Positions 1 to 46,359 of a DNA stretch of 46,359 nt are shown here, piece after piece (positions within the stretch are counted from its first letter, which is position 1; each line of letters starts with the position of its first letter). The notes under the pieces are model-generated. The model was not told the origin of the DNA. It saw nothing but the letters and a program-made list of their open reading frames with translations, and searched no databases. The DNA is taken from assembly GCF_003236385.1 (NCBI RefSeq), contig NZ_POUA01000013.1, positions 1 through 46,359 of the forward strand, in the 5' to 3' direction. Made by a program: the position numbers and the translations under genes. Origin of the DNA: Spongiactinospora gelatinilytica. GTDB lineage: Bacteria; Actinomycetota; Actinomycetes; Streptosporangiales; Streptosporangiaceae.

Positions 1-140
1 CCACCAGCCCCACCCGGACCGGATCCATGCCGTTTCCTCCTTTGACGCCTCCGACTTCGAGGTCTCCGATGAGCCTATGGGGGCCCACGGCGTTCCCCGG
101 CCACGGACCTCGCCGCCCTGCGGGAGAAGATGGAAGGACC
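1..140. other. Upstream leader, no gene supported
   Basis: The reading frame of the phosphatase stays open back to an ATG at 27, but the translated extension is proline- and serine-rich, resembles no domain, and would put about 38 residues before the catalytic start. I treat this stretch as non-coding leader or the end of an upstream intergenic region. Confidence 0.5.
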
Positions 141-722
141 ATGGACGAGATGCTGCTGCTACGACACGGGGAGACGGAGTGGTCGCGCGACGGCCGCCAC
201 ACCGGGCGTACCGACGTGCCCCTCACCGCGAGGGGCCAGGGGCAGGCGCGGGCGCTCGCGCCGCTGGTCGCGGGGCGGGCGTTCGCCGCCGTCCTGGTCA
301 GCCCGGCCCAGCGGGCCCGGGCCACCGCGGACCTTGCGGGCCTCACCGGCTATGAGGTAGAGCCCGACCTATGGGAGTGGGATTACGGAGGATACGAGGG
401 CATCACGACGCCGCAGATCCGCCGGTCGCACCCCGGCTGGTACCTCTGGCGGGACGGCGTGATCCCCGGCGACGCCGACCACCCCGGCGAGTCCGCGGCC
501 CAGGTGGGCGAACGCGCCGACAAGGTGATCGCCCGCGCCCGCGCGGCGGAGGGCGCGGTGGCCGTGGTCGCGCACGGCCACGTACTGCGAGTGCTGGCGG
601 CCCGGTGGCTGGGCCTGCCGCCCGGGGACGGGCGGATGTTCAAGCTCGACACCGGCACCTACAGCGAACTCGGATACGAACACGAAAAGCCGGTAATCCT
701 CCAGTGGAACTCGCGCGTCTAA
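141..722 (+). CDS. Histidine phosphatase family protein (phosphoglycerate mutase-like)
   Basis: A 193-residue cytoplasmic protein of the histidine phosphatase superfamily, whose members remove phosphate through a phospho-histidine intermediate. The RHG motif is at residues 8-10, with His9 as the expected nucleophile, followed by ETEW. The second catalytic histidine lies in the AHGH segment, His145 by my count. The length fits the small broad-specificity branch. I chose the ATG at 141 over the ATG at 27 because a GGAAGG stretch sits just before it and the fold starts immediately. The substrate cannot be inferred; these proteins are often annotated as acid phosphatases or CobC-like. It seems to stand alone: the next gene is on the other strand. 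Confidence 0.9.
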   Translation: MDEMLLLRHGETEWSRDGRHTGRTDVPLTARGQGQARALAPLVAGRAFAAVLVSPAQRARATADLAGLTGYEVEPDLWEWDYGGYEGITTPQIRRSHPGWYLWRDGVIPGDADHPGESAAQVGERADKVIARARAAEGAVAVVAHGHVLRVLAARWLGLPPGDGRMFKLDTGTYSELGYEHEKPVILQWNSRV

Positions 723-1161
723 TCTCGTCGGGCGGTCGTGTGGAAGGAGGGCGCCGCGTGGGCTACGGCACCCGGGATATCCGCACGGGAGGGTCTTCGC
801 GGGCGCGCGACATGACGGGCGCGCCGACGCCATCAGGTGTGCGCCGGGCAGTGCTCATCCGGGCTCATCCGGCCGCCCGCGCATGGCGGGATACCGCACC
901 CGGACGGCCGCTTCCACGGCCGGTGGCGGGCGTCGTTCGCGATGTCCCCGCCTCCGGTGACGCGGATGGCCGCATGCGTCGTCCGCCGGGCGTCCGTCAG
1001 GCGTCCACCGTCGGACGCACGGTCATCCGGCCGAGCATGCCCCGATTCCCGGTCGCCGGAACCGGTGGTGAGCCGGTGTCCGCCCGCCGGGCAAGACCAC
1101 CCCGTAACGCATCTAGCGCGCCGATCTCCTTCGGCCGGTGCGCCGGATGTGAGAAACGGCG
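723..1161. other. Intergenic stretch without supported gene
   Basis: About 440 bases. Open frames on both strands read as arginine/proline-rich sequence with no domain, start context or codon bias. GTAACGC near 1104 and GCGTTAC near 1158 form a loose inverted pair close to the 3' end of the DUF397 gene. Nothing else stands out. Confidence 0.5.
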
Positions 1162-1398
1162 TTACACGAGAAGGCTGTCGAACTCGCCGTCCTTGACCCC
1201 CAGGACCAGCGCCCGCATCTCCTCGCGCGTGTAGATCAGCGCGGGGCCCTGCGGGAACCTGGAGTTGCGGACCGCGACGCTTCCGTCCGGAAGCTTGGCC
1301 AGCTCGACGCAGTTGCCGGTCGAATTGCTCCGCCGGGACTTGCGCCAGCTCACGTCGATCAGGTCATGTGCGGGCATGCCGTTGTAGGTGTGGTTCAT
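1162..1398 (-). CDS. DUF397 domain protein
   Basis: A 78-residue protein with the DUF397 signature: W-R-K-S-R-R-S near the N terminus, a central N-C-V-E segment, then A-V-R-N-S and a C-terminal block ending in G-E-F-D. DUF397 proteins are small actinobacterial partners of XRE/DUF5753 regulators, and some influence development or antibiotic production. The start ATG follows the stop of the upstream regulator directly (TAA-ATG), with an AGAGAG Shine-Dalgarno inside that gene, so the pair is translationally coupled. The biochemical role of the family is not firmly known. Confidence 0.9.
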   Translation of the reverse strand: MNHTYNGMPAHDLIDVSWRKSRRSNSTGNCVELAKLPDGSVAVRNSRFPQGPALIYTREEMRALVLGVKDGEFDSLLV

Positions 1399-2265
1399 TT
1401 ATATCTCTCTGAGAAGTTCGCCGAGGATCTCGGCAGTGCCCCCAGGAGTGGTGCTTTCCACGCACAACTGCTCCATGGCGGTGAGGTACGGGTCAACGTC
1501 CTCACGTTTGTCCAGGTAGAGGGCACCCCAGAGCTGCTCGACGTAAACGACGTCCGAAAGATCGGACTCGGGAAACCGCAGAATGCTGAACGCGCCACCC
1601 TCGGCTGCGTGCATGCCGAACCTGAAGGGCATCACCTGGATGGTGATGTTGGGGAGGGTGGCGACCTCCAGCAGGTGATGGAGCTGCTCGCGCATGGTCG
1701 CCGGCCCGCCGATGGGCCGCTTCAGCGCCGCCTCGTCGATGACGGCCCACAACCGGGGGCCGTCCTTCCTGGTGAAGCGTTCTTGCCGCTGCATGCGCAG
1801 ATGCACACGTCGCTCGATGTCCTGTGCCGAATCGTCGGGATATCCCAGTTGGACGACGGTTCGCGCGTACGACGTCGTCTGCAGCAGGCCGGGAACGAAC
1901 TGCACCTCGTAGGTGCGTATGACGCTCGCCGCCTCCTCCAGCCCGACGTAGGTGTTGAACCAGCCGGGCAGCACGTCACCGTATTTGTGCCACCAACCTG
2001 GCGTGTTGGCCTCGCGGACCATCTCCAGCAGGCTCCGCCGCTCGGCGTCGTCGAGCACGCCGTACAACGTGAGCAGGTCTTCTACGTCACGCGTCTTGAA
2101 TCCGACCCGGCCGAGTTCCATGCGGCTGATCTTGGATTCCGAGGCCCGGATGTGAAACCCGGCCGCCTCACGGGTGAGCCCTCTGCTCTCGCGCAGCCGG
2201 CGCAGGCTCGCGCCGAGCATGATGCGACGAACAGTGGAACCGGTTCCCGGCGGATCCATCGACAC
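1399..2265 (-). CDS. XRE-family regulator with DUF5753 domain (WhiJ-like)
   Basis: A 288-residue DNA-binding protein. An N-terminal helix-turn-helix covers about residues 17-70 (S-L-R-R-L-R-E-S-R-G-L-T, then S-K-I-S-R-M-E). A DUF5753 domain follows, recognisable by the F-V-P-G-L-L-Q-T segment typical of these regulators. The WhiJ-like group in Streptomyces controls development together with DUF397 partners and RsbW-like ATPases. Here all three parts occur: the DUF397 gene abuts downstream and the ATPase gene diverges upstream. Its likely targets are the divergent promoter region at 2266-2389 and the palindrome at 2396-2413, but that is inference. Confidence 0.92.
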   Translation of the reverse strand: MSMDPPGTGSTVRRIMLGASLRRLRESRGLTREAAGFHIRASESKISRMELGRVGFKTRDVEDLLTLYGVLDDAERRSLLEMVREANTPGWWHKYGDVLPGWFNTYVGLEEAASVIRTYEVQFVPGLLQTTSYARTVVQLGYPDDSAQDIERRVHLRMQRQERFTRKDGPRLWAVIDEAALKRPIGGPATMREQLHHLLEVATLPNITIQVMPFRFGMHAAEGGAFSILRFPESDLSDVVYVEQLWGALYLDKREDVDPYLTAMEQLCVESTTPGGTAEILGELLREI

Positions 2266-2389
2266 GTGCTGCTCCTAGGTCGTTTTACTCATTCACAGTG
2301 TGTCACTTTTGCGGGCGGTTGGATCTGCCCGCGATCAAGTTCCTCCTTTGCTTTAGAAGTACTGGTTCAGGGGTAACGGTAGCGGTTGC

Positions 2390-2992
2390 ATGTCCCGGAT
2401 GCACGTGCATCCGCTCTTGCACATGCACGCTAGTTTGCATCATCATGATCCTGTGCAGTCCGCTCATACCGGCCATACCGGAGCTGTGCGCGCGTCCGGT
2501 CACCCGACCGCGCCCGGCTGGTGGCCGCCCGCAGGCTGGTGGCCCGACGCCGCGCGAGACCTGGTGACCGGCCTCTCGCCGGCGGCGACGGCCAGCGCCA
2601 CGTTCGTTCTGCCGCCCAACGCGGTCTCCGTGCACAGCTCGCGCAGCTTCGCCACGGGCACCCTCACCGGCTGGGGCCTGCCCTCGCTGTGTGAGGACAT
2701 CTCGCTCATCGTCTCCGAACTGACCACCAACGCCCTGCGGCACGGCCTTCGGCTGGCGCCGGGCGAGTACTCCCGGCGCGTCCAAGAGATCCGCCTGTCG
2801 CTGGTCCGCCGGGGCCCCATGGTCACCTGCGCCATCTCCGACCCCGAGGCCAGCGGCCCGGTGCTGCGCCACCCCGGGCCGCTGGAGCCCGGCGGGCTCG
2901 GCCTGCACATCGTGGAGTCGCTGAGCGCGCGGTGGGGCTGGTCGCCGCTGCCGCCGTACGGGAAGATCGTCTGGGCCGTCATCGGCGGATAG
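2390..2992 (+). CDS. RsbW-like ATP-binding protein (anti-sigma/HATPase family)
   Basis: Up to 200 residues. The C-terminal two thirds form a GHKL ATPase fold: N-box E-L-T-T-N-A-L-R-H-G near residues 110-120, G1-like D-P-E-A, and G2 G-G-L-G-L-H-I-V. Stand-alone HATPase_c_2 proteins of this kind are common in actinomycetes and resemble anti-sigma kinases of the RsbW/SpoIIAB type. It pairs with the divergent XRE/DUF397 genes. The first about 30 residues (His-rich, with HVH, HMH and HHH clusters) use CAT codons that are unusual in this genome and have no clear Shine-Dalgarno, so the true start may be downstream, for instance the GTG at 2486. Confidence 0.82.
   Translation: MSRMHVHPLLHMHASLHHHDPVQSAHTGHTGAVRASGHPTAPGWWPPAGWWPDAARDLVTGLSPAATASATFVLPPNAVSVHSSRSFATGTLTGWGLPSLCEDISLIVSELTTNALRHGLRLAPGEYSRRVQEIRLSLVRRGPMVTCAISDPEASGPVLRHPGPLEPGGLGLHIVESLSARWGWSPLPPYGKIVWAVIGG
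2396..2413. promoter_or_regulatory. Perfect 18-bp palindrome in a cluster of TGCAT/ATGCA motifs
   Basis: The sequence CGGATGCACGTGCATCCG reads identically on both strands. TGCAT or ATGCA elements recur on either side, from about 2387 to 2444. A dyad of this size between a DNA-binding protein gene and its divergent partner is typical of an operator. It overlaps the first codons of the annotated start of the ATPase gene, which suggests either that the real start is further downstream or that the operator lies within the coding region. Confidence 0.5.
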
Positions 2993-3075
2993 CCGGCAGC
3001 CGCCAGGCGGCACGGCGACGCCGCGACGCCCGGCGCGCTCATCTCGCCGCGCGGAGCGGGCCTCGATGCCGCGCG

Positions 3076-3102
3076 GCCCACACAACGCGTTCCATTGTGG
3101 GC
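3076..3102 (+). terminator. Possible terminator hairpin after ATPase gene
   Basis: GCCCACA and TGTGGGC form 7-bp arms around a 13-base loop, about 85 bases after the ATPase stop and before the next gene. There is no T tract, so this is a weak call. Confidence 0.3.
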
Positions 3103-3194
3103 GGCTCTCCCCCGTCAGGCATCTGATCTGCATTACCGTGGTTGCCTACGGCCCTCGGTTAGTCCCGCGCGCGACCCCCAAAGAGAGCTGAGAG

Positions 3195-5606
3195 ATGGAC
3201 GATCACCTGCTCGGCTGGCTGAAGACCCTTGACGAAGACAGGCTCGCCCGCGTCCTTGCCAACCGGCCCGACGCCCTCGCCGCCCCCTGGCCGCGCCGCC
3301 TGGACACGCTGGCGCAGCGGCTGGGCAACGGTATCGCGATGACGGAGGCGGTCCGCGGCCTGCCGCTGCCCTGCCTGGAGATCGCGCAGGCGTGCCTGGT
3401 GATCGGCGGCTCTCCCACGGTGGCCGGGCTGGCCGCGCTGCTCGCCGTACCCGAGGACGACGTGCGCCCCTGGCTGGACCGGCTGCACGAGCACGCCCTG
3501 GCCTGGCCGGACGACGAGGGCCGGGTGCGCCTGGCCCCCGCGCTGGCCCGCTGGTGGCCCGCGCCGTGCGGCCTCGGCGAGCCGCTGGCCCACTACCTCA
3601 ACTCCTGGACGATCAGCGCGGACGCGCTGCGCGCCCTGGCGAAGAACCTCGGCGTGCCCTCCCACGGCCCCAAGCGGCGGGCCGCGCTGCGGGTGGCCGA
3701 GATCCTGTCCGACCCCGCGCAGGTGGCAGCGCTGCTGGCCGAGGCCCCGCAGGGCGCGCGCGGGCTGGCGGAGGAGTTCGCCTGGGAGGGCCCGGTACGC
3801 GACGTGGACGGCGGGCTGTTCGTCGTGCCCGGATCGGCGGAGAAATGGGCGGCCGACCACGGCCTGCTGTTCCGGCCGAGCTGGAACGTCGCGGAGATGC
3901 CGCGCGAGGTCGCGCTGGCCGTACGCGGGCCCGGCTGGCACCCGCCGCTGACCGCCGTCCCGCCCGACCTCGCCACGCTGCCGGTCGATCCCGAGGAGGT
4001 CGATCACCTGATGGCGCTGGCGGCCCCGCACGTGGTCGAGCGCTGCGCGGCACTGCTGGACAACACCGCCAAGACGCCGCTGCCGCTGCTGAAGAGCGGC
4101 GGGGTGGGCGTGCGCGAGGTGCGCAGGGTCGCCAAGGAGACCTCCTGCGACGAGGACGAGACCCGGCTGCTGCTGGAGATCTGCGCCGTGGCCAGGCTGC
4201 TGGCCTGGGACGAGGCGGCGGGCGGGCTGGTGCCCACCGAGCGCTTCGACCACTGGCGGCTGGACGACGGCGCGACCCGGCTGCGCGCGCTGCTGGCCGC
4301 CTGGTGGCGGATGGAGCGCTCCTCACTGCGCAAGGTCAACGGCAAGTACGCGACGGTCCTCGGCGACGACCCGGCCGGGACGATGATCGCCCGCATCCGC
4401 CGTGCGGTGCTCGGCGTGCTCGCCGGGCTGCCCGACGCCACCGCGCACGCCGACCGCGCGGGGCTGGTACGGCACGTGGGCTGGCACGCTCCCACCCTGG
4501 ACCCCGCGCTGCTGGCCGAGATCGCCCCGGCCGTGCTGGACGAGGCCAGGCTGCTCGGCCTGATCGCCCACGACGCGCTCACCGACCTCGGCCGGGCGCT
4601 CGCCGCGCTGGACCTGGTGGCCGGCGCCGAGCACGACGACCACGCCCCGGCCGTGGAGCACGACCCCGCGCTGGTCGAGTGCTCCACCCGGGCGCTGGCC
4701 GGCGTACGCCGCAGCGCGCTGTTCGGAGCCGACCTGACGGCCGTGGTCACCGGCCCGCCCTCGGCGGAGCTGGCCGCGCTGCTCGACCGCGCCGCCGACC
4801 GGGAGTCACGCGGCGCGGCGGCGGCCTCGGTCTGGCGTTTCTCCCCGCAGAGCGTGCGCAGGGCGCTCGACGCGGGCGACACCCCGGACGGCCTGCTCGA
4901 TGACCTCGCGGCCGTGGGCACGGTACCTCAGCCGCTCAGCTACCTCGTCCACGACGTGGCGCGGCGGCACGGCGAGGTGACCGTGACCAGCGTCACCTGC
5001 ATCGTGCAGGCGTCCGATCCGGCCCTGCTCGCCGAGATCGCCGCCAACCGGCGGCTGTCCCGGCTCGGCCTGCGCGCCCTGGCCCCCACCGTGCTGGCCG
5101 GTTCGGCCCCCGCCGACCGCACCCTGGCGGCGCTGCGCGAGGCGGGGTACGCGCCGGTGCCGATCGACGACACCGGCGAGATCACGATCCGCCGCGCCAA
5201 GATCGAAGAACCTCGGGGCGGGCGGCTCATCCTGCTGCCCGGCGGGCAGGTCGCCGAGCTGGAGGCCCCGCCGGGCGACATCGCCGAGCCGCCGCCCGAC
5301 CCCCGCGAGCACGCCAGGCGACTGCTCGGCGCGGCCGGTACCGAGCCCCGCCCGGGCGGGCGCACCTGGGCCGTCATCGGCCGCGGCGCCACCCGCCTGC
5401 CCACCGCGCAGCAGTCGCTGCTCGGATTCGTGGTGGACCGCGGGGTGCGCGCGGCGATCACGCTGACCGGCGGCCTGACCGCCACCATCAGCCACGGCGA
5501 GCTGCGCAGCGGCGTCCTCGACGCCTGGTGTGAGGAGGCGGGCGACTATCTGGAGTTCCCGCTGGCCGAGATCGTCGAGGTCCGCGGCGCGCACCTTCCC
5601 GGCTAG
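3195..5606 (+). CDS. Helicase-associated (XPB/Ssl2-like) domain protein
   Basis: An 803-residue cytoplasmic protein of the actinobacterial group annotated as helicase-associated or helicase C-terminal domain proteins. The N-terminal half is alpha-helical with winged-helix-like segments. The conserved XPB/Ssl2-like part lies around residues 590-640 (V-T-C-I-V-Q-A-S-D-P-A-L-L, then R-R-L-S-R-L-G-L-R-A-L-A-P-T-V-L). No Walker A or DEAD/DEAH motif is visible, so helicase activity on its own is not supported. A role in DNA repair or as an accessory to a helicase is only inferred from the family name. The ATG at 3195 follows AGAGAGCTGAGAG. The gene ends tail-to-tail with a 4-base overlap into the siderophore-binding gene fragment. 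Confidence 0.85.
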   Translation: MDDHLLGWLKTLDEDRLARVLANRPDALAAPWPRRLDTLAQRLGNGIAMTEAVRGLPLPCLEIAQACLVIGGSPTVAGLAALLAVPEDDVRPWLDRLHEHALAWPDDEGRVRLAPALARWWPAPCGLGEPLAHYLNSWTISADALRALAKNLGVPSHGPKRRAALRVAEILSDPAQVAALLAEAPQGARGLAEEFAWEGPVRDVDGGLFVVPGSAEKWAADHGLLFRPSWNVAEMPREVALAVRGPGWHPPLTAVPPDLATLPVDPEEVDHLMALAAPHVVERCAALLDNTAKTPLPLLKSGGVGVREVRRVAKETSCDEDETRLLLEICAVARLLAWDEAAGGLVPTERFDHWRLDDGATRLRALLAAWWRMERSSLRKVNGKYATVLGDDPAGTMIARIRRAVLGVLAGLPDATAHADRAGLVRHVGWHAPTLDPALLAEIAPAVLDEARLLGLIAHDALTDLGRALAALDLVAGAEHDDHAPAVEHDPALVECSTRALAGVRRSALFGADLTAVVTGPPSAELAALLDRAADRESRGAAAASVWRFSPQSVRRALDAGDTPDGLLDDLAAVGTVPQPLSYLVHDVARRHGEVTVTSVTCIVQASDPALLAEIAANRRLSRLGLRALAPTVLAGSAPADRTLAALREAGYAPVPIDDTGEITIRRAKIEEPRGGRLILLPGGQVAELEAPPGDIAEPPPDPREHARRLLGAAGTEPRPGGRTWAVIGRGATRLPTAQQSLLGFVVDRGVRAAITLTGGLTATISHGELRSGVLDAWCEEAGDYLEFPLAEIVEVRGAHLPG

Positions 5607-6380
5607 ACGAGCTTCTTCGACTTGGTGAGGGCCGCGACCAGCTCTTCGAGCACCCCCGCGTGGCCGAGGTAGCTGAACCGCTCCTCCGCCCGCCACGGGA
5701 ACGTCTGGCCCGCCGCGACCGCGGGCAGCTTGGCGAACGTCGGCTTCTGCTTCATCTCCGCCAGGGTCATCGACCGCGCGCGGTCGTCACAAAGGATCAC
5801 GTCCGCCGCGTACTTGTCGGCGTTCTCCCAACTGATCGTCTCGAAGAAGCCCCCGGCGTCGGGCTTTTCCGGCACGACCACGTCCAGCCCGATCGACGTC
5901 ATGTAGGTGACGCCCGCGTGATCCGAGGGAACGACCACCCACATGCTGTCCGGGCCGCCCGACATGATGAGCACCTTCAGCTTCTTCTCCCCGGCCAGTT
6001 CGGTCAGCTTGGCCGACGCGGCCTCGAACCTGGACTTGGCGGCCACCACGGCGGGAGCGCCGAGATCGGCGCCGAGGGAGGCGGCCAGCTCCGCGTACCT
6101 GCCGATGATCTCGTCGAGCGGCGGGCCGGAGATCCGCACGCCGACGGTGGGCGCCACGCTCTCGATGGCCGCCGCCGACTTCTTCGGCACGTACCACAGC
6201 TCGTCCTTCACATACATCCCGCTGATCAGCAGCTCCGGCCGCAGCGAAGCGTACTTCTCGACGTTGAACTCGTCGAACACGTTGCCGAGCGATTCGACCT
6301 TGGTGATGTCCACCTCGCCGACCTGCGGGTCGCGCCCGCCGTCCTTGAGCCGGTGCGGGCCGAAGACGGCGATCGGGCGG
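5603..6380 (-). pseudogene. Siderophore ABC substrate-binding protein, 5' end missing
   Basis: About 258 codons match the C-terminal two thirds of an iron-siderophore binding protein (FepB/TroA-type fold). Recognisable parts are R-P-I-A-V-F-G-P-H, then S-L-G-N-V-F-D-E-F-N-V-E-K, P-E-L-L-I-S-G, and a conserved C-terminal helix. Upstream of about 6380 the frame stays open but turns into arginine/aspartate-rich nonsense that is antisense to a permease gene. The signal peptide, lipobox and first about 80-90 residues are absent, so the product could not be exported as a lipoprotein. The remaining reading frame has no internal stops, which suggests the loss is recent or comes from assembly. Confidence 0.8.
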
Positions 6381-7062
6381 CCACCGGGGCGATCATCGCG
6401 ACGGTCGCCGGAGGGGCGACGGCGATGATTGCGGGCGGCGCGCTGGCCGGCAGCGCGCTCGCCGCGGTCTGCGTCTACGTACTGGCCTACCGGCGCGGCG
6501 TCCACGGCTACCGGCTGGTGCTCGTGGGCATCGGCGTGAACGCCATCCTGCTCGCGGTCAACTCCTACCTGCTCACCCGCGCCAACATCAACGACGCGGC
6601 GACGGCCGCGGCATGGCTGACCGGCAGCCTGGGCGGGCGCGGCCGGGAGCACGCCGTGCCCGTCGCGCTCGCCCTGGCGGTACTGCTGCCGCTGTGCGTG
6701 CCGTTGTCGCGGCCCATGCGGATGATGGAGATGGGCGACGACGCCGCCGCCGCGATGGGCATCAAGGTGCAGCGCGTCCGCGGCTGCGCGATGGCCGTCG
6801 CGGTGGCGCTGTGCGGCGTGGCGACGGCCGCGGCGGGCCCGGTGGCGTTCGTCGCGCTCACCGCGCCCCAACTGGCCCGCCGCCTGACCCGCTCCCCCGG
6901 CGTCACGCTGGTGGCGTCGCGCTGATGGGCGCGGTGCTGCTGGTGCTCGCCGACTTCGCGGCGCAGCGCGTGCTCGCGCCGGTCCAGCTCCCGGTCGGCG
7001 TGCTCACCGCCGCACTCGGTGGTGGCTACCTGGTCCTGCTCCTGCGGAAGGAACGACGTTGA
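6381..7062 (+). pseudogene. FecCD-type siderophore permease, 5' truncated and frameshifted
   Basis: The translated sequence from about 6381 matches the C-terminal 60-65 percent of a FecCD/BtuC-type permease: a membrane span ending in Y-R-R-G, then V-L-V-G-I-G-V-N-A, A-W-L-T-G-S-L, and G-P-V-A-F-V-A-L-T-A-P-Q-L-A-R. The first about 120 residues and any start codon are missing. A second lesion lies near 6917-6922: one base appears lost between V-A-S and L-M-G-A-V-L-L, which gives a TGA at 6923 in the original frame, while the last about 46 residues continue in another frame to 7062. The end overlaps the ATPase start (CGTTGA). A functional product is unlikely unless the sequence contains errors. 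Confidence 0.8.
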
Positions 7063-7883
7063 GCATCGATGGCACCGGCCCGCGCCTGCACGGCAGCGAC
7101 CTCACCCTCGGGTACGGCGAGCGTGAGATCGCCACGAACCTGGAGATCACCATCCCGGACCGGTCGTTCACCGTGATCATCGGTCCCAACGCGTGCGGCA
7201 AGTCCACCACGCTGCGTGCTCTGGCCCGCATGCTCAAACCGCGCACCGGGGCCGTCTACCTGGACGGCAGCGTGATCACCTCGCTGCCGTCGAAGGAGGT
7301 GGCCAGGCGGCTCGGGCTGCTGCCGCAAAGCTCGATCGTGCCGGACGGGATCACCGTCGCCGACCTGGTCTCCCGCGGGCGCTACCCGCACCAGCGGCTG
7401 ATGCGCCAGTGGTCGCGCGAGGACGAGGCGGCGGTCAACGCGGCGATGGCCGCCACGCACGTGGCCGACCTGGCCGACCGCCCGGTGGACGAACTGTCCG
7501 GCGGGCAGCGCCAGCGGGTGTGGCTGGCCATGGCCCTCGCCCAGGAGACGCCGATCCTGCTGCTGGACGAACCGACCACCTTCCTGGACGTCGCCCACCA
7601 GATCGAGGTCCTGGACCTCTGCGCCGACCTGCACGAACAGGGCCACACGCTGGTCGCGGTACTGCACGACCTGAACCAGGCGTGCCGCTACGCCACCCAC
7701 CTGATCGTGATGCGCGACGGCCAGATCATCGCGGAGGGCGATCCCGCACGGATCGTCACCGCCGACCTGGTGGCCGAGGTCTTCGAGCTGCGCTGCGAGA
7801 TCATCGAAGACCCGCAGAGCCGTACCCCGCTGATCGTCCCCGAGTCGCGCCGGCGCAGCCCCGCCCCCGCCACGAGCGGCTGA
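7059..7883 (+). CDS. Iron-siderophore ABC transporter ATP-binding protein (FecE/FepC-like)
   Basis: A 274-residue ABC ATPase. Walker A is at residues 42-50 (G-P-N-A-C-G-K-S-T, with Ala in place of the usual Gly), the signature LSGGQ at 146-150, and Walker B L-L-L-D-E-P around Asp170-Glu171, followed by the switch histidine in V-L-H-D-L-N-Q-A. These match the FecE/FepC/FhuC group that powers Fe-siderophore or cobalamin import. The start is a TTG overlapping the permease stop, the usual sign of coupled translation in this transporter family. The ATPase looks intact although its permease and binding-protein partners are broken, so it may be orphaned or serve another permease. Confidence 0.93.
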   Translation: MSIDGTGPRLHGSDLTLGYGEREIATNLEITIPDRSFTVIIGPNACGKSTTLRALARMLKPRTGAVYLDGSVITSLPSKEVARRLGLLPQSSIVPDGITVADLVSRGRYPHQRLMRQWSREDEAAVNAAMAATHVADLADRPVDELSGGQRQRVWLAMALAQETPILLLDEPTTFLDVAHQIEVLDLCADLHEQGHTLVAVLHDLNQACRYATHLIVMRDGQIIAEGDPARIVTADLVAEVFELRCEIIEDPQSRTPLIVPESRRRSPAPATSG

Positions 7884-7945
7884 CGGCGCTGGACCCTCGA
7901 TCCGCCCAAGAGAGCGCTTTCCGCAATTGTGGTCGCACGGATGCA

Positions 7946-7951
7946 TAGACT
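7946..7951 (+). promoter_or_regulatory. Possible -10 element (TAGACT) for leaderless GroES-like gene
   Basis: TAGACT fits the actinobacterial TAnnnT -10 pattern and ends six bases before the GTG at 7958, so transcription could begin at the start codon. No Shine-Dalgarno is visible, in keeping with leaderless translation. No good -35 was found. Confidence 0.35.
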
Positions 7952-7957
7952 TCCCCT

Positions 7958-8278
7958 GTGGCTGACCCGAAGTTCGAGATCCAGATGCTGCACGACCGCG
8001 TGATGATCAAAACGGTCGGCGAGGCGGAAGAACGCCGCAGCACCTCTGGAATCGTCATCCCCGCGACGGTGAAGATGGCCAACCGGCTCGCCTGGGGCGA
8101 GGTGTGCGGGGTGGGGGTCAACGCGCGCTCGGTCAAGGTCGGTGACAAGGTGCTGTTCAATCCCGAAGAACAGTACGAGGTCGAGGTCCATGGGCAGCTC
8201 TACCTGGTGATGCGCGAGCGTGACCTGCACGCCGTGGCCACCCCGCAGACCGACCACGGCACCGGCCTGTACCTCTGA
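7958..8278 (+). CDS. GroES/Cpn10-like co-chaperonin family protein
   Basis: A 106-residue GroES-fold protein. L-H-D-R-V at the N terminus, the mobile-loop remnant T-S-G-I-V-I-P, V-K-V-G-D-K-V-L-F and the final L-Y-L-V-M-R-E-R-D-L line up with Cpn10. The middle of the loop and the roof segment differ from canonical GroES (the usual G-x-V-x-A-V-G-P-G is G-E-V-C-G-V-G-V), and no groEL is adjacent. It is more likely a specialised paralogue than the housekeeping co-chaperonin. The GTG start has no clear Shine-Dalgarno. Confidence 0.8.
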   Translation: MADPKFEIQMLHDRVMIKTVGEAEERRSTSGIVIPATVKMANRLAWGEVCGVGVNARSVKVGDKVLFNPEEQYEVEVHGQLYLVMRERDLHAVATPQTDHGTGLYL

Positions 8279-8301
8279 GCCCCACCTCCTCGCGCCCAGG
8301 G

Positions 8302-8319
8302 TGAACCGGGTGCGGTTCA
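8302..8319. promoter_or_regulatory. Inverted repeat TGAACC-N6-GGTTCA upstream of selenium/redox operon
   Basis: Six-base arms separated by six bases, about 105 bases before the first gene of the operon that ends in selD. The shape suits a dimeric repressor, but no regulator is linked to it. Confidence 0.3.
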
Positions 8320-8423
8320 AGCGTTGGCCATGTGGTGTGTCCTCGCCGGGGGACGGCCCGCCCGCGCGCATAGCCTGACCCGGGTTTTGTGACTTCTGTC
8401 GATGAGGGCAGGTCGAGGGGCAT

Positions 8424-9176
8424 ATGGGCGCGACGATGGCGCAGGCCGTCCTGCGGGCGGCGGACGGCGCGCGGGTGACGGTGGACCTGCCGGAGCAGGC
8501 GGGCGGGCTGGAGTGGTACGGCCACACGCGGATGGCCGGGCCGCGGCTGCTGCGCGCCTACGACCTAGCGCCCGCCGGGCAGCACAAGGTGATCCCCGGC
8601 AAGATCCTCCCGGGGGCGCGGCGCGAGGTACGCGGGCGCAGGGGGTATGACCTCGTGCTCTATGAGGCCGCGGACCGGTCGCGCAGTTGCCTGGTCTGGG
8701 CGGGCCCCTACCACGAGGCCACGACCTGGTTCGGCGGTCCCGCGCCGCGTCCCGCCGTCCTCGACGAGCTGACGACGTCGGTCCTCTTCCGCGACTCGCG
8801 GCAGGGCGCCACGCTGACCCCGCGCCGCACGGCCGGTCCCGGCATACGCCAGTACGGCACGTTCGTGGTCGGCATGGGCGACCGGCTGGTCGTCATGATC
8901 CGGGACGCCAAGGCGGCGAAGGACGGACTGCCCGAATGGCGCGGCGCACGGCTCGGCGAGGCGGAGGTGTGGAAAGAGCGGCTGGATCTCGACCCGGCCA
9001 CACGCGCCGCCCTGGCCGGCACGCCGTTCGAGTGGCGCTACGTCTACGCCACCGGCACCGCCGCCTACACCGTCGTCTTCCCCACCCGCCCCGGCCGCGA
9101 CGAAACCCGCGGCCAGGCGACCGGCGCCGCCGTGGACACCGTCCTCACCACCATCCGGGTCCGGTGGTCCGCATGA
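8424..9176 (+). CDS. Hypothetical protein, first gene of the selD-containing run
   Basis: A 250-residue protein that I do not recognise. No membrane span or signal peptide is apparent. It contains only one cysteine (in the R-S-C-L-V-W segment), which sets it apart from the cysteine-rich genes downstream. The composition is a normal alpha/beta mix, with W-Y-G-H-T near the N terminus and repeated short beta-strand-like stretches. Two ATG codons are possible (8424 and 8436); a GAGGGG stretch precedes the first very closely. The next gene begins 31 bases after its stop on the same strand, so co-transcription with the redox/selD genes is likely, but a shared function is not shown. Confidence 0.75.
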   Translation: MGATMAQAVLRAADGARVTVDLPEQAGGLEWYGHTRMAGPRLLRAYDLAPAGQHKVIPGKILPGARREVRGRRGYDLVLYEAADRSRSCLVWAGPYHEATTWFGGPAPRPAVLDELTTSVLFRDSRQGATLTPRRTAGPGIRQYGTFVVGMGDRLVVMIRDAKAAKDGLPEWRGARLGEAEVWKERLDLDPATRAALAGTPFEWRYVYATGTAAYTVVFPTRPGRDETRGQATGAAVDTVLTTIRVRWSA

Positions 9177-9207
9177 CCGCCGCGCATGCTCTTGGACGAG
9201 GTGGGCG

Positions 9208-9729
9208 GTGAACGTCGGGACGGCGCTGGCGTTGTGCTCGATGGGGGTGTCGGCGTTCGCGGTGCTCGCCGTCGGGGCCGTCTATGCGCGGTTGCGGGGC
9301 CTGGAGCGGGCCGAGGGCGCTGGCGATGCCGCACGGCTCGCGCCCGCCGGGCTGTCACCCGCCGGAGGGCAGGCGGTCTCGCTCGTCGTCCTGCTGGACG
9401 GCGGCTGCGCGCTGTGCCCCGGGCTGTGGCGGCAGGCCCGCGCGTTCACCGCCGACCGGCCGGACGTCCGGCTGGTCGGCCTGGTGGCCGCGGAGGAGGC
9501 CGCGCGGCGCCTCGCCGACCCTGGCGGGCCGGGCGAGTGCGCGCCGCTGGCCGACCCCGGCGCGTGGGCGGAGATGTACGAGGGCTACACGCCCTGCCTC
9601 TACCTGGTCCGCGCGAACGGCGTCATCGCCCACCGGGCCTTCGTCTACGCCGACACCGACGTCCCCGCCCTTCTCACGCGGGCCCTGCCCGCGCCGGCCG
9701 TACCCGCGAACCAAGGAGGACGCGCATGA
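9208..9729 (+). CDS. Membrane-anchored thioredoxin-fold protein (MauD/TlpA-like)
   Basis: A 173-residue protein with one N-terminal membrane span (about residues 4-26), an R-L-R-G-L-E-R linker, then a thioredoxin-like core. Strand V-V-L-L-D is followed directly by G-G-C-A-L-C-P, a CxxC redox centre, and the cis-proline-like Y-T-P-C-L-Y-L comes later. The layout resembles MauD, the accessory thioredoxin for disulfide formation in methylamine dehydrogenase maturation; the resemblance is by architecture and not proven. The GTG start at 9208 is chosen because the membrane span begins at once. The stop overlaps the next start (9726-9729), indicating coupling to the six-cysteine protein that may be its substrate. 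Confidence 0.75.
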   Translation: MNVGTALALCSMGVSAFAVLAVGAVYARLRGLERAEGAGDAARLAPAGLSPAGGQAVSLVVLLDGGCALCPGLWRQARAFTADRPDVRLVGLVAAEEAARRLADPGGPGECAPLADPGAWAEMYEGYTPCLYLVRANGVIAHRAFVYADTDVPALLTRALPAPAVPANQGGRA

Positions 9730-10301
9730 GCACGCACCTCACCGCCACCATCCCGGAGATCAGCCCGAACGGCGGCCCCGGAGGGCCGGACGAGGGCCGG
9801 GAACCCAGCCGGATCCGGGCGCTCATCGGCGGGCCGCCGATCTCGCGCGCCACCCTGTTGCGCGGCCTGGCCGTCGCCGCCCTCGCGGCCACGCTCGCGC
9901 CGTTCGACTGGTACCTGACCCGCCGCGCGGCGCGCGCCTCCCGGGGACCGTCCTCGGAGTGGACCTCCGGCGACTGCAAGGACGCCTACCCGGACGGGTA
10001 CTCCGCCTCGGATGCGAACTGGTTCTCCGGGCCCGCCGCCTGCTACGGCGGCTGGCGGATCGGCTCCTACCCCTGCAACGACGCCAACTGGCACTTCGAG
10101 GGCTCCCGCGCCGACTCCGACGTCGGCGAGGAGTACACCGCCCACCGGACCGACTCCTTCTGCGGCTCCCGGGACACCAGGACCGCCTGGCGCTGGACCT
10201 CGGGCGACGACCTCTACCGCTGCTCCGACGCGATGACCACCGTGACCTGGCGCGACGGCACCCGCTACCGGGGCCTGACCATCGCCATGTGCGAACTGTG
10301 A
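9726..10301 (+). CDS. Membrane-anchored or exported six-cysteine protein
   Basis: A 191-residue protein. About 45 soluble N-terminal residues lead into a hydrophobic segment (L-L-R-G-L-A-V-A-A-L-A-A) that could be a signal or anchor; there is no strict twin-arginine pair. The rest carries six cysteines, in the contexts D-C-K, A-C-Y, P-C-N, F-C-G, R-C-S and M-C-E, enough for three disulfides. It is rich in tryptophan, with D-A-N-W twice. This cysteine-rich exported module next to a MauD-like thioredoxin recalls the methylamine dehydrogenase light chain, but I cannot align the quinone-forming tryptophans and no heavy chain is present. The gene overlaps both neighbours by 4 bases (ATGA at 9726, GTGA at 10298). 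Confidence 0.75.
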   Translation: MSTHLTATIPEISPNGGPGGPDEGREPSRIRALIGGPPISRATLLRGLAVAALAATLAPFDWYLTRRAARASRGPSSEWTSGDCKDAYPDGYSASDANWFSGPAACYGGWRIGSYPCNDANWHFEGSRADSDVGEEYTAHRTDSFCGSRDTRTAWRWTSGDDLYRCSDAMTTVTWRDGTRYRGLTIAMCEL

Positions 10302-11041
10302 CCGCGGGTACGGCCGCGCGGCGCACGATGCTGCGCCCGGAGACGCTGGCCGTGCCGATCGCGGGCGGAGCCTGGGCGCTGGCCGGTCTGGACGCGCCCG
10401 CCCTGGTCATGTTCCTCTGGGCGGGGCTCAACGCCGGATACGCCAACTCGGGCAGCACGTGAAGCCACAACTCGGCGTTCCTGCTGAGCGCGCCGGTCTG
10501 GCGCGGACCCGCCGCCCTGGCCTGCTTCGGCCTCGGCCTCCTGGCCGGGGCGTGCAGCGTCGCCGCCTGCGCCGTCGCCGTGGGCGGGGTGCTCCAGGCG
10601 CTGCTGCCCGGCCCGCTGCGACCGGCCCTGCTCGCACCGGCCGCGGCGGCGGTGCTGCTCCGCGAGGCGGGGGTGCTGCGGTTCGCCGTACCGGAGAACC
10701 GGCGGCTGGTACCCGAGCACGTGGTGCTGCGCGGGCCGGTCGCGGGGGCGCTGCAGTTCGGGTTCGAGATGGGCACCGGGATGCGGACCTACTCGCCCTC
10801 GGCGCTCCCCCACCTGCTGCTGGCCGCGCTGCTGCTGGCCGTCCCCCCTGCGGGGGCGCTCGCCGCCGCGACCGGATTCGCCGCCGCCCGCTGGGCCGCG
10901 GCCGCCGCCACCGTGGCCCACGACGGTTCCACCCGAGGCGGAAGCTGGGACGCACGCTGGCGGACCGCCCACCGCCCACTCGCGCTCGCGACCGCCCTGG
11001 CCACGGTCATCTCACTGGCCTGCGGAATCAGTGGAGGGTGA
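10298..11041 (+). CDS. Candidate selenoprotein: membrane protein with in-frame TGA (Sec55)
   Basis: Read through the TGA at 10460-10462, the frame gives 247 residues beginning at GTG 10298, which overlaps the previous stop (GTGA). Codon 55 is the TGA, in the context G-S-T-[U]-S-H-N-S. Both sides are hydrophobic and share the same frame and high third-position GC: spans before (about 20-48) and several after, including one with A-C-S-V-A-A-C. A segment with G-F-E-M-G-T-G-M-R-T-Y recalls DsbD/CcdA/MauF-type membrane redox proteins, but this is a weak comparison. selD lies two genes downstream, and hairpins at 10471-10505 could act as a SECIS. The alternative is a nonsense mutation or sequencing error in an ordinary gene, in which case the 3' part is a remnant. 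Confidence 0.7.
10471..10505 (+). promoter_or_regulatory. Tandem SECIS-like hairpins just after the in-frame TGA
   Basis: Hairpin 1: CTCGGC (10471-10476) pairs with GCTGAG (10483-10488), with one G-U, around loop GTTCCT. Hairpin 2 follows without a gap: CGCGCC (10489-10494) pairs perfectly with GGCGCG (10500-10505) around loop GGTCT. Bacterial SECIS elements are stem-loops shortly downstream of the UGA whose apical loop starts with a G; the loops here begin 15 and 33 bases after the TGA. The GGTC in loop 2 is the same as in the E. coli fdhF element. High GC makes chance hairpins common, so this supports but does not prove recoding. Confidence 0.5.
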
Positions 11042-11045
11042 CGTG

Positions 11046-11381
11046 ATGGGCGATGTGGCACGGGTGGTGGTGGTGCATGACGCGGCTTGCGGGGGGTGCT
11101 CGGCGATCGCGGTACGGCTGGCCGGGGTGCTGGGCGTGCCGGTCGTGATCCGGTCGTGCCGGGACCCCGGGCTGGCGGCGGAGTACCCGCTGCCGCCTCG
11201 GACGGGGTGTGGCGCGCCGCTCGCCGTCGCGATCGGGCGAAGCGGGCGGGTGCGCGTCTGGCGGGGCCTCGCGTTGCCGCTGCGGATGGCGGGCCTGGTC
11301 GCTCCGGGCCGCCGGGGCGCGGCGCTCCGCCTGGCCGGGCATGCCCTGCGGCGGCATCTGCGCCGCAGGAGAGGCCGTTGA
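11046..11381 (+). CDS. Small CxxC protein, thioredoxin-like (DCC-like)
   Basis: A 111-residue protein that opens with a beta strand V-V-V-V-H-D followed by A-A-C-G-G-C-S, a CxxC redox motif placed as in thioredoxin-like DCC-type thiol-disulfide oxidoreductases. Two more cysteines follow (R-S-C-R and T-G-C-G-A-P). The C-terminal 25 residues are strongly basic (R-R-H-L-R-R-R-R), perhaps for membrane or nucleic acid contact. GGAGGG at 11033-11038 favours the ATG at 11046 over the GTG at 11031. The gene follows the candidate selenoprotein by 4 bases and precedes selD by 72, so it belongs to the same operon. A role as cytoplasmic electron donor to the membrane protein is inference. Confidence 0.72.
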   Translation: MGDVARVVVVHDAACGGCSAIAVRLAGVLGVPVVIRSCRDPGLAAEYPLPPRTGCGAPLAVAIGRSGRVRVWRGLALPLRMAGLVAPGRRGAALRLAGHALRRHLRRRRGR

Positions 11382-11453
11382 GCGCCGCGTGGCCCGGTGC
11401 GCGGTGGGGTACGAAACGGCCCGTGACACGTCCCCCGCGACAGGGAGGTACCG

Positions 11454-12467
11454 ATGCTCCGCTTGACGCACTACGCCCAGGGCGGCGGCTGCGCCTGCAA
11501 GATCCCGGCCGGTGAACTCGAAGCCGTGCTGGCCGGGCTGGCCGGGTTGACCGGGGGGACGCCGCAGGGCGACCTGCTGGTGGGCCTGGACACCGGCGAC
11601 GACGCCGCCGTGGTGCGGATCTCGGCGGGACAGGCCGTGGTGAGCACCGCCGACTTCTTCACGCCGGTCGTGGACGACCCCTACGACTGGGGACGCGTGG
11701 CCGCCGCCAACGCGCTGTCCGACGTGTACGCGATGGGCGGCCGGCCGCTGGTCGCGCTGAACCTGCTGTGCTGGCCGCGCGAGGGCCCGCCGTACGACGT
11801 GGCCGGCGAGGTGCTGCGCGGCGGGGCCGACATCGCCGCCAAGGCGGGCTGCCACCTGGCGGGCGGCCACAGCGTGCACGGCCCCGAGCCGCTGTACGGC
11901 ATGGCGGTCACCGGCCTGGCCGACCCCGATCGCCTGATGCGCAACGACGCCGGACGCCCGGGCCTGCCGCTGTCCCTGACCAAGCCGATCGGCTCGGGCG
12001 TGCTGAACAACAGGCACAAGGCCACCGGCGAGACCTTCCCCCAGGCGGTGGAGGTGATGACCGCGCTCAACGCCGACGCCGCCGCCCTGGCCACAGCGGC
12101 CGGCGTGCGCTGCGCCACCGACGTGACCGGCTTCGGGCTGCTCGGCCACCTGTACAAACTGGCCCGCGCCTCGGGTGTCACCGCCGAAATCGACGCCGCC
12201 GCCGTACCGGTCATCGAGGGGGCCTGGGAGGCGATCCGCGACGGCTACGTGCCGGGCGGATCGCGGCGCAATCTGGAGTGGGTGGCGCCGCACCTCGATC
12301 CGGGCGACGCCGGCGAGCACCTGCTGCTCCTGCTCGCCGACGCCCAGACCTCAGGCGGGCTGCTCATCGCCGGGGAGATCCCCGGCGCGCCGGTCATCGG
12401 CCGGCTGACGCCGCGCGGCGAGCATCCGGTCGTGATCCGCGGCACGGCGGCTCACCTGCGCGTGTAG
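11454..12467 (+). CDS. selD: Selenide, water dikinase
   Basis: A 337-residue SelD. It makes selenophosphate from selenide and ATP, the selenium donor for Sec-tRNA and selenouridine. The glycine-rich N-terminal loop G-G-G-C-A-C-K places the catalytic cysteine at position 13 and the lysine at 16; this enzyme uses Cys where some SelDs have Sec. Further family marks are D-T-G-D-D-A-A-V, S-T-A-D-F-F, A-N-A-L-S-D-V-Y-A-M-G-G and T-D-V-T-G-F-G-L-L-G-H. GGGAGG precedes the ATG. It is the last gene of a same-strand run that includes the in-frame-TGA gene. Its stop overlaps the converging propeller gene by 16 bases. selA, selB and tRNA-Sec are not in this window. Confidence 0.96.
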   Translation: MLRLTHYAQGGGCACKIPAGELEAVLAGLAGLTGGTPQGDLLVGLDTGDDAAVVRISAGQAVVSTADFFTPVVDDPYDWGRVAAANALSDVYAMGGRPLVALNLLCWPREGPPYDVAGEVLRGGADIAAKAGCHLAGGHSVHGPEPLYGMAVTGLADPDRLMRNDAGRPGLPLSLTKPIGSGVLNNRHKATGETFPQAVEVMTALNADAAALATAAGVRCATDVTGFGLLGHLYKLARASGVTAEIDAAAVPVIEGAWEAIRDGYVPGGSRRNLEWVAPHLDPGDAGEHLLLLLADAQTSGGLLIAGEIPGAPVIGRLTPRGEHPVVIRGTAAHLRV

Positions 12468-13402
12468 GACAGGTAGATGTCGTCGTTCTTCCACGCGGAG
12501 GAGGTGATGTCGGCGAGCACCCGGGTGGTCTTGCCGTTCAGGTCTGTGACGACCGAACGGTAGGCCCCGTCGTTCTTGTAGACCATCATGAGGTGGGATT
12601 CGTCCCACCAGCCCCACAGGTGCTCCGGCTCCACCGCGAGCCGCTTGACGACCTTGCCGGTGCCGCGGGCCGCCACGCACACGGGCTCCCGGTATCTCTT
12701 CGGGCACCAGGTCAGCAACCGCTTGCCGGAGGGGGAGAACACGTCGTCACCGGACGCGGTGACGCCCACGTCGAGGGTGCGGCGCGGCTTCCCGTCCAGC
12801 CCGTACTCCAGGAGCTTGCCCTCCTGCACGATGTAGACGCTGCGCGCGTCGGGGCTCCACTCGAAGCTGTGGTCCTTGAGCGGCTTGGGCAGCCTGGCCT
12901 CGCTGTGCGTGCCGGCCGCCACGTCGATCACGGAGAAGCCGTGGGTGAGCCACTTCTTGCCGACCTTGCGCTGCGTGGTGCCCAAGATCTTGCGCCCGTC
13001 GCGGGACCAGTAGAGCGCCGCGGTGATGAAGGGCTTCTTGACGGTCCTGATGTACTTGGCCGTCCCGGTGGCCCGGTCGATGATGGCCACCTGGTCATAG
13101 CCGCTGCTCGCGTACTTGTCGCGCAGCCCGGCCGCCCGCGCGCCGCCGGGCGAGACCGTGATCTCGGTGTAGCCGGACTTCTTGGCGAACGCGTCGCCGC
13201 CCTTGCCGCGCAGGTAGACGTCGTCGCCCACCATGTAGGCGGTGACCAGCAGGCGGTCGGTGGACTTCTCATGCAGGACGACTCCCGTGCCGGGGAGCTC
13301 GACCTCCGTGTCTTCGGCGGCCTGGGCCACCGCGGCGGGGGTCAGCGACGCGGACAACGCCAGGCAACCCGCCACCACGCCAGTACGGATCGATAATCTC
13401 AC
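12452..13402 (-). CDS. Secreted beta-propeller-like protein
   Basis: A 316-residue protein with a Sec signal peptide (R-T-G-V-V-A-G-C-L-A-L, cleavage probably after A-Q-A-A). The mature part is made of repeated beta-strand units in the style of TolB/WD40-like propellers, for example W-S-R-D-G-R-K-I-L, W-S-P-D-A-R-S-V-Y and F-S-P-S-G-K-R-L-L, about 45 residues apart. Function is unknown; such proteins bind other proteins or small ligands outside the cell. The start is GTG with AGGA upstream. Codon 3 is TTA, rare here, and codon 2 is AGA. The gene converges on selD with a 16-base overlap, so strong transcription of one could affect the other. Confidence 0.8.
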   Translation of the reverse strand: MRLSIRTGVVAGCLALSASLTPAAVAQAAEDTEVELPGTGVVLHEKSTDRLLVTAYMVGDDVYLRGKGGDAFAKKSGYTEITVSPGGARAAGLRDKYASSGYDQVAIIDRATGTAKYIRTVKKPFITAALYWSRDGRKILGTTQRKVGKKWLTHGFSVIDVAAGTHSEARLPKPLKDHSFEWSPDARSVYIVQEGKLLEYGLDGKPRRTLDVGVTASGDDVFSPSGKRLLTWCPKRYREPVCVAARGTGKVVKRLAVEPEHLWGWWDESHLMMVYKNDGAYRSVVTDLNGKTTRVLADITSSAWKNDDIYLSYTRR

Positions 13403-13435
13403 GCGGGCATCCTAAGCCCCGCGAGCGACAAATCC

Positions 13436-13939
13436 TTAAGCCATTCCAAAATAGGACAATGCCATTCGGACGACATCAATCCCCAAGCTGAGTTTCAGGC
13501 CCAGCCAGACGATGGCCCCGGCGGCGAGCAGGGTGACCGCGAGGATGAGAATGCGGACCGTCCAGCCCTGCCGCTTGAGCCAGTCGGTCCACGCGGCCAG
13601 CGTGCGCTTGCCGAACTGCAGCACCCGAAGCGCCCACACGAACTCGGTGGCCAGTACCGCGAACCCGGCGAAGACGACCAGCCAGCCGGGCCCCGGGAAG
13701 GGCACCATGACCAGGCCGCCGATCACCAGGAGCGCCCCGACCACGCCGACGCCGATCTTCAGCGCCAGGCTGCCGCCGGGCGTGGCCCGGATGCCCTCGC
13801 GCCAGCCGCGCAGCCCGGAACGCCGCGCGGCGCCCTCCTTCACGGCGTCGGCGTCGCCGACCTCCACACCCGCCCGCCGACCATCCGTGGTCGCCGGACC
13901 GCCCGGAGATTCCGGGGCACCGCCGCCTGAGACCGCCAC
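13436..13939 (-). CDS. PGPGW-family transmembrane protein (TIGR02611 type)
   Basis: A 167-residue membrane protein common in actinomycetes. A polar N-terminal part of about 55 residues is followed by a span (L-K-I-G-V-G-V-V-G-A-L-L), the diagnostic P-G-P-G-W motif, a second span, a basic amphipathic helix and a last span near the C terminus. Function is not known for the family. It sits alone between a secreted propeller gene and a DUF1445 gene, all on the minus strand but separated by gaps. Confidence 0.88.
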   Translation of the reverse strand: MAVSGGGAPESPGGPATTDGRRAGVEVGDADAVKEGAARRSGLRGWREGIRATPGGSLALKIGVGVVGALLVIGGLVMVPFPGPGWLVVFAGFAVLATEFVWALRVLQFGKRTLAAWTDWLKRQGWTVRILILAVTLLAAGAIVWLGLKLSLGIDVVRMALSYFGMA

Positions 13940-13952
13940 CTGACCCCCTCAT

Positions 13953-13978
13953 AATGTCCTGTCATTTCACAGGATATT
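13953..13978. promoter_or_regulatory. Inverted repeat between DUF1445 and PGPGW genes
   Basis: AATGTCCTGT and ACAGGATATT are 10-base arms (one G-T position) around loop CATTTC, in an AT-rich patch. It lies just upstream of the PGPGW start and downstream of the DUF1445 stop, so it could be an operator or a weak terminator. Confidence 0.35.
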
Positions 13979-13999
13979 GGGAGTGTCCGCATTAACGGG

Positions 14000-14788
14000 T
14001 CAGGGGACCAGGAAGCGGTGGTCGCGCACGTCGGTGACGGCCATGTGGCCGGGCAGGTGCCCGATGGCGAACGGCACCCCGCTCGCCATCACCGCGGCCT
14101 GCGGGGTCACCCCGCACGCCCAGAACATCGGGACCTCACCGGGCCGCACCTCCACCGGATCGCCGAAATCGGGCCTGCCGAGGTCGGTCACCCCGATCTC
14201 GGCGGGGTCGCCCACATGGACTGGGGCCCCGTGGACCGCCGGGTAGCGCGCGGTGATCCGGACCGCCTCGGCCACCAGCGACGCGGGGACCGGCCGCATC
14301 GACACCACCAGCGGCCCGGCCAGCGCCCCCGCGGGCCGGCACTTCAGCGAGGTGACGAACATCGGCACGTTCGTGCCGGCCGCAAGGTGCCGTACCGGGA
14401 CGCCCGCCTGGACCAGCGCGTCCTCGAAGGTGAAGCTGCATCCGATCAGGAAGGCCACCAGGTCCTCCCGCCACAGGCCGGTCACCTCGGCCGGCTCGGC
14501 GACCGGCTCGCCGTTCTCGTAGACGCGGTAGCCGGGCAGGTCGGTGCGCAGGTCGCCGCCGAAGATCTCGGTACCGAAGGCCCCCGGGTCGCCCACGTCG
14601 AGCACCGGGCAGGCCTTGGGGTTGCGCTGCCCGAACAGCAGCAGGTCGTAGGCGAGGGAACGGGGCACGGCGAGCAGGTTGGCCTGCGTCCAGCCACGGC
14701 ACCACCCGGCGGTGGGCGTGCGAAGCCCGCCCCGGAACAGCTCACGTGCCCTGGCCGGTGCGAGCGCGCCGGGGTCGGCAGGGGTCAT
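14000..14788 (-). CDS. DUF1445 putative hydro-lyase / D-glutamate cyclase-like protein
   Basis: A 262-residue cytoplasmic protein of the YcsI/DUF1445 family. Family marks are the N-terminal A-R-E-L-F-R-G-G, the G-Y-x-Q/R-A-N-L-related W-T-Q-A-N-L-L segment, [12 protein letters not shown], and the C-terminal C-G-V-T-P-Q-A-A-V and P-G-H-M-A-V-T-D-V blocks. The family is annotated as putative hydro-lyases, and a mammalian relative is a D-glutamate cyclase. These genes often sit near lactam or 5-oxoproline catabolism, but no such neighbour is present here. Confidence 0.9.
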
Positions 14789-14861
14789 CGATCCTCCCGG
14801 GATCGCCGGAGTCTCCCTCCATGATCGCCCAGGACCGTCCGGAGGATCCAGGGCCGGGGGG

Positions 14862-15134
14862 TCAGTATTCGAGGCCCCAGTCGTGCGGGCCCAGTGCGAA
14901 GCCCTCGCCCTTCTGGTTCAGCCAGCCGTTCTCCACCAGCCGCACCAGGCGCTGCCGTACCTCGTGCTCGGGCTGCCCGGTCATCTGGGCCACGTCGGGC
15001 ACGTGGGCGATCCGGCCGTCCACCGCGAGCGAGCAGACCGCCTCGTACACGGTGGTGTCGGCGTCGGTGAGCGCCTGGACGTCATGCAGGCTCCTCGGCG
15101 GCGAATGCGGCGAATGCGGCGCATGTCTAGACAC
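14862..15134 (-). CDS. Small winged-helix-like protein
   Basis: A 90-residue protein. After a short Ser/His/Pro stretch (S-P-H-S-P from a repeated GCGGCGAAT unit), the rest looks like a compact winged helix: V-Y-E-A-V-C-S-L, then [24 protein letters not shown], and a short wing. It could bind DNA but no target is evident. Its start overlaps the end of the DUF6158 gene by 8 bases, so the two are co-translated. Confidence 0.7.
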
Positions 15135-15351
15135 GTTGTCGCGCTCCTTCCCTCAGGCGTTCCGGGTCGATCTCCCGCTCGGGGTGGCGGCGCAGGTACT
15201 CGGCCTCCAGCTCCCTGGTGCGGACCGTGTGGTGGTCGAGGGCGTCGTCGGATCCGTGCCGCAGCGTCTCGGTGCGCGTCACGTGGACGTGGCGCAGCTC
15301 GCGGAGCAGGTCTTCTTCCGGGAGTACCCGAGGATCTATACCCATTGTCAT
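15127..15351 (-). CDS. DUF6158 family protein
   Basis: A 74-residue, highly charged helical protein with the actinobacterial pattern L-R-E-L-R-H-V-H-V-T-R-T-E-T-L-R-H-G, then R-T-R-E-L-E-A-E-Y-L-R-R-H-P-E-R-E-I-D-P. Function is unknown. It is the first of a two-gene unit with the winged-helix protein and diverges from the LLM oxidoreductase gene. Confidence 0.8.
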   Translation of the reverse strand: MTMGIDPRVLPEEDLLRELRHVHVTRTETLRHGSDDALDHHTVRTRELEAEYLRRHPEREIDPERLREGARQRV

Positions 15352-15414
15352 AGTTCTCGCTTACCCACCAGAGACCCGGCGTCACCTGGAATAGGGCCGG
15401 GCATGCTCTGAGTT

Positions 15415-16461
15415 GTGCCCGACGTGAGCGACGAGATCAGGGGCATCGCCAAGGGCGATGCCGAAGTTCCGCTGTCGGTGCTGGACCTCGCGACCGTGAG
15501 CGCCGGCCACACCCCCGCAGAGGCGCTGCGCACGAGCACCGAGCTCGCCTGCAACGCGGAGCGCTGGGGCTACCACCGGCTGTGGGTGGCCGAGCACCAT
15601 GGCATGCCCGGCGTGGCGAGTTCCTCCCCCGCGGTGCTCATCGCCCACCTGGCCGCGCACACCAGCTCGATCAGGCTCGGCTCGGGCGGGGTGATGCTGC
15701 CCAACCACGCCCCGCTGATCATCGCCGAGCAGTTCGGCATGCTGCACGCGCTGCACCCCGGCCGCATCGACCTGGGCCTCGGCCGCGCCCCGGGCACCGA
15801 CGGGGCGACCGCGGCGGCGCTGCGCCGCGGCGACGCCGACCGGTTCCCGCAGGAGGTCAGCGAGCTGGTGTCGTTCCTGGACGGCTCCTTCGAGCCCGGC
15901 CACCGCTTCGAGCGCATCCTGGCGGTGCCGCGCGACCCGGCGGGCCGGCCGCCGGTCTGGCTGCTCGGCTCCAGCGGGTTCAGCGCGCAACTGGCGGGGC
16001 TGCTCGGGCTGCCGTTCGCGTTCGCCCACCACTTCAGCGCCGCCAACACCGAGCCGGCGCTGGCCCTGTACCGCTCGGCGTTCCAGCCGTCGGCCGTGCT
16101 GGACCGGCCGTACGCGATGATCGGGGTGAGCGCGGTCGCGGCCGACACCGCCCGCGAGGCGCACCGGCTGGCCCGTACCGGGGGCCTGGCCATGCTGCGG
16201 CTGCGCCGTGGCACGCCCTCGCCGGTGCCCACTCCGGAGGAGGCCGAGGAGTACCCCTACTCCATGGTCGAGGAGGAGTTCCTGGACTCCTGGCTGTCCA
16301 ATGTCGTGTACGGCGAGCCGGACGCCGTCCGGGCCGGGCTGTCAGAGCTGTGCGAGCGGACCGGCGTGGACGAGCTGATGATCACTGCGACGATGCACGG
16401 CGGCGAGAATCGTATACGCTCGTATGAGTTGATCGCCAAAGCGTACAAGATGACCGATTAG
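15415..16461 (+). CDS. LLM-class flavin-dependent oxidoreductase
   Basis: A 348-residue luciferase-like monooxygenase of the MsnO8-type group. Key parts are P-L-S-V-L-D-L near the start, [25 protein letters not shown], and [14 protein letters not shown]. These proteins use FMNH2 or F420 and O2 on small organic substrates; the substrate here is unknown. The start is GTG with poor Shine-Dalgarno context, and the GTG at 15424 is an alternative. A LysR regulator follows on the same strand after 99 bases, with inverted repeats in between, and may control this gene. Confidence 0.92.
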
Positions 16462-16512
16462 CGAAGTTAGACCTGATTTAGGAACGTTCCGACTCAGAAT
16501 CGTCAAACTTCG
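16462..16512. promoter_or_regulatory. Nested dyads before the LysR gene
   Basis: CGAAGTT (16462-16468) and AACTTCG (16506-16512) flank GGAACGTTCC (16481-16490), a perfect 10-bp palindrome. The 11-mer ACCTGATTTAG at 16471-16481 also occurs twice upstream of the XRE gene near 32 kb. This AT-richer 50-base patch is a good candidate for regulator binding at the LysR promoter. Confidence 0.45.
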
Positions 16513-16560
16513 TGACATTTTCTCATTGGCAGGGGGACGTCCGGGCCATACCGTTCGGCT

Positions 16561-17532
16561 ATGGATCTGGAGCTCCGCCACCTCAGGATAGTTCGTGCCG
16601 TCGCGGAAGCAGGCAGCGTATCCAAGGCCGCAACCGTGCTCGGCCTGGCCCAACCCGCCCTGACCGCCCAGCTCAAGCGCATCGAGCGCGCGCTCGGGGG
16701 CGCCCTGTTCGAGCGTGACCACACCGGGGCGCGGCCCACCGCGTTAGGGGAGCTGGTGCTCACCCGTGCCAGGGTGCTGTTGCCGGCCGCCCGCCAGCTA
16801 CAGGAGGAGGCCGCCCGGTTCGCGAGGTTCGCCGACAACGCCGACGGTGAACAGCAGCGCTACCGCATCGGCGCGACCAACAGCCCCATCCTGGGCGGCC
16901 TGGTGGACCGGCTGGCCGCGGCGCATCCCAACGCCAGCGTCAGCACACACACCTCCTGGTCGGCCAACGAGCTGTCAGAGATGCTGATGGTGGGCCGGCT
17001 CGACTTCGCCGTCGTCGGGGTCTGCGGAGACAGTTCTCCACCGTCCGGCGAGAACCTTTCCTGGCGGGCGGTGGCCCTGGACGCGGTGTGCATCCTGCTC
17101 GGCGAGAACCACCCGCTGGCGGGCGAGCCGGAGGTCGAACTGGGCGCGCTCGCCCAGGAGAACTGGGCCGTCGCGCCCGGGGACGGCTGCTTCGCCGACT
17201 GCTTCGCCGCGGCCTGCGCACGGGCCGGTTTCACCCCCCGCACGATCTACGAGACCGACGTGGCGACCTGCGTCCACCTGGCCCAGCTCGGCCGGGCCGT
17301 CGCACTGTGCCAGGCGACGTTCCGGCTGACCCCGGGCGTCACCCTGCTGCCCATCGTGGGCGCGCCGCTGCGCTGGCGGCAGGTGCTCGGCTGGCACCCG
17401 GAGTCGCCCGCCGCCGAGGCCGCCCCCGCCCTCGTGGTACACGCCAAGGCCGCCCACATGGACGCGGTACGCCGCAGTCAGCGCTATCTGAACTGGCTCG
17501 GCGCCCACCCGGGATTCGGGACCATGCCCTAG
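16561..17532 (+). CDS. LysR-family transcriptional regulator
   Basis: A 323-residue regulator. The N-terminal winged helix-turn-helix (residues 1-60) reads L-R-H-L-R-I-V-R-A-V-A-E-A-G-S-V-S-K-A-A and L-A-Q-P-A-L-T-A-Q-L-K-R-I-E; the periplasmic-binding-like effector domain covers about 90-300. Codon 62 is TTA, rare in this genome. The gene lies directly downstream of an LLM oxidoreductase on the same strand, unlike the usual divergent LysR layout. The effector and target are unknown. Confidence 0.93.
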   Translation: MDLELRHLRIVRAVAEAGSVSKAATVLGLAQPALTAQLKRIERALGGALFERDHTGARPTALGELVLTRARVLLPAARQLQEEAARFARFADNADGEQQRYRIGATNSPILGGLVDRLAAAHPNASVSTHTSWSANELSEMLMVGRLDFAVVGVCGDSSPPSGENLSWRAVALDAVCILLGENHPLAGEPEVELGALAQENWAVAPGDGCFADCFAAACARAGFTPRTIYETDVATCVHLAQLGRAVALCQATFRLTPGVTLLPIVGAPLRWRQVLGWHPESPAAEAAPALVVHAKAAHMDAVRRSQRYLNWLGAHPGFGTMP

Positions 17533-18206
17533 CCCATATCCGAAGGCCATAACATCCAGCCCTCATGGCCACAACATCTATCACCCCGGTGCATATGCCG
17601 GCGTTATGGAAAACACCCCGGCACCCTGAGCGATTCATCCTACCTGGAAAGCGTCCGTTCATCCCGGGCGCGATGAGCGCCCCGGTACCGCTCACCCCGC
17701 ATGGCGGACCCGGCCCGGGTTGGGTCCGGCGGCCCATGGGCGCTCCGCCGCGCGGACGCTGCCCGCGACGGCCCGGCCCCGGCCGCCGAACCGCCGCGGG
17801 CGCGAGGCCGAGCGGCGCTCCAGTGCGGGCATCACTCGGGCCGTGACTCCGTAATGACATCGGTTTTCCGGGGAAACGCCCGCGTTACGGATGCGCGTTA
17901 CCTAGCCGCCCGCGGCCCCGACCACCCCAATGCCCCGCAAGGGGGGCGAACAGCTCTTACCAGGAGTTATCGGTATAGTTAGGGCGCGATCGCATCAGAT
18001 CGGTTGTGCCGCGACGCCGACCACGCCGACCGGCCGTTCTCCGGCCGCCAGGTGCAGCCCCCGCCCACCGGCGAGGAGCCCCTGGCGTGCTCGTAACCGG
18101 ATCTACCAGGGAAAATTCGCACTTCAGCCCCCTGGCCGCCGATTCTTCACCCGGCGGATGCGCGCCGTTCATTCGCCTCACGAATACGGTCATCAGAAAA
18201 ACGCGC
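17533..18206. other. Long intergenic stretch, no supported gene
   Basis: About 670 bases without a convincing frame: short open frames are proline/arginine-rich with no start context. It contains GGCCAT/ATGGCC arms (17545-17570) just after the LysR stop, two CGCGTTAC copies 13 bases apart (17881 and 17894), and a TATAGT hexamer at 17974. No tRNA or known RNA family was recognised. Confidence 0.45.
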
Positions 18207-18235
18207 TTAACACCCGTCCCCCACCTCCATAGCGT
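18207..18235 (+). promoter_or_regulatory. Predicted promoter for exported catabolic operon
   Basis: TTAACA (18207-18212) and TAGCGT (18230-18235) are separated by 17 bases, matching a -35/-10 pair of the main vegetative type (TTGACA, TAnnnT). The predicted RNA start near 18242 leaves about 30 bases of leader before the ATG at 18271. Confidence 0.5.
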
Positions 18236-18270
18236 TGGCCTGGCCACGACATACGAGGTGCCTGGGGGCC

Positions 18271-19860
18271 ATGGTGCGTGCTGACGCTCTGTCTCGTCGT
18301 AAGATCCTCCAACGCAGCGCGGGAGTGGGCGGCGCCCTCGCGCTGGGTCCGTTACTGAGCCCCGCCGCCGAAGCCGCCGCCGCGGCGCACGCCGTCCCCG
18401 CCGGGGCCGCCGCCGCCAAGGACCTCTACCGGGCCATCGGCGTACGCCCGCTGATCAACGCGCGCGGCACGTTCACGATCCTCAGCGGTTCGCTGATGCT
18501 GCCCCAGGTGCGGGAGGCGATCGACCAGGCGTCCCGGCAGTACGTCCACCTGGACGAGCTGGCCGACGCCGTGGGCAGGCGCCTGGCCGAGCTGACCAAG
18601 GCGGAGTTCGGGCTGGTCAGCTCGGGGTGCGCGGCCGCTATGACGCACGCCACCGCGGCCTGCGTCGCCGGCGGCAACCCCGACCTGCACGTGCGCATCC
18701 CCGACCTCACCGGCTTCCAGAAGACCGAGGTGATCATCCCCAAGCACTCCCGCAACGTCTACGAGGCGGCGATCAGCGCGGTCGGGGTGAAGATCGTGGA
18801 GGTCTCCACCCGCCAGGAGCTGGAGGCGGCGATCGGGCCGCAGACCGCGCTGGTCTACATAATGGCCGGGCCGCGCGTGGACAAGAGCGAGCTCAACACC
18901 AAGGTCATCGCCGAGGTGGCCAAGCCGCGCGGCGTGCCGGTCCTGGTGGACGCGGCGGCGGAGATCCTGACCATCCCCAACGTCCACCTGGGCCACGGCG
19001 CCGACCTGGTCGCCTACAGCGGCGGCAAGGCCATCCGAGGCCCGCAGTCGGCCGGGCTGCTGCTCGGCCGCGAGGACCTGGTCCGGGCGGCCTGGGTGCA
19101 CAGCGCCCCGCACCACGGCTTCGCCCGCGGCTTCAAGGTCGGCAAGGAAGAGGCCATGGGCATGCTCATGGCGGTGGAGATGTGGGTGCGGCGCGACCAC
19201 GACGCCGAGTACGCCCGCTGGGAGTCCTGGCTCCGGTACATCGCCCGCCGGGTCTCCTCCGTCCAGGGCGTGACCACCGAGGTCGTGCAGCCCGAGGGCC
19301 TGTCCAACCGGACGCCGTCGCTGCGCATCCTGTGGGAGGAGAAGCGGCTCGGCGTGTCCGGCAAGACCGTGATGGACACCCTCTACGCGGACGAGCCGCG
19401 GATCGCCCTGAACCAGACGGGCGGCTCGGGCAGGACCGGCGTGTCGATCACGCCGTACATGCTCTCCCCCGGCGACGAGAAGGCCATCGCCCGGCGGCTG
19501 GTGGAGGTGCTGCGCGACCCGCCGGCCCCGCCGGAGCCGCCGAAGCCGCCATCGGTCCAGGTCGGCGGCACCTGGGCGGTGAAGATCCAGTACCTGGCCG
19601 GCAGCTCCACCGCGCACCGGCTGCAACTCACCCAGAGCGGCGACAAGGTGACCGGCTCCCACACCGGGGAGTTCGTCACCCGGGAGCTGACCGGCACCGT
19701 GAGCGGCGACACCGTACGGCTGCGCAGCGTGTACCCCGAGTCGCACGGCGACGCCCTCGACTTCACCTTCACCGGCACCGTGGCGGGCGGCTCCATGCGC
19801 GGCGACCTCGACATGGGCGAGTACCTCAAGGCCACCTGGACGGCCACCCGTGCGGGCTGA
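18271..19860 (+). CDS. Tat-exported SelA/DgaE-like PLP-dependent enzyme
   Basis: A 529-residue protein. A twin-arginine signal (S-R-R-K-I-L at residues 8-13, then a long hydrophobic and Ala-rich stretch) indicates folded export. The body (about 50-410) is a fold-type I PLP enzyme of the SelA/DgaE group: R-P-L-I-N-A-R-G-T-F-T, S-S-G-C-A-A-A, and Y-S-G-G-K-A-I-R-G-P-Q with the cofactor lysine at 253. A Pro-rich linker (417-427) leads to a roughly 100-residue beta domain. DgaE-type enzymes are ammonia lyases on amino-sugar acids. Downstream are exported RidA and an amidohydrolase, as in cytoplasmic selA-like/amidohydrolase operons. I prefer the ATG at 18271 because the Tat motif follows closely. 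Codon 28 is TTA. Confidence 0.88.
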   Translation: MVRADALSRRKILQRSAGVGGALALGPLLSPAAEAAAAAHAVPAGAAAAKDLYRAIGVRPLINARGTFTILSGSLMLPQVREAIDQASRQYVHLDELADAVGRRLAELTKAEFGLVSSGCAAAMTHATAACVAGGNPDLHVRIPDLTGFQKTEVIIPKHSRNVYEAAISAVGVKIVEVSTRQELEAAIGPQTALVYIMAGPRVDKSELNTKVIAEVAKPRGVPVLVDAAAEILTIPNVHLGHGADLVAYSGGKAIRGPQSAGLLLGREDLVRAAWVHSAPHHGFARGFKVGKEEAMGMLMAVEMWVRRDHDAEYARWESWLRYIARRVSSVQGVTTEVVQPEGLSNRTPSLRILWEEKRLGVSGKTVMDTLYADEPRIALNQTGGSGRTGVSITPYMLSPGDEKAIARRLVEVLRDPPAPPEPPKPPSVQVGGTWAVKIQYLAGSSTAHRLQLTQSGDKVTGSHTGEFVTRELTGTVSGDTVRLRSVYPESHGDALDFTFTGTVAGGSMRGDLDMGEYLKATWTATRAG

Positions 19861-19944
19861 CCCCGCCCGCCATCCGACCCCCCGAACCCATCGCGACACC
19901 GAAGAACCCCAGCACGCCCGAGCGGCGTGGAAGAAGGAGGAAGC

Positions 19945-20442
19945 GTGACCTCGAACCGCCGGGACTTCATGCGCAGCGCGCCGGCCGTGGCCGCGGTCGC
20001 CGCCGTGCCGGTCCTCGCCACCGCCACCGCCGCCGCGGCCGACGACGTGGAGGCGGCCGGCCGCGGGCACGGCCACAAGCCCCGTAAGGAGGTCCACTGG
20101 CCGGGCGGCCAGCCGCCCAAGGACCCGCTGTTCAGCCCGGTCGTCACCTACGGCGACCTGGTGTTCCTCTCCGGGATCGGCGCGCACTTCCCCGGTGACA
20201 TCCGCGCGCACACCGACCATGTGCTGAAGGAGCTGAAGCGCAACCTCGAAGCGGTCGGCTCCTCCATGGAGAAGGTCCTCAAGGTGAACGTCTACCTGAA
20301 CGACCTCGCCGACTACGACGGGATGAACGAGGTGTTCAAGGGCCGGTTCGGCGCCAAGCCCGGCGTGCGCACCACCATCGCCGCCAAGTCCGGCATCCCG
20401 GGCGACTCGCTCGTCGAGATCGACTGCATCGCGGTCAGATGA
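19945..20442 (+). CDS. Tat-exported RidA-family protein
   Basis: A 165-residue protein. The first about 35 residues form a twin-arginine signal (N-R-R-D-F-M, Arg5-Arg6, then an Ala/Val-rich core). The rest is RidA/YjgF: D-L-V-F-L-S-G, the helix with L-K-R-N-L-E-A-V-G, V-N-V-Y-L-N-D-L, and the active-site arginine in G-V-R-T-T-I-A (Arg142). RidA hydrolyses reactive enamine/imine products of PLP enzymes. Export next to an exported PLP lyase fits a matched role outside the membrane. GGAGG precedes the GTG at 19945. It lies 84 bases after the PLP gene and 16 before the amidohydrolase. Confidence 0.9.
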   Translation: MTSNRRDFMRSAPAVAAVAAVPVLATATAAAADDVEAAGRGHGHKPRKEVHWPGGQPPKDPLFSPVVTYGDLVFLSGIGAHFPGDIRAHTDHVLKELKRNLEAVGSSMEKVLKVNVYLNDLADYDGMNEVFKGRFGAKPGVRTTIAAKSGIPGDSLVEIDCIAVR

Positions 20443-20458
20443 GCACGGACGGGACGAG

Positions 20459-21769
20459 ATGGACATGAGACATCGATCGCGCACGCCGGGGTCCCTCCTC
20501 GGCCGCGCCGTACTTCCGGCGCTGCTCACCCTGGTCGCCGGTACGGCGGGCGCGGCCCCGCCGGCGCACGCCGAGGCCGCCTACGACCTCGTGATCCGCC
20601 AGGGTCACGTGATCGACCCCAAGAACGGGATCGACGCGGTCACGGACGTCGCCGTCAAGGACGGCAAGGTCGCCAAGGTCGGAGCGGGCATCGACCCGGC
20701 CCAGGCGACACGGACCGTGGACGCGTCGGGCAAGTACGTCACGCCCGGCATCATCGACCTGCACGCCCACATGTTCACCGGCAGGAACGACGCCTACGCG
20801 TCGGGCGTGCTGGCCGTCGCCCCCGACGGCTTCACCTTCCGGGCCGGGGTGACCACCGCGGTGGACACCGGCTCGGCGGGCTGGAAGAACTTCGGCGAGT
20901 TCAAGAAGTACGTGATCGACAAGTCCAAGACCCGGGTGCTGGCCTTCCTCAACATCGTGGGCAAGGGGATGGCCGGCGGGAGGTACGAACAGAATCTGAA
21001 CGACATGCGGGCCGGGCCCGCCGCGCGGACGGCGAAGAAGTACCCGGGGGTGATCGTCGGCATCAAGACCGCCCACTACGAGGGCATGGACTGGAAGCCG
21101 GTGGAACGCTCGGTGAGCGCCGGAGAGCAGGCGAACATCCCGGTGATGGTGGACTTCGGCAGCAATCGCCCCGAACGCCCGCTGGCGCAGTTGCTCACCG
21201 AGAAGCTGCGGCCGGGTGACATCTACACCCACGCCTACTCCGGCAACCGCGGCGAACTCGGCGAGGACGGCAAGCTCAACCCGGGCATGTGGGCCGGCCG
21301 CAAGCGCGGCGTGCTGTTCGACGTCGGGCACGGCGGCGGCAGCTTCGCCTGGAAGGTGGCGGTGCCGGGGATGAAGGAGGGCTTCACCCCGGACACGCTC
21401 TCCACCGACCTGCACGTGACCAGCATGAACTCCGGCATGAAGGACATGGCCAACGTCATGTCGAAGTTCCTCGTCCTCGGCATGCCGCTCAAGGACGTGG
21501 TGGCGGCCTCCACCTGGAAGTCCGCCCAGTCGGTCAAGCGCGCCGACCTCGGCCATCTGTCGGTGGGCGCGCCCGCCGACATCGCGGTCTTCTCCCTGGA
21601 CAAGGGCGCGTTCGGCTACACCGACAGCTTCGGGTTCAAGCTCACCGGAGACCAGAAGCTCACCTGTGAGCTGACGGTCCGCGCCGGTGAGGTGGTCTGG
21701 GACCTGAACGGGATGACCGCCAAGCCGTGGGCCCCCGGCCTGGGCGGCGGAGAGGAGCACGAGCACTGA
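20459..21769 (+). CDS. Exported amidohydrolase/deacetylase-family metallohydrolase
   Basis: A 436-residue amidohydrolase with a Sec-type signal (residues 1-40, ending around A-H-A-E-A). The composite metal-dependent hydrolase pattern is visible: D-L-H-A-H at 100-104, G-I-K-T-A-H with the likely carboxylated Lys203 and His206, a later T-H-A-Y histidine, and S-T-D-L-H. It resembles the EF_0837/AHA_3915 group that is found with SelA-like PLP enzymes. It may remove an acyl or ring amide from the substrate of the PLP enzyme. The acidic/His-rich tail (G-G-E-E-H-E-H) could hold metal. A strong terminator follows directly. Confidence 0.9.
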   Translation: MDMRHRSRTPGSLLGRAVLPALLTLVAGTAGAAPPAHAEAAYDLVIRQGHVIDPKNGIDAVTDVAVKDGKVAKVGAGIDPAQATRTVDASGKYVTPGIIDLHAHMFTGRNDAYASGVLAVAPDGFTFRAGVTTAVDTGSAGWKNFGEFKKYVIDKSKTRVLAFLNIVGKGMAGGRYEQNLNDMRAGPAARTAKKYPGVIVGIKTAHYEGMDWKPVERSVSAGEQANIPVMVDFGSNRPERPLAQLLTEKLRPGDIYTHAYSGNRGELGEDGKLNPGMWAGRKRGVLFDVGHGGGSFAWKVAVPGMKEGFTPDTLSTDLHVTSMNSGMKDMANVMSKFLVLGMPLKDVVAASTWKSAQSVKRADLGHLSVGAPADIAVFSLDKGAFGYTDSFGFKLTGDQKLTCELTVRAGEVVWDLNGMTAKPWAPGLGGGEEHEH

Positions 21770-21791
21770 ACCGGCTCCCGCGGGAGCGGTC

Positions 21792-21838
21792 CGGCGGCGC
21801 GGACGCCAGGGGCGAGGCCCCCGGCGTCCGCGCCGCCG
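21792..21838 (+). terminator. Strong intrinsic terminator after amidohydrolase
   Basis: CGGCGGCGCGGACGCC pairs perfectly with GGCGTCCGCGCCGCCG (16 bp). The loop itself folds as GGGGC-GAG-GCCCC, and TTT follows. It ends the exported catabolic operon and also lies downstream of the converging carbonic anhydrase gene. Confidence 0.85.
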
Positions 21839-21882
21839 TTTCACAAGCCGCTTTCACGAGCCGGTTTCACGAGCCGGTTTCA
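21839..21882. repeat. 13-bp tandem repeat at the carbonic anhydrase stop
   Basis: TTTCACAAGCCGC is followed by two exact copies of TTTCACGAGCCGG and a partial unit TTTCA, which supplies the carbonic anhydrase stop codon (TCA at 21880-21882, minus strand). The repeat starts immediately after the terminator. Confidence 0.85.
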
Positions 21883-22374
21883 GGGCTTGACCTCGCGCAG
21901 CCTGCCAGTCTCCACCTCGTAGATGAATCCGCGCACCCGGTCGGTGTACGGGATGAAGGCGTCGCCCTTGATCCTGGCGATCGACTGCCGGACGTCCTCC
22001 TCCAGGTCGGAGAACGCCTCGGCGGCCCAGTCCGGCCTGACCCCGGTCTCGGCCTGGAGGCCCGCCTTGAACGCGTCGTCGGTGAAGGTGAGCATGCCGC
22101 AGTCGGTGTGGTGGATCAGGATGATCTCCAGGGTGCCCAGCAGCCGCTGGCTGATCGCCAGGCTGCGGCGGGCATCGGCGGTGATCGCGCCGCCCGCGTT
22201 GCGGATCACATGCGCGTCGCCCTCGCGGAGGCCGAGCACGGCGTAGGGGTCGAGCCTGGCGTCCATGCAGGCGACCACGGCGAGCCGCTTGGCGGGGGGC
22301 AGCCGCAGATCGCCCAGGGCGAAGGCGGCGGCGTAGCGCTCGGCATTGGCCAGTACCTCGTCGGTGACGCTCAT
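21880..22374 (-). CDS. Beta-class carbonic anhydrase
   Basis: A 164-residue enzyme that interconverts CO2 and bicarbonate. Zinc ligands and the catalytic pair are in place: C-M-D-A-R gives Cys36, Asp38 and Arg40, and H-T-D-C gives His89 and Cys92. The length and the A-G-G-A-I-T-A-D-A-R segment fit the small actinobacterial/mycobacterial type. The frame is open 120 bases further upstream, but AGAGGGA sits just before the ATG at 22374 and the fold begins there. Confidence 0.93.
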   Translation of the reverse strand: MSVTDEVLANAERYAAAFALGDLRLPPAKRLAVVACMDARLDPYAVLGLREGDAHVIRNAGGAITADARRSLAISQRLLGTLEIILIHHTDCGMLTFTDDAFKAGLQAETGVRPDWAAEAFSDLEEDVRQSIARIKGDAFIPYTDRVRGFIYEVETGRLREVKP

Positions 22375-22557
22375 CGGGTTCCCTCTCGTCCGCGGCCGGA
22401 TACCACCCTCAGGATTGTGCATTTTCCCGACACTTTCAATAGGGATTTTCACCCATTGTGACCGAATGGTGGCAAGAACGGGAAACGTCGTCACGCGCCG
22501 GGCCGGGCGCGTGCCCCGGATGGACGCACCCGGCCCGACGTCGGGACGGAAGGGGGG

Positions 22558-23724
22558 TCAGGTGCGGAACGGACCGGTCACGCAGTAGGTGATGCCGCCG
22601 GACGAGGAGCCGCTGGTACCGCGCTGGGAGGAGAAGTACAGGCGGTCGCCCGCGGGCGTGAAGGCCGGACCGGCGATCTCCGACGAGCTCTGGCCGCCGA
22701 TCCGCAGGAAGACGGAGATCTTGTCATCGGGGGTGATCAGGCAGATCTCCATGTTGCCGCCGTCCTCGGCGACGTACAGGTCGCCGGAGCCGGCGCCGGT
22801 GATGTTGTCGACGCCGGTCAGCGGGGCCGTGCCGGGGGTGACCAGGTTGTCGTCGTAGGCGAGCTCGTAGGTGTTGTCGGCCAGGTTGACCTGCCACACG
22901 CGGTTGTCGCCCTTGGTGGTGAACCACACGGTGTCACTGGCATAGTGACACCCTTCGCCGCCGTTGAACCGCTTGACCCCGGAGACCTGGTTGCGGGTGG
23001 CGGTGGGCGAGCCATCGGGGTCGGGTACGTTCGCCCAGGTGAACGAGCCGGAGGTGGCGGTGCCCGCGCGGAGTACCTGAAGGGTGCCGGACGACAGGTC
23101 GCCCCAGGTGGTGGGCAGGAAACGGTAGAAGCAGCCGTCGGACTTGTCCTCGGTGAGGTAGATGGCCCGGCGCACCGGGTCGCAGGCGGCGGCCTCGTGG
23201 TTGAAGCGCCCCATCGCCGGGCGGACGACCGCCGTGGCGCTCGAGCCGCTGAACGGATAGGTCTCCCAGACCCGCCCGGTGTCCACCTCCTCGCAGGAGA
23301 GCCAGGTGTTCCACGGGGTCGCGCCGCCGGCGCAGTTGCGGTTGGTGCCGCCGAGGATCCGGTAGGCGGACGTCGCCGTGCCCGCCGAGTCGAACCGGAT
23401 CGCCGACGCGCCGCCGCCGCCGCTGCCGATCTCGGCGTTGGACACGTAGATCCATCCGCTGCCGTCAGCGAAGCACGCGCCGCCGTCGGGGGCCGCGTGC
23501 CAGGTGTAGGAGGTACCGGGGACGGTCTGACCGGAACGGGCGACCACCCGGCTGGAAAAGCCCGCGGGCAACTGGATTCCGTTGGCGTCGGCGCGCTGGA
23601 GCGGGCCATAGGGGCCGGTGGCGTTCTGGGCGGGGGCGGCGAACGCGCCCTCCCACAGGCTTCCGGTGAAGGCCAGCGCCCCCGCGCCGACCACCGATGC
23701 GCGGAGTAAGTTACGGCGTTTCAT
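22558..23724 (-). CDS. Tat-exported PhoX/DUF839-family protein
   Basis: A 388-residue protein with a twin-arginine signal (K-R-R-N-L-L at residues 2-7). The rest is a DUF839/PhoX-like propeller: C-E-E-V-D-T-G-R-V-W-E, G-R-F-N-H-E-A-A, Y-L-T-E-D-K-S-D-G-C-F-Y-R-F and D-N-I-T are typical of this family, which includes Ca/Fe-dependent alkaline phosphatases. It is shorter than classical PhoX, so phosphatase activity is likely but not certain. Codons 1-3 follow an AAAGGAG Shine-Dalgarno that is buried in a 17-bp hairpin, suggesting control of translation. Confidence 0.88.
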   Translation of the reverse strand: MKRRNLLRASVVGAGALAFTGSLWEGAFAAPAQNATGPYGPLQRADANGIQLPAGFSSRVVARSGQTVPGTSYTWHAAPDGGACFADGSGWIYVSNAEIGSGGGGASAIRFDSAGTATSAYRILGGTNRNCAGGATPWNTWLSCEEVDTGRVWETYPFSGSSATAVVRPAMGRFNHEAAACDPVRRAIYLTEDKSDGCFYRFLPTTWGDLSSGTLQVLRAGTATSGSFTWANVPDPDGSPTATRNQVSGVKRFNGGEGCHYASDTVWFTTKGDNRVWQVNLADNTYELAYDDNLVTPGTAPLTGVDNITGAGSGDLYVAEDGGNMEICLITPDDKISVFLRIGGQSSSEIAGPAFTPAGDRLYFSSQRGTSGSSSGGITYCVTGPFRT

Positions 23725-23732
23725 CGGCGACT

Positions 23733-23775
23733 CCTTTCGTCCGGGGCGCTCGGGGTACGCGCCCCGGACGAAAGG
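23733..23775 (-). promoter_or_regulatory. 17-bp hairpin covering the Shine-Dalgarno of the PhoX-like gene
   Basis: On the minus strand, CCTTTCGTCCGGGGCGC (23775-23759) pairs perfectly with GCGCCCCGGACGAAAGG (23749-23733) around a 9-base loop. The Shine-Dalgarno AAAGGAG occupies 23737-23731, so five of its seven bases are in the stem and the ATG is nine bases beyond the stem. It may instead end transcription arriving from the ATPase gene. Confidence 0.55.
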
Positions 23776-23865
23776 TAGGCCGCCCGTCTGGCGCGCAGCC
23801 GGTGACGGGGTGAATACCAGGTGTCACGCCAAAGGTTTCCAAGTAGCAACACATCGTATATAGCC

Positions 23866-23886
23866 GGAAACAGGAGTTTCCTCCTG
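23866..23886. repeat. Two overlapping, mutually exclusive small hairpins
   Basis: GGAAAC-AGGA-GTTTCC (23866-23881) and CAGGAG-TTTC-CTCCTG (23871-23886) share ten bases, so only one can form at a time. They lie between the ATPase stop and the PhoX-like gene in an AT-richer stretch. Confidence 0.4.
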
Positions 23887-23929
23887 GTATAGAGGATTTG
23901 CCCTAGTAGCCCATGGCTCTGGCGGCCCC

Positions 23930-24376
23930 TCAGCAACCGCGGTCGAACCACAGCGTCACAGTCGTGCCCGCCGCCCCGGTGCTCAGCCGGAACCCAGAGG
24001 CCACCGTGTGCGCCAGCCACAGCCCCATCCCCCCGGTCGGGTAGGGGCCCGGCGGCTTCAGCTCGGGCTCGCCCTCGGCCCGCGGCCACACGCCCTCGTC
24101 GTACACCTCGGCCACCACCTGCCCGCCCGCGTCCCACACCCGCAGCCGGGCGACGCCGGCGCCGTGGATGACGGCGTTCGTGGCGACCTCGTTCGTCGCG
24201 ACCAGGAAGTCGGCGACCCAGTCGTCCGCGAGCCCGAGCGCCCGGACGTAGGCGGCGGCGTACGCCCGTACGGCCTGCAGCTCGGCGACGCCGAAAACGA
24301 TCTCACCGGGAGCCGGCCGCGGCGAAAAGCGATGAAGGGACTGATGACTCACCTGCACTGGGAACCGCCTCATCAC
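23930..24376 (-). CDS. RsbW-like ATP-binding protein (HATPase_c_2)
   Basis: A 148-residue GHKL-type ATPase. The N-box reads A-T-N-E-V-A-T-N-A-V-I-H-G, the G1 area V-Y-D-E-G, and the G2 area T-G-G-M-G-L-W-L-A. It belongs to the many stand-alone anti-sigma-like kinases of actinomycetes, whose partners are STAS proteins or sigma factors; none is encoded nearby. It is separated by about 330 bases from the divergent protease gene. Confidence 0.88.
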   Translation of the reverse strand: MMRRFPVQVSHQSLHRFSPRPAPGEIVFGVAELQAVRAYAAAYVRALGLADDWVADFLVATNEVATNAVIHGAGVARLRVWDAGGQVVAEVYDEGVWPRAEGEPELKPPGPYPTGGMGLWLAHTVASGFRLSTGAAGTTVTLWFDRGC

Positions 24377-24706
24377 ATGCCTCGGCCTCGCGGCCGTCTC
24401 CCACCCCCGGCCACCATAGGCGACGCTCGCGCGACCCTCCAGACCGGGTGGGTACGTATGCGGGCTTCTCAGCCGATTTAGGTATGGGCTACCGATACGG
24501 TTACGGATTTTTCTCGGTGAGGCGAGACCTTAGCGTCGGGCGGCACAGGGCAGAACGGGCCGATCACCCCTCCAAACCCGTTCTGGCCGCTACATATCCT
24601 TCACCCCCCGTTTCCCGATCACCGCGCCGCCGGACGACCTCCGGCGACGCGGTGGGCCAACGGCCGCCGACCGGCGGCCAGGCCAGGGAGAGCCGAAAGG
24701 AATCAA
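24377..24706. other. Divergent intergenic region with inverted repeat
   Basis: No gene. CAGAACGGG (24551-24559) and CCCGTTCTG (24577-24585) form perfect 9-bp arms with a 17-base spacer, about 120 bases before the protease start. CCGATTTAGG at 24473-24482 resembles the ACCTGATTTAG motif found at two other loci. Confidence 0.45.
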
Positions 24707-27700
24707 GTGAAACGCACGACCCTCCTCGCGGCGGCGTTAGGCGTCGCCGTGGTCGCATCGACGGCGTTACCGGCGTCGTCGGCGTACGCGGCCCCGCCTG
24801 GGGCCACCCCCGCCGCGGCCGATGCCGTCAAGGCCGCCGCCGACCCCAAGTCGCTCGCCGCGGCCGCCGCCGACAAGGCGGTCTTCAGCGGGCTCGACGA
24901 ACTCCGCAGGGGTCCTGATGAGGCTTACCACCGCCTGAGCGTCACACCGGGCGCCGGCGGGATGCACTACGTCGCCTACGAGCGCACCTACAAGGGCCTC
25001 CCCGTCGTCGGCGGCGACGCCGTCGTGGTGACCGACGCGAGCGGCCGGGTACGCGACACGGCCGCCGCCTCCGGCCCCAGCCCGAGCAACGTGCCGACCA
25101 AGGCGAGCGTCGGTTCCGGCCGCGCGCTGGCCACCGCCAAGACCAAGCTGAGCCGGGTCGACGACAGCGCCCAGCCGCGCCTGGTCGTCCTGGCCTGGGG
25201 CGCCAAGCCCAAGCTCGCCTGGGAGGTCGTGGTCTCCGGCGTGGCCTCGGGCAAGCCCAGCAAGCAGCACGTCTTCGTGGACGCCAGGTCCGGCAAGATC
25301 GCCGACTCCTATGACGAGATCCTGGCGGGCACCGGCAACGGCCACTACAACGGCAACCCGGTGACCATCGGGACCTCCCGGTCCGGCAGCCAGTACTCCA
25401 TGACCGACTCCGGCCGGCCCGGCATCTCCTGCGGCGGCCAGGGCGGCACCGCCTACACCGGGCCCGACGACAACTGGGGCAACGGCAGCGGCACCAACCT
25501 GGAGACGGCCTGCGTCGACGTCCTGTTCGCCGTCGGCAAGGAATGGGACATGCTGCGCGAGTGGCTGGGCCGCAACGGTATCAACGGCAGCGGCCGTGGG
25601 TTCCCCGCGCGGGTCGGCCTGAACGACGTCAACGCGTTCTGGAACGGCAGCTACACCAACTTCGGCCACAACCAGGCCAACACCAAGCAGGCCACCCCGA
25701 TCGACGTGGTGGCGCACGAGTACGGTCACGCGATCTTCCAGACCACGCCCGGCGGCGCCGGCTCCGGCAACGAGAACGGCGGCATCAACGAGGGCACCGG
25801 AGACATCTTCGGCGCGCTGACCGAGTACTACGTGAACCACCCGGCCAACCTCGACGAGCCCGACTACCTGGTCGGCGAAGAGGTCAACCTGGTCGGCAAC
25901 GGCCCGATCCGCAACATGTACAACCCGAGCCTGGTCAACCGGGACCCCAACTGCTGGTCCACGCAGATCCCCAACACCGAGGTGCACGCCGCGGCCGGCC
26001 CGCTGAACCACTGGTTCTACCTGGTCGCCGAGGGCAGCAGCCCCGGCGGCGGCAAGCCGAACAGCCCGATCTGCACCGGCGGCCCCTCGTCGGTGACCGG
26101 CATCGGCATCCAGAAGGCCGGCAAGGTCTTCATGGGCGCGCTCGGGCGCAAGACGTCGAGCTGGCGATACGCCAACGTCCGTTCCGCGTCCATGGCCGCC
26201 GTGGTGGAGCTGTACGGCGCCAACAGCGCCGAGTGCAACACGGTCAAGAACGCCTGGAACGCGGTGAGCGTGCCTACGCAGTCCGGCGAGCCGGCCTGTG
26301 GCCAGCCGGGCGACGACTTCTCGATCTCCCTGGCCCCCTCCTCCGGCACCGCGGAGCCCGGCAAGGAGATCTCGGCGCGGGTCGACACCCAGACCACCGC
26401 GGGCAACGCGCAGACCGTCGGCCTGACGGCGGAGAACGTGCCCAACGGCGTCACCGTGCGCTTCAACCCCACCTCGGTGACCAGCGGCGGCTCCTCGAAC
26501 GCGACCTTCCAGGTCGCCTCCTCCGTGGGCGAGGGGACCTACTCGATCACGGTCAAGGGCACCGGCAAGACCACGCACACGGCGACCTACAGCCTGCGGG
26601 TGGACGACGGCGGCCCTGGTGAGATCGATCCGCCGGACATCAGCGTGACCGATGTCAAGGCGCACCTTCAGCAGTTCCAGACGATCGCCACCGGCAACGG
26701 CGGCAACCGCAGCTCCTACAGCGCCGGTTACACCGCTTCGGTCTCCTTCATCGAGGGCAAGCTGCGCGAGGCCGGCTACACCGTGGTCCGCCAGCCGTGC
26801 ACCTCCGGCTGCACCGGCGGCTCCGGCCCGAACCTGATCGCCGACTGGCCGGGCGGGGATGAGAACCAGGTCATCATGGCCGGCGCGCACCTCGACAGTG
26901 TCAGCGCGGGCCCCGGCATCAACGACAACGCCTCCGGCTCGGCCATGCTGCTGGAGGTCGCGCTGACCCTGGCGGAGAAGCGGCCCACGATGGCCAAGCA
27001 CGTCCGCTTCGGCTGGTGGACCGACGAGGAGCAGGGCCTGAACGGCTCCCGCTTCTACGTCAACTCGCTCAGCTCCACCGAGCGGAGCAAGATCAAGGTC
27101 TACCACAACTACGACATGGTGGGCTCGCGCAACGGCGGCTACTTCATCAACAACATCTCCACCACCGCCGCCCAGCACCTGAAGGCGTTCTACGACGGGC
27201 TGAACCTGTCCCCCGAGGAGAACGTCGAGGGCGCCAACCGTTCCGACGACGCCTCCTTCAGGAACGCCGGCATCGCCACCTCCGGCGTGGCCGCGGGCGC
27301 GAGCGCGCGCAAGACCTCGGGCCAGGCGACCAAGTGGGGCGGCAGCGCCAACCAGGCGTACGACTCCTGCTACCACCAGGCGTGCGACAACATCAACAAC
27401 ATCAACGACACGATCCTGGACCGGGCCGGGGACGCCTCGGCGTACGCGATCTGGAAGCTCGCCGTCGGCGGTCCCGGCAACGAGCGCGACTTCTCGATCT
27501 CGGTGAACCCGGCGTCCGGCACCGTGGAGCCCGGCGGCCAGGCCACCGCCACGGTCGGCACGACCACCACCGCGGGCACCCCCCAGACGGTGAACCTGTC
27601 GGCCGCCGCCGGGCTGCCCGGCGGAACCACCGCCACGCTCAACCCGCCCACGGTGACCTCCGGTGGAACGTCCAGCCTGACCATCTCCACCTCGGGGAAC

Positions 27701-28135
27701 ACGCCGCCCGGCACGTACAACGTGACGATCACCGGCACCGGCGAGACCGCGACGCACACGGCGACCTACCGGCTGACCGTGGGCGACGACGGCGGTGACC
27801 GGACCTTCACCAACGACACCGACTACCCGGTCTACGACTACACCACGGTGTCGAGTTCGATCAGCTCCACGGCGACCGGAAGGGCCGAGTCCCCGGTCAA
27901 GCTGAGCGTGACGATCGACCACACCTGCGCCGAGGACCTGCACCTCACCCTGCGCGCCCCGAACGGCGCGACCTATCTGGTGGACCAGTACGGCGGCACC
28001 TACTGCACGCCGTACGAGACCAGGACCTACTCGGTGCCGGTCAGCCAGAACGCCGTCGGCACCTGGACCCTCCAGGTCACCGACGTCTACCCGCAGGACC
28101 AGGGGACGCTCGACTCCTGGAGCATCACCCTGTAA
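24707..28135 (+). CDS. Secreted dual metalloprotease: M4 endopeptidase fused to M28 aminopeptidase
   Basis: A 1142-residue protein. Order of parts: signal peptide (1-28), FTP-like propeptide (about 50-200), M4 thermolysin-type domain with H-E-Y-G-H at 337-341 and the third zinc ligand Glu362, an Ig-like domain (about 535-640), an M28 domain like Streptomyces griseus aminopeptidase, a second Ig-like domain (about 930-1020), and a P domain at the end. M28 zinc and catalytic residues are visible: His728, Asp740, Glu774-Glu775, Asp803, His890. One chain would cut proteins internally and trim the peptide ends. GTG start with AAAGGA upstream. Codons 11 and 21, both in the signal peptide, are TTA. 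M4-P proteins are common; this two-protease layout is unusual. Confidence 0.93.
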   Translation: MKRTTLLAAALGVAVVASTALPASSAYAAPPGATPAAADAVKAAADPKSLAAAAADKAVFSGLDELRRGPDEAYHRLSVTPGAGGMHYVAYERTYKGLPVVGGDAVVVTDASGRVRDTAAASGPSPSNVPTKASVGSGRALATAKTKLSRVDDSAQPRLVVLAWGAKPKLAWEVVVSGVASGKPSKQHVFVDARSGKIADSYDEILAGTGNGHYNGNPVTIGTSRSGSQYSMTDSGRPGISCGGQGGTAYTGPDDNWGNGSGTNLETACVDVLFAVGKEWDMLREWLGRNGINGSGRGFPARVGLNDVNAFWNGSYTNFGHNQANTKQATPIDVVAHEYGHAIFQTTPGGAGSGNENGGINEGTGDIFGALTEYYVNHPANLDEPDYLVGEEVNLVGNGPIRNMYNPSLVNRDPNCWSTQIPNTEVHAAAGPLNHWFYLVAEGSSPGGGKPNSPICTGGPSSVTGIGIQKAGKVFMGALGRKTSSWRYANVRSASMAAVVELYGANSAECNTVKNAWNAVSVPTQSGEPACGQPGDDFSISLAPSSGTAEPGKEISARVDTQTTAGNAQTVGLTAENVPNGVTVRFNPTSVTSGGSSNATFQVASSVGEGTYSITVKGTGKTTHTATYSLRVDDGGPGEIDPPDISVTDVKAHLQQFQTIATGNGGNRSSYSAGYTASVSFIEGKLREAGYTVVRQPCTSGCTGGSGPNLIADWPGGDENQVIMAGAHLDSVSAGPGINDNASGSAMLLEVALTLAEKRPTMAKHVRFGWWTDEEQGLNGSRFYVNSLSSTERSKIKVYHNYDMVGSRNGGYFINNISTTAAQHLKAFYDGLNLSPEENVEGANRSDDASFRNAGIATSGVAAGASARKTSGQATKWGGSANQAYDSCYHQACDNINNINDTILDRAGDASAYAIWKLAVGGPGNERDFSISVNPASGTVEPGGQATATVGTTTTAGTPQTVNLSAAAGLPGGTTATLNPPTVTSGGTSSLTISTSGNTPPGTYNVTITGTGETATHTATYRLTVGDDGGDRTFTNDTDYPVYDYTTVSSSISSTATGRAESPVKLSVTIDHTCAEDLHLTLRAPNGATYLVDQYGGTYCTPYETRTYSVPVSQNAVGTWTLQVTDVYPQDQGTLDSWSITL

Positions 28136-28204
28136 GGCACGCGTAGGGCACGGCGAAAAGCACGGTCATATCCATCCCAGACCCCAGAGGAAGGGGGCAC
28201 CGGT

Positions 28205-28254
28205 CCCCGGCCGGTGGCAGCGCGCTCGCCCCAGTGCGATGCCACCGGCCGGGG
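28205..28254. terminator. Bidirectional terminator between protease and LAL regulator
   Basis: CCCCGGCCGGTGGCA (28205-28219) and TGCCACCGGCCGGGG (28240-28254) are perfect 15-bp arms with a 20-base loop, placed between two converging genes. No T tract is present. Confidence 0.7.
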
Positions 28255-28330
28255 CTCGCCACATCCCGTCCCATCTCATCCAGAACACGAACAGGCCCGG
28301 CGAACGAAGGGAGGTGCCATGGCGAACGGC

Positions 28331-31177
28331 TCAGTCAGGCGGGGGCGTCACCTCGCCGCGCGAACGGACGCCGAGCTTGCGCAGCACGTTGGCGACGTGC
28401 GTGTCGACCGTGCGGCGCGACAGGAACAGCACCTCGGCGATCTCCCGGTTGGTGCGGCCCAGCCCGACCAGCCTGGCGACCTCGCGTTCCCTGGGCGACA
28501 GCGTGTTCCCGCCGCTCTTGCGGCCCCTCGGCGGCGGCTTTTCCACCCCGATCTCCCGCATCGTCCTGCGGCAGCGGGCGGCGTCGTGGGTCGCCCCGAG
28601 CCCGGCGAAGCGGCCGGCCGCGTCGGCGAGCAGCCGGGCGGCGGCGGCGCGGTCACCGAGGCCGAGCCGCGCGCCCGCCTCGGCCTCGGCCGCCCTGGCC
28701 GCGGCGAAGGGCTGCGGCAGCGGCTCGAACGCGGCGCGGGCCCGCGCGTACAGGCCGGCGGCCTCCTCGAACTCGCCGCGCGACTCCACCAGGATCCCGC
28801 GCGCCATCTCCAGCGCGGCCAGGCAGGCCGGGGCGCTGCGGCCGGCCACGCCCGCCTCGAAGTCGGCGACCAGCTCGGCGGCGTCGGTTTCGCGCCCGGC
28901 CCGCAGCAGCGCGCTCACGGCGGGCGGCACCAACCGGTCGCACCACACCCAGATGCCCTTGTGGCGCATCCTGCCGACCGCGCGCCCGGCCTCGGCCACG
29001 GCCTCGTCCACCATGTCGCGGATCAGGTACAGCTCGATCAGCCCGCCGGACGCCGAGCACATGACCGGGAGGAAGCCCGAGTCGGCGTCGTTCGGCCCGG
29101 CCTCCTGCAGGTGGTTCTCCGCCTCGTCCCACTCGCCCCTGGCCGCGGCGAGCATGCCGAGCACCAGCCGGGCGTCCACCGCGACCAGCGGCGTCTCGGC
29201 GGTCATCCGCACCACCGCGGCGGCCCGGTCCCAAAGCCCTTCCCAGTGGCCGGTCAGCCAGTCCAGGCGCAGCGAGGACAACTGGACCAGATAGTCCGGG
29301 TACTGCGCCCCGGTCTCCTCGGCCAGCCGCCTCGTCTCGGCCTCGTAGCTTTTCGCGGTGTCGTAGTTGCCGAGCGCGACGGCCGCGTCGCAGAAGTTGG
29401 CGTACCCCCGCGCCACCTGCCTGCGCACCGCGGCCGAAGGGTCGCTCGCCGGCAGCGTGCCGACCAGCTGGGCCGCCTCGGGCGCGCCCACGAGCATGGT
29501 CAGCGCGACCCGGTTGGCGTGCACGGCCGTGGTCAGCTCGGGATCGCCGGTGGTGGCCACCAGTTTCTCCGCGCGTTCCATGTACGACAGATGGGTGGCC
29601 AGCGAGTCGTCACCCCAGGGAGGCATCGCGAGCAGCGCCAGCCCGCGCGCCGCGATGTCCGGACGGTCTTCCAGGTCGGCGAGGGACGCCAGGGTCTCCC
29701 TCCGCCCGGCGGCCACCTCGCCGGCCTGGTTGCACAGCAGTACGCCGAGGTTCAGCCGGGCCTCGCCGCGTACCTCGCGCGACAGCGAGTCGTCGGCCAG
29801 CAGGCGGCGTACCAGGCCCACGACCCGCCGGTGGGACAGCCCGACCGCGGCGACCCTGCTGAGCCGCAGCACCATCGGGCCGCGTACGGCATTCGGCAGT
29901 TCGGAGTCGGCGAGCATGCCCTCCATGAGGTCGACCGCCATCGGCATGTCGCCGATGGAGGCGGCGTGGTCGGCGGCGGCGGCGCCGTAGCGCTGCCATG
30001 CCTGGATCGCGCCCGCGCGGCGGGCGTGGAAGGCGAGCTGGACCAGCGGCGGCGGGTCCAGTGGCGCGAGCGCGGCCATCGCCCGCTCGTGCCGCAGGCG
30101 GCGGTCGGGGCCGGGGATCGCGTCGTAGACGGCCTGCTGGGCGAGGGCGTGGCGGAAGCCGTACCGGCCCTCGGTGTGCTCGTGCAGGACGCCGGCCTTG
30201 AGGCATTCGCGCAGCCCGGCCTCTGAGGCGCCGCCGGCCACGGCGGCGATCAGTTCCTCGCTCGCGGGCACGCGCAGCACGGCCGCGGCCCGCACCGCGC
30301 TCAGCGCGGGGGGCGAGAGCCCGGCCAGGCGTTCGGCCATGGCCTCGCGCAGCAGCAGTGGCACGCCGATGCCGTCCAGCGCGTCCGCGCCGCCCTCTCC
30401 GGCGAGCGGGTCGCGGTCGCCGCCCGGCAGCGAGCGCACGACCTCCTCGATCACGAAGGGGATGCCGGCCGTGCGTTCCTGGAGCTTGGCGGCGAACGCC
30501 TCGCTCAGGTCGGAGCGGCCGAGCAGCGCCCCGGCCAGCCTGCCGACGTCGGCGGCGGCCAGCGGCCTGAGCGCGATCACGCCGCCGCGGGTGCCCGGCG
30601 GCCTGCGGTGGGCGCGCCCGAACGGCAGGCCGGGGACCGGTAGATCCTCGCGCCGGTAGGTGACGATCAGCGCGAACCCTTCCGGAGGCTCGTCGGTCAG
30701 GAAACGCAGCAGGTCACGGGTGCCGTCATCGGCCCAGTGCAGGTCCTCGACCACGAGCACGGCGGGGGCCACCGCGGCGAGCAGCGCATGGACGGCGCGG
30801 AACAGCCGATGCCGCTCGGCCCTCGGGTCGTCGAGCGGCGGTAGCGAGGGCGGCAATTCTCCCGCCAACTCCGGCAAATACGCCCGTAGCGCCCCGATGA
30901 CTGGATTTAGCCCGTCTGCCGACAGACCCGACACATGCCTCAACGCATCAAAGACAGGGCCGTAAGGGAACGGCTCCCGAATCTGGTGACAGTGTCCGAG
31001 CAACACTGTGCGCTCGCGCACCGGCAACCCGTCGATCGCCGCGTGCACCAGGCGTGTCTTGCCGATGCCCGCCTCGCCTTCCAGCAGGGCGATCGCCGGC
31101 GGCAAGGTGATCACGTCGAGGAGCGCGGCGAGCTCCGCGTCACGGCCCACCAGAATGGATGCGGCCATGCTCGACAT
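28331..31177 (-). CDS. LAL-type LuxR-family regulator with AAA/NACHT-like ATPase
   Basis: A 948-residue large ATP-binding LuxR regulator. Walker A is G-E-A-G-I-G-K-T at 34-41, Walker [12 protein letters not shown] around 130. A long helical-repeat middle follows, and a C-terminal LuxR helix-turn-helix covers the last 60 residues ([11 protein letters not shown], then N-R-E-I-A, and [13 protein letters not shown]). LAL regulators activate antibiotic, sugar or protease genes. The frame extends to 31264, but CGGAG precedes the ATG at 31177 and the ATPase core starts ten residues later. It converges on the protease gene, so that gene is a possible target. Confidence 0.92.
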
Positions 31178-31505
31178 CGGCGGCTCCGATAAGGTCCGGA
31201 CAGATCTGTAATACGGGGCCCCCTCCCGGTTTACTTTATCCACTACCTTCCGTCTCTCGGTCAACCCTCTCGGCTACATCTACGTAAGGGCGACAATCCC
31301 CGCCCTCCTCGCGCAGCCCACCATAAGGACTGTTGGGCGGGATGTGCGGTGATTCAGGGCGATTGCCGGGCGCGGACTCCCCTGCCGGGCGTGGCCACAC
31401 CGCGATCAAATCGGCGTCACGGTCCGCTACTGATCCGGCACACAGGGTTATAGGATGACCATGCCATTGCTCCACAACGGTCAACCAACTCGGCAGGGAG
31501 CTCAA
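31178..31505. other. Divergent intergenic region
   Basis: No gene. TGCCGGGCG occurs twice around 31365-31391 as a direct repeat. TAGGAT at 31451-31456 could be a -10 for the small exported protein gene, but no matching -35 is clear. Confidence 0.4.
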
Positions 31506-31763
31506 GTGATCAAGAAGCTGTGTGTCACAGGTGCCGTCATCGCGGCCGCCGCGGCGGTCTCGTTGCTGTCGGCGCCTGCCCACGCGGACTCCTGGAACAA
31601 CCGCACGCGCAACCTCGAGGCGGCACAGTCGGGCAACCTGTTCGGCGAGAGCATCATCCAGGCCCTGGGCAACGGGCACCTGTCCGGCAATGTCAACAAC
31701 ATCAACGGCACCACGGCCAACGCCGCCCACGGCGGCGTCGGCGTCCGCTACGTCTTCGACTGA
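31506..31763 (+). CDS. Small exported Asn/Gly-rich protein
   Basis: An 85-residue protein with a clear Sec signal (I-K-K-L-C-V-T-G-A-V-I-A, cleavage after A-H-A) and a mature part of about 58 residues rich in Asn and Gly and free of cysteine (G-N-G-H-L-S-G-N-V-N-N-I-N-G-T). The GTG at 31506 has GGGAG upstream. The composition recalls small surface or amyloid-like proteins such as chaplins, but the chaplin cysteines and motif are missing. It has its own strong terminator, consistent with high expression of a single small gene. Function unknown. Confidence 0.7.
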   Translation: MIKKLCVTGAVIAAAAAVSLLSAPAHADSWNNRTRNLEAAQSGNLFGESIIQALGNGHLSGNVNNINGTTANAAHGGVGVRYVFD

Positions 31764-31789
31764 AACCGCACGTCCCTCGGCTGATCCAC

Positions 31790-31825
31790 CGGCGCCGGGC
31801 CTGCCAGTCGGCAGGCCCGGCGCCG
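31790..31825 (+). terminator. Strong terminator after small exported protein gene
   Basis: CGGCGCCGGGCCTGCC and GGCAGGCCCGGCGCCG are perfect 16-bp arms around AGTC, 27 bases after the stop. A T-rich tract is absent, as is common in GC-rich actinomycetes. Confidence 0.85.
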
Positions 31826-31949
31826 TCGTGTCGCATCAAGCCGCATCATCGCGAATCGCCAGAAGCCCGCTCAGCGAGCGCGAGGCCCGCCTGACACGGC
31901 AGAGCGGGAACGATGTCCGGACTGCGCCTGGTTTGACATCCCCGACTCG

Positions 31950-31993
31950 ACCTGATTTAGTGCTACATCATTTGGAATCACGCTAAATCAGGT
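31950..31993. promoter_or_regulatory. 11-bp inverted repeat ACCTGATTTAG upstream of XRE gene
   Basis: ACCTGATTTAG (31950-31960) and its exact complement CTAAATCAGGT (31983-31993) are separated by 22 bases, so the centres are 33 bases (about three helical turns) apart. The same 11-mer occurs at 16471-16481 before the LysR gene. The AT-rich core makes chance recurrence in this genome unlikely. It is probably an operator. Confidence 0.6.
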
Positions 31994-32035
31994 AATCCAA
32001 GGATGTTCAATTGCGTGACTGCCACGGGGGGCGCT

Positions 32036-32920
32036 GTGCGGGACGGAAGCAGCGGTGATGGCGGAGTACATCTGACCAAGCGACAGCGGCTGGCCACCGA
32101 GCTGCGCCGGCTGCGCGACCTCGCCGGGATCTCCGGCCGGGACCTCGCCCATCGCATCGGGATGAGCCAGTCCAAGATCTCTAGGATCGAGTCGGGCACG
32201 GTGATCCCGACGATGCCGGAGGTGACCGCGTGGGCCGACGCGGTGGAGTCCTCCACGCAGACGCGGGAGTGGCTGGTCGACCTGACCGAGTCGGCGTTCA
32301 CCGAGATCCACACCTGGCGGACGGCGCTGCAACGGCAACCCCATCTGCAGGACGACATCCGGGAGCAGGAGGACCAGGCCAAGCTCGTCAGGGTCTTCCA
32401 GCCGACGCTCGTCCCCGGCCTGCTACAGACCGCCGAGTATGCCCGGCGGGTCTTTCTGTTATTCGACCCGCCCTACTCGGAGGGCGATCTGGCGATGGCG
32501 GTGGCCGCCCGCCTGCAACGCCAGCTCGCACTTTATCAGGAAAACCGGCGTTTTGAATTCCTGGTCACCGAGGCGGCGCTGAGATGCCGCCCCGGCCCGG
32601 CCAAACTGCTGCTGGCCCAATTGGACAGGGTCTCGTCCCTGAGCACGCTGGAGAACGTCTCGATCGGGTTGATACCGCACAACAGGGAAGCGGTGGTCTG
32701 CCCGGCGCACGGGTTCACGGTGTACATCGGTGACGAAAGCGCGGAGGACACCTTCGTCCAGGTCGAGACCACCCATGTCCGGCTGAACGCCAACGCCGCG
32801 GAGGACGTCGCCATCTACGAACGGCAATGGAATCTGCTCAGCGGAACGGCGATCTATCAGGACGAGGCACGCGAATTCCTCGCTGCCCTGCGCGCCGAGA
32901 TCGGCGGATCGGCGCGTTGA
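32036..32920 (+). CDS. XRE-family regulator with DUF5753 domain (second copy)
   Basis: A 294-residue regulator of the same class as the one at 1399-2265. Helix-turn-helix: E-L-R-R-L-R-D-L-A-G-I-S-G-R-D-L-A, then M-S-Q-S-K-I-S-R-I-E-S-G. DUF5753: F-Q-P-T-L-V-P-G-L-L-Q-T-A-E-Y-A and the later W-N-L-L-S segment. GGGGGG just before GTG 32036 is a better Shine-Dalgarno than the context of the ATG at 32003. A TTA codon lies at 32459-32461. A DUF397 gene converges from the other side of a terminator, rather than following in the same operon. Confidence 0.9.
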   Translation: MRDGSSGDGGVHLTKRQRLATELRRLRDLAGISGRDLAHRIGMSQSKISRIESGTVIPTMPEVTAWADAVESSTQTREWLVDLTESAFTEIHTWRTALQRQPHLQDDIREQEDQAKLVRVFQPTLVPGLLQTAEYARRVFLLFDPPYSEGDLAMAVAARLQRQLALYQENRRFEFLVTEAALRCRPGPAKLLLAQLDRVSSLSTLENVSIGLIPHNREAVVCPAHGFTVYIGDESAEDTFVQVETTHVRLNANAAEDVAIYERQWNLLSGTAIYQDEAREFLAALRAEIGGSAR

Positions 32921-32945
32921 CCGCCGCGGCCATGGCGCCCCGGCC

Positions 32946-32977
32946 GCCCGCCGCCCGTGCGCGGACGGGCGGCGGGC
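32946..32977. terminator. Bidirectional terminator between XRE and DUF397 genes
   Basis: GCCCGCCGCCCGT and ACGGGCGGCGGGC are perfect 13-bp arms around GCGCGG, between the two converging stops. Confidence 0.75.
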
Positions 32978-33006
32978 ACCTTCCCCCCGCCAGGCACAAC
33001 CCCGTG

Positions 33007-33225
33007 TCAGGTCGTCAGGTCGAACTCCCCGGCGTGCACCCCGGCGATGAACTCCGTCCACTCCTTGCCGCTGAAGTGGAGCACGGGGCCGGCGGGGTCC
33101 CTGGAGTCGCGGACCGAAACCCCCTCGCCGCGCCTGGCGACCTCGACGCAGCCTCCGCCGTTGTCACTGGCGGTGGCCTTGAACCATTCGGCGGCACGCC
33201 GCCGGGTTTCCTGTGCGGTTTCCAT
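33007..33225 (-). CDS. DUF397 domain protein (second copy)
   Basis: A 72-residue DUF397 protein: A-E-W-F-K-A-T-A-S, G-G-C-V-E-V-A, V-S-V-R-D-S-R-D-P, and a C-terminal E-W-T-E-F-I-A-G-V-H-A-G-E-F-D. The order matches the copy at 1162-1398. It diverges from the SARP gene and converges on the XRE gene, so it may be expressed separately from its likely partner. Confidence 0.9.
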   Translation of the reverse strand: METAQETRRRAAEWFKATASDNGGGCVEVARRGEGVSVRDSRDPAGPVLHFSGKEWTEFIAGVHAGEFDLTT

Positions 33226-33337
33226 CGTTACGTCCTTTCCCTTGTGGGGCTGTTGGCGGGGGTGCCGGTGCCGCCCGCTGGAAAAGAGGATCGGATATCA
33301 CGCCGGGTGGCGGCTCGTAGTTCGCGAAGGAGGGGCG

Positions 33338-34186
33338 ATGCGGTTTCGATTGTTGAGTGAAGTCGATGCTTATCGGGAGGGAGTGTGGGTACATCTCGGC
33401 GACCGTAAACAGCGTTTACTCCTGGCCGTACTCCTGCTCTCAGAGACCGATCCAGTACATATCGAGCAGTTGATCGGCACCCTGTGGGACGGCGAGCCGA
33501 TCAAAAGCGCGCGCAAGGTCATCCACCACTACGCGAGCGACCTGCGCCGCCACCTCGGCAGGGCGCGGGCGGGCGGCCACCTGCTGCCCGAGGGCAAGGG
33601 CGGCCTGTACCGGGTGCGCGCCGAGCGCGACGAGGTGGACGTGCACCGATTCCGCGACCAGGCGCGGGATGGCTATGCCCGGCTGCACGACGATGACCCC
33701 GAGGCCGTGCGGCTGCTGCGCGCGGCACTGCGGGAATGGGGTTCGGAACGCCTGATCGCCGGCGAGCCGCTGAACGGGCTGACCGGCCGGTGGGCGGCCG
33801 AGCAGCGGCAGGTGCTGAAGGAGGAGCACCGCGCCGCGGTGATCGCCCTCCTCAAGGCCGAACTACGGCTGGGCAGGCACGCCCGGATCATCCCCGAGCT
33901 GTCCCGACTGGCCGGGGACGGCCCGCCGGACGAGGAGGTGTCGGGTCTGTTGATGCTGGCCTGCTACCGTTCCGGCCGGCCCGCCGAGGCGCTTTCGGTC
34001 TACGCGGCCTACCGGGAACGGCTCGCCGACGCGGGCGCCCTGCCGGGCGCGGCGATCGAGCATCTGCGCGAGCGCGTGGCGCGCCGGGACCCGGGCCTGG
34101 ACCTGGCCGCCGATTCAGCCGGATTCACGGTCGTCTCGGTTGATTCGGGCCACGGAATCAACGGGATCAGCAGTCAGGTCTGCTGA
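33338..34186 (+). CDS. SARP/AfsR-family transcriptional activator
   Basis: A 282-residue regulator with an OmpR-like winged helix at the N terminus (residues 1-95, with L-G-D-R-K-Q-R-L-L-L-A-V-L-L-L) and a bacterial transcriptional activation domain (about 100-250, with V-D-V-H-R-F and Y-R-S-G-R-P-A-E-A-L). SARPs switch on antibiotic clusters; no such cluster is adjacent. AAGGAGGGG precedes the ATG. Codon 27 is TTA, a codon often found in SARP genes and read by the developmentally controlled bldA tRNA in Streptomyces. The last 72 bases overlap the converging kinase gene. Confidence 0.88.
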   Translation: MRFRLLSEVDAYREGVWVHLGDRKQRLLLAVLLLSETDPVHIEQLIGTLWDGEPIKSARKVIHHYASDLRRHLGRARAGGHLLPEGKGGLYRVRAERDEVDVHRFRDQARDGYARLHDDDPEAVRLLRAALREWGSERLIAGEPLNGLTGRWAAEQRQVLKEEHRAAVIALLKAELRLGRHARIIPELSRLAGDGPPDEEVSGLLMLACYRSGRPAEALSVYAAYRERLADAGALPGAAIEHLRERVARRDPGLDLAADSAGFTVVSVDSGHGINGISSQVC

Positions 34187-35701
34187 CCGTTCTGCCGGTC
34201 GGCCGCCGGTCTGGATCTCGGCGAGCAGGTGCAGGTCGGTGCGCAGCGCCTGGTAGGTGCGGCGATAGACGCCGTACAGCTCGTCGTAGCGGTCGCGGGG
34301 AACGGGGTCGGGCTCCAGGCGTTCCTTGACGGGGTTCCAGGTGGAGGTGTCCACGCCGAGCGCGTCGGCGACCAGGCGGGCATCGCCGTAGGAGGCGCCG
34401 ACCGTGGTGGACGGCAGGTCCTGCGGCCTGCCGGTCACGTCGGTCACGATGCGCGGCCACAGCGCGGTCGCGCCGCCGCCGACCGCGACCAGCCGGGCGG
34501 GGTCGGCGCCGGCCTCGGCCATGGCCTCGATGTTGTGGCGCACGCCGAACGCCACGCCCTCAAGGATCGAGCGGTAGAGGTGGGCGCGGGTGTGCCGCAG
34601 GGTGAGCCCGGCCCACACGCCCCGGGCGCCGGGGTCGGCGACGGGCGTGCGCTCCCCGGCGAAGTAGGGCAGCAGGACCAGCCCGTCGCTGCCGGGGGCG
34701 ACCCGCTCCGCCTCGGCGGCCAGTTCGGCGTAGCCGACGCCGGTGAGGTCGCGCAACCAGCCGGTGACCAGGCCCGAGGTGGCCATGCCCGCGGCCACCG
34801 AGAAGCCCCGGCCGGTCAGCGAGGCGTTGTTCCACAGGCCGGGGTGACGGGCGGGGGCGGCGGCGTGCTGGATGAAGAACATCGTCGAGCCGTACATGAC
34901 CATCATGTCGCCGACGTCGCGCACGCCGACGCTGTACGCCTCGGCCAGTGCGTCGATCGTGCCGGCCAGCACCGGCACACCCGCGGGCAGGCCGAGCGTG
35001 TCAGCGGCGGCGGGGGCGACCTCGCCCACGACCTCGCCGGGAGCGGCCAGGCGGGGACGCTCCAGCCCGGGGGCCCCTTCAGACCGGAGCGCCTCCCAGG
35101 CGGGGTCCCACCAGTCGTGGGCGTCGAGCGCGTACATCGGGTCCGAGGCGCTGGCGGAGTAGCGGTCCATCACGTACTCGCCGGTCAGCCGGTGGACGAG
35201 CCAGCTCGACGCCTGGTACCAGCGGCGGGCCCGCGCCCAGGTCTCCGGCTCGTGGCGGCGCGCCCACATCAGCTTGGGGCCGACGGCCTGGCTGGTCAGC
35301 GGGTTGCCCGCGGCCTCGGCGACCCGCTCGGCGCCGAGCCGCGCGGTCAGCTCGCCGATCTCCCGGCCGGCGCGGGTGTCGATGCCGTACAGGATCGCGG
35401 GCCGCAGCGGCCGCCCGGCGGCGTCGGTGAGCAGCGCCACCGGCCCGATGCCACTGGCGCAGACCCCGGCGACCGCGGAAAGGCCCGCGCGCTCGCGTAG
35501 GTCGCGCAGCAGCGCGACCGTGTCGGCCCACCACACGCCCTCGGGGTCGTGCTCGAAGTAGCCGGGCCGGGGGTTGGCGGTCTCGTGCGGGCGGGTCGCG
35601 GAGGCGACCACCGTGCCGTCCTCGGCGACCAGCACCGCCTTGCTGGACGCGGTGCCGACGTCGATGCCCAGGAAACGGCCCGCGGAAGCCGGCGCGCTCA
35701 C
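34115..35701 (-). CDS. FGGY-family carbohydrate kinase
   Basis: A 528-residue sugar kinase. ATP/phosphate motif L-G-I-D-V-G-T-A-S-S-K at the N terminus, substrate region G-T-I-D-A-L-A-E-A-Y, and the FGGY C-terminal motif V-G-G-G-A-T-A-L-W. It is closest in style to xylulokinase-like kinases; the exact sugar is not known. GTG start overlapping the DeoR stop (GTGA). The C terminus appears longer than usual, with a polar tail that overlaps the SARP gene on the other strand. It probably phosphorylates the sugar imported by the adjacent ABC transporter. Confidence 0.92.
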   Translation of the reverse strand: MSAPASAGRFLGIDVGTASSKAVLVAEDGTVVASATRPHETANPRPGYFEHDPEGVWWADTVALLRDLRERAGLSAVAGVCASGIGPVALLTDAAGRPLRPAILYGIDTRAGREIGELTARLGAERVAEAAGNPLTSQAVGPKLMWARRHEPETWARARRWYQASSWLVHRLTGEYVMDRYSASASDPMYALDAHDWWDPAWEALRSEGAPGLERPRLAAPGEVVGEVAPAAADTLGLPAGVPVLAGTIDALAEAYSVGVRDVGDMMVMYGSTMFFIQHAAAPARHPGLWNNASLTGRGFSVAAGMATSGLVTGWLRDLTGVGYAELAAEAERVAPGSDGLVLLPYFAGERTPVADPGARGVWAGLTLRHTRAHLYRSILEGVAFGVRHNIEAMAEAGADPARLVAVGGGATALWPRIVTDVTGRPQDLPSTTVGASYGDARLVADALGVDTSTWNPVKERLEPDPVPRDRYDELYGVYRRTYQALRTDLHLLAEIQTGGRPAERSADLTADPVDSVARINRDDRESG

Positions 35702-36510
35702 GCGAACACCGCCTCGGTGTCGCCGTCGCCGGGATCGGGCGCCGGGGTCTCGGCGACCGGCACCCGGCGCAGCACCCCGCCGTACGGCCCGGCCTCCCCC
35801 TCGGGAAGCTCGGTGTCGGTGAGCACGAGCCCCACCTCGTCCAGCGCCGCCACCTTGACCAGCGCGCGCCTGCCGAACTTGCTGCTGTCCGCGCACACGA
35901 CCGTGCGGCCGGCCGACTCCATCATCGCCCGCTTGAGCGGGACCTCCAGGCTGTTGGTGTTGGTGATGCCCGCCGCCACCTCGATCGCGTCGGCGCCGAG
36001 GAAGGCCATGTCCACCGCGACGTCGCGGACGAACGTCTCGGCCGCGTGGCCGACCAGCGAGTACACCGACCCGAGGAGTTCGCCGCCGGAGACCAGCAGC
36101 CGCATGTCGGGCACGGTGGCCAGCATCTTGGCCGTGCGCAGGTCGTTGGTGACCACGGTGAGCCCGCGCCGCTCCCTCAGGGCCAGGCCGACCTGGTAGA
36201 TCGTGGACCCGCTGTCCAGCACCACGGACATGCCGTCGGCGACCAGTTCGGCCGCCGCCTGGGCGATGGCCGTCTTGGCGAGCAGCCGTTCCTGCTGCTT
36301 GACCACGTACGGCACGTCGGCCGCGCCGCTCGGCGCGGGACGCGCCCCGCCCCTGACCCGGGTGATCTGCCGCGCCCGGGCGAGCGCGTCGAGGTCGCGC
36401 CTGATGGTGGACGGGTCCACCGCAAGGTCGCCGGCCAGTGCGCGGGCCTCGACGTAACCCTCTTCCGCCACCCTGCGCAGAATCTCGCGCCTTCGCTGAC
36501 TCGTGAGCAT
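35698..36510 (-). CDS. DeoR/GlpR-family repressor
   Basis: A 270-residue DeoR regulator. N-terminal helix-turn-helix: T-S-Q-R-R-R-E-I-L-R-R-V, then V-D-P-S-T-I-R-R-D-L-D-A-L. The C-terminal sugar-phosphate-sensing fold contains V-L-D-S-G-S-T-I-Y and V-V-T-N-D-L-R. GGGAGGGGAG precedes the ATG at 36510. It is the first gene of a two-gene unit with the kinase and diverges from the M42/BtpA/ABC operon; half-sites in the shared intergenic region are likely its operators. It is the counterpart of E. coli sgcR. Confidence 0.93.
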   Translation of the reverse strand: MLTSQRRREILRRVAEEGYVEARALAGDLAVDPSTIRRDLDALARARQITRVRGGARPAPSGAADVPYVVKQQERLLAKTAIAQAAAELVADGMSVVLDSGSTIYQVGLALRERRGLTVVTNDLRTAKMLATVPDMRLLVSGGELLGSVYSLVGHAAETFVRDVAVDMAFLGADAIEVAAGITNTNSLEVPLKRAMMESAGRTVVCADSSKFGRRALVKVAALDEVGLVLTDTELPEGEAGPYGGVLRRVPVAETPAPDPGDGDTEAVFA

Positions 36511-36542
36511 CTCCCCTCCCGGTGGCAGCACCATACGCGAAT

Positions 36543-36625
36543 CCGTGCACGGGAGAAAGCGCAGAACCCGGTGCCATTGCACGCTTCCGCGCAAAAACCT
36601 TGACGGTTCTGCACGTAACCGTGCA
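36543..36625. promoter_or_regulatory. DeoR operator candidates (TGCACG-N4-CGTGCA)
   Basis: CCGTGCACGG (36543-36552) is a perfect palindrome. TGCACG-CTTC-CGCGCA (36578-36593) and TGCACG-TAAC-CGTGCA (36610-36625) share a 6-4-6 layout and are 32 bases apart centre to centre, three helical turns. The last site lies between the -35 and -10 of the operon promoter, a classic repressor position. Confidence 0.65.
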
Positions 36626-36629
36626 AACT
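36600..36629 (+). promoter_or_regulatory. Predicted promoter of the sgc-like operon
   Basis: TTGACG (36600-36605) and CAAACT (36624-36629) have an 18-base spacer. RNA would start near 36636, leaving about 28 bases before the TTG at 36664. The spacer contains the best operator half-site pair. Confidence 0.6.
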
Positions 36630-36663
36630 GGCGCCCAACTTCGCGCAGGAAGGAAGGTACAGG

Positions 36664-37797
36664 TTGACCTCCTGGGACCCGCTCGGCGATCCGTCAGGGC
36701 TGATCAGGTCGCTGTCCGCGACGCCCGCCCCCGCGGGAAACGAGGACCGGCTGACCGCCGCGGTGGCCGACCACCTCACCGCACGCGGGCTCACGCCCGT
36801 GGTGGACCGGCTCGGCCAGGTGGCGGTGACCGTGGGCGGCTCCGGTGACGGGCCGCGCATCCTGGTCAGCGCCCACCTCGACGAGCTGGGGCTGGTCGTG
36901 CGGGGCATCGAGGCGGACGGCTGGCTTCGCGTACACCGGCTCGGCGGCATGCCGGAGCGGGTGCTGCCGGCCGCGCGCCTGGTCGTCCACACCCGCGACG
37001 GCGACATACCGGCGGTCGTCGGCGTGAAAAGCCACCACCTGACCCCGCCGGAGGAGAAGTACGTGGCCCGCCCGGCCACCGACCTCTACCTCGACCTCGG
37101 CGCGAACAGCCGGGAGGAGGCGGCGCGCCTGGGCGTGCGGGTCGGTGATCCGATCACCTACGCGCCCACCTGGGACGAGCTGGCCGGCGGCCGGTTCGCC
37201 GCCAAGTCGCTGGACGACCGGGTCGGCGTGGCCGCGCTGCTGGCGTACGTGGACCGGCTGCTGGCCGACCCGCCACCGCAGCCCGTCCACGTCGCGTTCA
37301 CGACTCAGGAGGAGTTCCACGTCAGGGGCACGCTGGCCCTGGTGTCACGGTTCGCCCCCGACGTGGTGGTGAACGTCGACGTCGCCCCCGCCACCGACAC
37401 CCCCGACCTCAGCGGGGTCGGCTCGGTCGCGCTGGGCGGCGGCCCGACGCTCTCCCGCCTCTCCTTCCACGGGCGCGGCACCCTGGGCGGGCTCATCCCG
37501 CACCCCGGGCTGGTCCGCGCCGTCGAGGCCGCGGGACGCGACGCCGGCGTCCCGCTCCAGCACGACGCCATGGTCGGCATCATCACCGACGCGGCGTTCG
37601 TGCCGATGGCCACCGCCGAGGGCATCGCCGCCGTCGGCGTGGGCATCCCGGTGCGCTACACCCACGCGCCAACGGAAACCGGGCAGCTCTCGGACGTCGT
37701 CGCGACCACCGATCTGCTCGTCGCACTCAACGCCCGCCTGCGCGACACCGACCTGTCGCGCGGCGCGGCGCAACTTCGCAACGGAGGGATGGCATGA
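36664..37797 (+). CDS. M42-family metallopeptidase (SgcX/FrvX-like)
   Basis: A 377-residue dinuclear metallo-aminopeptidase family protein. Visible metal/catalytic segments: S-A-H-L-D-E-L-G with His71, K-S-L-D-D-R-V-G, T-T-Q-E-E-F with the catalytic Glu, N-V-D-V-A-P and a final Y-T-H-A-P-T-E. In E. coli sgc and frv operons an M42 protein accompanies sugar uptake genes; its true substrate is not established. TTG start after GGAAGGAAGG. Its stop overlaps the BtpA start (ATGA), so the two are coupled. Confidence 0.9.
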   Translation: MTSWDPLGDPSGLIRSLSATPAPAGNEDRLTAAVADHLTARGLTPVVDRLGQVAVTVGGSGDGPRILVSAHLDELGLVVRGIEADGWLRVHRLGGMPERVLPAARLVVHTRDGDIPAVVGVKSHHLTPPEEKYVARPATDLYLDLGANSREEAARLGVRVGDPITYAPTWDELAGGRFAAKSLDDRVGVAALLAYVDRLLADPPPQPVHVAFTTQEEFHVRGTLALVSRFAPDVVVNVDVAPATDTPDLSGVGSVALGGGPTLSRLSFHGRGTLGGLIPHPGLVRAVEAAGRDAGVPLQHDAMVGIITDAAFVPMATAEGIAAVGVGIPVRYTHAPTETGQLSDVVATTDLLVALNARLRDTDLSRGAAQLRNGGMA

Positions 37798-38627
37798 CCC
37801 TTTTCCAGGAGATGTTCGGCAAGCGCAAGGCCGTCATCGCGATGGCCCACTTCCCGCCGCTGCCGGGCCAGCCGCTGCACGACAGGTCGGCCGGGGTGCG
37901 CGGCGTGATCGACGCCGTCCGCCGCGACCTTGAGCACCTGGCGGACAGCGGTGTGGACGCGGTCATGTTCTGCAACGAGGGCGACCGGCCGTACCGGACG
38001 GTGGCCGGGCCGGAGACCACGGCGGTGATGGGCGCGGCGGTGGCCGAGCTGAGCCGCGACCTGCCGATCCCCTTCGGCGTGGACGTGCTCTGGGACCCCA
38101 AGGCCGCCCTCGCCCTCGCCCACGCCACCGGCGCGCTGTTCGTCCGCGAAGTGTTCACGGGGGCCTACGCGGGCGACTTCGGGGTGTGGAACACCGACCC
38201 GGCCGAGACCCTTTCCTTCCGCGACCGGATCGGCGCGGACGGCGTGAAGATGTTCTACAACGTCACCGCCGAGTTCGCGGCGCCGATCGCGCCCCGCGAC
38301 ATCGCGCTCACCGCGCGGTCGGCCGTGTTCAGCTCGCTCGCCGACGCGGTGTGCGTGTCCGGTGTCGTGACCGGCACCGGCGTGGACGTCGCGCAGCTCC
38401 GTGCCGCCAAGGAGGCGGTCGGAGAGGTACCCGTCATCGCCAACACCGGCGTCAACCCACAGACCGTGGCGCAGATGCTGGCGATCGCGGACGCCTGCAT
38501 CGTCGGCACCGCCCTCAAGCGCGACGGCGTCACGTGGAACGAGGTGGACCCCGAGCGGGTCAAGCGCCTGGTCTCCGTGGCCGCCGAGTCCGGCCACTGG
38601 GAGCCGGCGCGCAGGGGCGGCGCCTGA
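37794..38627 (+). CDS. BtpA/SgcQ-family protein
   Basis: A 277-residue TIM-barrel-like protein of the BtpA/SgcQ family: A-M-A-H-F-P-P-L-P-G, G-V-D-A-V-M-F-C-N-E-G-D, P-F-G-V-D-V-L-W-D-P and a C-terminal P-V-I-A-N-T-G-V-N block. The family is named from photosystem I biogenesis in cyanobacteria, but in E. coli SgcQ belongs to an uncharacterised carbohydrate operon with an M42 peptidase and a DeoR regulator, as here. An aldolase or isomerase-like role on a phosphorylated sugar is plausible but unproven. Confidence 0.9.
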   Translation: MTLFQEMFGKRKAVIAMAHFPPLPGQPLHDRSAGVRGVIDAVRRDLEHLADSGVDAVMFCNEGDRPYRTVAGPETTAVMGAAVAELSRDLPIPFGVDVLWDPKAALALAHATGALFVREVFTGAYAGDFGVWNTDPAETLSFRDRIGADGVKMFYNVTAEFAAPIAPRDIALTARSAVFSSLADAVCVSGVVTGTGVDVAQLRAAKEAVGEVPVIANTGVNPQTVAQMLAIADACIVGTALKRDGVTWNEVDPERVKRLVSVAAESGHWEPARRGGA

Positions 38628-38653
38628 ATCGACCCTCCGGACAGGAGCCCTCA

Positions 38654-39691
38654 ATGCGCAAGATCTCAACGCTCCTGGTGGCCGTCGCGTCCGCCAGTGC
38701 CCTCGCCGCCTGTGGTTCGAGCGCGGACCTCAGCTCGGACGGCGGGAACGGCGGCGGGAACACCGCCGCCCCCGCCGACCTGCGTTTCGTCACCGTGGTG
38801 AAACTGACCGGCGTCGGCTGGTTCAACCGGATGGAGACCGGCGTCAAGGAGTTCGCCACGGAGACCGGCATCGACGCCACCCAGACCGGCGCCGACGACG
38901 CCGGTCCCGAGAAGCAGGTCAAGATCATCCAGGACCTGATCCCGCAGCGGCCGACCGCCATCGCGGTCGTCCCCAACTCGCCGGAGTCGCTGGAGGGCGT
39001 GCTCAAGCGGGCCCGCGACGCCGGTATCAAGGTCGTCACCCACGAGGCCAGCGACCAGAAGAACACCGACGCCGACATCGAGGCGTTCGACAACACCGCG
39101 TACGGCGCGCACATGATGGACGAGCTGGCCAAGTGCATGGGCGAGTCCGGCAAGTACGCCAACTTCGTCGGTCACCTCACCGCCAAGACCCACATGGAGT
39201 GGGCGGCGGGCGCCCAGGCGCGGGCGCAGGAGAAGTTCAAGGGCGTCACGCGGGTCGCCGACCCGATCGAGTCGCAGGAGAACACCGGCGTCGCCTATGA
39301 CCGGACCAAGGAACTGCTCACTCGCAATCCGGACATCAAGGGCATCATCGGCAGCGCCGCGACCGACGTCGCCGGCATCGGCCGGGCCGTCCAGGAGGCG
39401 GGCCTCCAGGACAAGGTGTGCGTGATGGGCACCTCGATCCCGTCGGTCTCGGAGAAGTACTTCGCCGACGGCTCGATCGACAAGATCTTCTTCTGGGACC
39501 CCGCGGTCGCGGGCAAGGCCATGCTGAAGATCGCCCGGTTGCTGGCCGAGGGCAAGCAGGTCGAGGAGGGCACGAACCTCGGGCTGCCCGGCTATGAGTC
39601 GCTGAAGCGGTTCCCCGGCAACGCCACGACCTTCCACGGCAACGCCTGGATCGACGTGGACAAGTCCAACGCCGCCGAATACAAGTTCTAG
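38654..39691 (+). CDS. Sugar ABC transporter substrate-binding lipoprotein (RbsB/LsrB-like)
   Basis: A 345-residue lipoprotein. Signal peptide with lipobox L-A-A-C (Cys20), then a Ser/Gly/Asn linker and a type I periplasmic-binding fold: F-V-T-V-V-K-L-T-G-V-G-W-F, I-A-V-V-P-N-S-P-E-S-L, and V-V-T-H-E-A. It is most like the rhamnose/AI-2 (LsrB) branch of pentose binders; the ligand is unknown. GGAG precedes the ATG. A hairpin follows its stop and precedes the ATPase gene, the common arrangement that gives more binding protein than transporter. Confidence 0.93.
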   Translation: MRKISTLLVAVASASALAACGSSADLSSDGGNGGGNTAAPADLRFVTVVKLTGVGWFNRMETGVKEFATETGIDATQTGADDAGPEKQVKIIQDLIPQRPTAIAVVPNSPESLEGVLKRARDAGIKVVTHEASDQKNTDADIEAFDNTAYGAHMMDELAKCMGESGKYANFVGHLTAKTHMEWAAGAQARAQEKFKGVTRVADPIESQENTGVAYDRTKELLTRNPDIKGIIGSAATDVAGIGRAVQEAGLQDKVCVMGTSIPSVSEKYFADGSIDKIFFWDPAVAGKAMLKIARLLAEGKQVEEGTNLGLPGYESLKRFPGNATTFHGNAWIDVDKSNAAEYKF

Positions 39692-39698
39692 ACCATCC

Positions 39699-39731
39699 CG
39701 GGGCTGGGACCGGCGTGCGGCCCCAGCCCCG
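39699..39731 (+). terminator. Attenuating hairpin between binding-protein and ATPase genes
   Basis: CGGGGCTGGG and CCCAGCCCCG are perfect 10-bp arms with a 13-base loop. It could stabilise the upstream message or lower read-through to the transporter genes. Confidence 0.65.
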
Positions 39732-39746
39732 CCGGAAGGAGCGCGG

Positions 39747-41243
39747 ATGCCGGAAACGGCGATCGTGCTGCGCGTGCGCGGCGTCAGGAAGACGTACGGG
39801 GGCGTGGCGGCACTGCGCGACGCGGATGTGGACATCCGCCGCGGGGAGGTGCACTGCCTCGCCGGGGAGAACGGCTCGGGCAAGTCCACCCTGATCAAGA
39901 TAGTGAGCGGCGTGGAGCAGCCCGACTCCGGGACCATCACGCTCGACGGCCACGACGTCGGCCGGCTCACCCCCACCCGGGCCGTCGAGCTGGGAATCCA
40001 GGTGATCCACCAGGATCTGTCGCTGTTTCCCAACCTGTCGGTCGCCGAGAACATCGCGATGGTCGCCCGGGTGGCGTCGCGGCGGCGGCTGGTCTCCCGC
40101 CGCGACGCGATGGCCCTGGCCCGGGCCACCACCGAACGCCTGGGCGTCTCCCTGGACCTCGGCGAGCGGGTGGAGAACCTGCCGGTCGCCCAGCGCCAGC
40201 TCGCGGCCATCTGCCGGGCCTTCGCGCACGACGCCAAGGTCCTGTTCATGGACGAGCCCACCACCGCCCTCACCTGGCGGGAGGTGGACGCGCTGCTGGC
40301 CCTGGTGGACACGCTGCGCGCCGAGGGCCTGGCGGTGGTGTTCGTCAGCCACAAGCTGGAGGAGGTCTTCCGGATCTCCGACCGGGTGACCGTGCTGCGC
40401 AACGGCGAGGTCGTTCACGCGGGCGAGGTCAAGGACCTGGACCGGCCCACCTTGGTCAGGGTGATGACCGGCCAGGACGTCACCGAGGACCGCGATGTCA
40501 CCGGCCTGCCGCCGGACGCCCGCCCGGTACTTGAGACCCGCGGGCTCGGGCGCAGGCACGAGTTCGCCGGCGTGTCGTTCTCGGTGCGGGCCGGCGAGGT
40601 GGTCGGGCTGACCGGGCTGCTCGGTTCCGGCCGTACCGAGATCGCCGAGGCGATCTTCGGCATGCGGCCCGCCGACACCGGCGACATCCTCGTGGACGGC
40701 GAGCCGGTCCGGGTGCGCTCGGTCCACGACGCGATCCGCGCCGGGATCGCCTACGTGCCCGGCGACCGGCTGACCCAGGGCGTGTTCCTCGGCCAGTCGA
40801 TCCGCCGCAACCTCATCGCGGGCAGCATCGACCGGCTCATCTCGCGGTCCGGGCGGCTGCGCGGCGAGGCCGTCCAGCGCACGGTCACCACCGCGGTCGA
40901 GTCGCTGCGGATCAAGACCTCCGATGTGTCCGCCCCGGTGCGCACCCTGTCCGGCGGCAACCAGCAGCGCGTGGTGCTCGGCAAGTGGCTGGCCCGCTCG
41001 CCGCGCGTACTGGTGCTGAACAGCCCCACCGTCGGGGTGGACATCGGCTCCAAGGAAGGGATCCTCCAGGTGCTGCGCGACCGCGCCCGCGCCGGCATGG
41101 GGGTGCTCGTCATCTCCGACGACGTGCCCGAACTGGTGAGCGTCTGCCATCGGGTCCTGGTCGTACGGCGGGGCCGGGTGGTCGATGAGATCACCTCGGA
41201 CCGGATGAGCGTCCAGGCCGTCACGGACGGGCTGACCGGGTGA
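39747..41243 (+). CDS. Sugar ABC transporter ATP-binding protein, two NBDs (RbsA/MglA-like)
   Basis: A 498-residue protein with two nucleotide-binding domains. First: Walker A G-E-N-G-S-G-K-S-T, signature-like V-A-Q-R-Q-L, Walker B V-L-F-M-D-E-P-T. Second: a degenerate G-L-L-G-S-G-R-T in place of Walker A, the canonical L-S-G-G-N-Q-Q, and a Walker B that reads V-L-N-S-P-T where L-D-E-P-T is usual. Only one functional ATP site is therefore likely, as in other RbsA-type proteins, though the Asp and Glu losses go further. Stop overlaps the next start (GTGA). Confidence 0.94.
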   Translation: MPETAIVLRVRGVRKTYGGVAALRDADVDIRRGEVHCLAGENGSGKSTLIKIVSGVEQPDSGTITLDGHDVGRLTPTRAVELGIQVIHQDLSLFPNLSVAENIAMVARVASRRRLVSRRDAMALARATTERLGVSLDLGERVENLPVAQRQLAAICRAFAHDAKVLFMDEPTTALTWREVDALLALVDTLRAEGLAVVFVSHKLEEVFRISDRVTVLRNGEVVHAGEVKDLDRPTLVRVMTGQDVTEDRDVTGLPPDARPVLETRGLGRRHEFAGVSFSVRAGEVVGLTGLLGSGRTEIAEAIFGMRPADTGDILVDGEPVRVRSVHDAIRAGIAYVPGDRLTQGVFLGQSIRRNLIAGSIDRLISRSGRLRGEAVQRTVTTAVESLRIKTSDVSAPVRTLSGGNQQRVVLGKWLARSPRVLVLNSPTVGVDIGSKEGILQVLRDRARAGMGVLVISDDVPELVSVCHRVLVVRRGRVVDEITSDRMSVQAVTDGLTG

Positions 41244-42256
41244 ACGCCATGCGACTCTCCCGGCTGCGCGGGGAGAACAACGAGGGGCTGCTGGCCGGCC
41301 TCATCATTCTCCTCGTGCTGATGATGGGGGTGGTCGAACCCGGATTCCTGGGCCCGGCGACCCTCACCAACGTGGTCAGGTCGCTGCTGGTCGACCTCAC
41401 CTTCGCGCTCGGCATGCTGGTGGTCATCATCTCGGGCGGCATCGACGTCTCGTTCACCGCCATCGCGATCTTCAGCGGCTACGGCGTCATCGTGCTCATG
41501 AACGACCTCGGCGCGGACGGGACCGTCTGGCCGTTCGCGCTCGCCGCGCTGGCCGGGGCGGTGCTCGGCGGGCTCAACGCGGCCATGGTCGCCGGACTCC
41601 GGCTGCCGACACTGATCGTCACCCTGGGCACGCAGGGCATCGTGCGGGGTGCGCTGATCGCGTTCGTCGGCTCCCAGTACCTCTCCAACCTGCCCACCGG
41701 GCTGGAGTCCCTGGCCCGCTCGGACCTGTTCGCCGTCACCACCGGCGGCGGTACCGCCCGGATGACCCTCCTCGCGCTGCCGGTGGCGGTGCTGTGCGTC
41801 CTGGTCGCGCTGCTGCTGCGGAGCACCATGCTGGGCCGGTCGATCTACGCGATCGGCGGCGACGTGGAGTCCGCCCGCCGGGTGGGGATCAGGGTCGGGC
41901 GCGTCCAGACGTTCGTCTACCTGTTCGCCGGGGCGCTGGCGGGGTTCGGCGGGCTCATGCACGTGACGCTGAGCCGCCAGGCCAACCCCTACGACCTGGT
42001 CGGCAGCGAGCTGGACGTGATCGCGGCCGTCGTGATCGGCGGCGCGTCGATCTTCGGCGGGCGGGGCTCGGTCCTCGGGACCGTGCTCGGCGTCACGCTC
42101 ATCGCCGTGATCAACAACTCCCTCGTCCTGCTCGGCGTGCCGAGCGCCTGGCAGCGCCTCGCGGTCGGCCTGCTCGTCCTTTTGGGCGTCGGCCTGCAGG
42201 CCCTTGGCCAGGGCAGACGCAAATCCCCCCCGATCCTCGCGGAGGTGCGGTCATGA
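41240..42256 (+). CDS. Sugar ABC transporter permease (RbsC-like), first
   Basis: A 338-residue membrane protein of the BPD_transp_2 family with about 8-10 spans. Marks are I-I-S-G-G-I-D-V-S-F, L-I-V-T-L-G-T-Q-G-I, and G-G-A-S-I-F-G-G-R-G-S-V-L-G-T. Overlaps at both ends (GTGA with the ATPase, ATGA with the second permease) show tight coupling. It pairs with the next gene to form a heterodimeric channel. Confidence 0.94.
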   Translation: MNAMRLSRLRGENNEGLLAGLIILLVLMMGVVEPGFLGPATLTNVVRSLLVDLTFALGMLVVIISGGIDVSFTAIAIFSGYGVIVLMNDLGADGTVWPFALAALAGAVLGGLNAAMVAGLRLPTLIVTLGTQGIVRGALIAFVGSQYLSNLPTGLESLARSDLFAVTTGGGTARMTLLALPVAVLCVLVALLLRSTMLGRSIYAIGGDVESARRVGIRVGRVQTFVYLFAGALAGFGGLMHVTLSRQANPYDLVGSELDVIAAVVIGGASIFGGRGSVLGTVLGVTLIAVINNSLVLLGVPSAWQRLAVGLLVLLGVGLQALGQGRRKSPPILAEVRS

Positions 42257-43272
42257 CGGGCGTTCGGACCGTGGCGGGGGTCGCCCTGCGCAACGCGCAC
42301 GTGACACGGCTGGTGGCGCTCACGCTGCTGCTCGTCGTGGTGTTCTCGGCGCTCGCGCCGAGAGTGTTCCCGACGGCGCTGAACTTCCAGTCGATCGCCT
42401 ACTCGGTGCCGGAGATCGGGCTGCTCGCGCTGGCGATGGCGCTCACCATGATCACCGGCGGCATCGACCTGTCCGTGGTGGCCACCGCGAACCTCGCCGC
42501 GCTCACCACCGCCGGTCTCTACATCGCGGCCGGCGGCGAGACGGCGACCAGCCCGCTGCTGCTCGTGGCGTTCTGCGCGGCGGCGCTGCTGGTCGGGATG
42601 GCCTGCGGCGCGGTGAACGGCCTGCTGGTCTCCCGAGTGCGGGTCTCCCCCATCCTGGCCACGCTGGCCACCATGCAGATCTTCAACGGCATCGCGATCC
42701 TGTGGACCGACGGCGAGGCGCAGTACGGCTTCCCCGACACGTTCCTGTGGCTCGGTGACGCGACGATCGCGTACGTGCCGGTGGCGTTCCTGATCTTCAT
42801 CGGGGCGGCGCTGCTCATCTGGCACATCGTCTCGCGTACCGGCCTTGGCACCAGGATCGTCCTGGTGGGCGCGAACCCGGTCGCGGCCAGGTACTCCGGC
42901 GTGGACGAGCGCGGCGTGCTGATGCGGACCTACCTGATCAGCGGGCTGCTCGCCGGGATCGCCGGCATCGTGATCGCGGCCAAGTCCACCAGCGCCAGCC
43001 CCGACTACGGCGGCTCGTACGTGCTGCTCGCCATCGTGATCGCGGTACTCGGCGGCACCGACCCGTTCGGCGGGCGCGGCTCGGTGGCCGGGGTCGTGCT
43101 CGCCGCGATCGCCTTGCAGGTGCTGGCCAGCGGGTTCAACATCATGCGGCTCAGCCCGTTCCTCTACCAGATCGCCCAGGGCCTGATCCTGCTGGTCGTG
43201 ATGGTCGTGGAACTGCGCCGCGGACGGCTCCTGGAACGCCTGCGCGGCCTCCTCACCGGAAGACCGGGGTGA
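42253..43272 (+). CDS. Sugar ABC transporter permease (RbsC-like), second
   Basis: A 339-residue BPD_transp_2 permease. Marks are M-I-T-G-G-I-D-L-S-V, G-A-V-N-G-L-L-V, P-I-L-A-T-L-A-T-M, and G-G-T-D-P-F-G-G-R-G-S-V-A-G-V. The basic C terminus is on the cytoplasmic side. It is the last gene of the operon; two separate permeases, as in Lsr or rhamnose-type systems, fit the binding-protein class. Confidence 0.94.
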   Translation: MTGVRTVAGVALRNAHVTRLVALTLLLVVVFSALAPRVFPTALNFQSIAYSVPEIGLLALAMALTMITGGIDLSVVATANLAALTTAGLYIAAGGETATSPLLLVAFCAAALLVGMACGAVNGLLVSRVRVSPILATLATMQIFNGIAILWTDGEAQYGFPDTFLWLGDATIAYVPVAFLIFIGAALLIWHIVSRTGLGTRIVLVGANPVAARYSGVDERGVLMRTYLISGLLAGIAGIVIAAKSTSASPDYGGSYVLLAIVIAVLGGTDPFGGRGSVAGVVLAAIALQVLASGFNIMRLSPFLYQIAQGLILLVVMVVELRRGRLLERLRGLLTGRPG

Positions 43273-43355
43273 TCACCCGCGGCCGAGGCAGATCGTACGG
43301 CCGGCCTTGACCGCCTCGGAGGGGCGCCCGGCGGCCCGGCCGGACCGGGCGGCCG

Positions 43356-45059
43356 TCAGCCGCCCGCGGCGCGCAGTTCAGGAAACTCGTCGTCGCGCCA
43401 CTCGTGCGCCCCGGGCGCGACGGCGGCCCCCTGCTCCCTGGCCCGCAGCTCGACACGGCGGATCTTGCCCGAGGTCGTCTTGGGCAGGTCGCCGAACTCC
43501 AGGCGGCGGATCCGCTGGTAGGGCGCGAGCCGTTCGCGGGCGTGCCGGAAGATCGCCAGCGCGGTGTCCCTGCCCGGCTCCCAGCCGGCCGCCGGCGTGA
43601 TGTACGCCTTGGGCACCGCCAGCCGGATCGCGTCGGGCGCGGGCACCACGGCGGCCTCGGCGACCGCCGGATGCTCGATCAGCGCGCTTTCCAGCTCGAA
43701 CGGGCTGATCCGGTAGTCCGACGCCTTGAACATGTCATCGGCCCGGCCCAGGAAGGTGATGTAGCCGTCGACGTCGCGGACGGCGATGTCGCCGGTGTGG
43801 TACCGGCCGTCGGACGCGCCCGGCGTGACCGGCCCCTCGTCGGCGAGGTAGGCGGCCATCAGGTTGCGGGGCCCGGCGGCGAGGTCCAGGCACACCTCGC
43901 CCTCATCGCCCGGCAGCCCGGTGGCCGCGTCGATCAGCTCGACGCCGACGCCGGGCATCGGCAGCCCCATGGACCCGGGCCGCACCGGAACGCCCGGCGA
44001 GTTGCCGACCAGCAGCGTCGTCTCGGTCTGGCCGTACCCGTCGCGGACGGTCAGCCCCCACGCCCGCTCGATCTGCGCGATGACCTCGGCGTTCAGCGGC
44101 TCGCCCGCGGCGGTGACCTCGCGCAGCGCGCCCGGACCGCCGGACAGGTCGGTCTGCACCAGCATCCGCCACACCGTGGGCGGGGCGCAGAACGTCGTCA
44201 CGCCCGCCGCACGGATGCGGTCGAGCAGCGCCGCGGCGTCGAAGCGCGCGTGGTCGGCGACGAAGACCGTGGCCTCGGCGTTCCACGGGCCGAACAGGCA
44301 ACTGTAGGCGTGCTTGGCCCAGCCGGGCGAGCTGATGTTCAGGTGGACGTCGCCCGGGCGTACGCCGAGCCAGTACATCGTCGTCAGGTGCCCCACCGGA
44401 TAGGACACCTGAGTGTGCACCACCAGCTTGGGACGGGAGGTGGTCCCGGAGGTGAAGTAGTACAGCAGCGGGTCGCCGGGCGCGGTCCTGGCGGTGCAGC
44501 GGCGCGGGCTCACGGTGTACGCCTCGCGGTAGGGCAGCCACCCCGGCGCGTCCTTCTCCCCGGTGAGGATCCGGGTGTACTCCCCCGGCACCCGCTCGAA
44601 CGTGGCCGTGTCGGCCGCCCTGGCGATCACGAAGCGCGCGCCGCCGCGGGCCACCCGGTCGGCGAGGTCGGCCGGACCGGCCGCGGTGGCGGTCGGCATG
44701 ACGATCCCGCCGAGCTTCATGACGGCCAGCGTGGTCTCCCACAGCTCGACCTGGTTGCCCAGCATGACGATGACCGGGTCGCCCTGCCGTACTCCGGCGT
44801 CAGAAAGCCAGGTCGCCACCTGGTCCGAACGCCGGGCCAGCTCATCGAAGGACAGCCTGGTCTCGGTGCCGTCCTCCGCCACGATCCACAGCGCGGTGGC
44901 GGGATTGCCCCGGGCGATCTCGTCGAACCAGTCGGTGGCCCAGTTGAACACCGGGCCGAACTCCGGCCAGCGGAACTCCCGGGCGGCGGCCGCACGGTCG
45001 TGCGAGAACCGGAGCAGTGCGTCGCGGGCGGCGCGGAACGAATCGGCGGAACCGGGCAC
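43356..45059 (-). CDS. AMP-binding acyl-CoA synthetase
   Basis: A 567-residue ANL-superfamily ligase. The phosphate loop is Y-F-T-S-G-T-T-S-R-P-K, followed by D-G-Y-G-Q-T-E-T, the Y-H-T-G-D-I hinge-side aspartate region, and the C-terminal catalytic lysine in T-S-G-K-I-R-R. It activates a carboxylic acid as acyl-AMP and then acyl-CoA; the pattern suits medium-chain or acetate/propionate-like substrates. GTG start with GAGGAG upstream. It converges on the transporter operon and shares its strand with the LacI gene, but has no clear functional link to either. Confidence 0.92.
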   Translation of the reverse strand: MPGSADSFRAARDALLRFSHDRAAAAREFRWPEFGPVFNWATDWFDEIARGNPATALWIVAEDGTETRLSFDELARRSDQVATWLSDAGVRQGDPVIVMLGNQVELWETTLAVMKLGGIVMPTATAAGPADLADRVARGGARFVIARAADTATFERVPGEYTRILTGEKDAPGWLPYREAYTVSPRRCTARTAPGDPLLYYFTSGTTSRPKLVVHTQVSYPVGHLTTMYWLGVRPGDVHLNISSPGWAKHAYSCLFGPWNAEATVFVADHARFDAAALLDRIRAAGVTTFCAPPTVWRMLVQTDLSGGPGALREVTAAGEPLNAEVIAQIERAWGLTVRDGYGQTETTLLVGNSPGVPVRPGSMGLPMPGVGVELIDAATGLPGDEGEVCLDLAAGPRNLMAAYLADEGPVTPGASDGRYHTGDIAVRDVDGYITFLGRADDMFKASDYRISPFELESALIEHPAVAEAAVVPAPDAIRLAVPKAYITPAAGWEPGRDTALAIFRHARERLAPYQRIRRLEFGDLPKTTSGKIRRVELRAREQGAAVAPGAHEWRDDEFPELRAAGG

Positions 45060-45120
45060 GGTTGGCGCTCCTCAGCGGTAGGCGATGGGGCGTGACCGAG
45101 GGCGATTGTGCCCGCCCGGC

Positions 45121-45139
45121 GCCCGCGCCACGCGCGGGC
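45121..45139 (-). terminator. Terminator directly after the LacI gene
   Basis: GCCCGCGC and GCGCGGGC are perfect 8-bp arms around CAC, adjoining the LacI stop codon on its 3' side. Confidence 0.6.
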
Positions 45140-46207
45140 TCATTCGCTGGATGGCGGCGCGGTCGAGCGGCGGACGACGAGTTCGTGCGGGACGATCGTG
45201 CGGCCGGGCGGCGCGGGGTCGGCGGCGAGCAGCAGCCGGCCGGCCAGTTCGCCGGTCTCGGGACCGCGCTGCCGTACGGTGGTCAGCCCCGCCTCCTCGG
45301 CTCCGCTGTCCGAGAACCCGACGATCGACAGGTCCGCCGGGACGCGCAGGCCGAGATCGGCCGCCGCGTCCATCGCGCCGAGCGCCAGGATGTCGGTGTT
45401 GGCCAGCAGCGCGGTGGGCCGCGGCGCGAGGCGCAGCACCTCGTGGGCGGCCTGCCTGGCCTGCTCGCGCAGGTTGCGCGGCACCTCGTAGATCGGCACC
45501 CGGTCCCAGTCCAGCCCGGCCTCCTCGGCCGCCGTGCGGTATCCCAGAATGCGGGTGCGCATGGCCTGGAAGATCGCGCCGTCCCGGCGTTCCGGGCCGC
45601 ACCAGCCGCCGGCGCCGTCGTGGTACAGGCCGGTGACGATCGCGGCGATCCGGCGGTGGCCGAGGTCCAGCAGGTGGCGCGCGGCCTGCGCGCCCGCCGT
45701 ACGCTCGTCGATCCCGATGAACGGATGACCGGGAAGGTAGGGTTCGTCCACTACCACGACCGGCAGCCTGCGGCGGGTCACCTCCACCACGGCCGGATGC
45801 CCGTCGGGCAGCGAGAACATGCAGAACCCGTCCACCACGGCGTCGCGCACGGTCGCGGCCCGGCTGCCGCCGCCGCCCTGCAACGGCAGCAGCAACAGCC
45901 CCACTCCGGCGTCCTCGACGGCCCCGGTGAGCCCCCTGATGAAGTCGATGGCGTAGGGGTCGGCGAAGGCGTAGGACAGCGTCTCGGTGAACAACAGCCC
46001 GAGCGCGCCCGCCCTGCCGAGCCGCAGCGACCGCGCGGCGGCGTCCGGCCCGGCGTACCCCAGCTCGGCCGCCACCCGCAGGATCTCCCTGCGCAGCGCG
46101 TCGCTGAGCTGGTCGGGCCGGGAGAAGGCGTAGGACACGGTCGCCCGCGAGACGCCGACCTGGTCGGCGATCGTCTGGAGGGTCACCTTGTTGCCACGCG
46201 CCGCCAT
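45140..46207 (-). CDS. LacI-family transcriptional regulator
   Basis: A 355-residue LacI/GalR regulator. The helix-turn-helix is at the N terminus (V-T-L-Q-T-I-A-D-Q-V-G-V-S-R-A-T-V-S-Y-A-F) and a type I periplasmic-binding-like effector domain follows (A-L-G-L-L-F-T-E, V-V-V-D-E-P, G-H-R-R-I-A-A-I). I chose the ATG at 46207 since the helix-turn-helix begins at once. Two identical palindromes lie about 40 bases upstream, in front of a divergent gene, and are its probable operators. Confidence 0.93.
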   Translation of the reverse strand: MAARGNKVTLQTIADQVGVSRATVSYAFSRPDQLSDALRREILRVAAELGYAGPDAAARSLRLGRAGALGLLFTETLSYAFADPYAIDFIRGLTGAVEDAGVGLLLLPLQGGGGSRAATVRDAVVDGFCMFSLPDGHPAVVEVTRRRLPVVVVDEPYLPGHPFIGIDERTAGAQAARHLLDLGHRRIAAIVTGLYHDGAGGWCGPERRDGAIFQAMRTRILGYRTAAEEAGLDWDRVPIYEVPRNLREQARQAAHEVLRLAPRPTALLANTDILALGAMDAAADLGLRVPADLSIVGFSDSGAEEAGLTTVRQRGPETGELAGRLLLAADPAPPGRTIVPHELVVRRSTAPPSSE

Positions 46208-46244
46208 GCTCCCAACGTAGCGGCCCGCCCCTTGCCACAACGCC

Positions 46245-46274
46245 CTTAATCGATTAAGCTCTTAATCGATTAAG
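46245..46274. promoter_or_regulatory. Two tandem LacI operators
   Basis: CTTAATCGATTAAG, a perfect 14-bp palindrome centred on CG, occurs at 46245-46258 and again at 46261-46274, 16 bases apart. The second copy touches the GGAGG Shine-Dalgarno of the divergent gene, so binding would block both transcription and ribosome-site exposure. CG-centred palindromes are typical of LacI-family sites. Confidence 0.8.
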
Positions 46275-46283
46275 GAGGCTGTC

Positions 46284-46359
46284 ATGGACCCGCTCCAGGT
46301 GATCGCCCACGAAGCCGCCATGCGGCACCGCTCCCGTCTCCACTCGGCCCTCCCCGACG
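46284..46359 (+). CDS. Partial gene cut by the window end, LacI-controlled
   Basis: An ATG at 46284 with AAGGAGG upstream opens a frame of 25 codons (M-D-P-L-Q-V-I-A-H-E-A-A-M) that continues past the end. Too short to identify. Its promoter region carries both LacI operators, so it is the likely target of the regulator at 45140-46207. Confidence 0.6.
   Translation, partial: MDPLQVIAHEAAMRHRSRLHSALPD

Follow-up and report, generated by a model that had tools for sequence, protein, structure and literature searches.

The window, by which we mean the whole stretch of 46,359 nucleotides that was analysed, holds a membrane-protein gene (10298-11041, forward strand) whose in-frame TGA at 10460 is, on comparison with its relatives, almost certainly translated as selenocysteine through SelB and tRNA-Sec. 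We also consider the wider reading probable, in which the product is a selenoprotein served by a two-hairpin SECIS, resembles DsbD/CcdA and feeds a thiol pathway comprising its neighbours TrxD and TatCys. The gene is the fourth in a tight run (DUF250, TrxD, TatCys, membrane gene), followed by a CGGC protein and by selD. The features are as follows.

8424-9176, forward strand: 'DUF250', about 250 residues, first gene of the conserved cluster, with no Pfam or NCBIfam match.
9208-9729, forward strand: 'TrxD', with an N-terminal membrane anchor (by inspection) and a thioredoxin-like CxxC (CALC), MauD-like.
9726-10301, forward strand: 'TatCys', Cys-rich and probably exported, with an ATGA overlap with TrxD.
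10298-11041, forward strand: gene of the membrane selenoprotein, 247 residues with Sec55, overlapping the TatCys stop (GTGA).
10460-10462, forward strand: in-frame TGA, codon 55, read as selenocysteine on the basis of the TGA/Cys comparison among relatives.
11046-11381, forward strand: 'Trx2', a small protein that has a CGGC motif and by inspection looks thioredoxin-like, with no Pfam or NCBIfam match.
11454-12467, forward strand: selD, selenophosphate synthetase, Cys form (GGCACK), TIGR00476 at 380.4 bits.

The first-pass annotation had described a TGA at codon 55 followed by 192 further codons of like codon use, in a gene run that includes selD. The sequence agrees on each point. After the codon-55 TGA the frame continues for 192 sense codons to a terminal TGA at 11039-11041, third-position GC is 0.93 upstream and 0.92 downstream of the internal TGA, and a single ORF (11046-11381) separates the gene from selD. 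Possible starts of the membrane gene are GTG 10289, GTG 10298 or ATG 10328. Within the window, ARAGORN finds no tRNA and Rfam gives nothing at gathering scores.

Conservation of the TGA is the central observation. A search of 60 relatives places the close protein in eight genomes, including the window's own, with one internal TGA in each. A locus search counted 96 relatives, of which the best 80 were taken (record titles are actinobacterial). All 89 close copies read, from 88 loci that include the best 80 of the 96 relatives, have TGA at the aligned position; the extra copy is a second, minus-strand one in L031. Among loci L009-L096 the aligned codon is TGA in 87 of 88, and in L038, where the alignment is too short, TGA was seen by direct reading. 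The copies are not all independent, since some loci duplicate the same species (for example L010 and L017). There is no Cys form among the 89 close copies read, and nearly all of them share the motif [YF]-x-x-S-G-S-x-U-[ST]-x-N-S. Alignment A1 contains the window sequence and 61 of 62 non-redundant copies (L033 is omitted for its atypical length; L066, with no start by the rule used, and L057 and L076, at contig ends, fall outside the non-redundant set). Around Sec its invariant residues are S51, G52 and S53 before and N58, S59 and A60 after; E157, T160 and T164 are invariant in the second half.

Profile searches extend the family and reveal its exchange of Sec for Cys. With the A1 profile (62 members), a search of 396 genomes from the phylum gives relatives in 30. 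A second profile, A2, was built from the distant group; among 394 genomes from the class it picks out 28, four of which (G281, G623, G635 and G648; E 2.4e-4 to 4.6e-4) were not counted. A2 has 25 rows; it omits L108, L116 and L133, in which the motif is unseen (partial, masked or cut), and L128, for which no start is seen, and in it L110 and L126 are trimmed at the C-terminal end. Most distant members have the motif SPUGxSM. Comparison of the A1 and A2 profiles gives 99.3%, with coincident Sec columns. Thirty of the 35 distant sequences read have TGA at this position and five have Cys (TGC). The Cys forms (L110, L111, L126, L143 and L144), all of them distant relatives, read straight through the position. 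The Sec position is unreadable in L116 (masked) and in L133, L108 and L146 (partial); it is masked in G323, and in G245 the gene is cut. The first-pass annotation had named Trp, Arg or a gap at position 55 as what would speak against recoding, and none of these occurs among the relatives with a readable position. A tblastn search of plasmids with a Cys relative gave no match.

The same annotation had proposed that TGA in relatives with selD and Cys in those without it would prove recoding; the distribution of tRNA-Sec and SelB is in line with such a division. A search of the window's own genome, which it had also proposed, finds selA, selB, selC (tRNA-Sec) and selD all present; tRNA-Sec and selB adjoin on contig C255 and selA is on C71, and SelB is barely over the cut-off (242.6 against 242.25 bits). 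We assembled 51 TGA genomes, each counted once: eight from the 60 relatives, 24 from the phylum search with A1 and 19 from the class search with A2. One of them, G364, was taken as TGA from the match table, which shows one TGA inside the match, and not from a reading of the stretch itself. A tRNA-Sec of at least 56 bits is present in 48 of the 51 (weakest accepted, 56.5 bits); the other three (G213, G454 and G552) give no tRNA-Sec match and all have SelB over the curated cut-off. A SelB search in 11 TGA genomes places eight over this cut-off of 242.25 bits, with G678 (240.7), G014 (219.0) and G033 (209.6 bits) under it. All 45 tested genomes of the loci of the best 80 of 96 relatives have tRNA-Sec at 62.7 bits or more, a count that overlaps with that of the 51 genomes as some genomes are in both.

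None of the five genomes with a Cys form has a SelB-level match (best 199.8, 135.3, 108.8, 87.5 and 184.9 bits). The score gap is narrow, 209.6 bits in the lowest TGA genome (G033) against 199.8 in the best Cys genome, so that the contrast rests on the two highest-scoring Cys-genome frames (G053 and G072) being of EF-Tu size (451 and 400 residues). A tRNA-Sec above look-alikes is absent from four of the five; G053 gives a borderline tRNA-Sec-like match of 55.2 bits, near the weakest accepted score of 56.5. Family relatives that lack the gene are divided, 13 with and 12 without tRNA-Sec among 25 of the 29 family members (G019, G021, G022 and G031 were left out). Close linkage of the machinery occurs in a part of the loci: at least one of selA, selB, selC and selD lies within about 6 kb in 23 of 80, and ARAGORN finds tRNA-Sec in 15 of 80, in stretches each up to about 12.7 kb (best 80 of 96 relatives in both counts).

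Folding analyses support a putative two-hairpin SECIS just downstream of the TGA, with these elements.

10471-10488, forward strand: hairpin H1 of the proposed SECIS, 6 bp with a 6-nt loop, -7.5 kcal/mol alone.
10489-10505, forward strand: hairpin H2 of the proposed SECIS, 6 bp with a GGUCU apical loop at 10495-10499, -10.7 kcal/mol alone.

The bSECIS model has a loop of 3-9 nt, a stem of 4-16 bp and G in the first two loop positions, with further limits of 16-37 nt for the spacing and an MFE of -7.5 or less (PMC13188914). H2 is within these limits, with its 5-nt loop GGUCU, 6 bp, a loop that starts 32 nt past the UGA and -10.7 kcal/mol. The hairpins are more stable than protein coding demands. 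In all 71 non-redundant sequences the MFE of TGA+0 to +48 is under the mean of synonymous recodings (mean Z -1.56), and for TGA+6 to +51 the mean Z is -1.76, with 97% of the 71 below zero. Control folding windows starting from -57 to -21 or from +21 to +60 have a mean Z of -0.13 to +0.58, and those starting at -9 and +12 one of about -0.7.

The pairing is kept across the family. A3 comprises 63 of the 65 distinct sequences, without L070 and the second, minus-strand L031 copy, which are each one codon shorter before H2. In it 91.0% of the cells are paired in H1 and 99.5% in H2, 95.2% together, compared with 28 to 46% when the partners are slid by 1-3 columns. GGUCU is the H2 loop in 57 of the 63 rows. 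H1 presents no two-sided changes, and its outermost pair is open in 20 of 63. Column pair 31/45 of H2 covaries, being G-C in 32 rows, U-A in 18, U-G in 12 and unpaired in one; it joins base 1 of an Ala/Ser codon to base 3 of an Arg codon and is thus unexplained by protein coding. Two-sided pair counts and pair types in A3 show no excess over shuffles because most pairs hardly vary, and the control slid by +3 has 32 two-sided cells compared with the 31 observed. RNAalifold returns H2 alone for A3 and H1 alone for A4, the alignment of 27 of the 28 distinct distant TGA sequences (the outlier L125 is omitted). In A4, H1 occupies nearly the same place with a different sequence, 95.7% paired, and one of its pairs is C-G in 19 rows and G-C in seven. 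Among 30 distant TGA forms, 28 retain H1 (at least five of six pairs), compared with one of five Cys forms; for H2, at the positions tested, five or more of the six pairs are present in 20 of these 30. The folding Z of two Cys forms, L110 (-1.27) and L111 (-1.42), is not separable from that of TGA forms.

We infer that the gene encodes a membrane protein which resembles DsbD/CcdA but has diverged strongly, with Sec as its only invariant redox residue. Pfam recognizes DsbD_2 (PF13386) in 11 of the 25 distant members (best 1.2e-10) and DsbD_TM (PF02683) in six (best 3.8e-6); L113, the first distant member, is under the cut-off for PF13386 (E 0.0099). The relative in G623, L162, belongs to both families, and hhalign of A2 with it gives 72.9% (E 3.1e-5) and places the Sec/Cys column at the SPC of L162. 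The assignment of Sec/Cys to this first core helix is therefore direct for the distant group and, for the close group, comes by transitive alignment (99.3%). The close group itself has no significant Pfam match (0/62 members of A1), no match to the CcdA tested and none in a PDB sequence search with A1. Position 55 is the sole invariant Cys/Sec in A1, as C25 is in A2, and the second redox Cys of CcdA (in TM4) has no counterpart, as the TPC of L162 aligns with TTI. Given the unmatched close group, the indecisive fold searches and this missing second Cys, we call the protein DsbD/CcdA-like and not a strict member. With the CcdA/DsbD transmembrane domain it shares the build of a small helical membrane protein, an SPC motif that aligns with the Sec/Cys of the distant group and, presumably, thioredoxin-like partners; it differs from it in that the close group has Sec for Cys, lacks the second Cys of TM4 and is unrecognized by Pfam.

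The AlphaFold2 model (pLDDT 94.5, pTM 0.92) suggests two similar halves, each opened by a broken helix (H35-49/H54-64 and H146-160/H170-180), a layout that we take to be that of CcdA. Sec55 starts the second piece of the first broken helix. Hence, of the earlier proposal that position 55 carries selenocysteine between membrane spans, the residue is upheld by the comparative evidence and the location is not, as the model places it inside a broken helix. Among the 50 Foldseek rows shown, the top probability (0.41) is that of CcdA 5vkv (E 0.58, TM 0.34), and ZIP and Nramp transporters are listed with low significance; the PDB and viral libraries give nothing convincing. The best VIA-align Z is 5.7, and its list likewise contains nothing convincing; that CcdA is missing from the list was not taken as evidence.

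The gene keeps constant company. Partners were counted if encoded on the gene's own strand and no more than 2.5 kb away, in the loci of the best 80 of 96 relatives, to which all counts out of 80 below refer, with profiles built from those same loci. A TrxD homologue is upstream in 80 of 80. A DUF250 homologue is near the gene in 79 and upstream in 77, and a TatCys homologue is present in 78 and upstream in 76; in L070 and L092 both are downstream only, and in L047 the DUF250 match and TatCys are a single ORF. Trx2 has a same-strand homologue downstream in 28 of 80. MauE lies within 2.5 kb in 30 loci, and 40 have it at any distance within the locus; it scores above the Pfam cut-off in both loci scanned. 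In 16 further stretches (15 distant members and the close L190) a TrxD relative and a MauE relative are each found in 15; the stretch of L180, a Cys form, has neither. The TrxD of the window has no Pfam or NCBIfam match, and one (L189) of four TrxD-type proteins scanned matches TIGR02661 MauD (E 2.7e-27, under the curated cut-off). TatCys has the motif N-A-W-R-W in most relatives and T-A-W-R-W in the window copy; C58, C80, C91, C140, W129 and W131 are invariant in its alignment, A5. Twenty-one of 22 aligned copies have a twin arginine; as the window copy (SRATLLRG) is without it, Tat export is only presumed. Pfam TAT_signal on one TatCys relative is below the cut-off. The AlphaFold2 model of TatCys (pLDDT 62.8) is too weak for a structure search. 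In L179 and L181 the Cys-rich protein contains LGFP repeats.

These partners, together with the likeness to DsbD/CcdA, lead us to a pathway that runs from a donor to Sec55, TrxD and TatCys. A cytoplasmic thiol donor would pass reducing equivalents to the single Sec55 in the broken core helix. Sec55 would hand them through a mixed selenosulfide to TrxD, the membrane-anchored CxxC protein, with MauE alongside in many genomes, and TrxD would keep the TatCys cysteines, on the outer side of the membrane, in a reduced or properly paired state. That the selenoprotein feeds reducing equivalents across the membrane to TrxD/TatCys in this manner is a proposal, drawn from gene content and homology, for which we see evenly balanced prospects.

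Two other roles have to be weighed. In the first, which we regard as unlikely though deserving of attention, the protein is a selenoprotein and not an electron carrier: either a single-Sec oxidoreductase of small molecules or a transporter with Sec as the binding site for a metal or for a selenium compound. A single conserved redox residue, the invariant E157, T160 and T164 in the second half and the low-significance ZIP and Nramp entries of Foldseek would fit such a protein. The Pfam and hhalign link of the distant group to DsbD/CcdA argues for the carrier instead, as do the CxxC thioredoxin-like and Cys-rich partners in nearly all loci (best 80 of 96), often with MauE.

In the second, of slightly lower probability still, the selenoprotein plays the part of MauF in a MauE/MauD-like maturation of TatCys, which would be an analogue of the methylamine dehydrogenase light chain. 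MauF is a membrane protein of the mau operon. The cluster does contain relatives of MauE (PF07291) and MauD (TIGR02661), and the conserved residues of TatCys include an invariant Trp pair and several Cys. Against this, the Sec protein itself matches neither MauE nor MauD, and three TatCys-type proteins scanned have no Pfam light-chain match. No methylamine dehydrogenase subunit was identified among the proteins scanned. Identification of TatCys as the light chain itself was tried and rejected, as two distant TatCys counterparts have no PDB sequence match. Transfer through Sec55 to TrxD is the role that we prefer.

Readings without selenocysteine have very little left to them. If the TGA were a true stop, the locus would hold a 54-codon ORF with a separate downstream protein from an internal GTG, or a recently broken gene. 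An internal GTG (10580) does open a 153-residue ORF, and long frames after TGA are not rare here: at least 192 open codons follow 87 of the 951 TGAs on both strands of the GC-rich window, so that the open frame alone is weak evidence and we dropped it as a stand-alone argument. It is the conservation of the TGA in relatives, without exception in the 89 close copies read and in 30 of the 35 distant sequences, that puts the open frame far beyond chance. In 82 sequences, the stretch upstream of the TGA is under coding constraint in the gene's frame: its synonymous/nonsynonymous ratio is 0.61 there, against 0.13 and 0.06 for the two alternative frames. With this constraint, the invariant residues of A1 that flank the TGA and Cys relatives that read through, a true stop is exceedingly improbable. 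Near-cognate readthrough of the UGA as Trp, Cys or another standard residue, possible in principle, is just as improbable: the TGA tracks tRNA-Sec/SelB, the five Cys forms are in genomes without a SelB-level match, no Trp relative is found among those read, and the hairpins point to SelB.

Decoding as selenocysteine thus stands, and the protein is apparently one of a large, uncatalogued family of membrane selenoproteins that occurs in many actinobacteria and travels with thiol-handling genes. The first-pass annotation did not recognize it as a well-known selenoprotein, and we find nothing alike in NCBIfam or in the 2026 catalogue, which comprises 119 families and subfamilies of prokaryotic selenoproteins, several of them membrane ones (PMC13188914, Table 1); no entry of that table can be equated with the family's motif and type. 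The nearest entry by name is TsoB (NF045694), described as a rhodanese/DsbD fusion-like selenoprotein with two Sec in UxxxxU (PMC13188914). TsoB too is a selenoprotein, and it has a DsbD-like part; it differs by its rhodanese fusion and its two Sec, where the present family has one, and the TsoB profile is touched by two of the 62 A1 members (best E 0.019). We found no report of the family in the open-licence literature, and reports outside it are possible. As neither NCBIfam nor Pfam has a model with a significant match to the close group, automatic annotation probably ends these genes at the TGA.

If true, these assignments would enlarge the catalogue of 119 by a family of membrane proteins that has one conserved Sec. 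We can envisage, while leaning a little against it, that the family consists of widespread single-Sec membrane electron carriers for an extracytoplasmic thiol pathway, that the two-hairpin SECIS layout is largely kept despite divergence of protein and RNA, and that these proteins may sustain Sec decoding where there is no Sec formate dehydrogenase. Of 24 genomes that have the family, 16 showed no formate dehydrogenase match containing an in-frame TGA, and the family would offer a reason for Sec decoding in many actinomycetes. Transmembrane thiol transfer on one selenol could be tested with a DsbD/CcdA-like protein that lacks the second Cys, and the paired-hairpin SECIS would give SelB-binding studies a defined target.

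The window's genome also allows a comparison with Sec formate dehydrogenase (alpha subunit), an enzyme unrelated to the membrane selenoprotein that shares its mode of decoding; the copy in this genome, L171, has an in-frame TGA. GGUCU, presumably similar to the loop of E. coli fdhF, occurs in both genes, at offset 21 from the TGA in L171 and at offset 35, behind an extra hairpin, in the membrane gene. Longer folds of L171 (0-40, 0-45 and 0-48) lose the 6-bp stem that closes GGUCU when offsets 12-36 are folded alone.

The genome from which the window comes may encode a selenoprotein besides the membrane selenoprotein predicted from the gene at 10298-11041. On its contig C253 (locus L171, position ~1918), a formate dehydrogenase-like gene has an in-frame TGA (ARI-U-HSST), and 3' of this codon lies the sequence GGUCU, in a possible hairpin; the same five bases form the apical loop of the second hairpin in the SECIS proposed for the membrane selenoprotein gene. 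Judged from these sequence features, the gene would encode a second, predicted selenoprotein of this genome. When 24 genomes carrying the TGA form of the membrane selenoprotein gene were surveyed with a single formate dehydrogenase model (E <= 1e-35), matches with an in-frame TGA were seen in eight. Since the other 16 gave no such match with this model, the membrane selenoprotein family may be one main reason for the retention of Sec decoding there.

Some genomes carry the membrane selenoprotein gene in multiple copies. Locus L031 holds two diverged copies on opposite strands, with tRNA-Sec and selB inside the same 12-kb locus, and a single Nonomuraea genome (sp. G32) has three (L035, L064 and L086).

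The Amycolatopsis vancoresmycina genome (L041) contains tRNA-Sec (73.5 bits) and also encodes a member of the family; we take its strain and DSM 44592 to be one strain under two numbers. Table 1 of PMC5029168 gives A. vancoresmycina DSM 44592 as an orphan-SelD organism. Because of the tRNA-Sec and the membrane selenoprotein, this label may represent an overlooked Sec trait. Genome G053, whose family member is the Cys form, has a tRNA-Sec-like gene (C127, 7530-7619; 55.2 bits), and a search there for a SelB-level match found none. This gene is possibly a leftover from a lost Sec system.

Three further features of the window were recorded, the two partial ORFs being named by inspection:
11454-12467, SelD, with Cys (GGCACK) at a position often Sec in other SelD
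within 5603-7062, minus strand, siderophore-binding protein-like partial ORF
within 5603-7062, plus strand, iron-siderophore permease-like partial ORF

Many SelD members have Sec at the position equivalent to the GGCACK Cys. Both siderophore-type ORFs seemingly lack their N-terminal halves, at their facing ends, which might reflect either a rearrangement or a join made in assembly. In the family of the Cys-rich, probably exported protein encoded directly before the membrane selenoprotein (9726-10301), a twin arginine is frequent in the leader, several Cys residues are conserved and a Trp pair (AWRW) is invariant. Distant Cys-rich counterparts at L179 and L181 bear LGFP repeats at the C-terminal end.
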